A stretch of 64,000 bases of DNA, from positions 1 through 64,000 of the forward strand of contig NAVB01000054.1 of the NCBI GenBank assembly GCA_002179805.1, given 5' to 3'. The notes under the pieces are model-generated. The model worked only from the letters and a program-made list of their open reading frames with translations, searched no databases and had not been told where the DNA came from. Of this stretch, positions 1 to 64,000 are shown piece by piece (the stretch's first letter is position 1; every line of letters starts with the position of its first letter). This DNA is from Acanthamoeba lenticulata. Lineage: Eukaryota; Discosea; Longamoebia; Acanthamoebidae. Position numbers and translations under genes: made by a program.

Positions 1-36
1 ATTATTATTATTTTGTTATGTTTTTTGGGCGCGCAG

Positions 37-556
37 AAAAATGACAGAGACGTACGAGCGGGCCTTCCACTTCCTCAACCAGCGTGGCATCTCCATCCGT
101 ACGGCCGCTCTTTCTTTTCAATGCCTCGTGCCTCGTGTACGATGATCAACTCACACGAGTGTTCTCGATCGATGCAGCCAAGCGATTCTTGTCGGCGCGC
201 ATCACGCCGCTTCTGGACCACTCGAGCCCGAGCACCGACCCGCCCAACGACGATGATGGTACCGTGTCGTCGCGTGAACCTCGACTTGCTCTCACCGTGA
301 TGACAACGTCGCTCACGTGTATTTTTTGGGAAACTCAGATTGTGCCCCGATGCTGTCGTCCTCTACTCCTCCTTCTTCCTCTTCTTCTTCTTCATCTGAT
401 CCGTCGCCGGAGCAGCTCATGCCGCCGGTCCCGATGTCCCCGCTGCAGCCGCCGCCCTCCCCGCTGTATCCCCTCCCGGCCTCGCCCTCTGTTGGCGACC
501 TGTCGTGGCTCCTCCAGTTGACGCCCGGCGCCGACCGACGGTCAAGGGAAGCCTGA
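37..556 (+). CDS. 3' end of an unrecognised gene (partial)
   Basis: Three exons join in a consistent frame: 37-98, 160-258 and 339-556. Introns 99-159 (GTACGG...GAG) and 259-338 (GTACCG...CAG) both fall in phase 1. The sequence before position 37 ends in GCGCAG, so it looks like an intron and the gene probably starts outside the window. An ATG at 41 in the same frame is the alternative start. The peptide begins MTETYERAFHFLNQRGIS, continues with a short helical stretch, and ends in a Ser/Pro-rich tail before the TGA at 554-556. No family is recognised. A cluster of AATAAA-like hexamers follows at about 650-668 and could serve this gene's 3' end and that of the convergent gene downstream. Confidence 0.5.
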
Positions 557-751
557 ACAACTCTGCTAGTTACGGCCACAGCCAAGGCGCTAAAAACGCG
601 TTTGCGGTCATTCGAGCCAAGTGTACAGGCGCTTGCATCGATGATTGTCGAATAAATAATAAATAAATAGTTTGGGAGGAGAAAAAAGAAAACAAAATTA
701 CATGTGTGGGTGTTGTCTTCTCCTCGGGGCTCGCTCGCTCGCTCGCTCGCT

Positions 752-3433
752 TCACTGGAGCAGCTCGACGTAGTTGGAGGGGAACTTGCCGTAGGTGCCC
801 TGCTGATTGCGCCCATAGTACCAGCCCTCGTCGTCCTCGTCTTCGATGCTGAGGAGGTCGCCCTCGCTGATGGTGAGCTCACCCTCGTCCTCGGCGTTGT
901 AGGCGTACAGCGCCTTGCATCGGTCGTACTTGACCTCACCGCCATAGCCGCCGCCACCGCCGCCGCTGCCGCCCGTGGGCGTGCTTTCGCCCGACACCAC
1001 CGTGACCTGAGCCGACGAGGGCGAGGGTAAGGCTGTCAGGCCCGTGGTCGAGGGAGGGGGTGGGCCACTTGAGTGAGGGAGCACGTACGTGATTGGAAGG
1101 GAAGACGCCAACACGGCCGTTGAGCTCGCCCTCCCACCAGCCGCTGTCGTCCTGGTAAGTCACCTGCTCGTCGACGACGAACGGGATGATTTACGTTAAT
1201 TGACGACTAAAAATGAGTTGAACCCAAGAAAGACGTGCCTTGATGATGGCGCCTTCGGCAAAGCAGAGCTCGTTGGGCTCGGAGGTCTGGTAGGCGTACT
1301 GGGCCCGCACGACGATCTCGCTGCCGTTCATGGCCGGCGCCGTGGGCGTGGTCTGCAGACAAGCCGGTGGTGAGCTTCCACGCGCAGGCCTGTCGAGTGG
1401 CCGAACACACAAACACAGCAGCGTACCTCGAAGGAGCTCGAGGGCGACGCGGCAAAGGGCGCCACCGGCGCGCTAATGGAGGGCGACATGGACCTGACGG
1501 CGCCCGACGACGACGACATCGGGGAGCTGGAGAAGCCTCCCGAGTTGGACGCTGGCGAGTACGACGAGGGTCCTGGCGAGGTCCACCACGCCGCACAAAT
1601 ATTAGCCGTAAAAATCACAAAACAATAAACAAATTAAAAAAATAACAGACAAAATAAAACATAAAAAATTAATTAAAAAATGAGCACCTGGAGAGGCGGG
1701 CTTGCAGGCGCCCAGCACTGAGTCGTAGGCCTCGTACTCGGTGCGGGGCGGCGGGGTCTTGCCGGTCTTGCTGCTGGCGATGAACGCGCGCACGTCTTGG
1801 TCGGCATTGATGCCGGAGGTGGCCTGCAACACCGACCCGCGAGTGAATACAAGGGCTAATTCTTATCACATTTTTAAAATATAATTAAAAATACACAGAT
1901 TAGAATCTGATATTTCAAAGAACGAACCGAGTTCATGGTGTCGCAGGAACTGCTAATGACGGGGTGCACGGTGGCCTGCGCCGCCACAAAGGCGTTCAAG
2001 CTGGTCTTCATCATTCCCACGCGGCCCTCCTCCATGGTTTGCATTTCCTGCAATAAAACATGAAAATTAAGCATTAATTTTTTTATTAAAAATATTAAAA
2101 AAGATTATAATAAAAGAGAATTGTCTGTTTTGGTTTTGCGAGTGTGTGTACCTGAAGAATCTGAGGCATTTCAGAGTCGTAGAACCGCGACTCCATGTTC
2201 TTGAGCTTCTCCACCGACTTCTTGTACTCGTCATCGGCCTTCTCGGCAGTCTTCACCTCGGCCTGCAGCTTCTTCTGGTTCTGCTCGAGCACAACCAGGG
2301 TTGGGAACGTTGTTGTTGATGATGATGACGGCGAGGACGCATGAAGTTAGGCCCAGTGCCATGACGGTGCGGTCACGCACCTTGGGGTTGGGATCCGCGT
2401 TGGCCTCGGCCTGCACGGCGTCCTGCTTCTTGCGGGAGCTCTCGTACTTGGACTTGGCCTTCTCCACCGTCGATTGGGCCGCCTGGAGCTGGCTCAGCAG
2501 CTTCTTGCCGTTGGCCTTGAGCTGTGGACACACAGGGCGCGAACGAGCGAGTGTGAGTGCGCTTTCGCCGCCGTGATCGAATCGCACGTGATCAAGAGGT
2601 CTGCGCCAGACGCACCTCCTTGCGCGTCTTGGCGTTCTCCGCGAGCCAGTTCTTCTGCGTGGCCTCCACGTCGGTGCCCAAGCGCTCCGCAAACGCCTGC
2701 ACGCAGGAGCCAATGGGGCGTTGAGGAAGGCAAAGAGAAGAGGCTTCGTCTCCTTCGACGTCTGCAAACAAGCCATACCGAGTGTGCGTTGGCGATGGTA
2801 TCGGTCTCGGCCTTGACCACGTTCCACGCACTGTCGAGGGTTCTGTGGATGATGATGGTGATGATATAGATATCATCGTCAGGAACGGGGTCCCAACCCT
2901 GCGGGTGAGGTTGTGGGCAGGTACCCGATATCGCAGACCTTGACCGACTTGACGAGGGCATTGAGCTTCTTGGCATACTCGAGCTCAATTTCGCGCCTGT
3001 GCGTCGTACAACAAAACAGCAAGAATATTATTACAAAAAAAGGGTGAAATAAAGCGAAAACAAACACACAATATAGCCCAAGAAATAAGTTTTAAAAAGA
3101 GGAGGACATGAAGGTACCGCTTCTTCACAAAGTTGTAAACTTCAGTCACGAATTTCTTGCTGTCGCTGCTCTTCTTGGCCACCGCCGTAAATCCATCCTG
3201 TGTGTACGCACATACACAGCCGGTACGCACTCAGCAAGCACGCGCCTTGCCGACGTAAAATCACCAGGAAGTACCCATAATTCATCAGAAAATCCCATCT
3301 TGCGAGGTTGTGTTTCTGATTTTGTTGTGTTTTATTGCTGTGGGAGCACTTGCTTCTCTCTTTGGCTTTCGGTAAACAAATTACGTGAGTCGACAACTCC
3401 GTAACCAGTTGACATGAGCTTGTTGTCGCGCAT
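752..3433 (-). CDS. F-BAR domain protein with two C-terminal SH3 domains
   Basis: The spliced protein is about 500 residues in roughly a dozen exons. The N-terminal 250 residues form an FCH/F-BAR domain: an exon with DGFTAVAKKSSDSKKFVTEV, then KKRREIELEYAKKLNALVKS (typical FCH signature), then long charged helices that include ANGKKLLSQLQAAQSTVEKA. A Ser/Pro-rich linker leads to two SH3 domains. The first has AQYAYQTSEPNELCF, then GWWEGELNGRVGVFPSNHV. The second has CKALYAYNAEDEGELT and ends GKFPSNYVELLQ, with ALYAY, WW/WY and SNYV contacts all present. F-BAR proteins of this layout (PACSIN, CIP4 and Nwk relatives) bend membranes and recruit N-WASP or dynamin through SH3, as in endocytosis. 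The ATG at 3433 is chosen because its exon joins the FCH exon; it lies only 78 bp from the stop of the next gene on the same strand. Confidence 0.85.
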
Positions 3434-3511
3434 GCGACCTCCCACGTGCGTCAACAAAAGGCACACTTTCTTTTGTTCTTCCCTTGTTCCCGTACTTGTG
3501 CTGTGTGGCGA

Positions 3512-6500
3512 TCAGGCGTCGCCAGTCTTCTTCTTGATCAACTTGCCCGCTTCGGCCAAGAGGACGTCGGCTGTGGTGCCGTTCTTCGTTGCCTCTCGCT
3601 GCAGCCACCTCTCGGCCTGGCCATCCCCCACAAGCAGGTATGTGAGGGCCGATCGTCATTCCATGAAGAGCCACCGGGGCGTGTACCTTGCGAGCCAGGA
3701 GCTGCCAGTTGAGCTTTTGCGCGGCGTACCGGATCTGAAGGAGGGCGAGCGCGATCGCCGTCGCCCACACGTCCGCAGGCGCGATGTCCTCTGTCGCCGC
3801 CATCGCCTTCTGCTCGCCCGATTCAACAGACAAAGTGAGATTCGATGAGCCAGCGCGTCACGGCAGTGGCCATTCAGCGAGAGGCAAGTACCCGAGGCGA
3901 CTTGCCGCCGGCCGTGTTCTTGCGCTTCTTGCCGGCGCCGTCAGGGAAGACGCGGGCAAGCGTCTCCTTGAACTCTTTGTCCGACAGGATGGACGCGAGG
4001 TGGGGCGCAAGCTCGGCCGCCGCCCAGCTCCCGTCGTACCGCTGCGATAGCACCAGCGCCTTCATCTCGGCCGGCGGCGGGCCCGGCAGCGCCCTCACGT
4101 CGTCGGCTTCCGCTTTCGCGTAAGCCTCGGGCTCAGCCTCGGGCTCGGTTTTTGGCTCTGCCGTGGCTTCTCCCGCCTTCTCGTTCTCCTCGGCTTCGCT
4201 GTCCTCGTCGTCGCTCGCCTGGCGCCTCTCCTTGCCCTTGTCGCGGCTGATGTGGAGCGCGACGCCTTCCATGGGCGCCGCCTCATCAGCGACGGCCGAG
4301 ACGGGGGGCGGCGGGGCAGCGTAGATGCTCGAAGCCAAAGGCGTTTGGCTCGAGCGCTGACGTACGGCGAGCTTCTTGTCGAGGACGTGCTGCTCGAGCG
4401 CCTTCTTACACTGGTTCTCCGCTCGGGTTATGGCGCGCTGCTCCTTCTTGAGCTGGTCGCTTTCCTTGTTCTTGCTCTTCTTGGCGGCCCCACCTACGTC
4501 GAGCGCCTCCAGCGGTGCGCTTTGCACGGGCGCATCGCAGAGCGTGGCGCTGCTCGATGCCTGCGGCGCGGCGGGCGTCAGGAAGGAGGGCAAGCCCAGG
4601 CGCGGCAGCGCCATCCCGCCCTTCCTCTTGCTCTTCATCATCAGCATGCTGCTGCTGGACTTCTCGGCTTCGCAAGGCCGATCATACTTGGCAGAGGGCA
4701 GTGGCACGTCAAGCTGATCATCTCCAATGGCGTCGTACGACTGCTCGGCCACGACCGAGGCCTGAACGTTGCGGATCTGCATCGTTCCCTCCGTGGCTTC
4801 ATCGCGCTCCTGTAAAAGTCTGGTCAGCGACGAGCGTGAAGGCGAGGCCATGCGCTTCCGCCCCTGCACACACCCGACCATGAGCGCACCTCGACGGCAA
4901 TGAAATTGGTGTAGCGCGAGAGCACTGAGTAGGTCTCGGACAGCTCCACGATCTCGTCCTCGTGGTTCACCAAGTCCTGGCGTCGTTTTATCAGCATTTT
5001 CAGAGCCGTTGAGGCCGAGATAAGACAGGACACGTACATCGGCGACCTCGAGCTCCTTGATGAGCCGCCTGGCGGCGAGCGCGTGCAACGTGGCGCCCTT
5101 GCGTGGCTTCTGCGGCAGTCGCAACTCTGCCAAACAAAATGGCATTAAATCAATTAAAATAGAAATATCAATAATAATAAGAACAAACAAACAAACAAAG
5201 GAAGGGGACGAACTGGTTTCCCAGGGCTGAGTGCCGAGGAATCCGCGCAGGGTGACTTCGGCGTCGAACTCGGCGCCGCTCGACTTCTTGGAAGACGCGG
5301 CCAAGAAGGCATAAATCGTCAGACACTCGCCAGAGAAGAGGGGGCGCAGCTGCGCTGGCGTGACGGTCTCAGGCTTGACCGCGTCAGGCCACGCGAGCTG
5401 GAGCTCGGTCAGCGTGGGCTGCAGCATGCGCTGGACCTGTCGCATCACTGCACAGCGTCCCTCTGGTGGTCAGCGATCGATGTGCGGAGAAGGCCGCCAC
5501 GGTGATGATGGGATGAGGACGCACCCTTGGCCTCCATGAGGGGCTGCTCGGCCGTGATAAAGTCGGCGGTGCCACCACCGGCTTCAGCCAGGCCGCGCAC
5601 GAGCTCCTCGCTCGCGTCAGAGCCGATGCCAAACGCAAATACGCGCGTGTGGCGCGATTGCTGGAGCACAAAGGCTACACACTGAGGCGTGTTGAACACT
5701 TCGCCATCTGCAAGTCGAGCGGGGCCGAGCTCATGATCAGAAGTGGACAACGGAGAACGGGAGAGTCGAGGCGCCGCACCGGTGAGGAAGAGGATCTGGC
5801 GCAGCTGGCCGGGCGGGGGCGGCTGCTTGGCCACCTTCTCGAGCGCCTTGAGTACATCAGTTCCGCCCAAGTTGGCCCGCATCTCGGCGATGTACTTGGT
5901 CGCTGCGTATGCGTTGCCCGCGTCGACGACGTGGTGAGCCCTCAAGGCGTCCCCTCACAAGGACAAGGGCGTGGTGGTCAAGTCGTACCGCGCTGGAAGG
6001 TGTCGGGGTTGTAGGGCGCTGAGCCGTCCTTGAACAGGAAGTCGACCGTGGAGCCGAAGCCGACGATGTTGAACGAGACGCCTTCGGGGAGGCTCCGAAG
6101 GAGGAGCTGCAAACTGTCTCGCACCTGTGCGATGCGCTTGCCAGCCATGCTGGCCGAGCGGTCCACCAGGACGATGATCTCGCCATTGAGTTGCTCGCCC
6201 TCAGGCCAGACGAGCTCGGGCTGGACGGCAAGCATGGCGCACACCTTACCCCCGTCGTTCATCTCGAGCCGCGCCAGCTGATTCCTGTTGCGGTGTGGCG
6301 ACATGAGTCGGGCAGAGTCAGCGCCGCGCAGCCACACGACGCCATGGCCTCGGTCATTCATACCCGCCTAGCTCGGCCATGTTGACGAGCAGCACAAAGT
6401 CCTTGTCGAGCTGCTTCAGCTTGCCTCCAACATCCTGCCCACACACAGACAAGGAAGAGTCTCGACTGAGCCTTCAAGGTCAAACGGCCACGGAACACGG

Positions 6501-7703
6501 AGAAGGAGCACTGACCTCGAGCTGGGCGGTGCCCTCGTTGGCCGTCTCGCCTGCAGTGTACGCGATTTTGTGCGACGGCGAGGTAGCGCTCTCGATAGGC
6601 TTGCTCATGTCTGTTTAAGCGTCGACGCGGCAAAGATGAATGATCAGGATCCTTCCTTCACAAAGCTGCTCGGCGCCGAGAAGGTCATGAAGGACGTGAC
6701 AACGACAACGCACCTAGGTGGGCCTTGAGCGAGAAGTCGGGGATGTTGTATGTGACCTTCTGATTCCGGAAGAACTGCTTCTGCTTACGCGTTGTCGAGC
6801 GCAGACGCCACTCGGCCTGCCGAGTAGAGCAACAACCAACAACCCCGAGTCTTGACGGGTCAGCCAACAATCAACCCAATAAGCGCAACTCAAGAAGAGA
6901 GAAGGGACGCACAGCGCCATTATGGAAGTTGAGCTCCGTGACGTAGACGACCGTTACGACCACCTTATATTTTGAAAATTAATTCATAAATAAATAAAAA
7001 TGATCAAGAATAGAATTGAACGAACCACAGCCTTGGGCGGCAGGTTGCCCACGTTCAACTTGAGCATGTCCTTGTCATCTGCAAGAACAGCACAACATCA
7101 GTGAAATAGAGTTCAAAGGCGTGCTGAGCGCCTTGGGCCAAGACCTTGTGTAAGCATGTAGGCGCCATGGCCCGAGGCAATGGCATCATCGTAGTCGTTC
7201 AGCGCGTCCTCCTTTCGTTTGCAGACGCCTGTGTCGCCGACCACCAGCCCGACGTACAGCTTCACCAAAACGCACAACGGAGGAAACAGCCGCCCAAGGG
7301 GGCCATACCAGTGACCTTGCGGCCGTCGATCTCGGCGCGCAGCTCGCACACAGTGTTGGCCTCCTCGAGCGGGAACTGATATCTAGCGGTGCGCAACGCG
7401 TATGTGGCAACCCCAACGACTGTCACAGAAGGGTCGGCGGGACCAAGTGGCACACAACAAAACACGTACGTGGCTTCAATGGGTGTGCTCTCTTGGTTGG
7501 CAAACGTTTGCCGTATCTCGACCCGCACACAGTGGTCTAGCAGGGTGGCTTCCACGTGCACCGCCAGCAGAGGAACTGGCAAGGGCTTATGTTCCGGCCT
7601 CCGCACGTCGTCATAAAAGGCTAGGTAACCTGCAAGGGGGCCAAGTCAAGACTAGTACGCAAGAGAGCTTCAAGCGATCTTCCCTACCTCCACAACGGCA
7701 CAT
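3512..7703 (-). CDS. VIT and von Willebrand A domain protein (VWA5/PARP4-like)
   Basis: About ten exons give a protein of roughly 900-1,000 residues. The start MCRCGGYLAFYDDVRRP is split by a phase-1 intron. It leads into a VIT domain (PVPLLAVHVEATLLDHCVRV, then FANQESTPIEATYVF). The VWA domain follows with an intact MIDAS, IIVLVDRSASMAGKR, then VSFNIVGFGSTVDFLF, a GGTDVLKAL threonine site and VFAFGIGSDASEELVRGLAE. A charged, low-complexity, Lys/Glu-rich region follows. The C-terminus WATAIALALLQIRYAAQKLN and AERWLQREATKNG matches the helical tail of VWA5A-type proteins. The family is widespread in amoebae and often of unknown role; MIDAS implies metal-dependent protein binding. The stop is TGA at 3512-3514. 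Confidence 0.85.
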
Positions 7704-7919
7704 GGCTTGTTGTCTGGTCTGTCGTTGAGCAGACCAGAGAAAGGGCTTCTTCACCACAACGGTCTTTTCAGAGAGTTTTTTATTTGCCGACACTAATTTG
7801 GTTAAAGAAAGGTTTCTTTTTCTTTTGAAAAAAATATTGAAAAGCATGCACACGGGAAGGTTGCCCTGGTCTTTTTCTTTACATTTTTCCCTTGCCATTT
7901 CCTGTTGACGTGATCAGTG
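7704..7919. promoter_or_regulatory. Shared upstream region of divergent genes
   Basis: This 216 bp gap separates the start codons of the VIT/VWA gene (minus) and the large plus-strand gene beginning at 7920. It is AT-rich relative to the flanking exons and has T-runs around 7790-7885. No clear TATA box or known operator was identified. It must hold at least part of both promoters. Confidence 0.4.
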
Positions 7920-10900
7920 ATGAGCCTGGCGATGTACCCCGGCACCGTTCCGCGTCGACACCAGGCCGCTCACGCGTTACTGGAAGAAAAGCAGGAAGAA
8001 CAACTGCGCGAGGACGGGCCCACAGCACAACCAAAAAAAAGAACATCACCTAACCCCAGCTGTGTACGCCACAGGAGTCCCAGTACGGGTTTCTCTTTGT
8101 CCCTCTCTTCGCTTTTCATTTTCTCATTTTCGTTTTTTTCTTTCGTGTGTTGTGGGCAAACAAGCTGTTCACTTGATGTGGAACGGCTGGACCGAGCAGC
8201 AGACGGCTTCCGTCTCTCCGCTCTCTAGCTCCAGCTCGGGCTCGAGCAGTGACGACAGCACAGAAACACTACGCCGGTGGCTGGTGGAAGAGGACATGCT
8301 CCGCCTGGAGGTGGAGCTACAGGAGCAGAAGCGGCTGCGACAACAAAGGAAGAACGAAAAACGACGGGCAAAAGAGAAGGCGGCCAAGGTCGGCCAGGGC
8401 CTCGAGCGGACAGCTGCCACCTCCACCTCCACTTCCTCCACCTCCACTTCCTCCACCTCCACAGCCTACTCGCTTCTGCAGCCCCCGCACCAGCAGCTGC
8501 ACCAAGCCTCCGCTGTACCCACCTACAGCGGCATTCGGCTGGGGCCAGCAGGAGGGGGCTGGGGACCTTTCCCTGCGGGGCTGCCCTCTTACGCGCCCGC
8601 GCCGTATAGTCATCCCGACCCCCTCCTCCATCGTCGTTTCCACGGCCCCGAGGCGGGAGATAGAGCTGGAGCACCTTTCTTCACCACGGTACCCAATCGT
8701 GAGCGTGATTATGACGTCGCGCTTCACGGCCGCTACACCAACCCGCCAGAGCCTTGGTCGGCGTTCCTGGGGGACTCCCGGCATTTCCCCGACGGTCGGA
8801 CTTTTTTTGCTTCGGCGCGAGAGATGGACAGCTGGCCGACAGGGACGACCGAACCGCCGCTGATCGCGGCCGTGGCGGAAGCGGCGGCCACAACTACGAT
8901 GACCTCCCGGGCATCGGCGCTGGTGCAGGATGACTGGGACTGGCAACTGTTCCTGAGCGATTTTGTGGACGGACGAGCGGGCGAGCCGCACCAGCACCGC
9001 CAGCATGGGCAGCGGCAGCCCTCTCGACCAGCCCAGCGCCGCTCACGCCAGTGGCTCGCCGGAGCTCACTTCAACAACATGAGCCTCGCCATCACCTACC
9101 GGGACGTCTACGCCAAGTACGCGCTCCCCCTTTCGCCGCTTGGGCTCACCCGTTCTCAACAACAACTACCACCTGAACAATAACAGGTTCTTTTGGAGCA
9201 TATCGCCGCTGGCCGCGGGCGCGATGACCGAGGAGCTGGTGCGCTATGCGCTGACGTCGCCCGACGAGGCGCGCGAGAACTACCCGCTCGCGCTCAACGT
9301 CTACGTGTGTCTGCTCATCGGTACGAGGACCGCCGGGGCGAGCGGCCGCCAGATGAGGCGCTGACCGCCTTTCGCCTCCCCGCAGGAGCGACGCACAGCG
9401 GCAACCTGGAGATGGCCAAGCAGATGACCGAGAAGGCGCGATGGCTCATGAGCGAGGTGTTTGACAAGGCCGACTACAGCGTGGCCCAGGCGCTCTACGT
9501 CATGTCCCTCCACGTCCTTTACTACGAGGTACAGCAATTGCTTCGCTTCCCTCATGCGCGCTGTGGTCGAGAATCTGAAGCATGTGGCCGCGCGCGCAGT
9601 GCGACTTGGATCGGTGTGGATACTACATGGAGCTCGCGGCCAGCATCTGCCGAAGCGTCGGCCGGCTCAACAGCGACACCTTCCTGCGCTGCATCTACGG
9701 CGCCACGTTCCTGCCCTCGACCTCGGCCAAGGAGCTCATCCAGCTCCGACGAGAATACCTCAAGGCCCGCCGGCTGCCCTATTGCCAGCCGGACCTCGCG
9801 CTGGAGGCGCTCGAGCGCGCCGGCCTACCTGCGATCAACGCGGTCGACAGGGGCAACTCAATCGGCATGCTGCTGCTGAACGTGATGGCCGGCCTGTCCA
9901 TCTACAAGTCGCGCGTGAGCACACAGCCCACCGTGAGGAGCGAGATCGAGCGACGGCACCTCAGCCCACTGCTCTCGGCCCTGAACAGGCTCGAGTCGCA
10001 GCTGTGTGCCGAGAGCGAAAGCGAAAGCGAAAACGAAAACGACGTGGAGGAGGAGGGTAGCCAGAGGTCCGACGCGCGATTACCATACATGCAGCGCGTC
10101 TCGTTCCTCATGTGCGTCAAAGCCTTGCAAGCCGACTACGCGCGATGCCTCGAATTGCCGGACCTCGCGCTGCGCTCCTCGCTCGGGTTCCTGTGGCTCA
10201 CGCAACGCAACGCCCACTTCATGCAGTTCATGTACTGCGGCATGCAGCCCATGATCTCCATCGTCGTTGGTGCGCTTCCCTCCTCACCCCAGCTGGCCCC
10301 TTGGCGGCGCCCTTGGCTCACCAACTTTATTATGCCGGCCACCAACAGAGACCTTTACGGAGCTGCGGCGATGGCGCGACCTGAAGGAGCTCCTCGACCT
10401 GCTGCAGCCGCTGGGCTCCACGTACCCCATGATCGGCGGCCTCTTCACCACGTTCTACGGGCTGCTCGAGGGCAAGCCGCTGCGCAACGAGTCCGGGCCG
10501 GGTCTGGAGCCTGGAACCGATTACGGCTTCAGCTTGTTGGGCCAGGGCTACACCAGCGATACCGCAACGCCGCTCGCCGTCTCTGCGGGCGAAAAGGCGG
10601 CGGCAACGACGCCGAGGACGGTCGAGAAGCGAAGGCGCGAGGGCTCGTGGTCCACCAGCACGCCATCCCCGCTCGGGTCGCCGAATGCGGCCGGCTCTAC
10701 GTCGACCCCCACGCCCGCCACGCAGTGGCCCGAGCCGCTCGGGCAGCCGGCCCTGGACGCTACGCCTCCGCGGCCCGAGCGGGAGGCGCCGCACATCTCG
10801 CCCGCCTTCCTACCGACGCCTGTGCCGATCATGGTGACGCCGGCTTCCGTTCATCAACAGGCGGCCGCCGCTGTCGCCATGCCGCCAAACAAGCCTTGCA

Positions 10901-11460
10901 CGGAGTGGCAGCAGTCGTCCGTCGTCGGGGCCGGACCCACGAGCTTCCTCCCCTTGCGCCCCTCTGCCCAGGCGCCTGCCCTTCAGCAGCTCGGCCGCCC
11001 CGCCGACTCGTCACCGCAGTTCCAAACTGGACTGCAGAGCCAGCCGAGGCCAGCGACGACGTCGGCAACGACGCCCGCGGTGGATGGGTCGACGTTCCCG
11101 CACTACGCCTACCCTTTGTTGACGACGTCGGCATCAGCCTTTCCTGCTGCGGATCTGCAGGTTTTTGCGGGCCACTCGGCTTCTTCCACGACTTCGTCGT
11201 CGTCGTCGCCGCCGCCGAGGAAGGAGCCCTTTACGGACAGCGGCGGCCCACAACCGTCCAACACGAGAGCGCAGCCGAAAGAGACCCAACACAACAAGAA
11301 GCAAAAGGACAAGTGGCGATGGCACAAGTTCGCAGCGGTCGAGGGCGAGGAGGAGCTCGTCCAATTCAAACAAGCGCCAGCACGCCCACGCAGGCGAATG
11401 AAGAAGACGGTCGCAGCAACCTCAGCCGCGCCAGCCTCATCTGGGGCAAGTGCCCAGTGA
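7920..11460 (+). CDS. Large protein with possible transcription-factor middle-homology region
   Basis: Six exons (7920-8061, 8165-9116, 9187-9320, 9386-9528, 9600-10269, 10349-11460) join in consistent phase to about 1,050 residues. Near residue 90 there is a highly charged helix (EEDMLRLEVELQEQKRLRQQ followed by a Lys/Arg-rich block). The order is coil then basic, the reverse of a bZIP. Low-complexity Ser/Thr/Pro-rich stretches follow. The central block (PLALNVYVCLLIG, then KQMTEKARWLMSEVFDKADY, then DLDRCGYYMELAASICRSVG and SLGFLWLTQRNAHFMQFMYC) is helical. It resembles the middle homology region of fungal-type regulators, where a similar turnover and row of helices follows a zinc cluster. 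No zinc cluster is visible. The C-terminal 350 residues are Pro/Ser/Thr-rich and end basic. Assignment as a regulator is tentative; the coding call itself is firm. Confidence 0.65.
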
Positions 11461-11708
11461 CGAGCTGTTGATGGTCGTCGAGGTTACCCGTCGGAGCTAT
11501 GTCTCCACGTAAAAGAAATGAATAGGCTCGCCCCGACCGTTGCGCTGTTGTTTTTGGTCGTTGGCGCTGTTTCTTCTGTTCTCTTCATCAAAAGCGCTCG
11601 TTGTTGTGGCGTCCGTTTTGCCGCGTACTGAAGGCTGGAGAAGAGAAAGCGATTCGTTGAGCCAACGCGGCTGCATCTTTGACGGACTTTTTTTAAAAGA
11701 GAGGCACC

Positions 11709-14675
11709 ATGTCGGAGGTAAGGATTGAAGGCGCCACGGATGGAGTGGATCACCTCCACCCCAAGAAGGAGAAGAAGGAGAGGAAGGATAAAGACAAAGA
11801 GAAGAAAAAGGAGAAGAGGAAGTCCAAGAGCGGGTCTCGCATTGAGCGACTGTCGCGCGTCGTGAAGGAGAAGGTGCACGGTCACAGCAACGATTCGACC
11901 GACGACGAAGCCAAGGTCGATACAGAGGAAGAAGAGAGCCCCGGCGAAGAGGTCGTTTTTGATGGAGACGAGGCGGGTGAGCACGAGACCGGCGCAGATG
12001 GTTCGTCGGCAACCAAACGGCTCACCCTGGCCCAGGTCAAGGATCGAACCCTTAGCGCTCAGTCAAAGCGAAAGCGCAGCGCCACCGACGGCGCAAACGC
12101 CTCCTCCCTTCTCGGCTCCTTCCGCCGACCCGGCGGTACACACTTCACCCCTTCTCCCCAAATTGTTTTATTTATTTTATTTTATTTCATTCACTTCACT
12201 TTTATTACTTTTGTATAAGTTGTGGCGCTTCTCTCCTTCCCCCCTTTCCTTCGTTCTTGGTCTTTTTTCGTTCTTTGCCGTTACTCGTTTTCATTTTATT
12301 TTTCACTATTATTTGTTCTAATTACGCTGTTGGGGTCACTAACACGAGGCGTGCAGGCAGCCGATTGAAGAAGGCGGAACATGCTGGGTCCCACTCCCTA
12401 GCTGCCGATGACGAGGACGCGGGCCCGCACAGCAGCAGCGGCGACGGCGTCGGCGACGAGCAGCAAAGCGTTGAAGACGACGCCGCGCGCAGCAGCAGCA
12501 AAAAGAAGGACAAGAAAAAAGAGCACTCCTCACGCCGGAAAAGGAAGGACGAGAAGACCCTCCCGTTGATGTCGTCCCGCCAGCGTGCGTCCTTGGGCAT
12601 CAAGATCAACGGTGAGGAGGTCGACGACAGCGGCAGCAGCGAAGGCGGCGGGGGCGACCAACACCAGCAACAGCAACACCACAAGGAGGGCAGCGACAAG
12701 CGGAAGCACCTCACGCGCTCTGGCTCCATGATGGAGCTCAACAAGCAGGCCAACCAGATTGAGCGCCAGTACGTCTTCTTCGCCCCGTGGCCCGACCCTC
12801 ACTGTAGTTGCTGACGTGTTTGTGGTCCGCGCGCCTCCCAGGACGCTCACGGCGAGGACGGTCAGCCGCGATTCCGCGGTGGTGCCACCGGCCAAGGACA
12901 CGCCCACGCTCGAGCGCTTCGTGTCCCTCAAGGTATGCCGCGTCCTCCTGCGCGTCGTCGTTGTCGTTGTCGCTGAGGCCTAACCGCGAGCCCCCGGGGC
13001 GTCTCGGCCAACAGAATATTTCGATGAACTTGTCGTCGGTGTTTGGCGACGGCGGGCGCGGCAGCACGAGCGGAGGCGGAGACAAGTCGCCGCGACGGGT
13101 GACGTCGACGCCGGAGGGCCTGATGCAGTCGGCCTCGGCGCGGAAGATGAACCCGCTGTGGGTGCTCAACCAAAAGGCCAAGCAGGTCGAGGAGGAGAAG
13201 GACAAGCGCGAGCGCGAGGAGCGGCGGAAGCGCGAGCGCGAGGTGCTGCCCGTGGGCGACGACGTGCCCGAGAAGCAGCGCCAGCGCAACCGCGTGATCA
13301 ACGAGATCATCAACACCGAGCGGGACTACGTGAGCGACCTCCGCACGATGCTCACCGTCTTCCGGACGCCGCTCGACGAGGAGAGCATCCTGACCAAGGA
13401 GGAGCTCGGCGCCATCTTCTCCAACCTGAGCATGCTCCTCCACATCAACACCGAGCTCTACGACGACATCGCCAAGACCGTCAAGGAGACCAACGGCGAG
13501 GAGCTCGGCCGCTGCTTCGTGCTCCTGGTCGACTACCTCAAGATGTACTCTCAGTACTGCAGCAACCAGGCGGCCGCGCGCGAGGCCGTGGCCAACGCCA
13601 CCAAGACCAACCCGCGCTTCCGCGCCTTCATGGAGGTCCGCCAAACTCTCTCGTCGTCTGATGCGCTTCTATGCATTCCTTTGAAGGTGGAATCTGAGGA
13701 ATGTGTGATGTATGTGGCGCGAACGCAGAGAATGGCGATGAACCCAGAGCTCAATGGGCTGACGCTGCGAGACTATCTGATCAAGCCCGTGCAGCGCCTC
13801 TGTAAATATCCGCTGCTCATGCGGGAGCTGATCAAGCACACCGAAGAGACCCACGCCGACTACCCGAACCTGCAGGAGGCCTTTGGCAAGATCGAAGCCG
13901 TCGTCACCTCGGTCAACGAGAGGAAGCAGGCCGACGAGGACCGCGAGGTCATCGCCCGCATCATCAGCCGACTCTCCAACACCGAGGTGCGTGCCTCCTC
14001 TCGTCTCTGCTTGGCTGGAGCTCACCTCGACTCGACTCGACTCGACGCGGCTAACGGTGACGACTTCTTCTTGGGTCGACAGAAATTCGGGGTGCAGCTG
14101 ATGGTCCCTGGACGAAGGCTCGTGCAAGATGGCAAGGTGTCGGAGCTCGCCAAGGACGAGACCGTCCGCCGTCAGTTTTTCCTCTTCACTGACCTCCTCA
14201 TCCTTGCGGAGGACCTCAAGCCTGGCTGTACGCTCCTACGCTTTCGCTCTTACCTGCTTCTTTCGTTTTCGCTTTCGCTCATTCGTCGCTTTCGTTCTTC
14301 CCCCCCCCAGCTTCGCGACGAAAGGAACCGGCGACGTGGAAGGTGGTCTCCATGATCCTCTTTGCCGAGGCGTCCGTGCTGGACCTGCCCGACAAAAGCG
14401 ACCAGCACCACAGGATCGACATCGCCTGCAAGAAGGATGTGACGACGCTCTGCTTCGACACGCCCGAGGAGAAGCAGGAGTGGCTGACGAGCCTCACGGG
14501 CAAGATGCAGAAGCTGCAGAGCCTCTCCGCGCGCTCGGCGAGCTCGAGCCAATTCGACGAATTGGGTTCGGCCAGCCTCAACGGCGTCGGCACCGCGGCC
14601 GCCGGCGATCGCTTCAGGTCGCCCTCCCCGCCGTCGGGACCCGCAACCTTCCCCGCCACCTCCCTTTCTCCTTGA
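11709..14675 (+). CDS. RhoGEF (DH-PH) guanine nucleotide exchange factor
   Basis: The ATG sits in a good context (CACCATG). The first 170 residues are Lys/Glu-rich, then come low-complexity exons with a KKKDKKKEHSSRRKRKDE block. The DH domain begins at RNRVINEIINTERDYVSDLR (CR1). It continues through IFSNLSMLLHINTELYDDI and the hallmark CR3 LTLRDYLIKPVQRLCKYPLL. A 100 bp intron interrupts the domain just before RMAMNPELNG. A PH domain follows (GRRLVQDGKVSELAKDETVR, RRQFFLFTDLLILAEDLK, ending DTPEEKQEWLTSLTGKMQKL). DH-PH proteins load GTP on Rho-family GTPases and so control actin. Seven to eight exons are used; introns at about 12136-12356 and 14228-14310 are the clearest. The stop is at 14673-14675, 100 bp from the stop of the convergent C2/EF-hand gene. 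Confidence 0.88.
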
Positions 14676-14775
14676 GACCATCCCCAGCCGTGTTTGTGGC
14701 CGACGAGTTGCACGTAGAGTAGAATTAATAAAATGAAGTGTTTTATTTTGTAGGCCAGGAGCACTTTCTCTCTGT

Positions 14776-16495
14776 TTAGAGTGGTCGTCCGCCCACCATC
14801 TGAAGGACGGGAAAAAGAAGTAAAGAGTGAAGAGGGTGAGTTTGGTGTCCTTCAGCCACCCAGAGAGCAACAAGGTCAGGGTACGGTACCGGCTTGAGCT
14901 TGCTGTACAGGTCGAGGAACTCGCCAAAGTCGATCTGCCCGCTCTGTAGCGCAAGAGAACAGAGGTCAGCTTTGTAGCCCCCGAGTGTTGGAACAGAAAC
15001 CGTGACGCAACGTACTCGGTCGCGGTCGGCCGCTTGGAGATGAGCAGAAGCGTAGCGGTCCATCAAGTTTTCGCTCATGCGGTTGCCAAACACAGCTCTA
15101 GAGCACGAAAACCATCTCGTCAGCAGGAGAAGAAAAAGGAAGGAAGAGGACGCAAGGAAGAAGAGCTTCTTCTGCATGTACCGGAGGAGGGGCTTGAGCT
15201 CATTGCGGTCGATGGTGCCCGACCTGTCGGTGTCGTAGCGCCAGAAGGCCTCCTCGGCCTCCCGGATCTCGGCCGGCGGCAGGCCGTACGTGGGGCCGGT
15301 CCAGCGCGGCGGCTGAAGGCCCTGCGAGGGCGGCTGCTGGGGCGGGTAGGCGCCATGCCCCGGCGGGGGCGCGAGGCCGCCGGACTGGGGCGGGAAGCCT
15401 CCGCTCGGCGGGTAGCCGCCCTGCGAAGGATAGCCTTGCTGAGACGAGTAGCCGCCCTGGGAAGGATAGCCCTGCTGGGGCGGGTAGCCGCCCTGCGAGG
15501 GATAGCCTTGCTGGGGAGGATAGCCCTGCTGAGGCGGATAGCCCTGCTGCGGAGGATAGCCCTGGTGCTGCTGCGGGGGGTAGCCGTAGCCCTGCTGGGG
15601 CGGATAGCCCTGCTGGGGAGGATAGCCCTGCTGAGGCGGGTAGCCGCCGTAGTTCTGCGGGGGAGGCGCCTGCTGCTGCGGGACGGACCGGGCCGGCTGC
15701 GGGGGAGGCACTTTCGGCTTGCCGTCTCCGTAGACCACCTGCGCACGATCGCGTGCGTGAGCCACCAGGTGGGCAACGCGGCCTGCACAATCGGGCAAGA
15801 AGAGGGGGCCAGACCTTGAGCTGAATGCTGCCACGGCAGCCGCCCTTGACCGAGTTGAGAGCAATCCACTCTTCCACCGTGCCGGCCGCGGCGTACTTGG
15901 CCAGGGGGACCAGGTTGCGCGTCAGCAGATCGTTGCTCGAGAAGCGATCCCAGTCTGGCCAAGGGAAACAGTGAGTGAGCCGAGCGCTTTCTCGAGAACT
16001 GGCGCGCGTACCATAGATGTCAATACGGAGGGAGTCGGTGTTGGGGTTGAAGCTGGCGGGGTGGAACGTGAAGGTCTCGCCTGGAACGGGGGCGCACGTG
16101 CGTCAGCTTAATTTTAAAAACAAAACATTGCCAATTTTTTGGTTGCACGCATGCGTTTTGGTGCAAGTGCTGTGGGGGCAGAAAGGGGAAGAAGGTTTCG
16201 CACCCCAGTACGGGCTGAGGGTCTTCTTGATGGTCTTGGTCTTGTGCTTCACGCTGTTGATAATCAACTCGCAGTACCTGGAAGGGAACGTCCTCAGTAT
16301 GGGGAAATTCATAACAGGTGTGTCACGTGGATAGACGACGGTACGGGTCGCTCTTGCCGTTAATGTCAGCCGCGGGCAAGTCCTTGGCTTGGATGACTGC
16401 GCGCACACCACACGACTGCGGTTAAGGACGTCTTCCCGGGGCCTACGCCTGGAGAAAGAAAGGAAGAGGCCGGTACCGGTGATGTTGAGCGTCAT
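14776..16495 (-). CDS. C2 domain, GYPPQQ repeat and EF-hand protein
   Basis: The ATG at 16495 starts MTLNITG. After an intron it enters a C2 domain: [19 protein letters not shown], then [40 protein letters not shown] and [14 protein letters not shown]. The acidic calcium loops D-x-NGKSDPY and YDWDRFS are intact. The middle is a [12 protein letters not shown] repeat. The C-terminus holds an EF-hand with a complete loop ([14 protein letters not shown]) and a second segment [17 protein letters not shown]. Together they look like a penta-EF-hand (ALG-2/sorcin-like) core, where Gly/Pro-rich tails are also common. The likely role is calcium-dependent membrane binding. The last exon is MVGGRPL with stop TAA. 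Confidence 0.82.
15400..15665 (-). repeat. In-frame tandem [12 protein letters not shown] coding repeat
   Basis: Around 16-18 copies of an 18 bp unit encode Gly-Tyr-Pro-Pro-Gln-Gln and variants (SQG, SSQQ), lying between the C2 and EF-hand parts of the host gene. Such Pro/Gly/Tyr/Gln repeats are flexible linkers in many calcium-binding and annexin-like proteins. Copy number is likely variable between strains because the units are nearly identical at DNA level. Confidence 0.9.
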
Positions 16496-16925
16496 GCTGT
16501 GTGTTGTGTTAAGTTGTGTTTCGAAAACTAATGCTTTGGTGTATCAAGCCGAGGAAGAAAAAGCTTGCGCCGAGGTGACGACGAGTTAACGAGCGCAGCT
16601 GGGACATATTGCCTTCAAAGAAAGTGATAGTGGCCCCTCGCCACGGTTGCTTCATCCCCAGCCAATCTTCGCCAGGCTTTTTTAAAGGCGCGTGCGTCGA
16701 TCGACTTCCTTCCGGCTCCGGTTGTGTGCTTATGACGGCGCGGGAGCAGACGCCTCCTCCTTCTCTACCCCCCGAGCTCCGCGCTGGCGCAACGTCCCTC
16801 TTCAACCACTTTGTTGGATCACCCACCACGGACAACAACAAACTCAAAGCAAGCGAGCCTTGTGCGAGTTCGTAGGAGAGAATCACAATGACGGCTGATT
16901 GATTGCGCACGCGAGGGGTGCTGCA
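16496..16925. other. Intergenic region, no gene seen
   Basis: This gap lies between the start of the C2/EF-hand gene and the 3' end of the histidyl-tRNA synthetase gene, both on the minus strand. It should hold the promoter of the former and the 3' untranslated region of the latter. The longest open frame (16609-16875, plus) begins with TTG, has no recognisable content and is not called. No structured RNA was recognised. Confidence 0.5.
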
Positions 16926-18807
16926 TCAAGGCTGGCGGACAAAGTCGTCGTAGAGGACGTCGTACTGGTTGTCGCCCTGCTCCTTGGAGCCCACCTTCAT
17001 GTCCTTGACTCGGATCTTCCGCTCCTTCCACTCGTCCGGCGCGATGAGCAGCACCCTGTCGGCGCCCAGACGATCGGCGTAGGAGTAGGCCCACTTGAGC
17101 TTCTTGCCCTCGCCCAGCACGATCTCGATGGCGCGGCCCTGCATACGGAGGGTCATGGCGAGCTCGTTGGCCACGGGCCTGAGGTCCTCGCTAAAGGCCA
17201 GGATGACGTCGTCGATCCGGGGCGCGAAGGTGGGAAGCAACTTCCTGTCCTCCAGGATCTCCATGATCACGCAGTCACCGAAGCCAAAGCCGCACGACGG
17301 GATGTCCTGTTGGTGCGAGCACGAGTCAGTGACGAGCGAGCGAGCAAACAACGTTGGGAGGAGACGAGAGAGCTGTGGGCCGCGTACGCGAGCGCCGTAG
17401 GTGGAGAAGAGCCTGTCGTATCTGCCGCCGCCGCAGATGGCGCGCGGGATGCCGCCGGTCCTGTCAAAGCCCTCGAACACGATGCCCGTGTAGTAGGCCA
17501 GGCCGCGCACGACCGACGCGTCAAACTGGATCCAGTCGGCGTAGCCGTAGCTCTGGGCGAGCCAGAAAAGCTTGCGCAGCTCCTTGACGGCCTCGTGTTC
17601 CTCGCCGATGAGGGCACCAAGCTCTTCAATGCTCTTCACTGACAGGGTGTCGATCAGCCGGTTGGCCGTCTCCTCGGGCACCGGGGTGGGCTCCAGCGCG
17701 CCGAGCTGACTGACGACGTCAGCCCTCTCGAGCTTGTCGAGCTTGTCGACGATGATGCACGTCTGCGCAAAGACCTCCTTCGGGATCTTGAGGTCGTCGA
17801 TGATCTTCTCGATCACCTTGCGGCTCGAGACCTTGATGCCGATCTCCTTGGAGGTCAGACCCACCGACTTAAAAAAGGCAACGACAGCGGCCAACAGCTC
17901 GGCCTCGGCGGTCACCTGTGCGCACACACACGACAAGTCGAGGGCGACGACATCAGAACAAACGAGTCGGTCAGACAAAACGGCAGGCCAGGGTCGAACC
18001 TCCTTGACACCGATGATGTCCATGTTCCACTGGTAGTGTTCCCTCCGGCGGCCCCTCGTGACGGTCTCGAACCTCCAGCACTGGGGAATACTGAACCATT
18101 TGACGGGCACCATCAGCGCCTTGCCCTGCGAGTGTGTTTGTTACGTTGTATGTATGTAGAAGGGGGAGGATAGTCAGGGCCTTGTCTTTCAAGACATGAA
18201 CGAAGTGAGTTGAATGCACCTTTTGAATAACGAGCCGGGCCAGTGAAGGGGTCATTTCAGGGCGAAGCGACACCTTCTGGTCACCCTTGTCCACGAAGTT
18301 GTACATCTGCTGTGTAATTTCCTCGCCAGCCTTCCTGCACTCGGGACCAAGCCACCAGTAAGCAACCTCACCTCGCACCTGTAAGGGCTGCTCAACGCAC
18401 CTGGTGTAGAGCTCCTCATATTCAAGAACAGGAGCATCATACTCTTGGAACGAGAAGACACGTGCAACCTCCCTGAATTTGTCGAAGAGCCAAGTGCGCT
18501 TCCGCATTTCCTCTGCATTGAGCAAATTGTTAGATTCAAGCAAAAATTAAGGAGGTAACTTGCGACTGTACCAGGCGGAAAATCGCGAACGCCTGCAATG
18601 GGCTCGCTCGAGATCACGCCAGCCTTGAAACCAAGAAGTGAGAAACTTGATCTTTCGCTCTAATTCTACAAAAATGAATTGAACCTTCTTCTTTCCTCCA
18701 CCAGTTCGGAGAGCCTTGCCCTCGGCGGGTTTCTTCTGGTTCTGCTTCTCCGAAGTCTGCTTAGGCTGTTGTGTCTCCATCGTTTGCTGTACGGCGCTGG
18801 CCTCCAT
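16926..18807 (-). CDS. HARS: Histidyl-tRNA synthetase, plant-organelle type
   Basis: Charges tRNA-His with histidine. The N-terminus (from ATG at 18807) is a Gln/Lys-rich extension. It is followed by [18 protein letters not shown] and the class II core: [38 protein letters not shown], motif 2 region [20 protein letters not shown], the histidine-specific [18 protein letters not shown] and [17 protein letters not shown], and motif 3 [18 protein letters not shown]-terminal anticodon-binding domain ends [12 protein letters not shown]. The motif 2 arginine and the GLAYYTG and GGGRYD signatures are intact. The motif 2 and insertion sequences match the plant chloroplast/mitochondrial form rather than the usual cytosolic form. 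No clear organellar presequence is seen, although the N-terminus could still be extended by an exon. It has about eight exons with standard introns. Confidence 0.93.
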
Positions 18808-18956
18808 TTTCAGTATGCTCTGCTGTGATTCGATCCGCCAAGACAAATTGTTTTTTTCTTTTGTTTCTTTTGTTTTCGTTTGCGCGGAACATAGACCACA
18901 AAAAACCGAGAATCGATCTGCCGTTCAGGTCTTGGTCAACTTGTCTGATCTCTGCA

Positions 18957-20689
18957 TCACAGGGGACAACCCTTTTGAGCCATGATAAAGCCGATTCGGT
19001 CCTTGATGAGTCCCAGTGGGTCATGCCCAGATCGGTCCTTGGCATTGGGATCTGCACCTGCAGCAAGAAAGCGTCTGTCGTTTACATGGGCAGTCAGTTC
19101 CTCCAAAGAAAACGAAACTTCTAGCCAGAGAAAGGGCGTACTTATAGATCTCGCAGTCAGCGAAGTAGATCTCAGCGTAGTCCAGCGCCGAGATGTGGAA
19201 GGAGATGAAGCGGGTCTGATAGGAGAATGCCAGGCATGCAATATGCAGTGGCGTGTAGCCTTCGTTATCCGTAGCGTTGACATCAGCCCCGAGCCGCACA
19301 AAGAAGTTGATGTGGTCACCCCATGTGTCCTTCTGACCCACTGATGATTGGCATTTGAAAATGGTGAGTTCATTGAGTTAGCCCTCTGAACCATGCAAGT
19401 TGTGCACCTACCTCTCCGCACTTCATTCTGGGGATCCTTGATCTCTGTGATCATCAGGTGACCTGAGAGGAGATCTGTCATTCTTCGCCAGGGGTCAAGA
19501 AAAAGGCAGGCAAAGAAGCAAGCACCGAGCCGATTGGCCATTCCTTCGGCATAGCAGTGTAGTGGCGTCCGGCCCTTGTTGTTTCTTGAGTTCACGTTGG
19601 CTCCTGTACAGTAGGGGTGAGTGACGATCATGACCCGTCATTGTCTCGCCAACGTCACGCACCTTTGGCCACAAGAGTCATGCCGACTTCTCGGTGCATG
19701 CGGAGTGCCGCCAAGTGTAAGAGGGTGTCTCCTTCCTGTACATTCAAGCCATCAACATGTGGGAGGGGACCACTTTCTGGAACGGCTGAAGCGCACCGCA
19801 TTGGCAAACGACACGGAAAGGCCCTTGAGCATCAGCATCTGCAAGCATATATCCCTTGTGCACATGTTAGTGAGAGGTTCAGCAAGAGAATGTGCGAGTG
19901 TTCAGTACCTCTCTTTGCTGAGCTTTTGATCATCGCCCAGGAGCACACATTCGGCTGGCGTCACCTGAGTTAAAACAGATAAAACAATAAGAATAACTCA
20001 AAATAAGTACACAATTAAATTGAGCCCTGAACCAAGGGCAAGAAGCCAGGGACAGAGCTTGAACCTTGTCTTTGGTGGTGTGTCCTTCCTTTGTTTGAAG
20101 CTTGCACCTGCACCACACTTGTTACCATCAACCAAAGCAAACAAGGCTGCATGGATGGAAAAGCCTAACTGAGCCATTGGGTCTGCTCCAGCCTTCAGTA
20201 ATGGCTTCATGCAAAAGGCATTTGCACTCAAGCAGGCTTTGTGCAGTGCTGTCCATGATCCACAAGATGAGCGAACAGATCCTCACGAATGGACCAATCC
20301 TAAGGATGAGCTACCTGTCACGTTGTCCCCTTTACAATAGGCAGTGCTGTTGCAAAACTCGATCCCGCTGGTTGTGGAATTCACATCGGCCCCTTGCGCA
20401 ATGAAGAGTTCTGGTTTCGAGTGTGAAATGAGAAAAGAACGAAAGCGATAGGAACCAAAGACTGGGGGGGGGGGAAGGAACGCACCAACGATGTCAGGTT
20501 GGCCAGCCACGGTGGCCAAGTGGAGACCAGCATTGAGCTTCTTGGCACTGTGCTTCTTTGCCTCAAGAACTTTGCATACCTCGTCCTTATTTCCCTTCTC
20601 AATAGCCTCACCCAACCTGTTCTTCTGGTAAGGCATGGGACAGAGACAAGCGACAGCAGGAGGACGTACTTTGACTGTCCTTCTCCCAT
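18957..20689 (-). CDS. Ankyrin repeat protein
   Basis: Start chosen at ATG 20689 (MGEGQSK). A phase-2 intron joins it to LGEAIEKGNKDEVCKVLEAK. At least five ankyrin units are visible across separate exons: AGLHLATVAGQPDIV with AQGADVNSTTSG, ACLSANAFCMKPLLKAGADP, GANVNSRNNKGRTPLHCYAE, GADVNATDNEGYTPLHIACL and GADPNAKDRSGHDPLGLI. The last ends at the stop (MAQKGCPL). No other domain is seen, so it is probably a small scaffold or binding protein. Exon sizes and middle splice sites are less certain than the repeat assignment. The start lies 81 bp from the stop of the adenosine kinase gene on the same strand. Confidence 0.75.
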
Positions 20690-20770
20690 CTTCTTACTGT
20701 GTTGCTTCAACTGGCCGGCTTTAATGTGGCGCTTGACGCGAGCCGTGGAGCAACCGTCTTGGCTTTTATT

Positions 20771-22299
20771 TCACGCCAAGTGCGACGGCTTAGCAGGGAA
20801 GGTACACCCGGCATGCTGAATGACTTCTGATGAAGCGTAGTGCCCACTCGTCACACACTGTTGCATCCAACGGGGCGCTGCATCAGCAAGAGAGTCGTCT
20901 TCAGCATCCCTATGCTGACGAATGAACTCGGCAAGAAAGCCACCAACGAACGCGTCGCCGCTGCCAATGAAATCGACAATCTTCTCCTTTGGCACTACCG
21001 GCACGGGGAACGTAAAGGACTTGACATACCCACCGAAGCAACAAAAGGTCAATAACGGAGCAAAACGAATGATTCAGGTGTCGAGTAGACGCGTACCTGG
21101 CCTTTTTGAGCCACAATCGTCGGCTGAGTGCCGCGTGTGATGACGACGAGCCTTGATGATGGTGCTGTGCTATCGCTGTGACTCAATCCAAGGGCAGCCT
21201 CTTCTACTGCGTTAGCCTAGAGTAAATGTAGCCATTAGCTTCACAAAACGTCCTTTGGTTCGTTTTGGGGATCTGGCGCACCGTAGCAAGAGCCAGGGCC
21301 TCTTTCTCCTTGGCAAAGACCACGTCCACGAAAGGCAACAGCTCGCGAATGGCCTGATGGTGAACGTTGACTACGGAAATGTTGGAGAGGTTCATGACCA
21401 CGGTCTGGTGCGCCAGTTGTAAGGTCAGCTGTGCGGCGAGAAAGGACGAAAGTACGTGGCTACGTGCCTTGCCCTCTGTCTTGCTTTGGCGAACCATCGT
21501 GGATACGACATCGGCCGCGAAGGAAAGGAATGCACACTCCACGTAAATGTACCGTGCCTGGTCCAGAGCCCGTTTCGTAGCTTCATCGAGTAAACTCAAC
21601 TTGAACACCTCCGATGCACCGGCGGTGAACACCTGATGCCTGAGGCACAAAATCAGTCCATGTTGGGGGCATGGGTTGCAAACAGCATTGCGTACCTTCT
21701 GTCCGCCTTGTCTCCCACCAGAGTAAGAGCCAAGCAAACTCCCGTTGAGTGTCCAGCAACGGACATGTAGCAGAAGGTCGCGGCACTGCCCTCCGCCTCA
21801 ATTGCTGTTCGGAGCAAATCAGCAAAGTGGTCGTCGCCCACGCTGCCCACAAACAGGCTCCGGTGTTCGTCGCCCAGCAGCCACTGTGATGTCATCAGTC
21901 AGCAATGGCGCAGCATTTTGCAGGAGTAGCAGGAACCAACCTGAGCCACCCGTATGACATTTTGAGTGGATCCGCCCGCGATGTACTGGATGCTCGCACC
22001 ACTGTTGACGGCGTCGTTGTACCTGCACGAGCCGAAGTGAGAGCTCCAATCACAAGATGAAAAAGCGCTCAATGCGTACAAGCTAAGCGTTTGTTGGCCA
22101 TCACGCGAGAGCCCGAATGAGTTCAGCGTCAGTCCCCGCCTGCACCGCAACATTGCGTGAGGCAAGCTCAAGGAGTTCAGAGACGGCAGCGCAGTACACA
22201 CGCGGACAAAAACTCCTCTGGCACGGCCGCCTTGATGTCTAGGATCGGACACCCAAGTCCTGCCAGCACAGTCGCTCGCTCGCCTGTTGCCTCCTCCAT
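20771..22299 (-). CDS. ADK: Adenosine kinase (PfkB family)
   Basis: Phosphorylates adenosine to AMP in purine salvage. From ATG 22299 the protein starts MEEATGERATVLAGLGCPIL, the first strand of the PfkB fold. Next come the substrate signature QYIAGGSTQNVIRVAQ (GG motif of adenosine kinases), GDEHRSLFVGSVGDDHFADL, GHSTGVCLALTLVGDKADR, AGASEVFKLSLLDEATKRA and VVMNLSNISVVNVHHQAIRE. Close to the C-terminus is DFIGSGDAFVGGFLAEFIRQ, the catalytic GxGD motif with the base aspartate present (family consensus GAGDAF). Roughly seven exons. The exon carrying residues 35-60 could be spliced two ways near 22100-22170; the frame reading ELIRAL is preferred. Confidence 0.88.
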
Positions 22300-22506
22300 T
22301 TGTTAGTTTTGTTTTTTTTTTTGTTTTTTTTTTAATTCGTGAATTGAAGGAAAAAAAGCCGCAGGAAAAGAACAAGCGAAAGAAAACACCGGAGCGAGAA
22401 GGCCGTGCGCCAGCAGCCACTCCCGACAGGTTTTGGTCTGGAACGAGGCAAGCAAGAGCCAACATCTTCTCCCTCGTGGGAGGGACAGGATCCCATCTAG
22501 ATCAGC
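22300..22506. promoter_or_regulatory. Shared upstream region of ADK and golgin genes
   Basis: This 207 bp gap lies between divergent start codons. A strong T-run (about 22308-22333) reads as an A-run just upstream of the adenosine kinase start. No TATA element was identified with confidence. Confidence 0.4.
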
Positions 22507-25500
22507 ATGTCATCTTCGTGGTATAACAAATTGAAGTCCAATGTGACAAACATGGTGGGCGAAAATCTGCCTTCGGGCATCGAAGGCGCTCTGCAAGCGG
22601 TGGCTTCACCCGTCCACGCCCTTCGTTCCTCTACAGATGCGGCGGCCACGACCCCGGGGACGCCCCCACCATTCCCCTCGCTTGGACCCGCCACCCCAGG
22701 CCCAGCTGCTCCGACCTCTGCCGCTTCGCCCGCTGCAGACAACGTACCCCCACACGGGCCTCCCACTGCCCTGCCTTTGTGGTGCTGCTGGGACCACTCA
22801 CGTCCTTGTTCACAACTTCGCTATTGTAGACGCCCATGCGTATTTCGCTGGACACAGCATCGAGAGAGGAGCTGGTCAACTTCGTGAAGAAACAGGCCAT
22901 CGCTGTCAAGAAGCGAGACGAAAAGATCTCTGGTTCGTGCTGCACTTGACCCACTTTTGAAAAGTAAATACCTGACGCTGCACATACATGCAGAGCTGGT
23001 TGATGCCTACAAGCGCATCGTCAAAGAGCGAAATGAGTTTAAGGCCAAGCTGGCCGAGCGCGAGCAGGAGGACGAGGCCATCCTCAACGCCGATCTCGGT
23101 CTCGCCCCGCCCTCGTCAGGCGACGCCGCCCAGAACGGCGCCGAAGAGGCTTCGCCGGGCGTCAACGACGTCGAAGCCGAACTGCGAAAGCAGCTCAGCA
23201 ACGAGGCTGGCGCTGACGGTGAAGCTGGCGTCACCGAAGGCCAGAAGCCCGCCAACGACGTCAACGGTGGCAGTGACGGGATTTACGAGATCGACGAGGA
23301 GGAGCGCGAGAAGGAGCAGCAGCGCCGAGAGCGCGAACGCAAGCGCGAGGAGGCCTATCAGACACGCCTGCGCGAGCTCGTCAAGGAGACCCACGTGCTG
23401 CGACGCAAGGCCCACGAGGCCCGGGCCGAAGCCAACGTGCGCGTGCGCGAGCAGGAGCAGCGAATCGAGTCCCTCGAGCAGGAGCTCCGTGAACAACGCG
23501 ACCTCTTCGCCGCGCTTGAGACCAAGTCGGCTGCGCAGGTCGAGCGGCTTGCCACTGAGCTCCAGCGTACATCCTGCGGGCTTTCCAATGGGCCCTTGCC
23601 TGGGCCGGCTGACTCACTTACGGCGGCGCCACACGCAGGACTGGGCGAGGACGAAGCGCAAGCCAAGGCCGAAATGGAGGCTGCGCACAAGGAGAAGGTC
23701 GACGCCCTGGAGCGCGAGCTGGCCAAGCAGCGCGACACCCAGCAGGAGCTGCTCGAGGCCGGCCAGCGCCGCATCAAGGTGCGCTCCCGTCATCTCGTTC
23801 ATCTAGATGGATCCTCAATTCACGATCGTGTTGTGGGCGCCATCAACGCAGGAGCTGAGCAGCGAACTCGAGGACAGCCAGTCCAAGACGCAGGAGCTGA
23901 GCGAAGACCTCCAGAAGGCGCGCGAGTCACTGGCCGGTACATCGCTCCACCCACCAGATGTTCTTGTGCCCACTCGCATCAGATCTCGTGGCTAATGACG
24001 ACGTCGATGCCCGTGGCAGAGCGCGAGCACCAGTTGTCGACGATGCAGAAGGACAAGGAAGTCGAGCTGCAGGGGCTGCACGACACCCTCATCCTCATGC
24101 GCAACGAGGCCAAGGTGCGTCTTTGCTTGATAGGTTTGTGCGCACGCGCGCGCGAATCAGTCGCCGACCTCTCCCTTTGTACAGACTCTGGGCGAGGAGA
24201 GCGCGCAGCTCAAGCAAGAGCTCGCCAAATGGCAGCGCGAGGCCGAGAGCAAGGCCGCACTGGCGGGCGAACTTCAGGAACGCCTCGACGCGCGTCCACC
24301 GGAGACGCAGATCAACGCCGTCGCTTCGTCTGGTGAAGAAGAAGAGGAAAAGAAGCCCGACGAAGAGGAAGGAGGCGCCAAGGCAGAGGCTCAACCTAGC
24401 GACAGCGACCAAGCGGGCCTCTTGGAGGCCGCCCGCGCGCGGATCGCCGAGCTGGAAGAGCAGCTCGCCCAGCTGAGCAGCTTAGAGCAGGCGGTCCCTC
24501 CTGGCGCCGCAGACGAGGCTGCGGAGCTCCGGAAGCGCCTGGACGACGAGCAAGAACGGCTCAACGGCGAGCGCCGACAGATCGAGGAAGTGCGTGCAAA
24601 AATGGAGCGTGAGCGGAACGAGGTCCACGAGGACCGCGAGAAGCTGGAACGCGAGCGAGATGAGGTCCACGAGGACCGCGAGCGACTGCGCGAGGAGCGG
24701 GACGACCTCGAGCGCGAACGCACCCGGCTGCGGGACGCCCCTCAAGAGCTCGCTGCCGCGGCCGTTGGGGCTACGCCCACGTCCGACGAACCCGTGCCTG
24801 ATGGCGACGCCCCGGACAGCGCAGCCGCGCAGCCCGAGGTCGAGCCAGAGGAGGTGGCCCGCCTGCGCGCTGAGCTCCAGCAGCGCGACGATGAGCTGGC
24901 GCACAAGCGTGAGGAGCGCGAGCGCCTGCGGGAGCGCATCGTGCGCCTCAAGGCCAAGGCCCGCGAGCTGGTCCGGAAGGCCAAGGACGACCGCGAACGG
25001 CTGGAGCGGGCCGCAGCGCGGGCTGAGGACGACGCCCGCCGGCTGAGCGAGGAGCTCGACACCGCTCGGACGCGACTGGCGGACGCCGAGCAACGGCTGA
25101 CGCAGACCCAAGACGAGGCCGAACAGGCCATCACCCGCGAGAAGGACGCCTTCCGCAGCAGGCTCAAGGACCTCAACGAGCGCCACGACAAGGCTCTCAC
25201 CGACAAGGACGATCTCATCCGCAAGCTGCGCGAAGAGAAGGAGGTTCGTGCCCTCCTTCGTACTTGCCTGCTGATGTGTGCTGACGTGGCTTCGTGTCAT
25301 CCTCAGGAATTGCTGAGCAAGGTCAACACGGCGGCCGAGGAGAAGCGACATGCGGACGACACGCTCGCCAAGCTCCAGGAGGTGATGATGCAAAAGGACA
25401 CGCAGTACAAGGCCGTCAAGGACAACGAGAGCAAGCTGCTGAGCCTGATCGAGATGTTCAAGAAGCAGCTCAAGGAGATCGAGAAGAACTCGGAGGACAA

Positions 25501-27785
25501 GGAAAAGAAGCTGCGGGAAGAGATCAAGGGCGAGGTCGAGAAGCGGAACAAGCTCAACCAGCGACTCGAAGAGGAGAAGGACCGGCACCGGAAGGCCGTC
25601 GAGGAGATGCAGAGCGGGCTGGCCGAGCAGCGGCTCGCCACGGAGCAGCTGGGCCACATCAAGAAGCTCATGAAGGAGGCCGAGGAGCGGCAGTGCGACG
25701 AGTTGGCCCGCGTCGAGCGCGACCGGCAGGAGGTGCTCGACACGCTCGAGCACGTCAAGGCCGAGCGCGAGCGCGAGCGCGAAGGCCGCGCGGCCACGCA
25801 GGCCAAGATCCGCAAGCTCAAGGACCTGCTCAAGCTGGCCGAGAAGCACGTCGGAGAGATGCGCCAGAAGCTGGCTGCGCGCGAGGACGAGCTCACGGCC
25901 CTTCGTGGCGAGCTCGAGGCCGCCGCCCAGCGCGCCGAGGAAGAAAAGGCCGACGTGGAGAAGCGCGTTACGGTCGAGGTAAAGGCCAAGGCCCGCGACG
26001 AGTTCCTTCAGCAGCTCCGCAAGGCCGCCCAGGTCTACAAGGACAAGATGAAGGAGCTCGTACGTCCTTTCTTTCCCTATTCGGCCGATCTGACCTCGTT
26101 CTAATCCCGACGGGCGTACAGCAAACCCAACTGGGGCAGGTGACGCAGGAGCTCGAGGACACCAAGGCCGAGTTCAGGTCGTACAAGCTGCGCGCGCAGT
26201 CCGCCATCCAGTCCAAGGCCTCGGCCTCGGTCCTGACCGCGGCCTCGCCCGTCGTCGACCGGCGGGCCGCCACCAGCACCGAAACCCACGAGGCGGGCGA
26301 GAAAGACGGCAGCGCGACCGCGCACGGCCCAGAGGCCCAGGAAACGACGACGGAGGCCGAAGGCGCCGACATCGCCGCCGCGTCAGACTGGGCCGCGATG
26401 GTGGGCACGCTCCAGCAGGAGGCTTCGCAGCTGCGACAAGAGGTCGACCGCCTGCGCGCCGAGAATGAGGAGCTGCGGCTACACGAGCGCGCGGCCGCCG
26501 CCCTCCAGGCCGAGCTGGCGGAGCTGCAGCGCAGGCACGCGGCGGAGCTCGAGGAGACCGAGCGCGTGCGGGCCGAGCTGCGGCAGCGCAACCGCGAGTG
26601 GGAGGAGCGGTTGGCCGAGCGCGAGGCCCGCCACCGTCGAGCGCTCGACGACCACCAGCATGAGCTCGACCGCGTCCGGCAGGCCAACGCCGACCGCCTG
26701 GCCGAGCTCGAGGAGCGCCTCCAGGCCGAGCAGGATGCGTACGTCGACGATAGCGTGCTGACGGGGCCTGCTGACGTGGCGGGGAGATTAGCTGACGTGA
26801 TACAAACGCAAATAGGGCGCAGGCGGCGCAGAAGGAGAGGCAAGAACGCGAGGCGCAGCTGACCAAGGAGATCAAGGTCCTCGAGCAGCGCATCAAGTTG
26901 CTCAACGGGATGAACGGGGTCAAGCCGCTCTACAACTCGTCGTCGATCTCGTTGACCTCCTCCTCTTCGTCGGTGCCCATGTCCTCGACGGGCCCGGGTA
27001 TGATCTCGCCGGGCGTCTCGCGGTCGCCCTCGTCCGTCTCGCTGGCCGAGGACATGGGCGCCGCCGTCAAGCCCATGAGGTGCGCTTCGACGTGTTTGTT
27101 CGGCGATGAAAACAATGGTGTTGATGCTGATCATGATGCCGACTGCGCAGGGACGAGCTCGAGCGCGGACCGACGGGCAACGTCCTCTACAATCAGATGA
27201 AGGCCGCTCACCGCGAAGTACATTTTCCGAAACGATTTATTCTGAAATTATTTAAAATACTGAAATTAAAATTGTGATTAATGGCGTATGCACACAGGAG
27301 CTGCAGCGACTGAAGGTGGAGATAGACGAGCTGAGGTCGGCGTTGGCCGACGCAGAGCACACGACGAAGTTGCTGCTCATGCAGGAGCAGGTCCTCAAGG
27401 ACGAGATCCGCGAGTTTGAGCGCTCCCGGAAGCGCGAGACCGCCAACATCGAGTACGTCTCCCGTGTGTGTTTGTGGCTCCTTCCCCGGCCTGGGTGTGA
27501 CCTCTGGTCTGACGCACACGACCGCGTACGTGTTGCGATGCTGCAGTTACCTGAAGAACATCGTCGTCAAGTACATGGAGACGGGGGAGCACGATGCGCT
27601 TCTGCCGGTCATCTCGACCGTCCTGCAGTTCACGCCGGAGGAGGTCGAACGAATCAACCAACGACGCAAGGCCTCCGCCTCCTTCTGGGGCTCCGTACGC
27701 ATCCCTCCCGCCCTCCCCACAAGCACCTGCGCGCGCTAACATTCGAGGGGCCTTTGGCGGTGTGCAGGTGTGGGGCGGCAAATGA
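22507..27785 (+). CDS. GCC2: GRIP-domain golgin, GCC185-like
   Basis: Trans-Golgi tether. The N-terminus MSSSWYNKLKSNVTNMVGEN is followed by a Pro-rich stretch. The segment SREELVNFVKKQAIAVKKRD resembles the conserved N-terminal block of GCC185 (GCC2). Most of the protein (about 23.0-27.4 kb) is heptad-rich coiled coil, including HEDREKLERERDEVHEDRER and QKDTQYKAVKDNESKLLSLI. The C-terminal GRIP-like domain is split by an intron: RSRKRETANIEY joined to LKNIVVKYMETGEHDALLPV, then STVLQFTPEEVERINQRRK. The invariant GRIP tyrosine (EY/LK) that binds Arl1 is kept. The last exon is short (VWGGK, stop 27783-27785). Introns near 24115-24183, 25243-25306 and 27454-27547 are clear. Antisense open frames across this region are shadows of the Glu/Arg/Lys codons. 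Confidence 0.87.
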
Positions 27786-27891
27786 GCTCGCGTGATCTCA
27801 AGCAGCTGTCCAGCCATTTTTCTCTTCTTTTTTTTTCCACGTACAAGAGGGACATAAAACAAAAGGATACAAACTTGGACCACCATTGCCC

Positions 27892-29358
27892 TCATGTGTG
27901 ATGATTACGACCAAAAGGCGTGGTTGAAGGAGCCGTACGGGAAGGACGGTCCCTCCCATCGGCACGGGCTCGGTGTTTGCGCGCGTGCATGCTGCGCGGG
28001 CCTTCACTCCACACGCCGCCGAAAGAGGGAAGCCATTCCCGCTCTGTTCCTCAAAACCGCGTCTTCAGGATGAGCACGAGCATAGGAAAGGGACTGAACT
28101 GGGGTTGAACGCCAGGTACCGTTCTCCTCCAGCTCGGCCAACCCAGCTTCTCGTCTTCGCTTGAGTTCGACGTACCATCCGCCGACTCGATTTGGGTTCT
28201 TCGCCTTCTTCTTGGCCGCCTGAGCAGCCCGCAGTTCGTCCAGCGTTCGGCGCAGCTCCTCCTTGGGCGAGAGCGCTTGACTTGCTGGAGTCGCCATTCC
28301 GAGCTGGGTCGAAGAGGAGGAAGAAGAAGAGGCACATCCTTCATCACTCAGCCATGGCGGGCGAGCGCCGGTGTGGATGTTGCCCTCGCCTTCGCGCAGT
28401 TCGGGCACAGCGATCACGGTAAGGTCTGGCGTGTGTGATTGTGGCCAGAGGTCAGCAAAGTGCTGGATGGGGTGACCAAATGGTGGATGCAAGTGGTGTG
28501 TCGGCTGTACTTTCGCCATAGGCGATCGCGGTCCGTCTCAACAGCGGTGGTGGTGGTGGTTGGCCGCTCACGCTGCCGCGGAGGCCGTTGGGCTGACCAG
28601 TGCGGCCTGATGAAGGAAACACAAGTGGAACCGGGAGGGGGAGGGGTTCTTGAAAAAGAGGGGAAGGGCTGGAGGAGCTCAAGAACGGAGGAGCTGAAGG
28701 AACAGGAGGAGAGGGAGAAAGATGTCCAGAAAGGATGGATTGGATATGTTCTTCTTCGGTGCGCCGCTGGCGTTCGCTTTGTTCGGTGTGTTGATGAAGC
28801 GCCTTCTGGCACGCCTCTTCAAACTATAGAAGCACCCAAACAAACAAACAAACAAACAAACTGTTAACGCAGCAACGATGAAGGAAAGCTGAGCACTCGA
28901 CAGGGTCTGTACTTGCTCCAACTGCGTGAGGCTCAAGAGGAACTGGTCTTTGGCGCTTGCGGGCGCGCCGGTGGTGCGCCAGAAAACGTGAACCGTGTCG
29001 TGGTGCTGCCGCGTAGCCAAGTGTCTCACCACCGCTTCGCTGCACAGGATGGGTTCATGATGAGTATGTGCTGAAGCCGAGGCCGCTGTTGAGCGAGTGG
29101 AGGGTACCAGAAGAATTGGTTTGCAGAGTTATCGATTTCCTCTTCACAAAACCAACACCAATAGCTCTTCTCCAGTTCCTTCCATTTGGATTCAGGGCGG
29201 ACAGAGGGAGACAGAAGATGCTGTTGGATGTTCAGAGAGATCAGCTTCGCAGCGGCCTTATCGATGATGGTTTGCAACTTTTTCTTGTGGTGCGCCTTGT
29301 ACACATGCTTCGGTCCATCTTTGTGATTAATTCGACACGAGGGGCAGCGGCTGTACAT
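27892..29358 (-). CDS. CENATAC: CENATAC (CCDC84) homologue, minor spliceosome factor
   Basis: In animals this U11/U12-type component promotes splicing of AT-AC minor introns. The gene starts MYSRCPSCRINHKDGPKHVY, then KAHHKKKLQTIIDKAA, the N-terminal zinc-finger-like C-x2-C...H...H block of the family. A second Cys pair is YWCWFCEEEID. After an intron comes EAVVRHLATRQHHDTVHVFW, matching the family's LL-HLAS-x-H motif and tryptophan. Another intron joins LSLTQLEQ to FEEACQKALHQHTEQSERQR. The C-terminal exons carry GNIHTGARPPWLSDEG and TEREWLPSFGGVWSEGPRS, the two most conserved CENATAC signatures. Six exons are inferred. The two halves could easily be annotated as separate small genes, but both match the same family in the right order. 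The stop is TGA at 27892-27894. Confidence 0.8.
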
Positions 29359-29582
29359 AAATAATAATTCTGGTAAAGAAATGGTTTCCACTTTGCCTCG
29401 TGAACGCGACCTGGGTACGCTACGGCCGCAGAGTAACTTGTATCTACTCTTGTGTTCAGGCCTTTGTGTCCCCCGTCTCTCTTGCCACCCAAGGCGCGCC
29501 ATTTTGTTTGTTTGTGTGAAGAAGGGATGAAGTAAAAGGTTTACTCCATCCCTCTCTACTATACTCCATCCACAGAAGATCA

Positions 29583-31085
29583 CTACTGGTTGTGGTGGTA
29601 CTGGTCGAGGGCGAGGTTCCAGGCCTGGAGCTCCTCGTAGGTGTAGGCGCCGCTCTTGATCCGGCTGGCGCGCTCCTGGAGGAACTCGTTGACGGTGATG
29701 CGCTGCACGGCGCGCGAGCTGCGCTGCGAGTAGAGGCCCTCGAGCCGCTCCTTCTCCCGCATCTGCGCCTCGCGCCGCTGCGGGTTGTTCCCGATGCCGC
29801 TGCCGTTGCCGTTGCTGCGCCCGAGCAGAGGCGAGCCGGCGATGCCCATGCGCTGCCATCGCTCGTTGATGCGCTTCTGCTTGGCCCGGCGCTCCTTGCG
29901 CTCGGCCTGCTCCTGCTTTCGCTCCTTCTTGCTCTTCTTGGCCGAGGCCTGGGCCTCCTGCGCTGCTGGGCCGCTCTCCTCGGCGCGCCGCGTCCACTCC
30001 TGGTTGAACTTTTTGATGTTGTTCGCGCGCCGCTTCTTCTCAGCCTCGCTGTCCCAGTCTTTGGCCTCTTCCTTCTCTTTCTCCTTTTCCTTCTCTTTTT
30101 CCTTCTCTTTCTTCTTGTCCTTGTCCTTCTTCTTGGACGGCGGGGAGTCGGACTTGGGCTCGACGATCTCGACGTGCTTGTCGGGGAAGAAGAAGTCGCA
30201 GTCCTGAATGAGGACCGACACGAGGCGGATGACGTGGGACACGTCCGTGATGATGATCCCGACGTGCTCGTTGCGCGAGCCCAGCAGGATGGGCCCGAAC
30301 ACGATGGCCAGGTTGGTGACGTCCATCTTGTTGGTGGCCTTGTGCTGCACCACGAACTGCAGGTGGCTCATCAGCACCGTCAGCACCTTGAAGTTGGTGC
30401 GTGGAAGCATGCTCAGCAGTCCGAACAGAATGCGTCGCCGCTCTTCCTCGTCGTCTTCTTGTGAAGCTGTCGTGGCCACAGAGAATTCATAATAAATTAA
30501 ACTAAATTGAGAATTATTCAAAAAGATGTATAAAAAAAAAAAAAAGAGTCTAAAATGATTCAGCAAGTTGAACGAACCGGCAATGAGGCACTCGTAGAGG
30601 TTGAACGTCAGGAGTGGCTCTGGCTTGAGCTGGCGAAAGTAGAGCTTGAGAAGGCCCGCCACGGTGTGTGCCGACTTGGCCGCCATCGCGGCCAGATCAA
30701 TTTGCTTGCCTGAGGCGGGAGGAGTGTGAGTAGAGTGCATGCAACTTCCTCGTGGGCGGAGGGGCGGGCGTTCTCACCTCTGTTGAGGTCGCGATGAGCG
30801 TTTGTGATATCCTCATTGCTGCCGGACATGCGGTAGAGCCCCTCCTGGTCAACTGGCGCACAAAGAGGTGACGTTTACAAGGGCGGCATGAGTGTGCCGA
30901 GCAATAAACAAGTGTAGAACGACCTGAAACAGCTCTGAGTAGAAGGGGTAGAAGAGGGGGGTGTAAATACCACACGTTTCAAGGACATCAAGGCAGTCGA
31001 CGAGGAACTGCTGCCCTCGTGGCTCTTCTATGGTGCCACCAAAAATGGGAGATACTTTACTGGCCGTTTTGAACAAGCCCGACAT
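29583..31085 (-). CDS. RhoGAP domain protein
   Basis: Accelerates GTP hydrolysis by Rho-family GTPases. From ATG 31085: MSGLFKTASKVSPIFGGTIE, then VDQEGLYRMSGSNEDITN, which contains the catalytic arginine finger (GLYRMSG). Next are MAAKSAHTVAGLLKLYFRQL and KPEPLLTFNLYECLI, the second RhoGAP signature, then ERRRILFGLLSMLPRTNFKV and KMDVTNLAIVFGPILL (the NLA-x-VFGP motif). A long Lys/Glu-rich segment with (KEKE)n follows. The tail is a basic coiled-coil region ending LDQYHHNQ. Four exons; the intron at about 30490-30578 is AT-rich. The protein is about 420 residues, small for the group, with no other domain seen. Confidence 0.9.
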
Positions 31086-31348
31086 GGTGGGCTGTGCAGG
31101 ACTCGAGGTGCTCCTTGTGTTGTTTTCGTTCTTTGCTCGTTCTTCTGCCCAAGCCTATTAATTTGCCGTCGCCCAGTCCCCAAGAGCTTTCGTTACCAGA
31201 GCCAACGGCTGATGAGTTCTCGACTATCTAAAATTTGAAACTATTTCAAAATGTTTTTAAAACATTTCAAGCTGCGTGCGAAATCTCCAGGGACAAAGGT
31301 GTAAAGGACCAAACACCAAGCAGGCGTGGCGCAGAGATCACGTTTGGA

Positions 31349-33670
31349 ATGGATGCTGATTTTCACGAGCGCTATCGCAAACGTCTGGGGGATGAGTTGC
31401 GCGTGTCAGTAAAGCTGCTCTTGGGCCTGCTTACCGAAGGCAACAATTGCATAGATGATATTAGTCCCCAGCTCGAGCGATTTTGTTTGGTCGTGGAGAA
31501 GGCCTTTCTTCACGGCCTGCAAGGTGCGCCCATTTTGCTTCCCCCATTCCTTTCAATCTTTGATCGCGATTAGCAGACACGATTTGGGGCAGGAAGAAGT
31601 ACTACTGGGACTTTATACAGAACATCACCAAGTACGTGCCCCTCCTCACCCCTCGTGGCCCACGTCACCAATCTTACAAGACCTCGCGATGGGATGAATC
31701 CAGGATACACGGGCCGGCCAGTCACTCCATCGAGAACGTGGTGGCCCTCTCTCAGGTGAGGCAGCCTCCAGCCAGCCGGCTACAACCACCCAAACTTGTA
31801 GGCGCTCACCTCCGCCACCACGATCGTGCAGGTGCGCACACCAGCTGGCCGAGGCCGCGCGTGGATCCGCTTTGCGTTGATCGAGAAGAAGCTGGAGAAG
31901 TACATGCGCATGCTCGTCGCCGACCGCGCCGACATCACCGCCAAATGGTGCGCACCTCTCTACCTCCTGATGTGTCGCCAGCGCGCCATCTGACAGGCTA
32001 GAGCCAGGTACGAGCCCTGCGCACTGTTCCGCGTGAGGGAGGACTACGACTTCTTCGTGGGCTTCCTGGCGCCGCTGGCGTTGGTCGACTTTTCCATCTG
32101 CCTCAAGGACATCGACTTTGACAACCTGCCCACCGACCTCGGCCTCTACCCGGTCGAGGAGCTTGCCCCGCCCAGCGCCGCCGCGTCCGCCGCCCCTGTC
32201 GTAAACGATGCGCCTGACGCCGCCGTCGGCGAGAACGGCACCGAAGTGGAGGTCGTGCGCAGCTCCAACAAGGGAAGCCGGCGCGACCAGCGCGAGCGCG
32301 AGCGGTGGCAGCAGACGCTAGAAGCGCGCGAAGCCGAGTGGCGTCAGGCCGAAGCCGACCTGCGGGCCACTGTGGCCGACCGCGACGCGCGCCTGGACTC
32401 GCTCCAGCGCGAGCTTGACCGGCAACACACCGAGCTGGACGAGCTGAGCGCCCTCCTCCGCGACACGCGCGAGCAGCAACAGCAACAACAGCAAGCTACG
32501 CGGAAGCAGGAGGACGAGGCCGAGATGCGGCGCATGCGCGAGGAGCTGCACCGCGCGGAAGAGCAGACTGGCCGGCTGGAGGCTGAGCTTGCCCGGGCCC
32601 GGACCGCTGCCGAAGCCGACTCTGACGCCCTGCGACGTGAGTGCGAGTTGCTGCGAACCGCCCTTCACACGCGGGAGGAAGAGTGTGCGCGCCTTGAGGC
32701 CGCTGCCAACGCAGCGGTGGAAGCCGCCGCGCGTGACAACGACGTTGATGCGCAGAAGCGGCAGGCAGATGAAGCTCAGCTTGCTGAGCTCCGGGAGCTA
32801 CTGCAGGAACGTGAGGCGCGCGTGGAAGAGCTCCAGCGCAGCGCCGAGGACTCGGCGCGTCGGGCTGCCGCCGAAGCCGATGAGCTTCGCGCGCGCAACG
32901 CCGCCCTTCAGCAAGAGACTGAGCGCGTGGCGGCTGAAGCCGCCGTCGCTGCTGCCAACGCGCAGCGCATACGGGATGAAAATGAGCGGGAAAAGGAGGA
33001 GATTCGACGTCAGCTGACCGAAGTGCAGGGCCAGCTGAGCGGGCTCATCGCACGCTTCCAGCGCGATGCCGACGAGCTCGCGGAGCACCGGCGGCGCTTG
33101 GACGAGCAGCGCCTTCGGGAGGCCGAACTCGTCGAGCGCGTGCGTGTTGCCGAGGAGGAGTGCAAGCGCTCTCGGCTCGCGGCAGAAGCGCGCGAAGCCG
33201 AGGTCGAGGAGCTCCGCCGGACGCTCGCCCAGAGGGAGGAGACCATTCGCGAGTCCAAGCAGCTTCTCAGCGACCGCGACCGCCGCCTGCGCGAGTTCAT
33301 GAACGGCACGCAGCACACCGGCGGCGGAGGCCACCACCACCACGGCAACGACGATGACGGCTGGACCGTGTTGGACGACCGACAGCAGCAGCGGCTGCTG
33401 GACGACATGCGCGGCGTGCTGGAGGTGACCAAGCAGATGGTTGAGGAGAAGGCCCACGAACTCGACCGACTCCAGGAGAAGCTGGACCAGAAGGAGGAGC
33501 ACACGCGCGAGCTTCAGGCCACGACCGAGCAGCTCACCGAGCAACTGGCGCGCGAGCGCGCGACGTCAGCCATGCTCAACGAGCAGGTCACCGTCCTGAA
33601 GCGACTCTTGACCCTCGCGCGACCCGAAAGCGCAGCCGGAGCTGCGGTCAGCCCGGCCGCGGCTGAGTGA
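31349..33670 (+). CDS. RUN domain and coiled-coil protein (RUFY-like, no FYVE)
   Basis: The start ATG at 31349 gives MDADFHERYRKRLGDELRVS, the first RUN helix, then VKLLLGLLTEGNNCIDDI. Further exons bring DTIWGRKKYYWDFIQNITK (RUN block), TPAGRGRAWIRFALIEKKLE and YEPCALFRVREDYDFFVGFL, VDFSICLKDIDFD. These match RUN domains of RUFY proteins, which bind small GTPases of the Rap/Rab/Arl type on endosomes. From about 32280 to the stop the protein is a long heptad-rich coiled coil with poly-Gln and poly-His interruptions. RUFY proteins usually end in a FYVE zinc finger; here the reading frame stops (SPAAAE) without one. An earlier in-frame ATG at 31235 is possible but the sequence before 31349 looks untranslated. 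Confidence 0.82.
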
Positions 33671-33929
33671 TGACTGATGTGCAATCAATGGGAAACAACT
33701 GCATTTGGAAGTCTCCACTACCACTTCATGATGTTGTTCCATGCAGCTCACCTGACTGGAGCCTCGTGGGCTCGTGTGGACTCGCGGGATTTCCTTCGAG
33801 AGCTGGGGATGAAACCCTCAGTCTGCCCTGCTTTCGGGCGGCGCGTTCGGGCGGCCACCGATAGACTTGAGCCATGTTCATCATCGCAATCATTCAGTTA
33901 CAAACACAACTACAGTAGAAGACAGCGTG

Positions 33930-34483
33930 ATGCTCCTCCGCCCATCTATCTGCCTCTTCCTTGTGTTGGCTAGCATGGCCGTTCTCGTTGTGTTCGGCCA
34001 AGAGTTGGCCGCCAGCAGCGAAGCTGTTGTGAACTGCGCGCAGGCCACAAACTGCCACCAGTGCAAGGTAACCTCCCCACCGCGGCTTCACTTGTGCACA
34101 ATGAAGCGTCCATGTGCTGACCAGATACTGTTTACGTGTAGAGCGACAGCTGTGGTTGGTGCGGGTCCAGTGACGACAAGGGCCAGTGCCTGCCCTGTAC
34201 GGAGAAGGACTGTAAGCGGCCGGAGTCATGCCAAGCCAAGTACTACACGCACAACCTCTGCCCCAGCGTACGCCTTACGACACCGCCAGCATTTTGTGCT
34301 TTGCTGGAGGTAAAGGAAATTGACGTTCTGCGAGAGCAGGAGATCGGCGAGGCGCTGCTTGGCGTTGGGGCGATCGTCGGGATTGTCGTGGGCGGCGTTA
34401 TTGGCCTTTGTTGTTTGGGAGCCCTGTGCCTTGGCCTTATCTACTGCCTCTGTTGTCGCCACCACGGTTATGCTCGCCTTTGA
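33930..34483 (+). CDS. Small type I membrane protein with Cys-rich (PSI-like) ectodomain
   Basis: Three exons give about 130 residues. The first encodes a signal peptide (MLLRPSICLFLVLASMAVLV) and NCAQATNCHQCK. The second gives SDSCGWCGSSDDKGQCLPCT and CKRPESCQAKYYTHNLCPS. The pattern C-x2-C...CGWC...C-x2-C is like plexin/semaphorin/integrin (PSI) repeats. The third begins EIDVLREQEIGEALLGVGAI, a membrane helix rich in Gly, Val and Leu, then a short tail CLCCRHHGYARL. Orientation is inferred as outside-in with a cysteine-rich, possibly palmitoylated, cytosolic end. No partner is known. Confidence 0.72.
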
Positions 34484-35890
34484 GTGGCCAAAGGATAAAA
34501 AGGGAATGCGTGTCGACGTGTGTTGTGCCTGTAAGATTTTCTTGGTTCCTTCCCACCCTTCCCACTTCATCCCACAAACTGTCGAAACGATGAGCGACAA
34601 GGGGTTATGCTGGCGTTGTTCTTGCTGTTGTGGTCGGGGGTGCGGTGAGGGTGCCATCACTGTTGATGGGCTACTTCGATTACGATATCAACGTCTCAGG
34701 TGTAGAATAGGTGGGAGGACAGTCTTGAGCTGATCCGACCGTGAAATACCACCACTGAATCAGTGAACCCCAGCCTATGACGCTATCACCTGGCCGCTTC
34801 CCTTTTACTCTGCCGGTTGGTGGGGGCTTGCTCTCGTACGTTTTATTTATTTATTTCTTTGAGGAAAAACTTCATCCCCCCCTTCACTCAAGGGAGCGTT
34901 GTTGGCGGGGTGGTGGACAGCAAACACCAAGGCTCGTAGTGTACAAGAGTGTATTTGCTATGTTCACGAGAGGACAAAAAGGTCTGTACAGAATGTCTCT
35001 CCCTTTTCTCTGTCGCACAGAGTACTACAGGGCTTGTGGTTAAGGGCCCTGACGTCGAGGCACAGGCTTTTTACACGAACGTGGGAGAAGGGAACGGAAC
35101 GTCGTCGTCATGAACCCTCGCCAGCGTGCTGTGGTCCAAGCTGCCGAAGAATGATCCTCCTCGTCTGGGCGGCGAGAGGAAGGCCGAACCAAGTGGCGAG
35201 GACGGAAGGTAGCCCATCTTGAGCAGAGGCAGCGACGAGGAACGATTGCGACGAGCCGCCGCGGGCTGCATCTTCTTCGAGCCCAGCAGGAAGATCATGT
35301 CGCTTTCCATCGTGCTACTCTTTGCGTATGTGTCAAACGGTTGTCGGTTGTCCTCTTACTGCAGGTTTGAATGTGCACAGGCGTGGTGGTCAGGCTGGTG
35401 TTCACGAGAAGTCCGTCAGGCAGGGCGAGGCGAAACGAAGGTTAAACTGAAGGATGTGGTGGAAGCAACGGTAATACAGACAAAGAAGTCGAGAGAAGAG
35501 GTTCGGTTGTGGCACGCCTCTGTTGCTGTAATGTGCTAAAGGCGTGTGCGGTGGCGGGAGGACGAGAAGAGTAAAGTGTCGAGGTGGCGTCAAGTTGCTG
35601 CAAGTTTAGGCGGGTGGGGCGTGGGAAACTGTGACGATGTGCCTGCCAGCCCAAAAGCCAAACCATCCTAACGCACGTGGCGCGCCCAAGCTCCCAGAAT
35701 GTCCACCTCCTGAGGAATGTTCCATCTTAGTAAAAATTTGAGGAATGAATGTTTGGCATTCTTACTGACATGCTTGACAGCAACAACGCAATTGGTCCGT
35801 CCAACATTAATCGAGCCCCTAACACAACAACCGGGTTCGCCTCGCAGCACTGCGGGCGATACAACTTCCACAACCCTGCTCTTCTGCATC
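34484..35890. other. Gene-poor interval with no convincing gene
   Basis: About 1.4 kb between the small membrane protein and the GH16 gene. Hexamers that read as AATAAA on the minus strand lie near 34840-34857, which could mark the 3' end of a minus-strand transcript. The only coding candidate is the weak 79-codon frame at 35071-35310 on that strand. A cysteine-rich 47-codon frame from about 34589 (plus) has no support. The last 150 bp are presumably the promoter of the GH16 gene. Confidence 0.4.
35071..35310 (-). CDS. Possible small Ser/Pro-rich protein (uncertain)
   Basis: An ATG at 35310 opens 79 codons (MESDMIFLLGSKKMQPAAAR ... ending PSPTFV). Codon use looks like the flanking exons and a minus-strand AATAAA-like cluster lies about 220 bp downstream. 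No domain or family is recognised and no introns are evident. It could be the final exon of a longer minus-strand gene or a chance frame. Confidence 0.3.
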   Translation of the reverse strand: MESDMIFLLGSKKMQPAAARRNRSSSLPLLKMGYLPSSPLGSAFLSPPRRGGSFFGSLDHSTLARVHDDDVPFPSPTFV

Positions 35891-37487
35891 ATGATGCCGC
35901 AACGGTCCGTCTTTGGTTTCCTTCTCCTTCTCTCAGTCGCCGCTGGCGTGGCGAACAGTGGCTACGTGCTCGACTGGGAAGCTCAGGGGGACAACTTCTT
36001 CGACAAGTTCAACTTCATGACAAACAACGATTACTCCCACGGCTTCGTCAACTACGTCAACTACACCACCGCAGTCGGTTCGCCTGCGCGGGATCCCGCT
36101 TTCGCTCCGGAGTTGTTGAGACTAACTTAGCTTTGTGCCTCTTTAGCCCGGAACCTGACCTTTGTCAACTCGAACAAGCAAGTCGTGCTTCAAACCGACA
36201 CCACCAATGTGGTGGCCGAAGGCGCGCGTGGACGCGACTCGGTGCGCATCGAGTCCAAGAAGCTCTTCAACAAGGGACTCTTCCTCGCCGACGTCGAGCA
36301 CATGCCCACCGGATGCGGTACGACAAGAACACGACACTACCTCATCATATAATTTCCCTCTTCTTCATCACCCTTAACCCCTGTTGGACATCACAGGAAC
36401 CTGGCCTGCATGGTGGACGTACAGCCCGATGGGCTGGCCCACCTTTGGTGAAATCGGTATGTCGACCTCGCTGTCCTGCATGAAGACCAAGTCAAAGCTC
36501 TGAGACCTTTGCGCCTGCTCCACTTCATCAGATATCATCGAGGGCGTGCACACCTCGACCGTGGACGCATCCACGCTCCACACCTCAACCGGCTGCGCGA
36601 TGCAGAACGTCGATGTGGCCAGCGTTATGACGGGCAACTACACTACGCCTAACTGCTCCAGCTCCAGCGTACGTCGCGCAGGCCACACCTGAAGATTCTC
36701 TCCAACGAAAACAACTCATCTTTGGTGGCTGTGGTTATCAGGGCTGTGGCGTGCAGGTCAAGTCCAACTCCTACGGCGCTCCCTTCAACGCGGGTCAGGG
36801 CGGCGTTTATGCGATGGGTACAATCCTGCTCACCTGATGCAAAAAAATAAATAAAATAAAATAAAAAATTAATAAATAAAGAAATAAAGAATGAAACACG
36901 AAAAAAACACACAACAAAAAACGGCTTTTGCTCATCCAACAAAAACACAGAGTGGACGTCCTCCTTCATTCGTGTCTGGTTCTTCAACAGGTCCAGCATC
37001 CCCAGGTACGTGACCTCCTACAACATGACCACTGCAACACAAAACGTGCTGACTGATGGATGACGGCATGGCAAACACAGTGATGTGTCGGCCGGAACGC
37101 CGAATCCGACCCGCTGGTCGATGCCCTTTGCCTACTTCCCGCTGGGCACCAACTGTCCAGAGACTCACTTCGCCAATCACACCATCGTCATCAACCTGAC
37201 CTTCTGCGGCGACTGGGCTGGCCCCGTGTGGAGTCAGTTCGCTTCCTGCAGCGCGCAGGCCGCCAACTGCACCACCTTTGTGCGCAACAATCCATCGGTA
37301 CCGCGACCGCCTTCGCCCTTCCCTTGTGTTCTTCAATTACCGCCGATTGTGCTCACTCTACGTCATTCTTGCTGTGCAGGCGTTCAAGGAGGCCTACTGG
37401 CAATTCAACTACGTGCGCACCTACACGTACCAACAGGACGCAAGCGCTGGTGTCAAGCCTGTTGCCTGGCTGTCCGACCTGATTTGA
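35891..37487 (+). CDS. Secreted GH16 endo-beta-glucanase
   Basis: MMPQRSVFGFLLLLSVAAGV is a signal peptide. The mature part starts YVLDWEAQGDNFFDKFNFM. A later exon gives VRIESKKLFNKGLFLADVEH and GTWPAWWTYSPMGWPTFGEI. An intron (phase 1, at about 36457) joins this to DIIEGVHTSTVDASTL, so the spliced catalytic motif is GEIDIIEGV. Both GH16 glutamates (nucleophile and acid/base) are present. Later exons include GCGVQVKSNSYGAPFNAGQG, WTSSFIRVWFFNR, RWSMPFAYFPLGTNCPETHF and INLTFCGDWAGPVWSQ. This layout is typical of eukaryotic laminarinase-like 1,3(1,4)-beta-glucanases. Substrate could be bacterial, algal or self cyst-wall glucan. About eight exons; it converges with the eight-cysteine gene, leaving 118 bp. 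Confidence 0.88.
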
Positions 37488-37605
37488 GAATCACATCGCA
37501 TGATCGTGCAGAGGTGTTTACAAAATTTAATGTAAATTTTTGGCGGGGTCTTATACTATGGCCCAGTATGTGCGGGCGTTGCACGTTTGGTCACGCTGAG
37601 CTTGA

Positions 37606-38339
37606 TTACCAGCGATCGCAGGCAGGGTAGCAGTTGGAGGAGTCGGGGCAGTAATCACCGGCGCTGGGGTAGACGCCGTAGGCATCAGGCAGGCACTTGT
37701 GGCCATCGGCGTACTTGACGCCCACGGAGGTAGACACGGGGTAGCAGCTGAACTGATCAGGGTAGTAGAAGCCGTTGGCGATCCAACGCGGGCAGCATCC
37801 TTGGGCGTCGGGCTGCTGGCCGTTGGCACACTTGTGGTCCTTGGTGGTAGTCTTGGGTGGGTAGTACTCCTTGGTGGTCTTGTAGTCCTCCGTTGTGGTC
37901 TTGGGCGGGTAGTGCTGGGTGGTAGTCTTCTGCTCGCTGGTGGTCTTGGGCGGGTAGTACTGCGTAGTGGTCTTCTCCTCGCTGGTCGTCTTGGGTGGGT
38001 AGTACTCCTTGGTGGTGGTCTTGTAGTCCTCCGTCGTGGTGTGGGGCGGGTAGTGATCCTCAGTCGTGGTCTTCGGGGGGTAGTGCTCATGGGTGGTGGT
38101 CTTCCAGTCCTTGGTCGTGGTGGAGGGGCAAGACGGCTTATCTCCCTTGCACACCTTGACGCACTTCCAGTAGCACTTGGACTCGTCATCATCGTCGGAC
38201 TGACAAGCTGGTTTCGGTCAGAAAAAACGTCAACAAGCGAATCGAAGCAGAAAGCGGGGAAGGAGCACTCAGTACCTCGCACTGAGCTGATGAAGACCAA
38301 AGCCAGAAGGCCGAACAGGACGATCACCGAGAGCTTCAT
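37606..38339 (-). CDS. Secreted Thr/Lys/His-rich protein with eight-cysteine C-terminal domain
   Basis: Exon 1 encodes a signal peptide (MKLSVIVLFGLLALVFISSV). A phase-1 intron (about 38212-38276) leads to ACQSDDDDESKCYWKCVKVC, a five-cysteine N-terminal block. The middle is a repeat of units such as YYPPKTTSEEKTTTQ and HYPPKTTTEDYKTT, about ten copies. The C-terminal 75 residues (CANGQQPDAQGCCPRWIANG ... ending NCYPACDRW) contain eight cysteines, including a CC pair. Secreted proteins with eight-Cys domains and Thr/Lys/His-rich spacers are known from the Acanthamoeba cyst wall (Leo lectins). The resemblance here is by composition and cysteine count only. A cellulose- or wall-binding role is inferred, not shown. 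Confidence 0.75.
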
Positions 38340-38545
38340 TCTGTCTGCTAGAATAGTAGCTTGTTTGGTTGTGTTGGCTGTTTAGCTGCTGATGAGGCTT
38401 TGATCCCGGCCATTTTAAAGAAGGTTCTCCCGAGGCCGGTGCATCAACACACCAAACAATAAAACACCTTGGTGATTCAAAACACACCAACATGGTGTCG
38501 ATTTCAAAGCTCCAGTGTGAAAGGGCACGCATCCATGACGCTTCT

Positions 38546-38634
38546 CTCGAATTCCGCAAACAGTGATTCCGTTCCTGCTGTACAGTTGTTGCCAACAGGG
38601 CGTATCCGCGCGCCTGTTGCTTTCAGGCCTGAGC
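38546..38634 (+). repeat. 89 bp dispersed repeat, copy 1
   Basis: Starts CTCGAATTCCGCAAACAGTG and ends TTTCAGGCCTGAGC. Hand alignment to 52697-52785 gives 85 of 89 identical bases, all differences lying within 15 bp, and the match stops abruptly at both ends. Here it lies upstream of the eight-cysteine gene in non-coding sequence. Confidence 0.9.
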
Positions 38635-38730
38635 ATTTTTTGAACAGTCTTGACTGTCTTCAATAAGCACAATAAAAGCTAATGGAGATAAAAAAGGAAA
38701 AGCAATTAGAACTACTCCAACCCACTTCTT

Positions 38731-39500
38731 TTGCCCTCACACCACCCTTTACCCAAAAGTTGGATGCATTTTAATCATTGTTACACCATGTACTTAGCTG
38801 GCCTGATCAATCATTTTACTGGCAAGAATCTTTATTGGCATCCTCAACATGCTTGGCTAAAAGACTCCAACTTCATCATTACCACCCTTTTCAACCACCT
38901 TCACTTTCATTTTTCCAAAGCTCATGTTTAGGTTTCTTCCCACAGGAATCTTCAATATGCAATGCATTTCACCATGACCCCTGGGTTCTGGGTGGCCATT
39001 CACCCTGATGAAAGTGAGGCAAACTGTTTTCAAGACCTTTGGATTGGCAAAATTCTTGAAGTTCACCACCAGAATTTGCTTGTCCACTGGTGGGAGAAAA
39101 AACATGAAACTAACCAACACACACAACTCCCACACAATACTTTCCTTTCTTGTGGCTTCAACTTTGACCCAGAAGTTGGAGTTGAGCCAGAGACCATCCA
39201 CTTGATTTATCAGAATTATTGATGTTGACAACTTTTTTTTTAATAAATCTTCTTTTTTTTTCTTTTTTCATCTTGTTGCACACAATTTTATTTCATGTTT
39301 TTTGCATTTTTTGTACAAATTTCATTTTTTTAGTTCAGAATCTGTACATTTTTCAGGCATGGTCAAAAAACCAGGCAGTGCCTCTTTTTTCTGAACACCT
39401 GGTTCAATTCCACTGTGCTCCTGGCCAGTGGGTGGCCATTCATCTTGATGACCATGAAGCCACAGAAGACTTTTGGCTTGCCAAAATCTTTTAAGTGCAA
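38731..39500 (+). other. AT-rich remnant with two related motif copies
   Basis: Two plus-strand open frames carry related peptides: FTMTPGFWVAIHPDESEANC continuing FQDLWIGKILEVHHQNLLVH (38962-39222), and FHCAPGQWVAIHLDDHEATE continuing DFWLAKIF (within 39360-39494). The shared pattern is P-G-x-W-V-A-I-H-x-D-(D/E)-x-E-A...(F/L)W-(I/L)-(G/A)-K-I. It is reminiscent of short SH3-like modules in protist transposon-associated open frames. No transposase, terminal repeats or target duplication were found, so mobile origin is only a possibility. Confidence 0.4.
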
Positions 39501-39594
39501 AGAAAAAGTATCATTGTCATTTTTTTCTGGACATTTTGTTATTACTTCTTATTACCAAACATATTTTCCCACTTGAAAAAAGCAGCCAGCGTGC

Positions 39595-39775
39595 TCTTGT
39601 CGTTGTCATCCTCGTCACTGTAGTCACGTTTCTTCCAGATGTGGCCGTCGCTCTTCTGCGCGTTGGAATCGTCATCCTAGTCGTCGTGGTCGCGCTTCTT
39701 CCTGTTGTGGCCATCGCTCTTCTTCACGTTGTCATCGTCCTTGTCGTCGTGGTCAAGCTTCTTCCCATTACCCCC
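39595..39775 (-). repeat. Imperfect tandem repeat, decayed coding repeat
   Basis: Three diverged units of about 60 bp. Read on the minus strand they encode variants of KKSDGHNRKKRDHDD and DDDN-type segments, but one unit carries an in-frame TAG. This looks like a relic of an exon for an acidic/basic repeat, not a live gene. The plus-strand reading gives only a Val/Leu-rich shadow. Confidence 0.55.
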
Positions 39776-39921
39776 AATGACAGCTTGTGGCACCCTAAGA
39801 CTTTTATGTTTGTGGGTGCTCATTTAGTGAGGGGTGGGAGAACGCCTGTGTGTGGCACCCTCAGGCAAGTCCCACTTGTTTCTATTTTTGTTGAACCTGG
39901 AAAATCACTCAAGATTGCCCA

Positions 39922-42900
39922 TCAAAAGCATACAACCTTCTTAGGGAAGCCACTGATCTCCTCAGAGCCTGACTGAGAGCAGTACCACACATGCAGAAGA
40001 TATTCGCCTGGGCTTGCCAGCACCACCTGGGCCATCGCAATGTTTTTAGCCTCAATCATGGAGATGGCAATGTGGCGTCGAGACTTTGCCTCTCCTGAGC
40101 AGACAAAGACAAGTAGCTCGGAGATATTGAACTGTTGATCAACTCGCCTGGGGGCAATTTTGAGGGTGAAACTGTGCCCCACTCTTGTCACAGATGGTAC
40201 TCCGACGCCAAAGAAACCTGCAGTTCCTTTTCCCCATTAGTTAGTGGGCCTTGCTGTGTTCCGCCAAGAGGACGCACCCTTTGCTAGAAGGTGTTTGGCG
40301 ATGGCTCGCAAGTCTTCTGCATGATCTGCGATACACTGCTGCGCAGCATCCTTGAGGAGCTGGAGATTGTGTGAGTCCGTGGCATCCAGAGGCAATGGCT
40401 GCGTGAGTTCCGGATTGAGACGGAAGTAGGGCACGCCGTCCTGCCTTGCTTTGGTCTGCAGGAGAGAGTAAGCCAGATCGGTGTGGATCACAGGATCAAT
40501 AGGCTTACCTCTGCAGTCTTGTGCACAGCGGCGGTATCGGCAATGAAGGTGGCCAACCGGGAGAGGAGTGAGAAGAGGAACCTGTCTCTTCCAAGATCTG
40601 TGGCCTTTGTCAAACCTGTCCCTAGCGAGACAATGATGTCCACCTTGCCTTGTGGACAGAGTTGGCTGGCTTCGTTCCAAGCGAATTGAGTTGGGTTGTT
40701 GGCCACTAAGCCACCATCTTCAAGCTTGTACTTGCCTATAGAACACTGGCATATTAGAAGTCAAGTTCTGATTCTGGTTGCTGGCTGATGGCGCACCAAT
40801 CTTGAACGGAGCCAAGTACGTCGGAGCGGCGGAGGTGGCTCGAGCTGCTTGCCAGGCATACACGTTACCATTTGAGCCTGCCAACGAGGTGTAATTACGG
40901 AAGAGGTATGGATTCTGGCAATTTGTGGCCACCGTCAGCACCTGTTTGACAAAAGGTCAGATGGCTCGCTCTCACACACGCGGAAGACCGAGGCAAGTAA
41001 TCTGGACCTTAACGGTGCTTGGCTGATTGAGGCGACAGTTCCTCATGTGGTTTTTCAACAACCACAGGAGGCTTGTGTCAACGTAGCGGTAATGGCGGAA
41101 GATGAGAGAGAGAGTCTTGATGATCTCGCCACTGTAGAAGATGTCGGGACCGTAGGTGGCGTAGAAATCTTCCATAAGCTTCAGAGGGAGCCCACAGTGG
41201 CCCACCCCCAGGGCAATAATTCCGCCAGTGCTGGTACCAGCTATGAAATCAAACAGGTCGGCCACCTGCATGGAATACGTGGTGAGGCCTCATCCAAACG
41301 GAACAACTTCTACTGTTAAACGGAAATAATGGTTCAGAGTACCTGGCTTGATGTCACACGCTCAATCTCGTTGAGAAGGTATATTTCCAACAGCCCTCGA
41401 ATTCCTCCGCCGTCCAAGGACAGCACTCTGGGGGTAAAGAAGGGCACTTCGCCTGAATTGGAGATTCATTAGTCTCACATCCACTGGCCACACCAAGTGT
41501 GAGGACAAAAAAGGCACCTGAGCTTGTTTGCCAGCGCCCGCACGCTGGACAAGGCACCAGCTTGAGTTCGTCGCTGGAGATGTTGGTGCAGCACTCATGG
41601 CACAGTTGATGGCCGCACCATAGAGACTTGAGAGAGAACTTCATTTCGTTAAGCACGGTGGGCTTGCTGTGTAGGCACAGGCAGCAGCGTTTGTCCAGCT
41701 CGCGGGCGTAGGCCAGGTTGTACTTGCGCCGGATCACACCCCATAGATCGAGCAACTTTTGGTAGAGCCGCCGGACCGGAAAGTGCTGTCGTGGAGGGTG
41801 CAATCTCAGATAAGCTAACATCAATTTGACATAACTAAAGACCTTTTTGGTCTCGGACCTTGTAATCAGCGCACAACCTGGCATACTGTTCATGAAGCAG
41901 AAGAGCTGAAAGTCCCTTGGTCGCAGCAGCTTTCTTGAATCTCTCTTTGGTGTCCGGGTCGTTCCTCCACCTCAATGCGTTCCCTGATAAGGTAGTGCGT
42001 GTGAGCATCAAGTGATTTAGCAATTCTATGCAGTACCTGTAAGCTCAATCATTGCTCGATGTTGATCATGTCCGGACCTGAGCTGCACACAAGTGTGCTT
42101 CTTCCCCTTCACGCTCTTGCAGGAGCCACAGGGGGCTAGTTGCTCTATTCGCTCAAGCAATTTCTCAAGTTCCTACCAAAAAGGCAAAAACTCAAAGTCA
42201 TCAGGAGCTTCTTGCAAGAGAGACAATTGGTTGTGTTGTACCACTTGAGGGTCGCCTGGATAGATGTTTGACAAAATGGCAAGAAATTCAGCTGCATGTG
42301 GACGGCAGCCGAAGAAGTCGTCCGCTTGGCGAGCCGAACACCCATAGATGATCCGGAACAGCTGTTCACTGTGGTCAAAAGAGGAGTCAGGCGAACATTC
42401 ATATCATTTAATGCACAGTCAGCAAAAAGGGGTGGGTCTACGCTAGGGACAAGCTGCAGTCGTCCAGTTCAGTCCCTTGGGCAGTGAGGCATAAGGAGCT
42501 CACGTGAGCGTCATGTAGGTTTTCTATCACCTCTTGGACGCTGGTCAACCAAGCAGTGCCAGAAATTGAACAGTTGAACGTCTGCTTGTGCTGGTGGTGC
42601 GCCCTTACGAGCTGGGGAAGAAGCTCCTGTAGACATTACGATATATCAGCCTCAAAAGCGAACAGGGCGGGGATATTTGAGAACACATGCCGAGAGTAGC
42701 GTAAGCTGTGCTTGAAAGTTGGGCATTTCCTGGTAGGGGAGCTCGATGCACTTGACTTGGTGAAAGCAGTCGCTGAGTAGGCCATCCGGGTCATGGTTGG
42801 TCAAGAACCTCTCGGTGAGTTCCTCCACGGTGCTAAGGTCGTCATTGCTGCTCTTGTTGGCAATGATCAAGAGCGAAGGCTGGGTGGCTAAGCTACCAAC

Positions 42901-43639
42901 CATGCGACCAGCTTGCTTCGCTAGACCAGCTACATTGATGAAGCTCTGATTGACAGCCAAATTCTCAACCGTCACGTACACTAGGACGTCGCTGACTAGG
43001 TACGCCAGCCTGAAGGAGGAACCAAATTAAAAGGAGTGGGTAAATGCGGCCAGGTGGTGATCGGGTATGCATTACCGTGGCATAAAGAAGGACACAGCGG
43101 CGTTGCGTTGCTCCGCGTAGTCTCCTCCTTCCCTCGCCGATTCCTGTTTGTTTGTTTGTTTGTTTGTTTTTTTTTTTTTTTGGTCAGACAAGACGCGCCA
43201 TTAGTGGTGGCCTGGGAAAAGGAAGCAACTGCGTACATCGGCAATGGGACATCCCTTGGCGTTCGTGCCCTCCAAGTCCAGCATCACAACGTCTACTTCA
43301 TTATTGAGGCGTGATGGATAGGCATTTACCCCAGCGGTTGTAGGTTGGAGTGTCACCCCACTCACTTGAGGTTGACGCTGCCTGCAAATAAAACCATTTG
43401 GTGAGGCTAAATGTGCCATGGGTGGTGGGCGGAGTATAAGACCTTTCTTCGCCAAGAAGGCCCAAGATGAAGCTCTTTCCTGCATGTGTATCCCCGAAGA
43501 AGCTTACACACCCGAGGGGTGATTCCTTCACCCAAGACTTCCACTGCGCCCATGCTTCTTCATGGAGAGATAAGCCAAGGTTGGCGAAAAAGGCCAGCTT
43601 CGCTGGTAAGGTGTCCGCCTGCGCTTCGAGTTTTTCCAT
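39922..43639 (-). CDS. P-loop GTPase, RING, patatin phospholipase and Ig-like domain protein
   Basis: The gene has a dozen or more exons. After the start MEKLEAQADTLPAKLAFFAN comes CVSFFGDTHAGKSFILGLLG with the P-loop GDTHAGKS. A phase-1 intron leads to DVVMLDLEGTNAKGCP (G3-like DLEG), then SDVLVYVTVENLAVN and PSLLIIANKSSNDD (G4-like NK). A Cys/His cluster APCGSCKSVKGKKHTC follows. The RING finger is CCLCLHSKPTVLN, then LWCGHQLCHECC and PCPACGRW. The patatin part has VLSLDGGGIRGLLEIYL (oxyanion loop), DFIAGTSTGGIIALGVGH (nucleophile serine in GTSTG) and KYKLEDGGLVANNPTQFAWN (catalytic aspartate in DGG), so the catalytic dyad is intact. The C-terminus (FTLKIAPRR ... ASPGEYLLHVWYC ... EEISGFPKKVV) looks like a filamin-type Ig repeat. 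Unlike its two neighbours it lacks B-boxes. The GTPase most resembles GBP/VLIG-like members by its DxEG motif. Confidence 0.75.
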
Positions 43640-43862
43640 TTGCCTCGCGCCAAAGCTTCCGCTCTCTTTTTATCAGCTCGCCGAGCAACAGTCACTGTGT
43701 GGCCACAGTCACTGTCGCCATGGCAATAGCAATGCCTAGTTACACGATTGCAAGGAAACTAGACTCAGAGCAACTGTAAATCGGCCAAGTCCTCACGTGT
43801 GCGCGGATAGGTTCAAATTTATACGACTGCAAAAAATCTATTTAAGGAAAAATTTGCTGCGC

Positions 43863-46800
43863 TCAAGTGCGGGAAGTAACAACGTGCAAGAAGCGCAGCG
43901 TGGGCGTCTTGGTCTCGCAGTCAAGCATTACGTCAGGGTAGGCGTCAGTGCTTTGGCTGTCTTGCTTCAGGTAGTGGTTGAGTACTTGGGCGGCGCTGCT
44001 TCGGGACTTAGCCTCTACCGGCCAACAACTTGTAATCATCTCCGCATATTGAGCAGGGACGTGGGCTGCGATGGTTGGACGCTCGTTACGCTGTGCTTTC
44101 GCCATGACCTCAGCTGGCTTATCGCCTGGCCACAGCTCGCGGCCGTGTGCTGCCTCGTAGATTAAAACACCATACGCGTACATGTCCACGGCTGTGGATA
44201 GTTGGAAGTCGAACAGCTCCGGGGCCATGTACTGCACTGTTAAGACGAAAAATGGAGTCACTGCCACACACAAGGCCGCACTAGGCACATCTTCCATGAT
44301 TCTTACCTGTACCGCGAATCTTCTTGATTTCTCTGCTCTCCTTGTCCATCACCCTCTTGGCAATACCGAAGTCGGTAAGCTTGAACACCAGCTTTCCCTC
44401 ACGTCCACGATCGACCTGCCAGACTGTGTCAGCCTAAGGAAGTCAACAAGGCGCCATAGGACATACCAAGATGTTGGATAGTTTAACGTCACAGTGGACA
44501 ACGCCGGTCTGGTGGAGAAAGCTCAAAGCTTTCGCCACATGTTTCGCAAGCCTGATCACCACAACACATGAGAACCATAAATAACATTTCATTTTCATGG
44601 GATCTGTCGTGCTTGCCTGTGCAGATTGGTTTGCCAATCCTTTCCAAACTCGCCAGTACGAATCATCTGACGAGCATCTCCTCCAGGGATGAAGGGCAGC
44701 ACCAAGCCCAGTCGGTCACCCTGGGCTGGGTCTTTCCAGTAGCCCACAGGGCACATGATGTGCTTGTGGCTAAGTTGCCTGCAACAAGGGAGACGTACAT
44801 CAAATAAGTTGAGAACGAAACAAGCATTGAGCATTGTGTCCATAAAAGTACTTCATCATTGTGGCTTCCTTCCAGAACGCTTTCTGGGACTCGAAGTTGT
44901 GGATCATGGCCACCTTTATAGCCCACTGTGTTGACGGTTCGTTCTTCCTCTCAGCCAAATAAACGTTGGCGTAGCTTCCGCTCCCAATGTTCTTCCCGAG
45001 AGTGAGCCCTGTGATTTGATGCTAATCACAAACAGCAGTTAGCGGAAGCGGTCTATTTTTCAGGATGAGGGCAGAAGTACCAGGACACTCTCTTGATCGT
45101 TTTTTAGCTCGCCTTTCAAACAAATGGGGCATTTAATGAGAGATATGGTCTCTCCTGTTTGCGAGAAGTAGTTCCTCGCTTCCTTCTTCATCAGGCAATA
45201 GACTGCGCAGGGTTGGCACAGTAGCTTGCACTTACTAACAAAAAAACCAAGCCTTGAGTCATTGAGAGGGACAAAGAGAAAGTTGTAGGCAGGAACCCTG
45301 TACCAAGAGGCGGCCACCTGACGCGGCTTCAGCAGGCAGAAGAGGCAGTTCAGATCCTCCGGCAATTGAACCTTGGCTTTACCTCTTTGCGGGATGCCTT
45401 TTAGCACGGAGAAGGCTACTGGCCGGATCTCTGTTTCCTGGGGTCAAGTGATTGTGAGCATTGTGCCACTCTTGTTAGCAGTATTGCTAGTTGAAAACGG
45501 GAGTGGAACCTGCTGCATCTGGGCGTAGATGGTGTCAAAGTGGTTTTGGCTGAACGTTGGAGGGGTCTCCCAAGTGCCACCCCACTCAACGGTCATTGAA
45601 ATGTTAATGTTGAACAACTGGAAGCACTTGATCGCTGAGTGCAGGAAAGAGTTAGCCCGCCAAAAAGAAATAAAAAAAGAGAAAAAACAGCAAAATTCTT
45701 ACCTCGAACAAAAAAAGAGTCTCCAGCCATCCTACGCGTGACGAGAGGGCGTGAGATATGGGTCCTACAGTCCTGGTGGGTGCTGTTTGTACGGGTGCAG
45801 TAAATTCTCTTCCCGTCCTTGGTAGTCCCCGTGTGTTCTGCCCAGCAAGGACTTAGCATCTGCATTTGGAGAGAGAGAGAGAATTAAGACACTCGAGTGG
45901 GGAAGAGGCAGATCAAGCATGGCACCTGTAGCGCTTCGCTGAGCTTGTTCCCTGCCTGTTTGACCAGAGGGTCGTTAGCCAGGGACCGCTTCTCTCCCTG
46001 TCACATTGGTTAGTTAGCTGTGACCTACAGTAGTCTTTAACCAACCACTTGCGAAGAGTAAAGGACTCACGTGTTGTTGCTTGCTCTCTTCTGCCTTGAC
46101 AAGTGAGGTAAACACATGCCAGGTCTGTTTTTCGAAGCTCATGTAGGTATACCGGGACGGGTGGTAGTCTAAGAGTTTCATCAACAGCCAGCTGTGCAGA
46201 ACATCATCAGCGCGACAAGTTGAAGCAGAACGTATGGTGGAGGAAAAGAAACGAACGTTTGGTGAGCAATGGGGTTGTTGAAGGTTATTAACTTCATGTC
46301 GATATCTCCCCGGCGTAGTCCGCTCTGGTGGGTCTCAGGGAACGCCAGCCGATCGACAGCGTGCTGGAGGAGTTTACACCAGCTGTGCTCGCTCAAGAGG
46401 TGCTTGTGCGTGGTCAGTTGTTGGTACTGCTGGGCTGTGACTGACTTGAGTAACTTGTCAAAGCTCTGTATCTGTTGTTGGTGTAAGCTTGGCCAGTCGT
46501 CTATTTGGTGATGGAGAAAGACTCAAGCTGTAAGGTCCACCAAACAAGCTACAGTCAAGAGTGTGGGTACATACTGTATGGAACTGAGATTACATTGACC
46601 GATGCGAAGTGGTTGAGCAAATTCCTTTTGGGGTCGTGGGTATTAAGAAAAGAAGTTGTGCAATCATCGACATCGAAGATAGCATCACTTTTTCCACACT
46701 TGTTGCGGACGATGATAAGCGCTGGTTTTCGTCCTGCGTCGGTAACCAAGGTAGTGGCAGACGACTGCGCGAATTCCATGGCCTTCTTCCACAACCGTCA

Positions 46801-48002
46801 CGCCATAATTGTGAGCAGCCAAAAATATATGGGGTATCTTGGTGTTTGTTTACCTTGTTGGCATGTTCAGCTACAGCTAGATCACCTTGCAGTACGTAGA
46901 CCAGTATGTCCGCCACAAAATAAGCCAAGCTAGGGAACACCTTGTCTACCACTAGATTTCGCTGCTTCGCCACCCCTTGTTGATCGTCTGGCCTCTTTAA
47001 TCGGTCCCACCGTATGCCCTGTTATCCCGCATACTCATGATCAGCAAGTTCAAAAGAAATTAATACCAAACAAAAAAGTTGTGAGTCAATCATGGGTGGC
47101 GGTTGAGTGTACCCGTGGTAGAATGTTGCTCGCCGAGAAGCCTTCCATATCAAGAAGGCGAAGGTTGCCCACGGTCCATGGATTGGGGACATGGTAAAGA
47201 TGAATGTCGGAAGTGGTAGCCGCGTGGTCCTTTGGCAGCGCCACCATGGCCCTGTTTAGATTATTAATATTGTCCGCGTAACAGGCAAGCCGTGACTGTC
47301 TGCGAGGGGTGGTGCGCCTTTTTCCCAAGCTGTGGAGGTCCATAAAGGCGTTGATCATGGTCGACTTGCCTGCGTGCGTGGCCCCCGTAAAGCACACCAC
47401 AGGCGAGAATACTGAGTGCTTGGAGCGTGTGAGACATCGCTCAAAGGTTTTTGTCGTGAGAGCAACTTGAAACTTTTCGTTGATGTGCACCAGTTCCGTC
47501 TGAGACAACCAAAAAAAAAGCTCCCGATCAGCACCACACAGAGGCACGGAGAAGAGAGAAGGTCACCTGCTCATGCTGGTAGATTTTATCCACCTCATCG
47601 AAGGTGGGGGCCACGTCGCCAGCTGCCCTCCCAAATAAAATGGTAAATGCGGAGCTTGTAGAGACGAGAGAGGAAAGTGAAGAGAGTACTTTCACTGGCA
47701 ACGCGCAAAAGAAACCAGGTGTGCCCTCGCCTAGTTGCGCCAGTGTGTGTGGACACTTTGCAATGGGCACAGAACCCGACTTCGCAGCTCTCACACCAAT
47801 ACATGGCGTGCAGGGTGCATTCGGTGCAGTCCATGGGCTGGTCGATGGTTCGCGTCTGGAGGTTGAGTTGCGCTTTTGTGTGGTTCTTGAGCTTCCCAAC
47901 GCGGTGCAGTCGCGGCCAGCACTCATCGCAGTAGTCAGCCTCGCACTCGTCGCAGTGCCACACCGCTTCTTCGTTCTGGCACCCCTCGCAGCTACTTGCC
48001 AT
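43863..48002 (-). CDS. Tandem B-box, P-loop GTPase, RING-like and protein kinase fusion
   Basis: Starts MASSCEGCQNEEAVWHCDEC, two consecutive B-box-type zinc fingers (second: CTECTLHAMYWCESCEVGFC). TELVHINEKFQVALTTKT introduces the GTPase: VVCFTGATHAGKSTMINAFM (G1), NPWTVGNLRLLDMEGFSAS (G3 DMEG), LAYFVADILVYVLQGDLAVA and RKPALIIVRNKCGKSD (G4-like RNK). A Cys/His cluster has SPCWAEHTGTTKDGKRIYC and STHQDCRTH. A RING-like module has LNCLFCLLKP, CKLLCQPCAVYC and IKCPICLKG. The kinase has a Gly loop NIGSGSYANVYLAE, lysine WAIKVAMI, helix C glutamate AFWKEATMMK, catalytic loop VVHCDVKLSNILV (HCD for HRD), DFG in FKLTDFGIAKRV and QYMAPELFD. All catalytic residues are present. The order matches the divergent paralogue gene by gene segment, which supports one long transcript with at least fifteen exons. 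Confidence 0.75.
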
Positions 48003-48261
48003 CGTGCCAAAGAGTAGTCTAGCTTGGTGTGATTGCAGAAATTACACAAAAGAAGAAGAAACAAGGGAACCATAAACTGCGGGTGTAACTGGTTTACCGG
48101 TGTCAGAAGAACGTCACCGGTTTACGACCGCAACACTGGGCAACAAGCGTTGTCCGGGGCCACCTGCAGCACCGGTACCGGTTGCCTCCTCATCTCCTCC
48201 GCCGCGATACTTATTTCCACACCAGCCCAAACCAGCGAGAAGACAGGACCAAGCAGCAACA
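48003..48261. promoter_or_regulatory. Shared upstream region of the two B-box GTPase-kinase genes
   Basis: This 259 bp gap lies between the divergent start codons of the two paralogues. It contains a repeated TACCGGT-type core: GGTTTACCGG near 48091 and CGGTTTACGA near 48118, plus ACCGGTACCGGTTG near 48170. Co-regulation of the pair is likely from the layout. No known operator is recognised. Confidence 0.45.
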
Positions 48262-51200
48262 ATGTCCATCTGCTGCGATTGTGAGCGGGAATCCGCCCAG
48301 TGGAGTTGCACGTTGTGTGACGTCGAGTTGTGCGAAGGGTGTTGGGTGCAGCTTCACCGTGTAGGTAAGCTGAAAGTCCACCCGAAGCTCAGCCTCTCTA
48401 CCAGTCAGGCGACGGACCTCACGGCGGAGGAGCAGGCCATGAAAAGGCAGGGCTGCTCAACCTGCGAGCGACTCATCGCCGCTCTGTGGTGTCGACAGTG
48501 TAAGGCTGCCTTTTGTGCGCACTGCCACACGACGGCAGAACCTGAACCGCACACCCTCCTGCCCATCGCAAGCGGTTCGCCTCACCGACTATTTTCTATT
48601 TTCCGCATTTTACCGTAAGCTTTTTGCTAACCTTGCCTTGCTTGACTTTAGCTGCCGACACTCCAGAGGCTAGCTCCCAAATTGGTTCGTTGCTTGCCAC
48701 CCGCTCGCTTCAGGTACATGTGCCTTGTCCAGTGAGTTGACGCCGCGTCCCTGATAACCAACTTTATTTGTTTCAGACCGAGCTCGTCCATGTAAACGAA
48801 CGGTTTCAGGTGGATTTGACGGCAAAGAGATTTTCGGCCTTGATGAGTTCGTCCGTGGACTACGCCTGCTCCCCCGTGATATGCTTCACTGGAGCCACAC
48901 ACGCAGGCAAGTCGTCCATGATCAACTCCTTCATGACCTACCATCGCCAAGAGCCACCGTGCGACCTCCCTTCTTTTTCTTTTGCAACCTTGCCCATCCT
49001 CTCCTACATGACCGTGTTAACCACCGCTGGTCCACAGGGCTCTTGTATCTGTTCCAGGCGACCTGGCTCCCACAACTGCCGACATACATCTTTACCAACT
49101 GCAAAATCCATGGACCACAGGGAATTTGCGTCTGTTGGACATGGAAGGCTTTTCCGCGGCTGTCCAACTCCCTCGGGTATGCTCTTTGAGGACATAGAGC
49201 GTACTGTTGTTCACTCACACCTCATGTGTAGGGCCTGAGATGGGACCTTGTCAAGGAGGAGGATCGTGAAGGCGCCGCCCTGGAGAGGAACAAGGTCGTG
49301 GATCAACAGTACCCGCGCTTGGCCTATTTTATCTCGGATGTGCTGGTCTATGTTGTTCAGGGAGATCTGGCTGTTGCAGACCACGCACGAACGGTAAGAA
49401 ACTCTCATTCCTCCTTTAGCACTAGTCTATGCACTTCTTCCTGATCAGCGTTGTGAGCTCCAGGCCATACGGTTTGCACAGCAGGCCACGATTGGTGTCA
49501 GGCAAGGTGCGCGAAAGCCTGCGCTAATTCTGATTCGAAACAAATGCGGCCGGGAGGACGTAATCATGGACGTCAAGAAGTGCACTTCCCAGTTCCTCGA
49601 CATTCACGACCCCGAGCAGCAGTTAGGCGCCATCTACTCGTCAGTGTCCGTGCTCACCATGCCTCTAGGTACGCAAATATCGGACTTTGTCACTCACTCA
49701 GCATTAGGGTTGTGCACCAACTAAAGTTATGTATCCCAGAGGACTATCCAGAGCTGTACTGCGCCCAACTGGGTGCATTCGTGGAGCTGCTGAGAGAAAC
49801 CGTTGAGAAGCAGAACAAGTTCTTGAGGCAAAACCAAATGATGCTGAGCGAGCACAGATGGTGTCGCCTGGTGGCCCAAGCCGTTGAGAGCCTCAACGGA
49901 ACACTAGATGGAGGGGCCATCAGTATGCGGATCATTGAACCTTTTGATCCGATAGCAACCAAAGTGTGCGTTTTTCTCTACGAAGTTCTCTCCGTTCCAT
50001 TGGATTTGTGCTGAACCATAACACATAGGTGGCGGTTCCTAAACCTGTTCAAACTGGAAGTGAAACCGGCCGGATACCGCAGCTTGGTCCATAAAGCCAT
50101 CACCATCTTCACCGCTCTAGTATTGGCAGAAGAACGCAAGCAGGTAGGTGTTCCTCTGTGGGTTAAAGGGAAATGTAACGCCCTGCAGACATTCACTCCT
50201 TGTCAGGTAAACGGGAGAAGCATGGCAAACGACCCAAGAATTCTACAGGCTCTCGAGGAGTTGGGAAGACATTTGAAGGTATGTCGGGCACTTTCATGAC
50301 GCTGCGCTGTCTGTGACCACTAAGCATGCTACGTATAGAACAGAGCTCCATGCACTGCGGAGAAAAACGGGGTCCGCTGTGGTCTAAACGTGCACAATCA
50401 CGGCAACTGCCATGCTGCTGAATCGCAACCAATACGAGAGTTGGTGCAAAAAGGTGAGAACCTTTTCCTCTACCGTTTGCCTAAGGTATCTAAAAATTCT
50501 CATCCACATTAACAGTGGTTACGTTTTGGGTGCTCCGCCAGGATGATCACTGGCCCGGATCTGTGGAGCCTCTTCCAGCCATTGACATCACTCAAATGTA
50601 TACTACGCAGTATAGGAATCTGACGGAGGTACTTCTTTTGATAGATACTCAGCATGAAGTGAATCTTAATCGCCACTATCCTCAGCAGGAATCATCCTTG
50701 CCGAAGGTGTTCCACTGGGTGATCGGAGAGTTAGCGGACAGCTCCACTGGTCCTAGGCTACGCAAGGAGAAAACCTGCCCTTTCTGCCTGGAGAATGAGG
50801 CAAACGGAGCGAGCTACCACTGGTACTGTCTACTCTGAAACTGGTGCCATGGCTACTAACAAGAGCGTTCCCCTTCAAGTGGCTTGGCCCTGTGCCGCTT
50901 CTGCTCCGAAGTTTTCCACACCCACAGGATCCCATGTCCGCTTTGTACGGAAAGCTGCAGGCTCTCAGGGAGAAGGGTATATAATTCTCGCTGGTGTCAC
51001 CCTTCGGATTTTTCAGAATAATTCTTGTGTTGCAATAGTCTGCAGGTCATTTCAAGGTGCTTGGCGGAGAGTTCCCAACAATGCAAGGACAAACAATGGT
51101 GACTGTATGGGAACAGTGCTCACCGCGGTTCTGGGACAACGCTCAAATTTGGGGGTAAGGTCTCAGCGTGCAACTCTTGGCTGTCAGATGGCGACTTACC

Positions 51201-52312
51201 CTATCACTCTACTCAGCGCCGTGCCAAGAAATCCCAGCACCATCGAATTGTTTTCGGTGTGGCAACCTGCCTGGCAACCTTACCGGCTGGGCTTGGTGAT
51301 GGAACACACAAACGGGGGTACTCTAAGAGACTGGATCATCAACGGGCACTATGCCCCCAGCTGGCAGACTAACACGCGCATGTACGCTTCACAGTTCATT
51401 GTTGACTTACCATGGGCAATCGCATGACTCACCTACCTCCTTCTCTCCAGTTTAATCCAAAGCTTAAGCTATGCGCTCAAAACCTTGCACGCCAGCAACA
51501 TAGTGCACTGCGGTGTCACGTTGTCCAACATAATGGTACCAAGAGCGCGCCCCTGGCATACCCCCCCCCCATACATTAACAACAAAGATTACAACAGGTC
51601 CACCACTCGTACAATGATGTCAGTTTCAAATTAGCCGGCTTTACAAATGCCTACCTGATCGAACAGGGCTATACTACGGAAGAGGCCCCCGTGATCACTG
51701 GAAATGGTGCGGTCTTCAAACTCTTTCCATCTCTTGGAGTTCTTTCTCCTTACCCTGCTCGCAGTCCAGTACATGGCACCAGAGCTGTTCACTACGTTCC
51801 GTGTCTCTAAAGCGGTGGACATCTACGCATTTGGAGTTCTTCTCTTCGAAGCTGTGCATGCGCGAGAGCCGTGGCCGATGACAAGCGACGCTGATGTTGT
51901 GCGCAAGAACACCAGGAGAGAGAAGTTGGCCTTTGGGACGCACATACCAGCTACCATCAAGAAGCTCATCTCCAGGTGTCGAAAGAAGCCTAAGAACCGA
52001 CCAACTGCAGAGGCTCTGCTCAGCAGTGGAGACCTCGAGTTCAGTACCTACCAAGAGTATCCTGACAAGCCTGCGTTTGCACCGGAAGGTTGTACAACTC
52101 TTAGCAAGTGCCCTCTCTACATGAAGAAGAAGAAGCCCAAACCGGAAGTCGCGAGGAGCACCAGCAACGTGGAGCCGGAGATCATTCCTTCTGCCGAGGA
52201 AGCCAGCCCGACGCCCTGGCTGCCCGAACCATCAAACTTATCTTCACCGCGTTCCAGGCGTGAAGACTTCTTTCCATGTGTTAGGCTAGTGCCACAGGCT
52301 TCCCAGCCTTGA
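48262..52312 (+). CDS. Tandem B-box, P-loop GTPase, RING-like and pseudokinase fusion
   Basis: Paralogue of the divergent neighbour. It starts MSICCDCERESAQWSCTLCD, with tandem B-boxes (second: CSTCERLIAALWCRQCKAAF). The GTPase has VICFTGATHAGKSSMINSFM, NPWTTGNLRLLDMEGFSAA, LAYFISDVLVYVVQGDLAVA and RKPALILIRNKCGRED. Next are the Cys/His cluster APCTAEKNGVRCGLN with HNHGNCH, and a RING-like module (KTCPFCLENE, then LALCRFCSEVFHTHRIPCPL). The kinase-like part has lost key residues. The lysine strand reads MVTV where the neighbour has AIKV. Helix C reads FWDNAQIW for FWKEATMM. The catalytic loop is IVHCGVTLSNIM (Asp to Gly, Lys to Thr) and DFG is FKLAGFTNA. The fold markers QYMAPELFTTF and VDIYAFGVLLFEAVHAREPW remain. 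It is therefore predicted catalytically dead but folded. The C-terminal tail is Lys/Pro/Ser-rich. Confidence 0.75.
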
Positions 52313-52678
52313 GGGAGCAGTCTGGGACAGAAAGGAAAAACAATGCCCGTGGGTGGGCCCATCACAAAGTGCTCGCGTCAGCAGATAAAGGAGAGAATTT
52401 AAAACAATGAAAATTTTGTAACGTTATTTTTGCAACACTGCGGCATCCGAGGTGGCCGTCACCGGTTTGGGGTCGCCTTGCCCCACCACGCAATGGGCAC
52501 CAAGGCGGTGCAGGGATTGAGTGGAGGTGGCGGTCATGGGGGTGGTGCTTACAAGAGATCGAGTGGAGTCCAAATTGCTCCCTTAAATGATTTTTATATC
52601 AGCATGTGAGAAAAAGATACGTCCGGATGATGACTTGATGCAGAAATGACCATCATGGCCAGGCAGCGCATCACGACG
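52313..52678. other. Intergenic tract with short gene-fragment repeat
   Basis: Lies between the 3' ends of the pseudokinase gene (plus) and the F-box/WD40 gene (minus). An AATAAA-like signal is not obvious. Positions 52655-52681 match 55533-55560 in the STK11IP gene (27 of 28 positions with one gap), spanning an intron-exon junction there. The 89 bp repeat begins just downstream at 52697. No gene was found in this stretch. Confidence 0.5.
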
Positions 52679-54506
52679 CTAACAGTGATTTCTTCGCTCG
52701 AATTCCGCAAACAGTGATTCCTCTCCCGCCGTACAGTTGTTGCCAACAGGGCGTATCCGCGCGCCTGTTGCTTTCAGGCCTGAGCTGAGGAAGGTGTAGG
52801 TCGAGATGAAGTCGCCCCAGGCGCACCGCAGACTCTCTTCGTCAAACTGGAGGCTCGTCACCCAGTCGTCGTGGGGAAGCGTGAGGACGGGCGTCTTGCG
52901 CTCGGGCGACCCCAGGTCCCACACTGCCAGTGGTGCGCACAAGCAAGCGTTTCGTCAGCGCTGACGCCTCAACGTCAGTTCACGTGTTGAGCAGTAGGCG
53001 GCACCTTTGGCCGTCTTGTCCCGCGAGCCACTGACGAGGCGGTCGCCCTGGACCTGCAGGCGCAGGATGGCGCCGCTGTGGGCCCGCCACGAATCCACCA
53101 CGGGAAAGTCATCGCCGGCGGTCATGGCCGTGGCGCCGGCGCCGCGCAGCGCCATGCGTATGTCGAGCAGCGACAGGCCCTGGTCGCTCCGGTTGTGGAC
53201 CAGTCGGTGCGCATCAAAGTCGGCGCTGAGGCACTTGATGACGCGCTCGCCCTTGATGCAGCTCACCGCCTCCGCCGTGCGCATGTCCCTGTTGTTGCCG
53301 CAGGCGTGCGTTGCGCTTGAGACTCGGACCTCAAGCGCCCGTCCCATGTGTGAGTCCACGTGCGTACCAGATGCGGATGCTCGAGTCGAGCGAGCCGGAA
53401 AAGGCCACGCGGCCGTCGGGCGTCAGCTGCATGCACATCACGTTGGCCTTGTGGCCCTTGAGCTGGCCCACGACGCTGGCCTGCTCGATGTCCCACAGGC
53501 CGATCTTGCCCGTGCTGTAGCCCACGAGCAGCTGGTTGGCTGCTCAGACGTCGCATATGAGCAAGCCGCTGCCGCGAGTCCAGGCGAAGGGACGGGAAGG
53601 GAGTGCATGCCTGGCCGGTTGAACTGGAGCGACTCGACCCATTCGAAACTGCGCACGAGGGCCACGATGTGCGCCCCGTCGGTCAGATTCCACACATTGA
53701 CCACGCCGTCGGTGTGCCCGCAGGCCAGCAGGCCATCGGAGATCTGCAGCGCCGAAAGGCTGCTCGCGCCCACCATCAGAGGCGTGCGCTTCGAGGAGTA
53801 CAAGCCACGTGGCTCGAGAGAAGGAGGTACCGGTCCTCGTATTCGAGGCAGTGGAGCTGCTTGGGCCGCGCGCACAGCTCGGTCGGGTTCTCGAACACGG
53901 CGACGTCGCCCGTGTTAAAGTGGCCGGCCACCAGGATGTCGTCGGTCGACTGGAACATGAGCCCGCCGACGGTCTTCTTGTGTGCCGTGCTGGCATGATG
54001 ATGATGATGATGATGCAAGTACTGATGAGCAACTGGATTGCGCATGTGAACAAAGGGGGCGGGTACAAGCCAAAGGGGAAGAAGCCCGAGTGGCGGTAGT
54101 GGCCCTTCTTCCAGTTGGCCTCGGTCTGCTTCGCTTGACGGAACTCTTGGCGCCAGTCCGGGTCACACTCTGCCGCTTGGTCAAACTCCCTGGCGAGGCG
54201 GTGGCTGGTCTTGGCCACGAGGGACGGAAACGCCCGCGCGTAGAGGCCACGCCACACTGCAGCCCGTGCAGGTTGGAGTTTGCTACACGAAAACTGCAAA
54301 CACCGAGAGTGGGCCCTGCGTACCGTAGTTGTCACCTGCAAGCAGTCGCCATTGTTGATTCACAACGGATGAAGCAGCCACATCTAGGACAATTGGAAAA
54401 AGAAAACGTAAGCTTCTCATTCCATTTCATGCCCCGGGTTCAGCTTACCGGCAAAGGGGAGAAACGACAATATGTGAAGCCGAATCTCTTCAGGCAGCTG
54501 CTCCAT
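52679..54506 (-). CDS. F-box and WD40 repeat protein
   Basis: Starts MEQLPEEIRLHILSFLPFA, an F-box split by an intron before DVAASSVVNQQWRLLAGDNY. Then LWRGLYARAFPSLVAKTSHR leads to WD40 repeats: HKKTVGGLMFQSTDDILVAG, LSALQISDGLLACGHTDGVV with NVWNLTDG, NQLLVGYSTGKIGLWDIE, VMCMQLTPDGRVAFSGSLDS with SIRIWYA, GDRLVSGSRDKTAK, and VWDLGSPERK. F-box proteins present substrates to SCF ubiquitin ligases, and the WD40 propeller is the substrate reader. About nine exons. The final exon ends in a segment that is a dispersed repeat (see 52697-52785), so the natural C-terminus may have been replaced. An (ATG)n microsatellite sits in an intron near 53996-54015. Confidence 0.83.
52697..52785 (+). repeat. 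89 bp dispersed repeat, copy 2 (inside the last exon of the F-box/WD40 gene)
   Basis: Same sequence as 38546-38634 apart from four bases. On the minus strand it encodes the C-terminal SGLKATGARIRPVGNNCTAG and the following ESLFAEFERR of the F-box protein. Of the base differences from copy 1, two are silent in this frame and two fall in one codon (Glu here, Thr there). Confidence 0.9.
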
Positions 54507-54664
54507 TGTTTAACCAACAGTCGATAACCTGTCCGTAGTTGCTGCCCCTTGGGGTTGGATTCATAGTTGGCCGTTCTCATAATCGAAAGACCGGATTTTT
54601 CGTGGTACGCAAATCAAAATAAAGACATCTTTTATGTACAATAAACGGTACAGAGTTCAAGTCA

Positions 54665-55025
54665 CTAGGGCAAGTCAGTCAGGCTCTTCTTGGGCGGGGG
54701 TGGCTGGCTGTTACATTGTTATGGCCAAGTTAGATTAAAAGCGAGACTGGAGGGGGCAGAAGCACGCACTCAAACTTCGTCTCAACCCTCTTAGTTTGCT
54801 TCTTGAACTTGCCATCGTGAGCTATCAAGCCACAACGTAAAGTTGAAGTGAGTGCGCTGGGAGCTAAGCGCATAAGGGAAGGCACGCACCGGTGTGACCA
54901 CCGCCCGAGTTGCCGCTCGCCTTCCAGCCAGGCTTGAAGTTTGGCCCGTGATCCACACGCTCAAAGCCGGGCCCCTTGTTGGCCTCGTTGATCTTCGCCT
55001 CAAACAGAGCCTTCTTGTCCGCCAT
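54665..55025 (-). CDS. Small conserved-looking hypothetical protein, 76 residues
   Basis: Three exons. ATG at 55025 gives MADKKALFEAKINEANKGPG, FERVDHGPNFKPGWKASGNS and GGGHT. A phase-1 intron with GTGCGT donor joins AHDGKFKKQTKRVETKF. A second intron (GTGCGT...ACAG) joins DQPPPPKKSLTDLP, with stop TAG at 54665-54667. The phases agree at both junctions and the composition is soluble, basic and glycine-rich. No family is recognised. It could be a small cytosolic or cytoskeleton-associated protein, but nothing shows this. Confidence 0.65.
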
Positions 55026-55245
55026 GGTTCGTTTTAAATTTGGTCTCTGCTTGGGGCAGCGCTGTGCTTTGTGCCCTTTCGTGCTGTCTCACAACCAAGG
55101 CTCAAGCCAACAAAATTAATGAAGAAGGAAATCATAGAGAAAAAAAGGGAAGGATAGAAAACGACCCCGACAAGGCGGTCTCGTTTCAAGAACGACTCGT
55201 CTGGTACCAGCTGGGCCGGGCAGGGACGTACCTAGGTCCTGACGA

Positions 55246-58200
55246 ATGAATAACGCGGTCAGTGGGGAATTCATTGGCCGATTTTACCAGTTCATTAAAG
55301 AAAATGGTACCATGCACATGAGCCCATCATCAGCAAGTACATTTGTTGAGCTCGCAATCGATTCTCACGATTCTTGCGGCACCTGCAGAGGCGAAACTTC
55401 GAGAAGGCTCCATGGTTTTGCCGCTCAATCCGGCCTCCCTTGAACTCTTGAACGATGCTATGCACGAGTTCAGACAGATCGGTACGCGCTGCGGCTCTGG
55501 TCAGACTGTGTGCGCACATGACCTGATGAGAAATGGCCAGGCAAGCGCATCACGACGCTATCGCCGACGTCCAAGGGCACCACCTATCGTGACACCATGA
55601 CCCGCTTGTCCATACTGCTCGAGGAGATTCCCTGCGTGCGGGTACGGTGATGATGGTGGCCGTCCACCTCTTTGATCTCGCGCGCACTTACCGCGCCATC
55701 CCTCCAGTTGGAGTCCAGGAAGTCGGGCCAGCTCGAGTGCAAGACGATGGTCAACCTCAGCCGCTTCAAGTCCCTGCAGTACCTCGAGGTGCTGCCACAC
55801 CCTGGCGTACGCACGTGTGTGCTGCAGCGCCCTCACTGTTCGGTGGCCGTGCGTCCAGATCGACGAGGTCTTTCCGCCGCTGATCCAAAACCTGCGGGAC
55901 AAAGTGGGGCCGCGCCTGGTGCAGCTCATCTGCCTCAACTCGGGCGTGACGACCATGCGCGACCTACTCGCGCCCGCCTCTGGCCGGGACGAGGTGCCGT
56001 GCCGCACCTCGCCAGCAGCCCTGGCTTAAGCTTTGCCTTACACCTGCGTGTGTGGTGTGTGTAGGGCGCCGAGGTCGAGCCCGAGTGGAGCGCGCTCAGC
56101 GTCTTTGATTGCAGCTACAACCAACTCGTGGTCATGGACGAGTCTCTTGTACGGGCGCACCCGCTCTGGGCCTATGCGCATGCCTTGGCTGTGGCTCATC
56201 CTCGAGACGCGCGCGTGTGGCGTTCGTGTCATCATAGCACGCGCTGAAGAACGTCACGCGAATGACGCTGGCGCATAACCTCATCCGCAAGGTCGAGAAC
56301 CTGGAACACTGCCATCGGCTCAGCCTGCTCGACCTCGGGTTCAACAAGATCGAGTCCGTGCAGGACATCCACATTGTGCTGGGCGGGCTCAAGACGCTCG
56401 TCCTGCGCCACAATCAGCTTCGATCAACCCTCACCCTGGAGAAACTCTACTCGCTCGAGCGGCTCGACCTCGGCGGCAACCTCATCGAGCACGAAGACGA
56501 GATCAAGCGGCTGGCCGAGCTGCCGCTCCTCGTCTACCTCAACACGCTGGGCAACCCCGTGTGCGTCCGCGGGCGACCAGGGGCAGCGCGGCCCGCTGGA
56601 CGCGAGGAGAACTACCGCCTTTACCGGCGTGACGTTGTCACTCACTTCCTCGTCGGGCGAAGCGACATCAACGAGCGTCTTCAAGTCTTTGACGAGCAGC
56701 CCCTGGACGAGGCCGAGATCCGACAAGCCCTGCAGGCTTCGACGAGGTGCGCTCCAAGCCTACTTTGTGACTTTTTTTTTTTTTTCTAATTTGTTTTCTG
56801 ACCTTTCTGTGCGACACAAGCAGGCGCTCAGCTGCGCCTCCGCCGGATCGCTTCACGACGCTGTCGCCAGCGCGCAACGTCGGCTCGGCCTCGGACGTGC
56901 CCGCGCGAGCGCCTGCTTCCCCGGTCGTCCCCTCCGCGGGCCCTCCGACAAGCGATGCTCCAACAATCAGTGCGAGTGATGACGAGTCTCCAGGTACAAC
57001 AATTCTTTACATATTTTCATATTGCTTCTTATATTTTGAATTAATTTTTGATTTATTCTTTCAGCTGCACTACTTCGGTTGAAGCCGACCAACGCGGGCG
57101 GGATGGCGATTGCAAGCGCCGCCGGCGCCACGACGTCAGAGCACGAATTGGCCGATGCGGTGAACAACCAACCCGCTGGACTGCCTGGTACTGTTGCCAC
57201 ATCATTCCTTTCCGTTCTTCTTCTTCGTCTTCTTTGGCCTCACTCCCTCTTCTCATCCCTGTTGCATGTGGCATGTGATGGTCGTGAATGCGTGTGGGAA
57301 CGCCGTGCGGGTCGCGACCTCAACAGCCGAACTCCTCGTGCGGCCCAAAAAGAAGAAGGTTCACCATTCCGTGCTCAAATCAAAATTTAATCCTTATGTT
57401 ATGGTCTGGACCGACCCGTGAGTGGTGGATCACCAGCGACGGCATCCATTTTATCTCTCTTTCTCATATGCACACTCTTTATTTCATTTATTTGATAGCA
57501 AATAAATGGTCTTATTATTGCTTTTCGAGAAGAAAAATAATATCAATTCGGTTGTCATATTTTCTTGTCTTATTACTTCGATTAAATAACTTGTTTGTGT
57601 ATAAAATCCCAACAGAAGAAGCGCGTGGCGGTGATCGAGGCCGTGAGCTCGCCCTCGGCCTCGCCGCAGCGCCCGCCCAGGACGGAGCCTCGAGAGGTGA
57701 CGCCGAGCCGAAAGGGCGCCACGAGCCCCCGGCGACCGCTCGATGAAGCTGAGGCAAGTGACGCGAAGAAAGCAGACGAGGGACCGGAGGAGGCCGCCGC
57801 GTCATCGACCACTGCCAAGTCTGCGGACAACGAATTCGTGGCCAAGATCGAAGTGCGCCCACCTTCAGACTTTCGTGCCTTCTTGCTCTGGCTTTGGCGC
57901 TCATCAAACATGATCATGTGTCTTTCGCCGGGCGCAGGAACTGCACAAGCAAGGAGGCACGATGTGGCTGCTGGCCTTGAACGAGATGCAGCGAAAGGAG
58001 TTCGAGGAGGAGCAGCGGGCCAAAGAGAAGGAGCTGCGCGAGGCCCAGCAACAGCAGCAGCAGCAAGGTACCTTGCTACAACATGTGCCTTTCTTTGTTT
58101 TCTCGCGATGGTGTGATGCGGAGCTAACCCACCGCTGCAGCGCGCAAGGCGGCAACATCCCCTTCGTCGTCGGGCGCACCGGCCAAGAACGATGTGCGTT

Positions 58201-60962
58201 GGCCCCCCTCGGTCTGAGGGACCAACGCGCCGATGCTGACTTGCGACTTGTGGCTTTTTCGGCGTGGCACAATGCAGGCGCACCAGGCGTCGCTGCGCAT
58301 CCTGGAAGAGATCAAGACCGGCAAGATACTGCAGCTGTCAAGCAGCCCCGAGATCGCGCACTCGCTCAAGATGGGCCTCTCCAGTTCGCCCGATGACCAG
58401 CCGCACCCGGCATCTGCGGCGTCGCCGCCAGTGGCGACGACAAAGGTGACGGCAGCAGACGACGTCGCAGCCACGGCGCATGATGACCCATCTCGCTCGC
58501 CGGCCAACAGTCGGATCAACCTGGACGACCATGAGGACACGACGTACGCCGTTGGGTGATGTCAAAGCCCTCGTCTCAAACGACTCACCATCCTGTCCCT
58601 TGTGCTGCGCAGGACGGACGAGTTTACAGTGGAGATTGAGGGCCAGCTGCGGATTCTGCTCATCTCCAAGCGCTACGTCGTCGAAGCTGACGTCACCACG
58701 GGCAGGGACGTGGTGTCACACCAGGCCAAGTACATCACGTCCGTCCAGAGCCTCGCCAGTACGCCTCGTCTCAAATTGATTGTTTTTACTCTTTTCTCTT
58801 TTCTTTTTTATTTTATTGTTTTTTTTTGTTTTGTTTTTGTTCTTGTTTTCATTTATGTTTCCTTTACAAAAAATTATTGACGCGGGGGCTACAGTGGGCG
58901 GACGCCCTGCGGTGCGGGTCGAGTACGCACCGCCGCGAGCGGGCATGGAACTGCGCACCGACGTGCAGGACACCGCTATTTACGTGCTCGACGAGGCCGA
59001 CGAACGGTTCGCGCTTCTGCTCTCCTCATGGTCCGTCCTTGTCGGCCGACTGACGCTCATGGGGTGGTGGTACGAGCAGAGACCGGCTGGCCGACCTGCT
59101 GCAGGGCTTCGTGAACCAGAACAGCCAGGCGCGAGTCCAGTGCATGCGCTGCCTCAAGATCTACGACCGGCTGGCCGGGATGCAGACGTGCCGGTCGTGC
59201 GGCAGCACTTACCTCGTCCACTACGAGGAAGAGAAGAAGCCCGTCGCCGCGGCGGCGACGGTACCGCGCCACTCGATCTCCTCTTCGATCTCGGCCGCGG
59301 CCTCGTCGTCGGCCTCGACATTGGCGCAGTCGCTCACCGGAGCCGCGGCCACCGTGTTTTCCGGCGCGGCCGATCTGCTGACGACTGGGGCCACCGAGCT
59401 CGTCGGCCTGGCGCGAGGCGAGTCTCTCGCGTCGGCGGCCGCCATTGCCTCAACGCCAGCGGCTGCGGCAGCTGCGGCAGGATCGGCGGCGGGGTCGGTC
59501 AAGAGCGTGCCGATGCAAGAGGACTTCTCGAGCGAGACCATGGACGTCAATCTCCAGCTCCACCTTCGACTCACCTTCTTTCGCGTACGCGCTCTTCCAA
59601 GTCATCGGCCACTTCTACCGACGCTGACCCACTACGGTCCGTCATTTGCTTGACTCTCGTGGGCCGTGGGCCACTCGCACGCACAGGGAGGCGCGGACGA
59701 GCAGCTGGTCTACTTTTTCACGTCGGTCTTCCTGCCCTACGGCGCTCGGGCCCACGAGGAGACGTACGTGCGCCGGGCTTCGAGCTGGCCCGAAACTCTG
59801 ATGGGGACTATAAGCAATCAATCACTCACAAACACACAACATACAGGGTGGGACACCTGCTGCTCACGACACAGAACCTGTACATCCTCCAGCGCAAGCG
59901 GCGCCCGACCGAGTCCGATCCGGGCTTCGCGCTGGTGGCCGAGTACCGCCTGTCGCAGATCCGACGGCTCGTGATCGGCCTCTTTTACCAGTACTTCCGG
60001 GTCGAGGCCGACGAGCGGCAGGCCTTTGTGTTCCTCCCCAAGGAGCACGCCCGCACGCACGCCTTCATCGACCTCTTCCTTCAGTCCCGTACCGTTGCCT
60101 TCTCCTGCCATCAATTGACCGCGCTCGCTTGCTGGCTAATGAACGGAGTTGACCGTGGCGTTGCCCTTTGCCCAGTCTTGGCCGCGGAGGAAAAGGCGGC
60201 GGAGCCCATCGAGGCGGTGCACTACAACTCAGAGACGTTGGCCAACATGCAGACGCAGCTGCTATACCGCTTCCCCGACAAGACGCTGCACGTCTACGCG
60301 CTGCTCTACCACCGGTTGCCCTCCGCCCGGCCCAGGAGCATGCTACTCTCCTCGGCCCTCGCCGCCACTCGAGGTAGCCCTCGCGCCCATTTGTGGCCGC
60401 AGCCGCGGCGGTCCTGCCAAACTCACACGTGCCATGTGAGGGACGTCTGCAGACATGGGCGGGTGGATGACGCGAGCTCTGATCGTCACGGGCACGCACA
60501 TCGTGCTTGCCACGGAGGACTACAGCAGGTGGCCGGCGTTGCACTATCCATCGGTCAAGCCGCCGTCGTCGCCCCAGTTTGAGCTCGTCTCGGCGCACGA
60601 GGTGGCTGAGTTGGTCTCCATGGTAAGAGCCCCCAAAGGAGACGACGGACTGAACGAGATTCGTTAACTTGATTGTGTCCGCCATCGGGGCACAACGTGC
60701 AGGATCTTGATGCACAAGACACCACTGAGTTCAAGCTTGTTTTTGAGAAGGAGAGCACAGGCGCGCGGGCGACTTTGCAGCTTAAAACAGGTACAGCGGC
60801 TTGTCGTGCAGAGTCAGACCACTTGGTAGCTAATTTTTTGTCGTCTCCTCTTCTGCAGAACATGAGAATGAACGATCGAAGTTGTCGGTGTCGTTGGCCA
60901 AGATGTGGGAGAGCCTTTTCAAGCTGCCCCTTCCCATCAAGTACTACAACATCCCTGTCTGA
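55246..60962 (+). CDS. STK11IP: STK11IP (LKB1-interacting protein 1) homologue, leucine-rich repeat protein
   Basis: From ATG 55246 (MNNAVSGEFIGRFYQFIKEN), introns lead to AKLREGSMVLPLNPASLELL, then LSRFKSLQYLEVLPHPGV and DKVGPRLVQLICLNSGVTTM, which parallel the LIP1 N-terminus. The LRR block has LSVFDCSYNQLVVMDESL, LKNVTRMTLAHNLIRKVENL, CHRLSLLDLGFNKIESVQDI, GLKTLVLRHNQLRSTLTLEK and SLERLDLGGNLIEHEDEIKR. A long Ser/Pro/Ala-rich region follows. Two C-x2-C pairs (RVQCMRCLKIYDRL, then GMQTCRSCGSTYLVHYEE) match the zinc-ribbon-like segment of STK11IP. Later PH-like blocks include GHLLLTTQNLYILQRKRRP and QLLYRFPDKTLHVYALLYHR, then SLFKLPLPIKYYNIPV at the end. In animals STK11IP binds the kinase LKB1 and sits on lysosomes. 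At least fifteen exons; middle exon borders are approximate. Confidence 0.75.
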
Positions 60963-61146
60963 GACACCCAAATGCAAAAGAAAAAAAGGAATTGCAATTC
61001 CCCAGATTTTCTTTTTCTATTTTCCTATCTTGGCCGCGGAAATAGAGAAGGAAGCCAGAAGGGAAGGAAAAGGGCTGAGATCGAGCGCTCGAACCGGCCG
61101 ATCCCTGCAAACATAACCTTTAAACAACCACAACTAGCAGCCTACA

Positions 61147-63451
61147 ATGAATCGTGGTGCGGATTTGATGCGTGCTAATACAGGTTGCCATCCCTTGCAT
61201 CGTAGCCTGACCCGTGCACACGCGTTGATTGTGAACAGGACGTGGTGGCCGAGGCGGTTCTACCGTACGAGGTACGCAGCAGCGAGGCCGAGGTGGTTCG
61301 AGCAACACAAGAGGCGCATCCACGACCATGGCCCGGTCGGCCGGAACGCAGCGAGGGACGGCGCCTCAGCCTTCCTCCCGCCCCTCTCCAGCGGGTACGT
61401 TTTTATGAACACATGTGAAAGCATCAATCGCATCTCAAAGCATCATTAATTCATAATAAAAATAAATAAATAAAAATACAGGAGTGCCGCTGGGCATGAG
61501 CCAGCGCAAGGCGGCGCGTGACGCCCGCAAGCGACGCGATAAGGCCGAGCGCCGAGCACAGAGGAGTGGCGGCCGCGACGACACCGCCGCGCCGACGGGA
61601 TCTCGTCGTCGGGCTCCCGTCGACGATTACGTCGATGAAGAAGAGAGCATCGGCAGCGATGACGACGACGTCTTTCAGGAAGATGAAGAGGACATGATGC
61701 TCCAGCACGTCCTCGCCGCGTCGATGCTCGAGCAGGGCGGCAGTCTGCCCGCGTCTCTGCCCACCACCGGCTCGCAGCAGGATGACGACGAGATGGTGAT
61801 TGTCGAGGCCGAGGCTGGGAATCAGCCGGCGGCTGTCGTAGTGGCAAAGGGCGAAGGCCAAGCGGGGCAGGAGATGGACGAGGACGAGCTGCTGCAGCAG
61901 GCTCTCCTGATGTCCCTTCAGTCCTCATCACAGGAGCAGGAGCAGCAGGCAGTGGCCGCGGCTCCTGGCCCCGAACCCACGGCCTCGGACGACCAGGTTG
62001 TGGCTCGCAGCGGAGCGGGGGACAGTGGCGAGCGCAAGCGGCGGCTGGCGGCTCTCGCCGCGCGGAAGGCTGACGCCAGGTACGACAACGCCCTGGCCTC
62101 GGGCTCGATGTTGACCACACTGATGCTGATGCGCTGACGGCGGCGACAGGCCGATGGTGGCCGGGCAGCGACGCGATCGAAGACGGATGGAGCGTCGACG
62201 AGAGCGACGCGCGGCAGCGCTCGACTTGAACGCGGAGGACGAGGACGATTATGAGAACGATGAGGACTGGATTGTGTACGATGAGGTCGATGGCGGCGAG
62301 GGCCAGGCCGTGGAGGATGCTGAAGCGGCAGAGGCCATTCGGCTGTCGCTTCTCGCGCTAGACGGGCGGGGCGGCAGCGCGGCGGAGCCCATCGCCGTGG
62401 ACGAGCTCGAGGACGAGATCGCCAAGCAGTCGCGGAATCACCGAAAGCGCGTCGCCAGGTTGAGCTCCTCCTCTTCCCCTCCATCCTCCACGATCACTTC
62501 AAGTCTAACGAGAACGACTGGCGTGCAGTGAGGCGATCGTGATCAGCGATGACGAGGCTGGAGCCGAGCGGGCGCCGAGAGGCAGCCGCCGAGACGATGA
62601 GATTCTGATTGACCAGGCCAGCAGCGGCGGCAGCAGCCAGGACTCGGTGGAGAACGAGGACGAAGAGGAAGAGCTGAAGCGCGCCATCAGCCTCAGCCTC
62701 GCTGGTGGCGGTGAGGCCTCATCTGGCGCTCGGAGTGGTGGGGACGATGGCGGCGGCATCGCCACGCGGCTGCGTTCGAGGAAGCAGTCGCGACGTGAGC
62801 TTCAGCAGCGCGAGCGCGAGCGTCGGGACGAGGAGGAACGCCTGCGGCGGGAGGAGCTGCGAATTCAGCAGAATCGCGAGTTTGAGGAGAGCCTCTTGTG
62901 CGACCAGGCCATTGAACAGAGCCGCCGCGAGGAGGAGCAACGTGCGCTGGCGGACGCCGAGCGTGCGCGCGCCGAGGCAGACCAACAAAAGCGCACCGAA
63001 GAGGAGCGCCAGCGGGACCGCGACCGGCTCTACGCCGAGCTCAAGCACAAGTTTGAGGAAAATGCCAAGCAAGCGGGGACCGAGGTCAGCCAAGGTGAAC
63101 GGCGGGAAGTGGCGCTGGTCCTGCGGCTGCCGAATGGCGAGCGGCTGCCACAGCGCGTATTCAGTGCCGACGAGCGGCTCGAAGAGATCCGACAATACGC
63201 CACCCTCCAGCTCCTTGAACGCGACCGGTACGCCACGGCCGCATGCGCCCCTTGTGTAAAGCGATGACCCACTGACCGCATGGCACCTCACTTGGCGCAA
63301 CAACAGGATGGCCAAGCTCGACATCGTCTTTGTGACCGACTTCCCGCGGCGGCGGCTTGATGACTTCTCACGCACGCTGGCCGAGTGCGGGCTCGACCAG
63401 CGCACCCTCCTCACCATCACCGACGCGGCTTTTGCTGGCGACTCCACATAA
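61147..63451 (+). CDS. RGG, UIM and UBX domain protein
   Basis: Exon 1 (MNRGADLMRANT) splices in phase 1 to an RGG-box segment GRGGRGGSTVRGTQQRGRGG. A further phase-1 intron (about 61394-61480) leads to VPLGMSQRKAARDARKRRDK. Three ubiquitin-interacting-motif-like helices are visible: EDELLQQALLMSLQSSS, EAAEAIRLSLLAL and EELKRAISLSLAGG. A long charged coil includes REFEESLLCDQAIEQSRREE, seen in FAF-type UBX proteins. The C-terminal UBX domain is EVALVLRLPNGERLPQRVFS, then DERLEEIRQYATLQLLERD. An intron precedes KLDIVFVTDFPRRRLDDF and RTLLTITDA. UBX domains bind p97/CDC48, and UIMs bind ubiquitin, so it is a likely p97 adaptor. The RGG part is an unusual addition. The stop is TAA at 63449-63451. 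Confidence 0.83.
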
Positions 63452-63648
63452 GCAGTTGCCATAGCCTTGTTGTTGTTTCGTCACCCCGTGAACAAAAATC
63501 TTTTGGGGCAACATGAAAGATATAAATATCAACATGTCTTCTTGGAAGCAATCGGGGAGTTGCGGGACTAGGTTATCGTCTGGATTGGTGGTTCAACAGG
63601 TCGGCCATAAAAGCCCAGGCCACCAGCCTTTCCAACCCTCTCCACACA

Positions 63649-64000
63649 ATGCTGAAGCAGAAAGCAACCCTTGCCATTGTCCTACTCTTTGCCCTGTTGG
63701 CTCTGGCCACTGCTGGCCGTACGCACCACCACTAAAGATAATTTGATCACAACTACTAGATCCAACCACTAACTCCGTGTTGCTCTTGCTGCACTAAAAG
63801 GGCTTGCCCCGCTCATCAAGGGCAAAGATGCTTCTGCGCAGCGCATTCCCGGCGAGTACCTCGTCCATCTGAGTGCCAACCTCACTCGCCCCCTCTGTAA
63901 GCAACCCCTCAACTTTTTCTCTGCCATCCTTATTGTCTTGTTCACCCGGAGTTACATGGTTCATGGGATGGCTTTAAGTCGAGATGCAGGCCGCCACGTT
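63649..64000 (+). CDS. Start of a secreted subtilisin-like protease (partial)
   Basis: ATG at 63649 encodes a signal peptide (MLKQKATLAIVLLFALLALA). An intron from 63720 joins LAPLIKGKDASAQ and RIPGEYLVHLSANLTRPL, the opening strand of an inhibitor I9 propeptide as in proteinase K-like subtilases (IPG-x-Y-xV). A second intron begins at 63898 and a third exon opens near 63989. The catalytic part lies beyond the window, so the assignment rests on the prepropeptide alone. Confidence 0.55.

What the first reader, a model, noticed from the sequence alone, without database searches (positions are those of the whole stretch)
39922..52312. Cluster of three effector-swapped GTPase genes: a candidate immune-like module family
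Seen in sequence: three adjacent genes share the order P-loop GTPase (G1 GDTHAGKS or GATHAGKS, G3 DLEG or DMEG, G4-like NK), Cys/His cluster, RING-like module, then a different C-terminal effector (patatin phospholipase, kinase, degenerate kinase). Two also carry tandem B-boxes. Known: DxEG is typical of GBP, VLIG and related large GTPases; B-box/RING pairs occur in TRIM proteins; patatin and kinase effectors are coupled to sensors in bacterial and plant immunity. Inference: a conserved sensing core with exchangeable outputs, possibly for detecting intracellular bacteria or viruses, which these amoebae meet constantly. I know of no described system with this exact layout.
Basis: partly seen in the sequence, partly recalled or inferred. 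Interest (0 to 1): 0.92.

Follow-up and report, generated by a model that had tools for sequence, protein, structure and literature searches.

The report
Amoeba GTPase-RING proteins with swapped effectors
Three neighbouring amoeba genes each join a GTP-binding switch and zinc-binding modules to a different working end (a lipid-cutting enzyme, a protein kinase, or a dead-looking kinase), and full-length relatives from other sources show that the switch-plus-kinase layout is real; what the proteins do, including any role in defence, is untested.

Summary
Three intact multi-exon genes fill 39922-52312. A (- strand): GTPase, Cys/His cluster, RING-like module, patatin phospholipase. B (-) and C (+), head to head: two B-boxes, GTPase, Cys/His cluster, RING-like module, then a kinase with its catalytic motifs (B) or a pseudokinase (C). 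One further member (D) was found in this Acanthamoeba genome, and four long proteins from unnamed public sources carry GTPase, Cys/His cluster, RING, RING and kinase in single frames, so the fusion is not a gene-model artefact. The GTPase parts are homologous to each other, to D and to those proteins. Kinase is the usual output; the patatin of A is the one clear swap. No Pfam family claims the GTPase above cut-off. By profile it is nearest to guanylate-binding proteins (GBP), then IRG; tested dynamin segments score like shuffles. Its G4 motif lacks the usual Asp. The genome's true GBP and IRG genes lie on other contigs. I read it as a GBP-like switch on a RING scaffold with exchangeable outputs. 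An immune role is plausible but untested; ordinary membrane or ubiquitin signalling is the main rival. Six open-access literature searches listed no paper describing this architecture.

The parts
39922..43639 (-). Gene A, 925 aa, 15 exons
   Evidence: spliced model, no stops
42513..43594 (-). A: GTPase part; G1 43472-43495, G3 43267-43278, G4-like 42847-42858
42065..42133 (-). A: Cys/His cluster
   Evidence: weak profile match to relatives, probability 53
41540..41686 (-). A: RING-like module
   Evidence: sub-threshold Pfam; hhalign 84.6 to RING1, 83.1 to RING2
40213..41429 (-). A: patatin phospholipase with DGGGIRG, GTSTG and DGG motifs
   Evidence: Pfam 2.3e-20; motifs; iPLA2beta 1.5e-21 in PDB
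39925..40215 (-). A: C-terminal extension of unknown fold
   Evidence: single exon, no Pfam match
43863..48002 (-). Gene B, 995 aa, 18 exons
   Evidence: spliced model, no stops
47718..47993 (-). B: two B-boxes (47877-47993, 47718-47831)
46346..47490 (-). B: GTPase part; G1 47362-47385, G3 47140-47151, G4-like 46693-46704
45755..45850 (-). B: Cys/His cluster
   Evidence: weak, probability 20
45120..45347 (-). B: RING-like remnant
   Evidence: Cys pattern by inspection only; no profile support
43974..45021 (-). B: protein kinase with AIK, HCD and DFG
   Evidence: Pfam 1.1e-46; motifs
48003..48261 (.). 259-base gap between the start codons of B and C (head to head; possible shared promoter, not tested)
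   Evidence: coordinates
48262..52312 (+). Gene C, 1010 aa, 17 exons
   Evidence: spliced model, no stops
48271..48552 (+). C: two B-boxes (48271-48384, 48451-48552)
48786..49885 (+). C: GTPase part; G1 48891-48914, G3 49138-49149, G4-like 49539-49550
50348..50419 (+). C: Cys/His cluster
   Evidence: weak, probability 70
50776..50946 (+). C: RING-like module, His replaced by Leu
   Evidence: hhalign 91.8 to RING1 of relatives
51042..52024 (+). C: pseudokinase (HCG for HxD, AGF for DFG, ATP-binding Lys motif not found)
   Evidence: Pfam 3.4e-24; motifs

Best explanation
The locus holds three members of a small, apparently undescribed family of multi-domain proteins in amoebae. The shared core is a P-loop GTPase nearest to the GBP branch, followed by a helical stretch, a Cys/His cluster and a RING or RING remnant. 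The C-terminal end is the output: usually a protein kinase, in gene A a patatin phospholipase. Shown here: the gene structures, the homology of the cores, the same layout in single frames elsewhere, and which catalytic motifs are kept or lost. Inferred mechanism: nucleotide-driven self-assembly of the GTPase, probably on a membrane as GBPs do, gathers the RING modules and C-terminal enzymes. Gathered patatins (A) would cut membrane phospholipids; gathered kinases (B) would phosphorylate, with the pseudokinase C, encoded head to head with B, as regulator or decoy. The likely setting is a cell-autonomous response to engulfed or invading microbes or to damaged endosomes; this last step is the least certain.
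For: Homologous GTPase cores. Single-frame relatives P0001, P0026, P0027, P0028 with GTPase, RING and kinase. No start codon for a separate A patatin or B kinase. Family profile scores 53.8 against a host GBP exon, 43.2 and 40.7 against two IRG frames, 30 P-loop-keeping shuffles 17.5-25.0. Patatin motifs intact and nearest to iPLA2beta and to bacterial CBASS patatins. Kinase lost in C while kept in its sister B. Cluster genes have low GC3 (0.63, 0.65, 0.63 against 0.96 in a D exon), as might fit a fast-changing locus. GBP self-assembly on pathogen membranes: PMC8565484, passages.
Against: No expression, infection or biochemical data. The long relatives are well conserved (44-54% overall), which fits housekeeping as well as defence. 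G4 lacks Asp, so GTP specificity is not assured. RING remnants in A, B and C may not bind zinc. GBP likeness rests on one host GBP exon; a second, cut before DxEG, scored only 27.3, PDB matches were not significant and structure prediction failed (mean pLDDT 40.8).
Confidence: 0.42

Rival explanations
1. Ordinary intracellular signalling or membrane-remodelling proteins, in the manner of RNF112, atlastin or Roco kinases, with no immune role; the patatin of A serves lipid signalling.
For: The long kinase-bearing relatives are conserved (44-54%) and D keeps the high GC3 of ordinary genes (0.96 in one exon). RNF112 joins a RING to an atlastin-like GTPase and works in neurons (PMC12012479, passages). 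The genome has separate true GBP and IRG genes.
Against: Repeated kinase decay (C, D, P0028), a patatin swap and low-GC3 divergent copies at one locus are less usual for housekeeping genes.
Confidence: 0.42
2. Lineage-specific duplicates on the way to loss, with little present function.
For: C has a pseudokinase; the RING modules of A, B and C are worn; the B search found no close relative among proteins of 567-1804 aa in the protein database.
Against: All three keep open frames of 925-1010 aa across 15-18 exons, intact G1, DxEG and NK motifs, an intact patatin (A) and an intact kinase (B).
Confidence: 0.1
3. Gene-model artefact: GTPase and effector parts are separate transcripts.
For: No transcript from this organism was available. 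For the second part of the C kinase four in-frame ATGs exist upstream in the unspliced frame.
Against: No in-frame ATG between the upstream stop and the A patatin or the B kinase, and RING and effector lie only 126 and 99 bases apart. GTPase and kinase share one frame in four of four outside relatives. No outside relative with GTPase and patatin was found, so for A the argument rests on its own sequence.
Confidence: 0.04

Closest known systems
Guanylate-binding proteins (true copies here at G000:C607)
   Same: G1 GxxxxGKS, DxEG, a shared stretch before G1; best profile match
   Different: No Pfam GBP match; NK at G4; RING, Cys/His cluster and a C-terminal enzyme
RNF112 (neurolastin)
   Same: RING and a GBP/atlastin-like GTPase in one protein (PMC12012479, passages)
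   Different: No kinase, patatin or B-box (recalled); domain order differs (recalled)
Immunity-related GTPases (IRG; copies here at C1223 and C221)
   Same: P-loop GTPase; second-best profile match
   Different: No Pfam IIGP match; DxPG-type G3 in the host frame aligned, DxEG here
Roco proteins
   Same: GTPase and kinase in one chain
   Different: No Roc or COR in Pfam; RING and Cys/His modules between GTPase and kinase
TRIM proteins
   Same: RING and B-boxes in one protein (B, C)
   Different: B-boxes at the N-terminus, RING-like module more than 500 residues later with the GTPase between
CBASS patatin effectors (CapV) and iPLA2beta
   Same: Patatin catalytic domain of A
   Different: No cyclic-nucleotide partner looked for; fused here to a GTPase-RING core

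Membership tests
GBP | Match to Pfam GBP (PF02263) | tested here: not met
   A, B, C not listed at E up to 5; genome search finds GBP only at C607, 5 of 5 matches
GBP | GxxxxGKS and DxEG | tested here: met
GBP | RD-type G4 in place of NKxD (recalled) | tested here: not met
   NKSS/NKCG/NKCG
GBP | Profile similarity of the G domain | tested here: inconclusive
   one exon 53.8 (probability 94.2), a truncated second exon 27.3, shuffles 17.5-25.0; two further GBP exons not tested
GBP | Extended C-terminal helical domain after the G domain | tested here: inconclusive
   model of a relative too poor to use
IRG | Match to Pfam IIGP (PF05049) | tested here: not met
   (3 of 3 matches elsewhere)
Dynamin | Match to Pfam Dynamin_N (PF00350) | tested here: not met
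   22 matches, none on C51 or C1002; four segments score 19.1-25.9, like shuffles, but were cut by introns
RNF112-type | C3HC4 RING plus GBP/atlastin-like GTPase | tested here: inconclusive
   RING above cut-off in D and the four relatives, not in A, B, C; GTPase likeness by profile only
RNF112-type | Membrane anchor (recalled) | not tested
   -
Roco | Roc and COR domains before the kinase | tested here: not met
   neither listed by Pfam for A, B, C
TRIM | RING, B-box, coiled coil in that order at the N-terminus (recalled) | tested here: not met
   domain order
Patatin phospholipase (effector of A) | Oxyanion DGGGxR, GxSxG and DGG motifs | tested here: met
   Pfam 2.3e-20
Active protein kinase (effector of B) | PF00069 above cut-off with AIK, HxD and DFG | tested here: met
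   159.8 bits, motifs; activity itself not tested
Active protein kinase (effector of C) | HxD and DFG | tested here: not met
   HCG and AGF
Immune system component | Induction by, or resistance to, microbes | not testable with these tools
   -

The most novel reading that the evidence does not exclude
Amoebae own an undescribed immune-type module family: a GBP-like GTPase sensor fused to RING scaffolding, with C-terminal effectors that can be exchanged between kinase and membrane-attacking phospholipase; a eukaryotic single-protein counterpart of the effector-swapped defence systems of bacteria.
Probability: 0.28. Interest if true: 0.86.

Novelty: new variant of a known kind. Interest (0 to 1): 0.62.

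Why it matters
If the core works like a GBP, these proteins would be a GBP-like switch wired within one chain to ubiquitin-type, kinase or phospholipase outputs, in single-celled hosts that meet intracellular microbes without interferon. The patatin copy allows a simple test: does nucleotide-driven assembly switch on a phospholipase? If it is ordinary signalling instead, it is still an unusual GTPase-RING-kinase architecture with a natural output swap.

Tried and rejected
Rejected: GBP, IRG, dynamin, Roco and TRIM membership. Rejected: three unrelated GTPases. No sign of a viral or prokaryotic source: with the GTPase alignment, 0 of 26 pattern matches in viral contigs and 0 of 22 in genome contigs were confirmed; these scans reach only fairly close relatives.

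Uninformative: the third protein search returned nothing from 8000 scored candidates, not even proteins present in its own query, so its silence means little. PDB profile searches gave nothing significant (A2: best 1.6; A4: best 0.007 GTPase Der, then Sey1 0.028, Irga6 0.086, atlastin 0.15). AlphaFold2 on the relatives' GTPase alignment gave mean pLDDT 40.8; its fold search could not be queued. The tree supports only B with C; A and D are long branches. Rfam: nothing in the window. For the genus, the first cofilin-type locus gave no PDB match and the second was coactosin-like.
Full report
Setting. The window is bases 1-64000 of contig C51 (93,541 bases) of an unnamed 48.5 Mb assembly in 1825 contigs. 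The genus is Acanthamoeba: an exon of its actophorin agrees with PDB entry 1AHQ at 80 of 84 residues (counted by eye; that 1AHQ is from A. castellanii is recalled).

Gene models. A splice-aware dynamic program found long spliced frames without homology. I then fixed the junctions by eye against P0001 and against each other: A 925 aa in 15 exons, B 995 aa in 18, C 1010 aa in 17, no internal stops, 47 introns of 45-94 nt, 46 GT-AG and one GC-AG. Sense scores of 131.6, 132.9 and 122.7 compare with 9.6, 20.1 and 17.0 antisense and at most 12.8 in 30 mononucleotide shuffles; the codon weights came from these loci, so the contrast is flattered. B and C (17 and 16 introns) share 10 introns at the same alignment column and phase and 15 within six columns at the same phase; they were curated with sight of each other, so this is support, not proof. 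A shares one exact intron position (column 632, phase 2) with both.

One protein or several. Read upstream without splicing, the A patatin meets a stop after 39 bases and the B kinase after 30, with no ATG between, so neither can start there by itself. For C the test is silent on the second part of the kinase (four in-frame ATGs upstream). P0001 (1558 aa), P0026 (1707), P0027 (1625) and P0028 (1902) hold GTPase, RING and kinase in one frame. P0001, P0026 and P0027 bear transcript-assembly names (TRINITY, 'ORF type:complete'); P0028 lies on a 5,767-base contig. Their organisms are not named. None has a patatin, so the A fusion rests on its own sequence.

The family. With B as query, P0001 was the only one of 25 hits that reached beyond the kinase; the other 24 carry kinase domains and cover 19-26% of the query. 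With P0001 (residues 1-660) as query, 4 of 6,723 candidates scored, one being P0001 itself. In this genome the B query finds D at C1002 (E 7.0e-10) and A (1.0e-9); the A query finds D (7.9e-15) and B (2.5e-4); the D query finds A, C and B (3.2e-10, 4.3e-5, 2.4e-4) and, over the RING region only, C204 and C1188. D has RING1 above cut-off and a kinase (1.6e-15) with HKN for HxD and MSFG for DFG; its RING2 is seen by eye only. All eight GTPase rows keep F-x-G-x-T-H-x-G-K-S, a Thr, D-x-E-G and N-K. The tree supports only B with C (100/100), so the three cluster genes are not shown to be a clade.

Outputs. Kinase motifs are kept in B and, by eye, in P0001, P0026 and P0027; they are lost in C, D and P0028. 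C is sister to B, and P0028 is close to the intact P proteins, so decay happened at least twice (inference). The B kinase reaches 31% at most over near-full-length matches elsewhere in the genome and 38% over shorter pieces (145 of 512 candidates scored). The A patatin end has one weak match elsewhere by direct protein search (C753, 34%, 1.7e-8), while the Pfam patatin model makes 15 matches genome-wide, one of them gene A. In solved structures it matches iPLA2beta (1.5e-21) and CBASS patatins such as CapV (3.2e-16), and PADLOC phospholipase effectors (9.8e-51).

What GTPase it is. Pfam gives only sub-threshold MMR_HSR1 (B 0.0014, C 0.00029). True GBP (C607), IRG (C1223, C221) and dynamin-type matches lie elsewhere and none falls on C51 or C1002. 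The eight-row profile scores 53.8 against a host GBP exon, 43.2 and 40.7 against two IRG frames, 27.3 against a second GBP exon cut before DxEG, and 19.1-25.9 against four dynamin-type segments that were cut by introns; 30 shuffles of the GBP segment with the P-loop kept score 17.5-25.0. The GBP match spans a stretch before G1, the P-loop and DxEG. This is likeness, not membership: G4 lacks Asp and Pfam GBP does not match. Structure prediction did not help.

Zinc modules. RING1 is above Pfam cut-off in D and in four of four P proteins but worn in A, B and C, and the Cys/His cluster is weak there. Ubiquitin-ligase activity is thus likely for the long members, possible for A and doubtful for B and C.

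Mechanism. GBPs self-assemble on GTP binding and can settle on pathogen membranes (PMC8565484, passages). A. castellanii was reported to encode two interferon-inducible GTPase homologues and a Roco GTPase (PMC4053784, passages). RNF112 couples a RING to an atlastin-like GTPase and is an E3 ligase (PMC12012479, passages). From these I infer nucleotide-driven assembly that gathers the C-terminal enzymes. The immune setting is a guess; against it stands the good conservation of the long members (44-54% overall; 52-58% over residues 1-660).

Literature. Six searches aimed at the architecture or its setting listed no paper whose title or visible abstract describes it; one search listed 10 of 13 papers, the others all they found. 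Searches looked for the Acanthamoeba genomes and RNF112. The library holds only open-licence papers.

Verdict.

Noticed in passing
G000:C607:11277-14675: Two true GBP-type genes, head to head, in the same genome.
   Followed up: partly
G000:C1223:9540-11437 and C221:33760-34137: Two IRG-type genes, head to head, and a third weaker match.
   Followed up: partly
window 38000-52000: GC is 0.45-0.54 here against 0.53-0.66 in most of the window; GC3 of A, B, C is 0.63-0.65 against 0.96 in a D exon.
   Followed up: partly
window 38932-39494 (+): Two similar short frames (PGFWVAIHPDE..., PGQWVAIHLDD...) just beyond gene A, perhaps remains of a repeat or element.
   Followed up: no
G000:C1002, beyond D (L037): By eye, a VPS9-like stretch and then a pyruvate kinase gene follow D in the splice model (names recalled, no profile run).
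   Followed up: no
P0026-P0028, about residues 1-200: N-terminal helical region, weakly SAM-like in P0028 (SAM_TNK, E 0.048, sub-threshold), absent from P0001 as deposited.
   Followed up: no
whole genome: 48 B-box matches; several contig pairs give equal hits (for example C204/C1188, C252/C403), suggesting leftover haplotype copies in the assembly.
   Followed up: no
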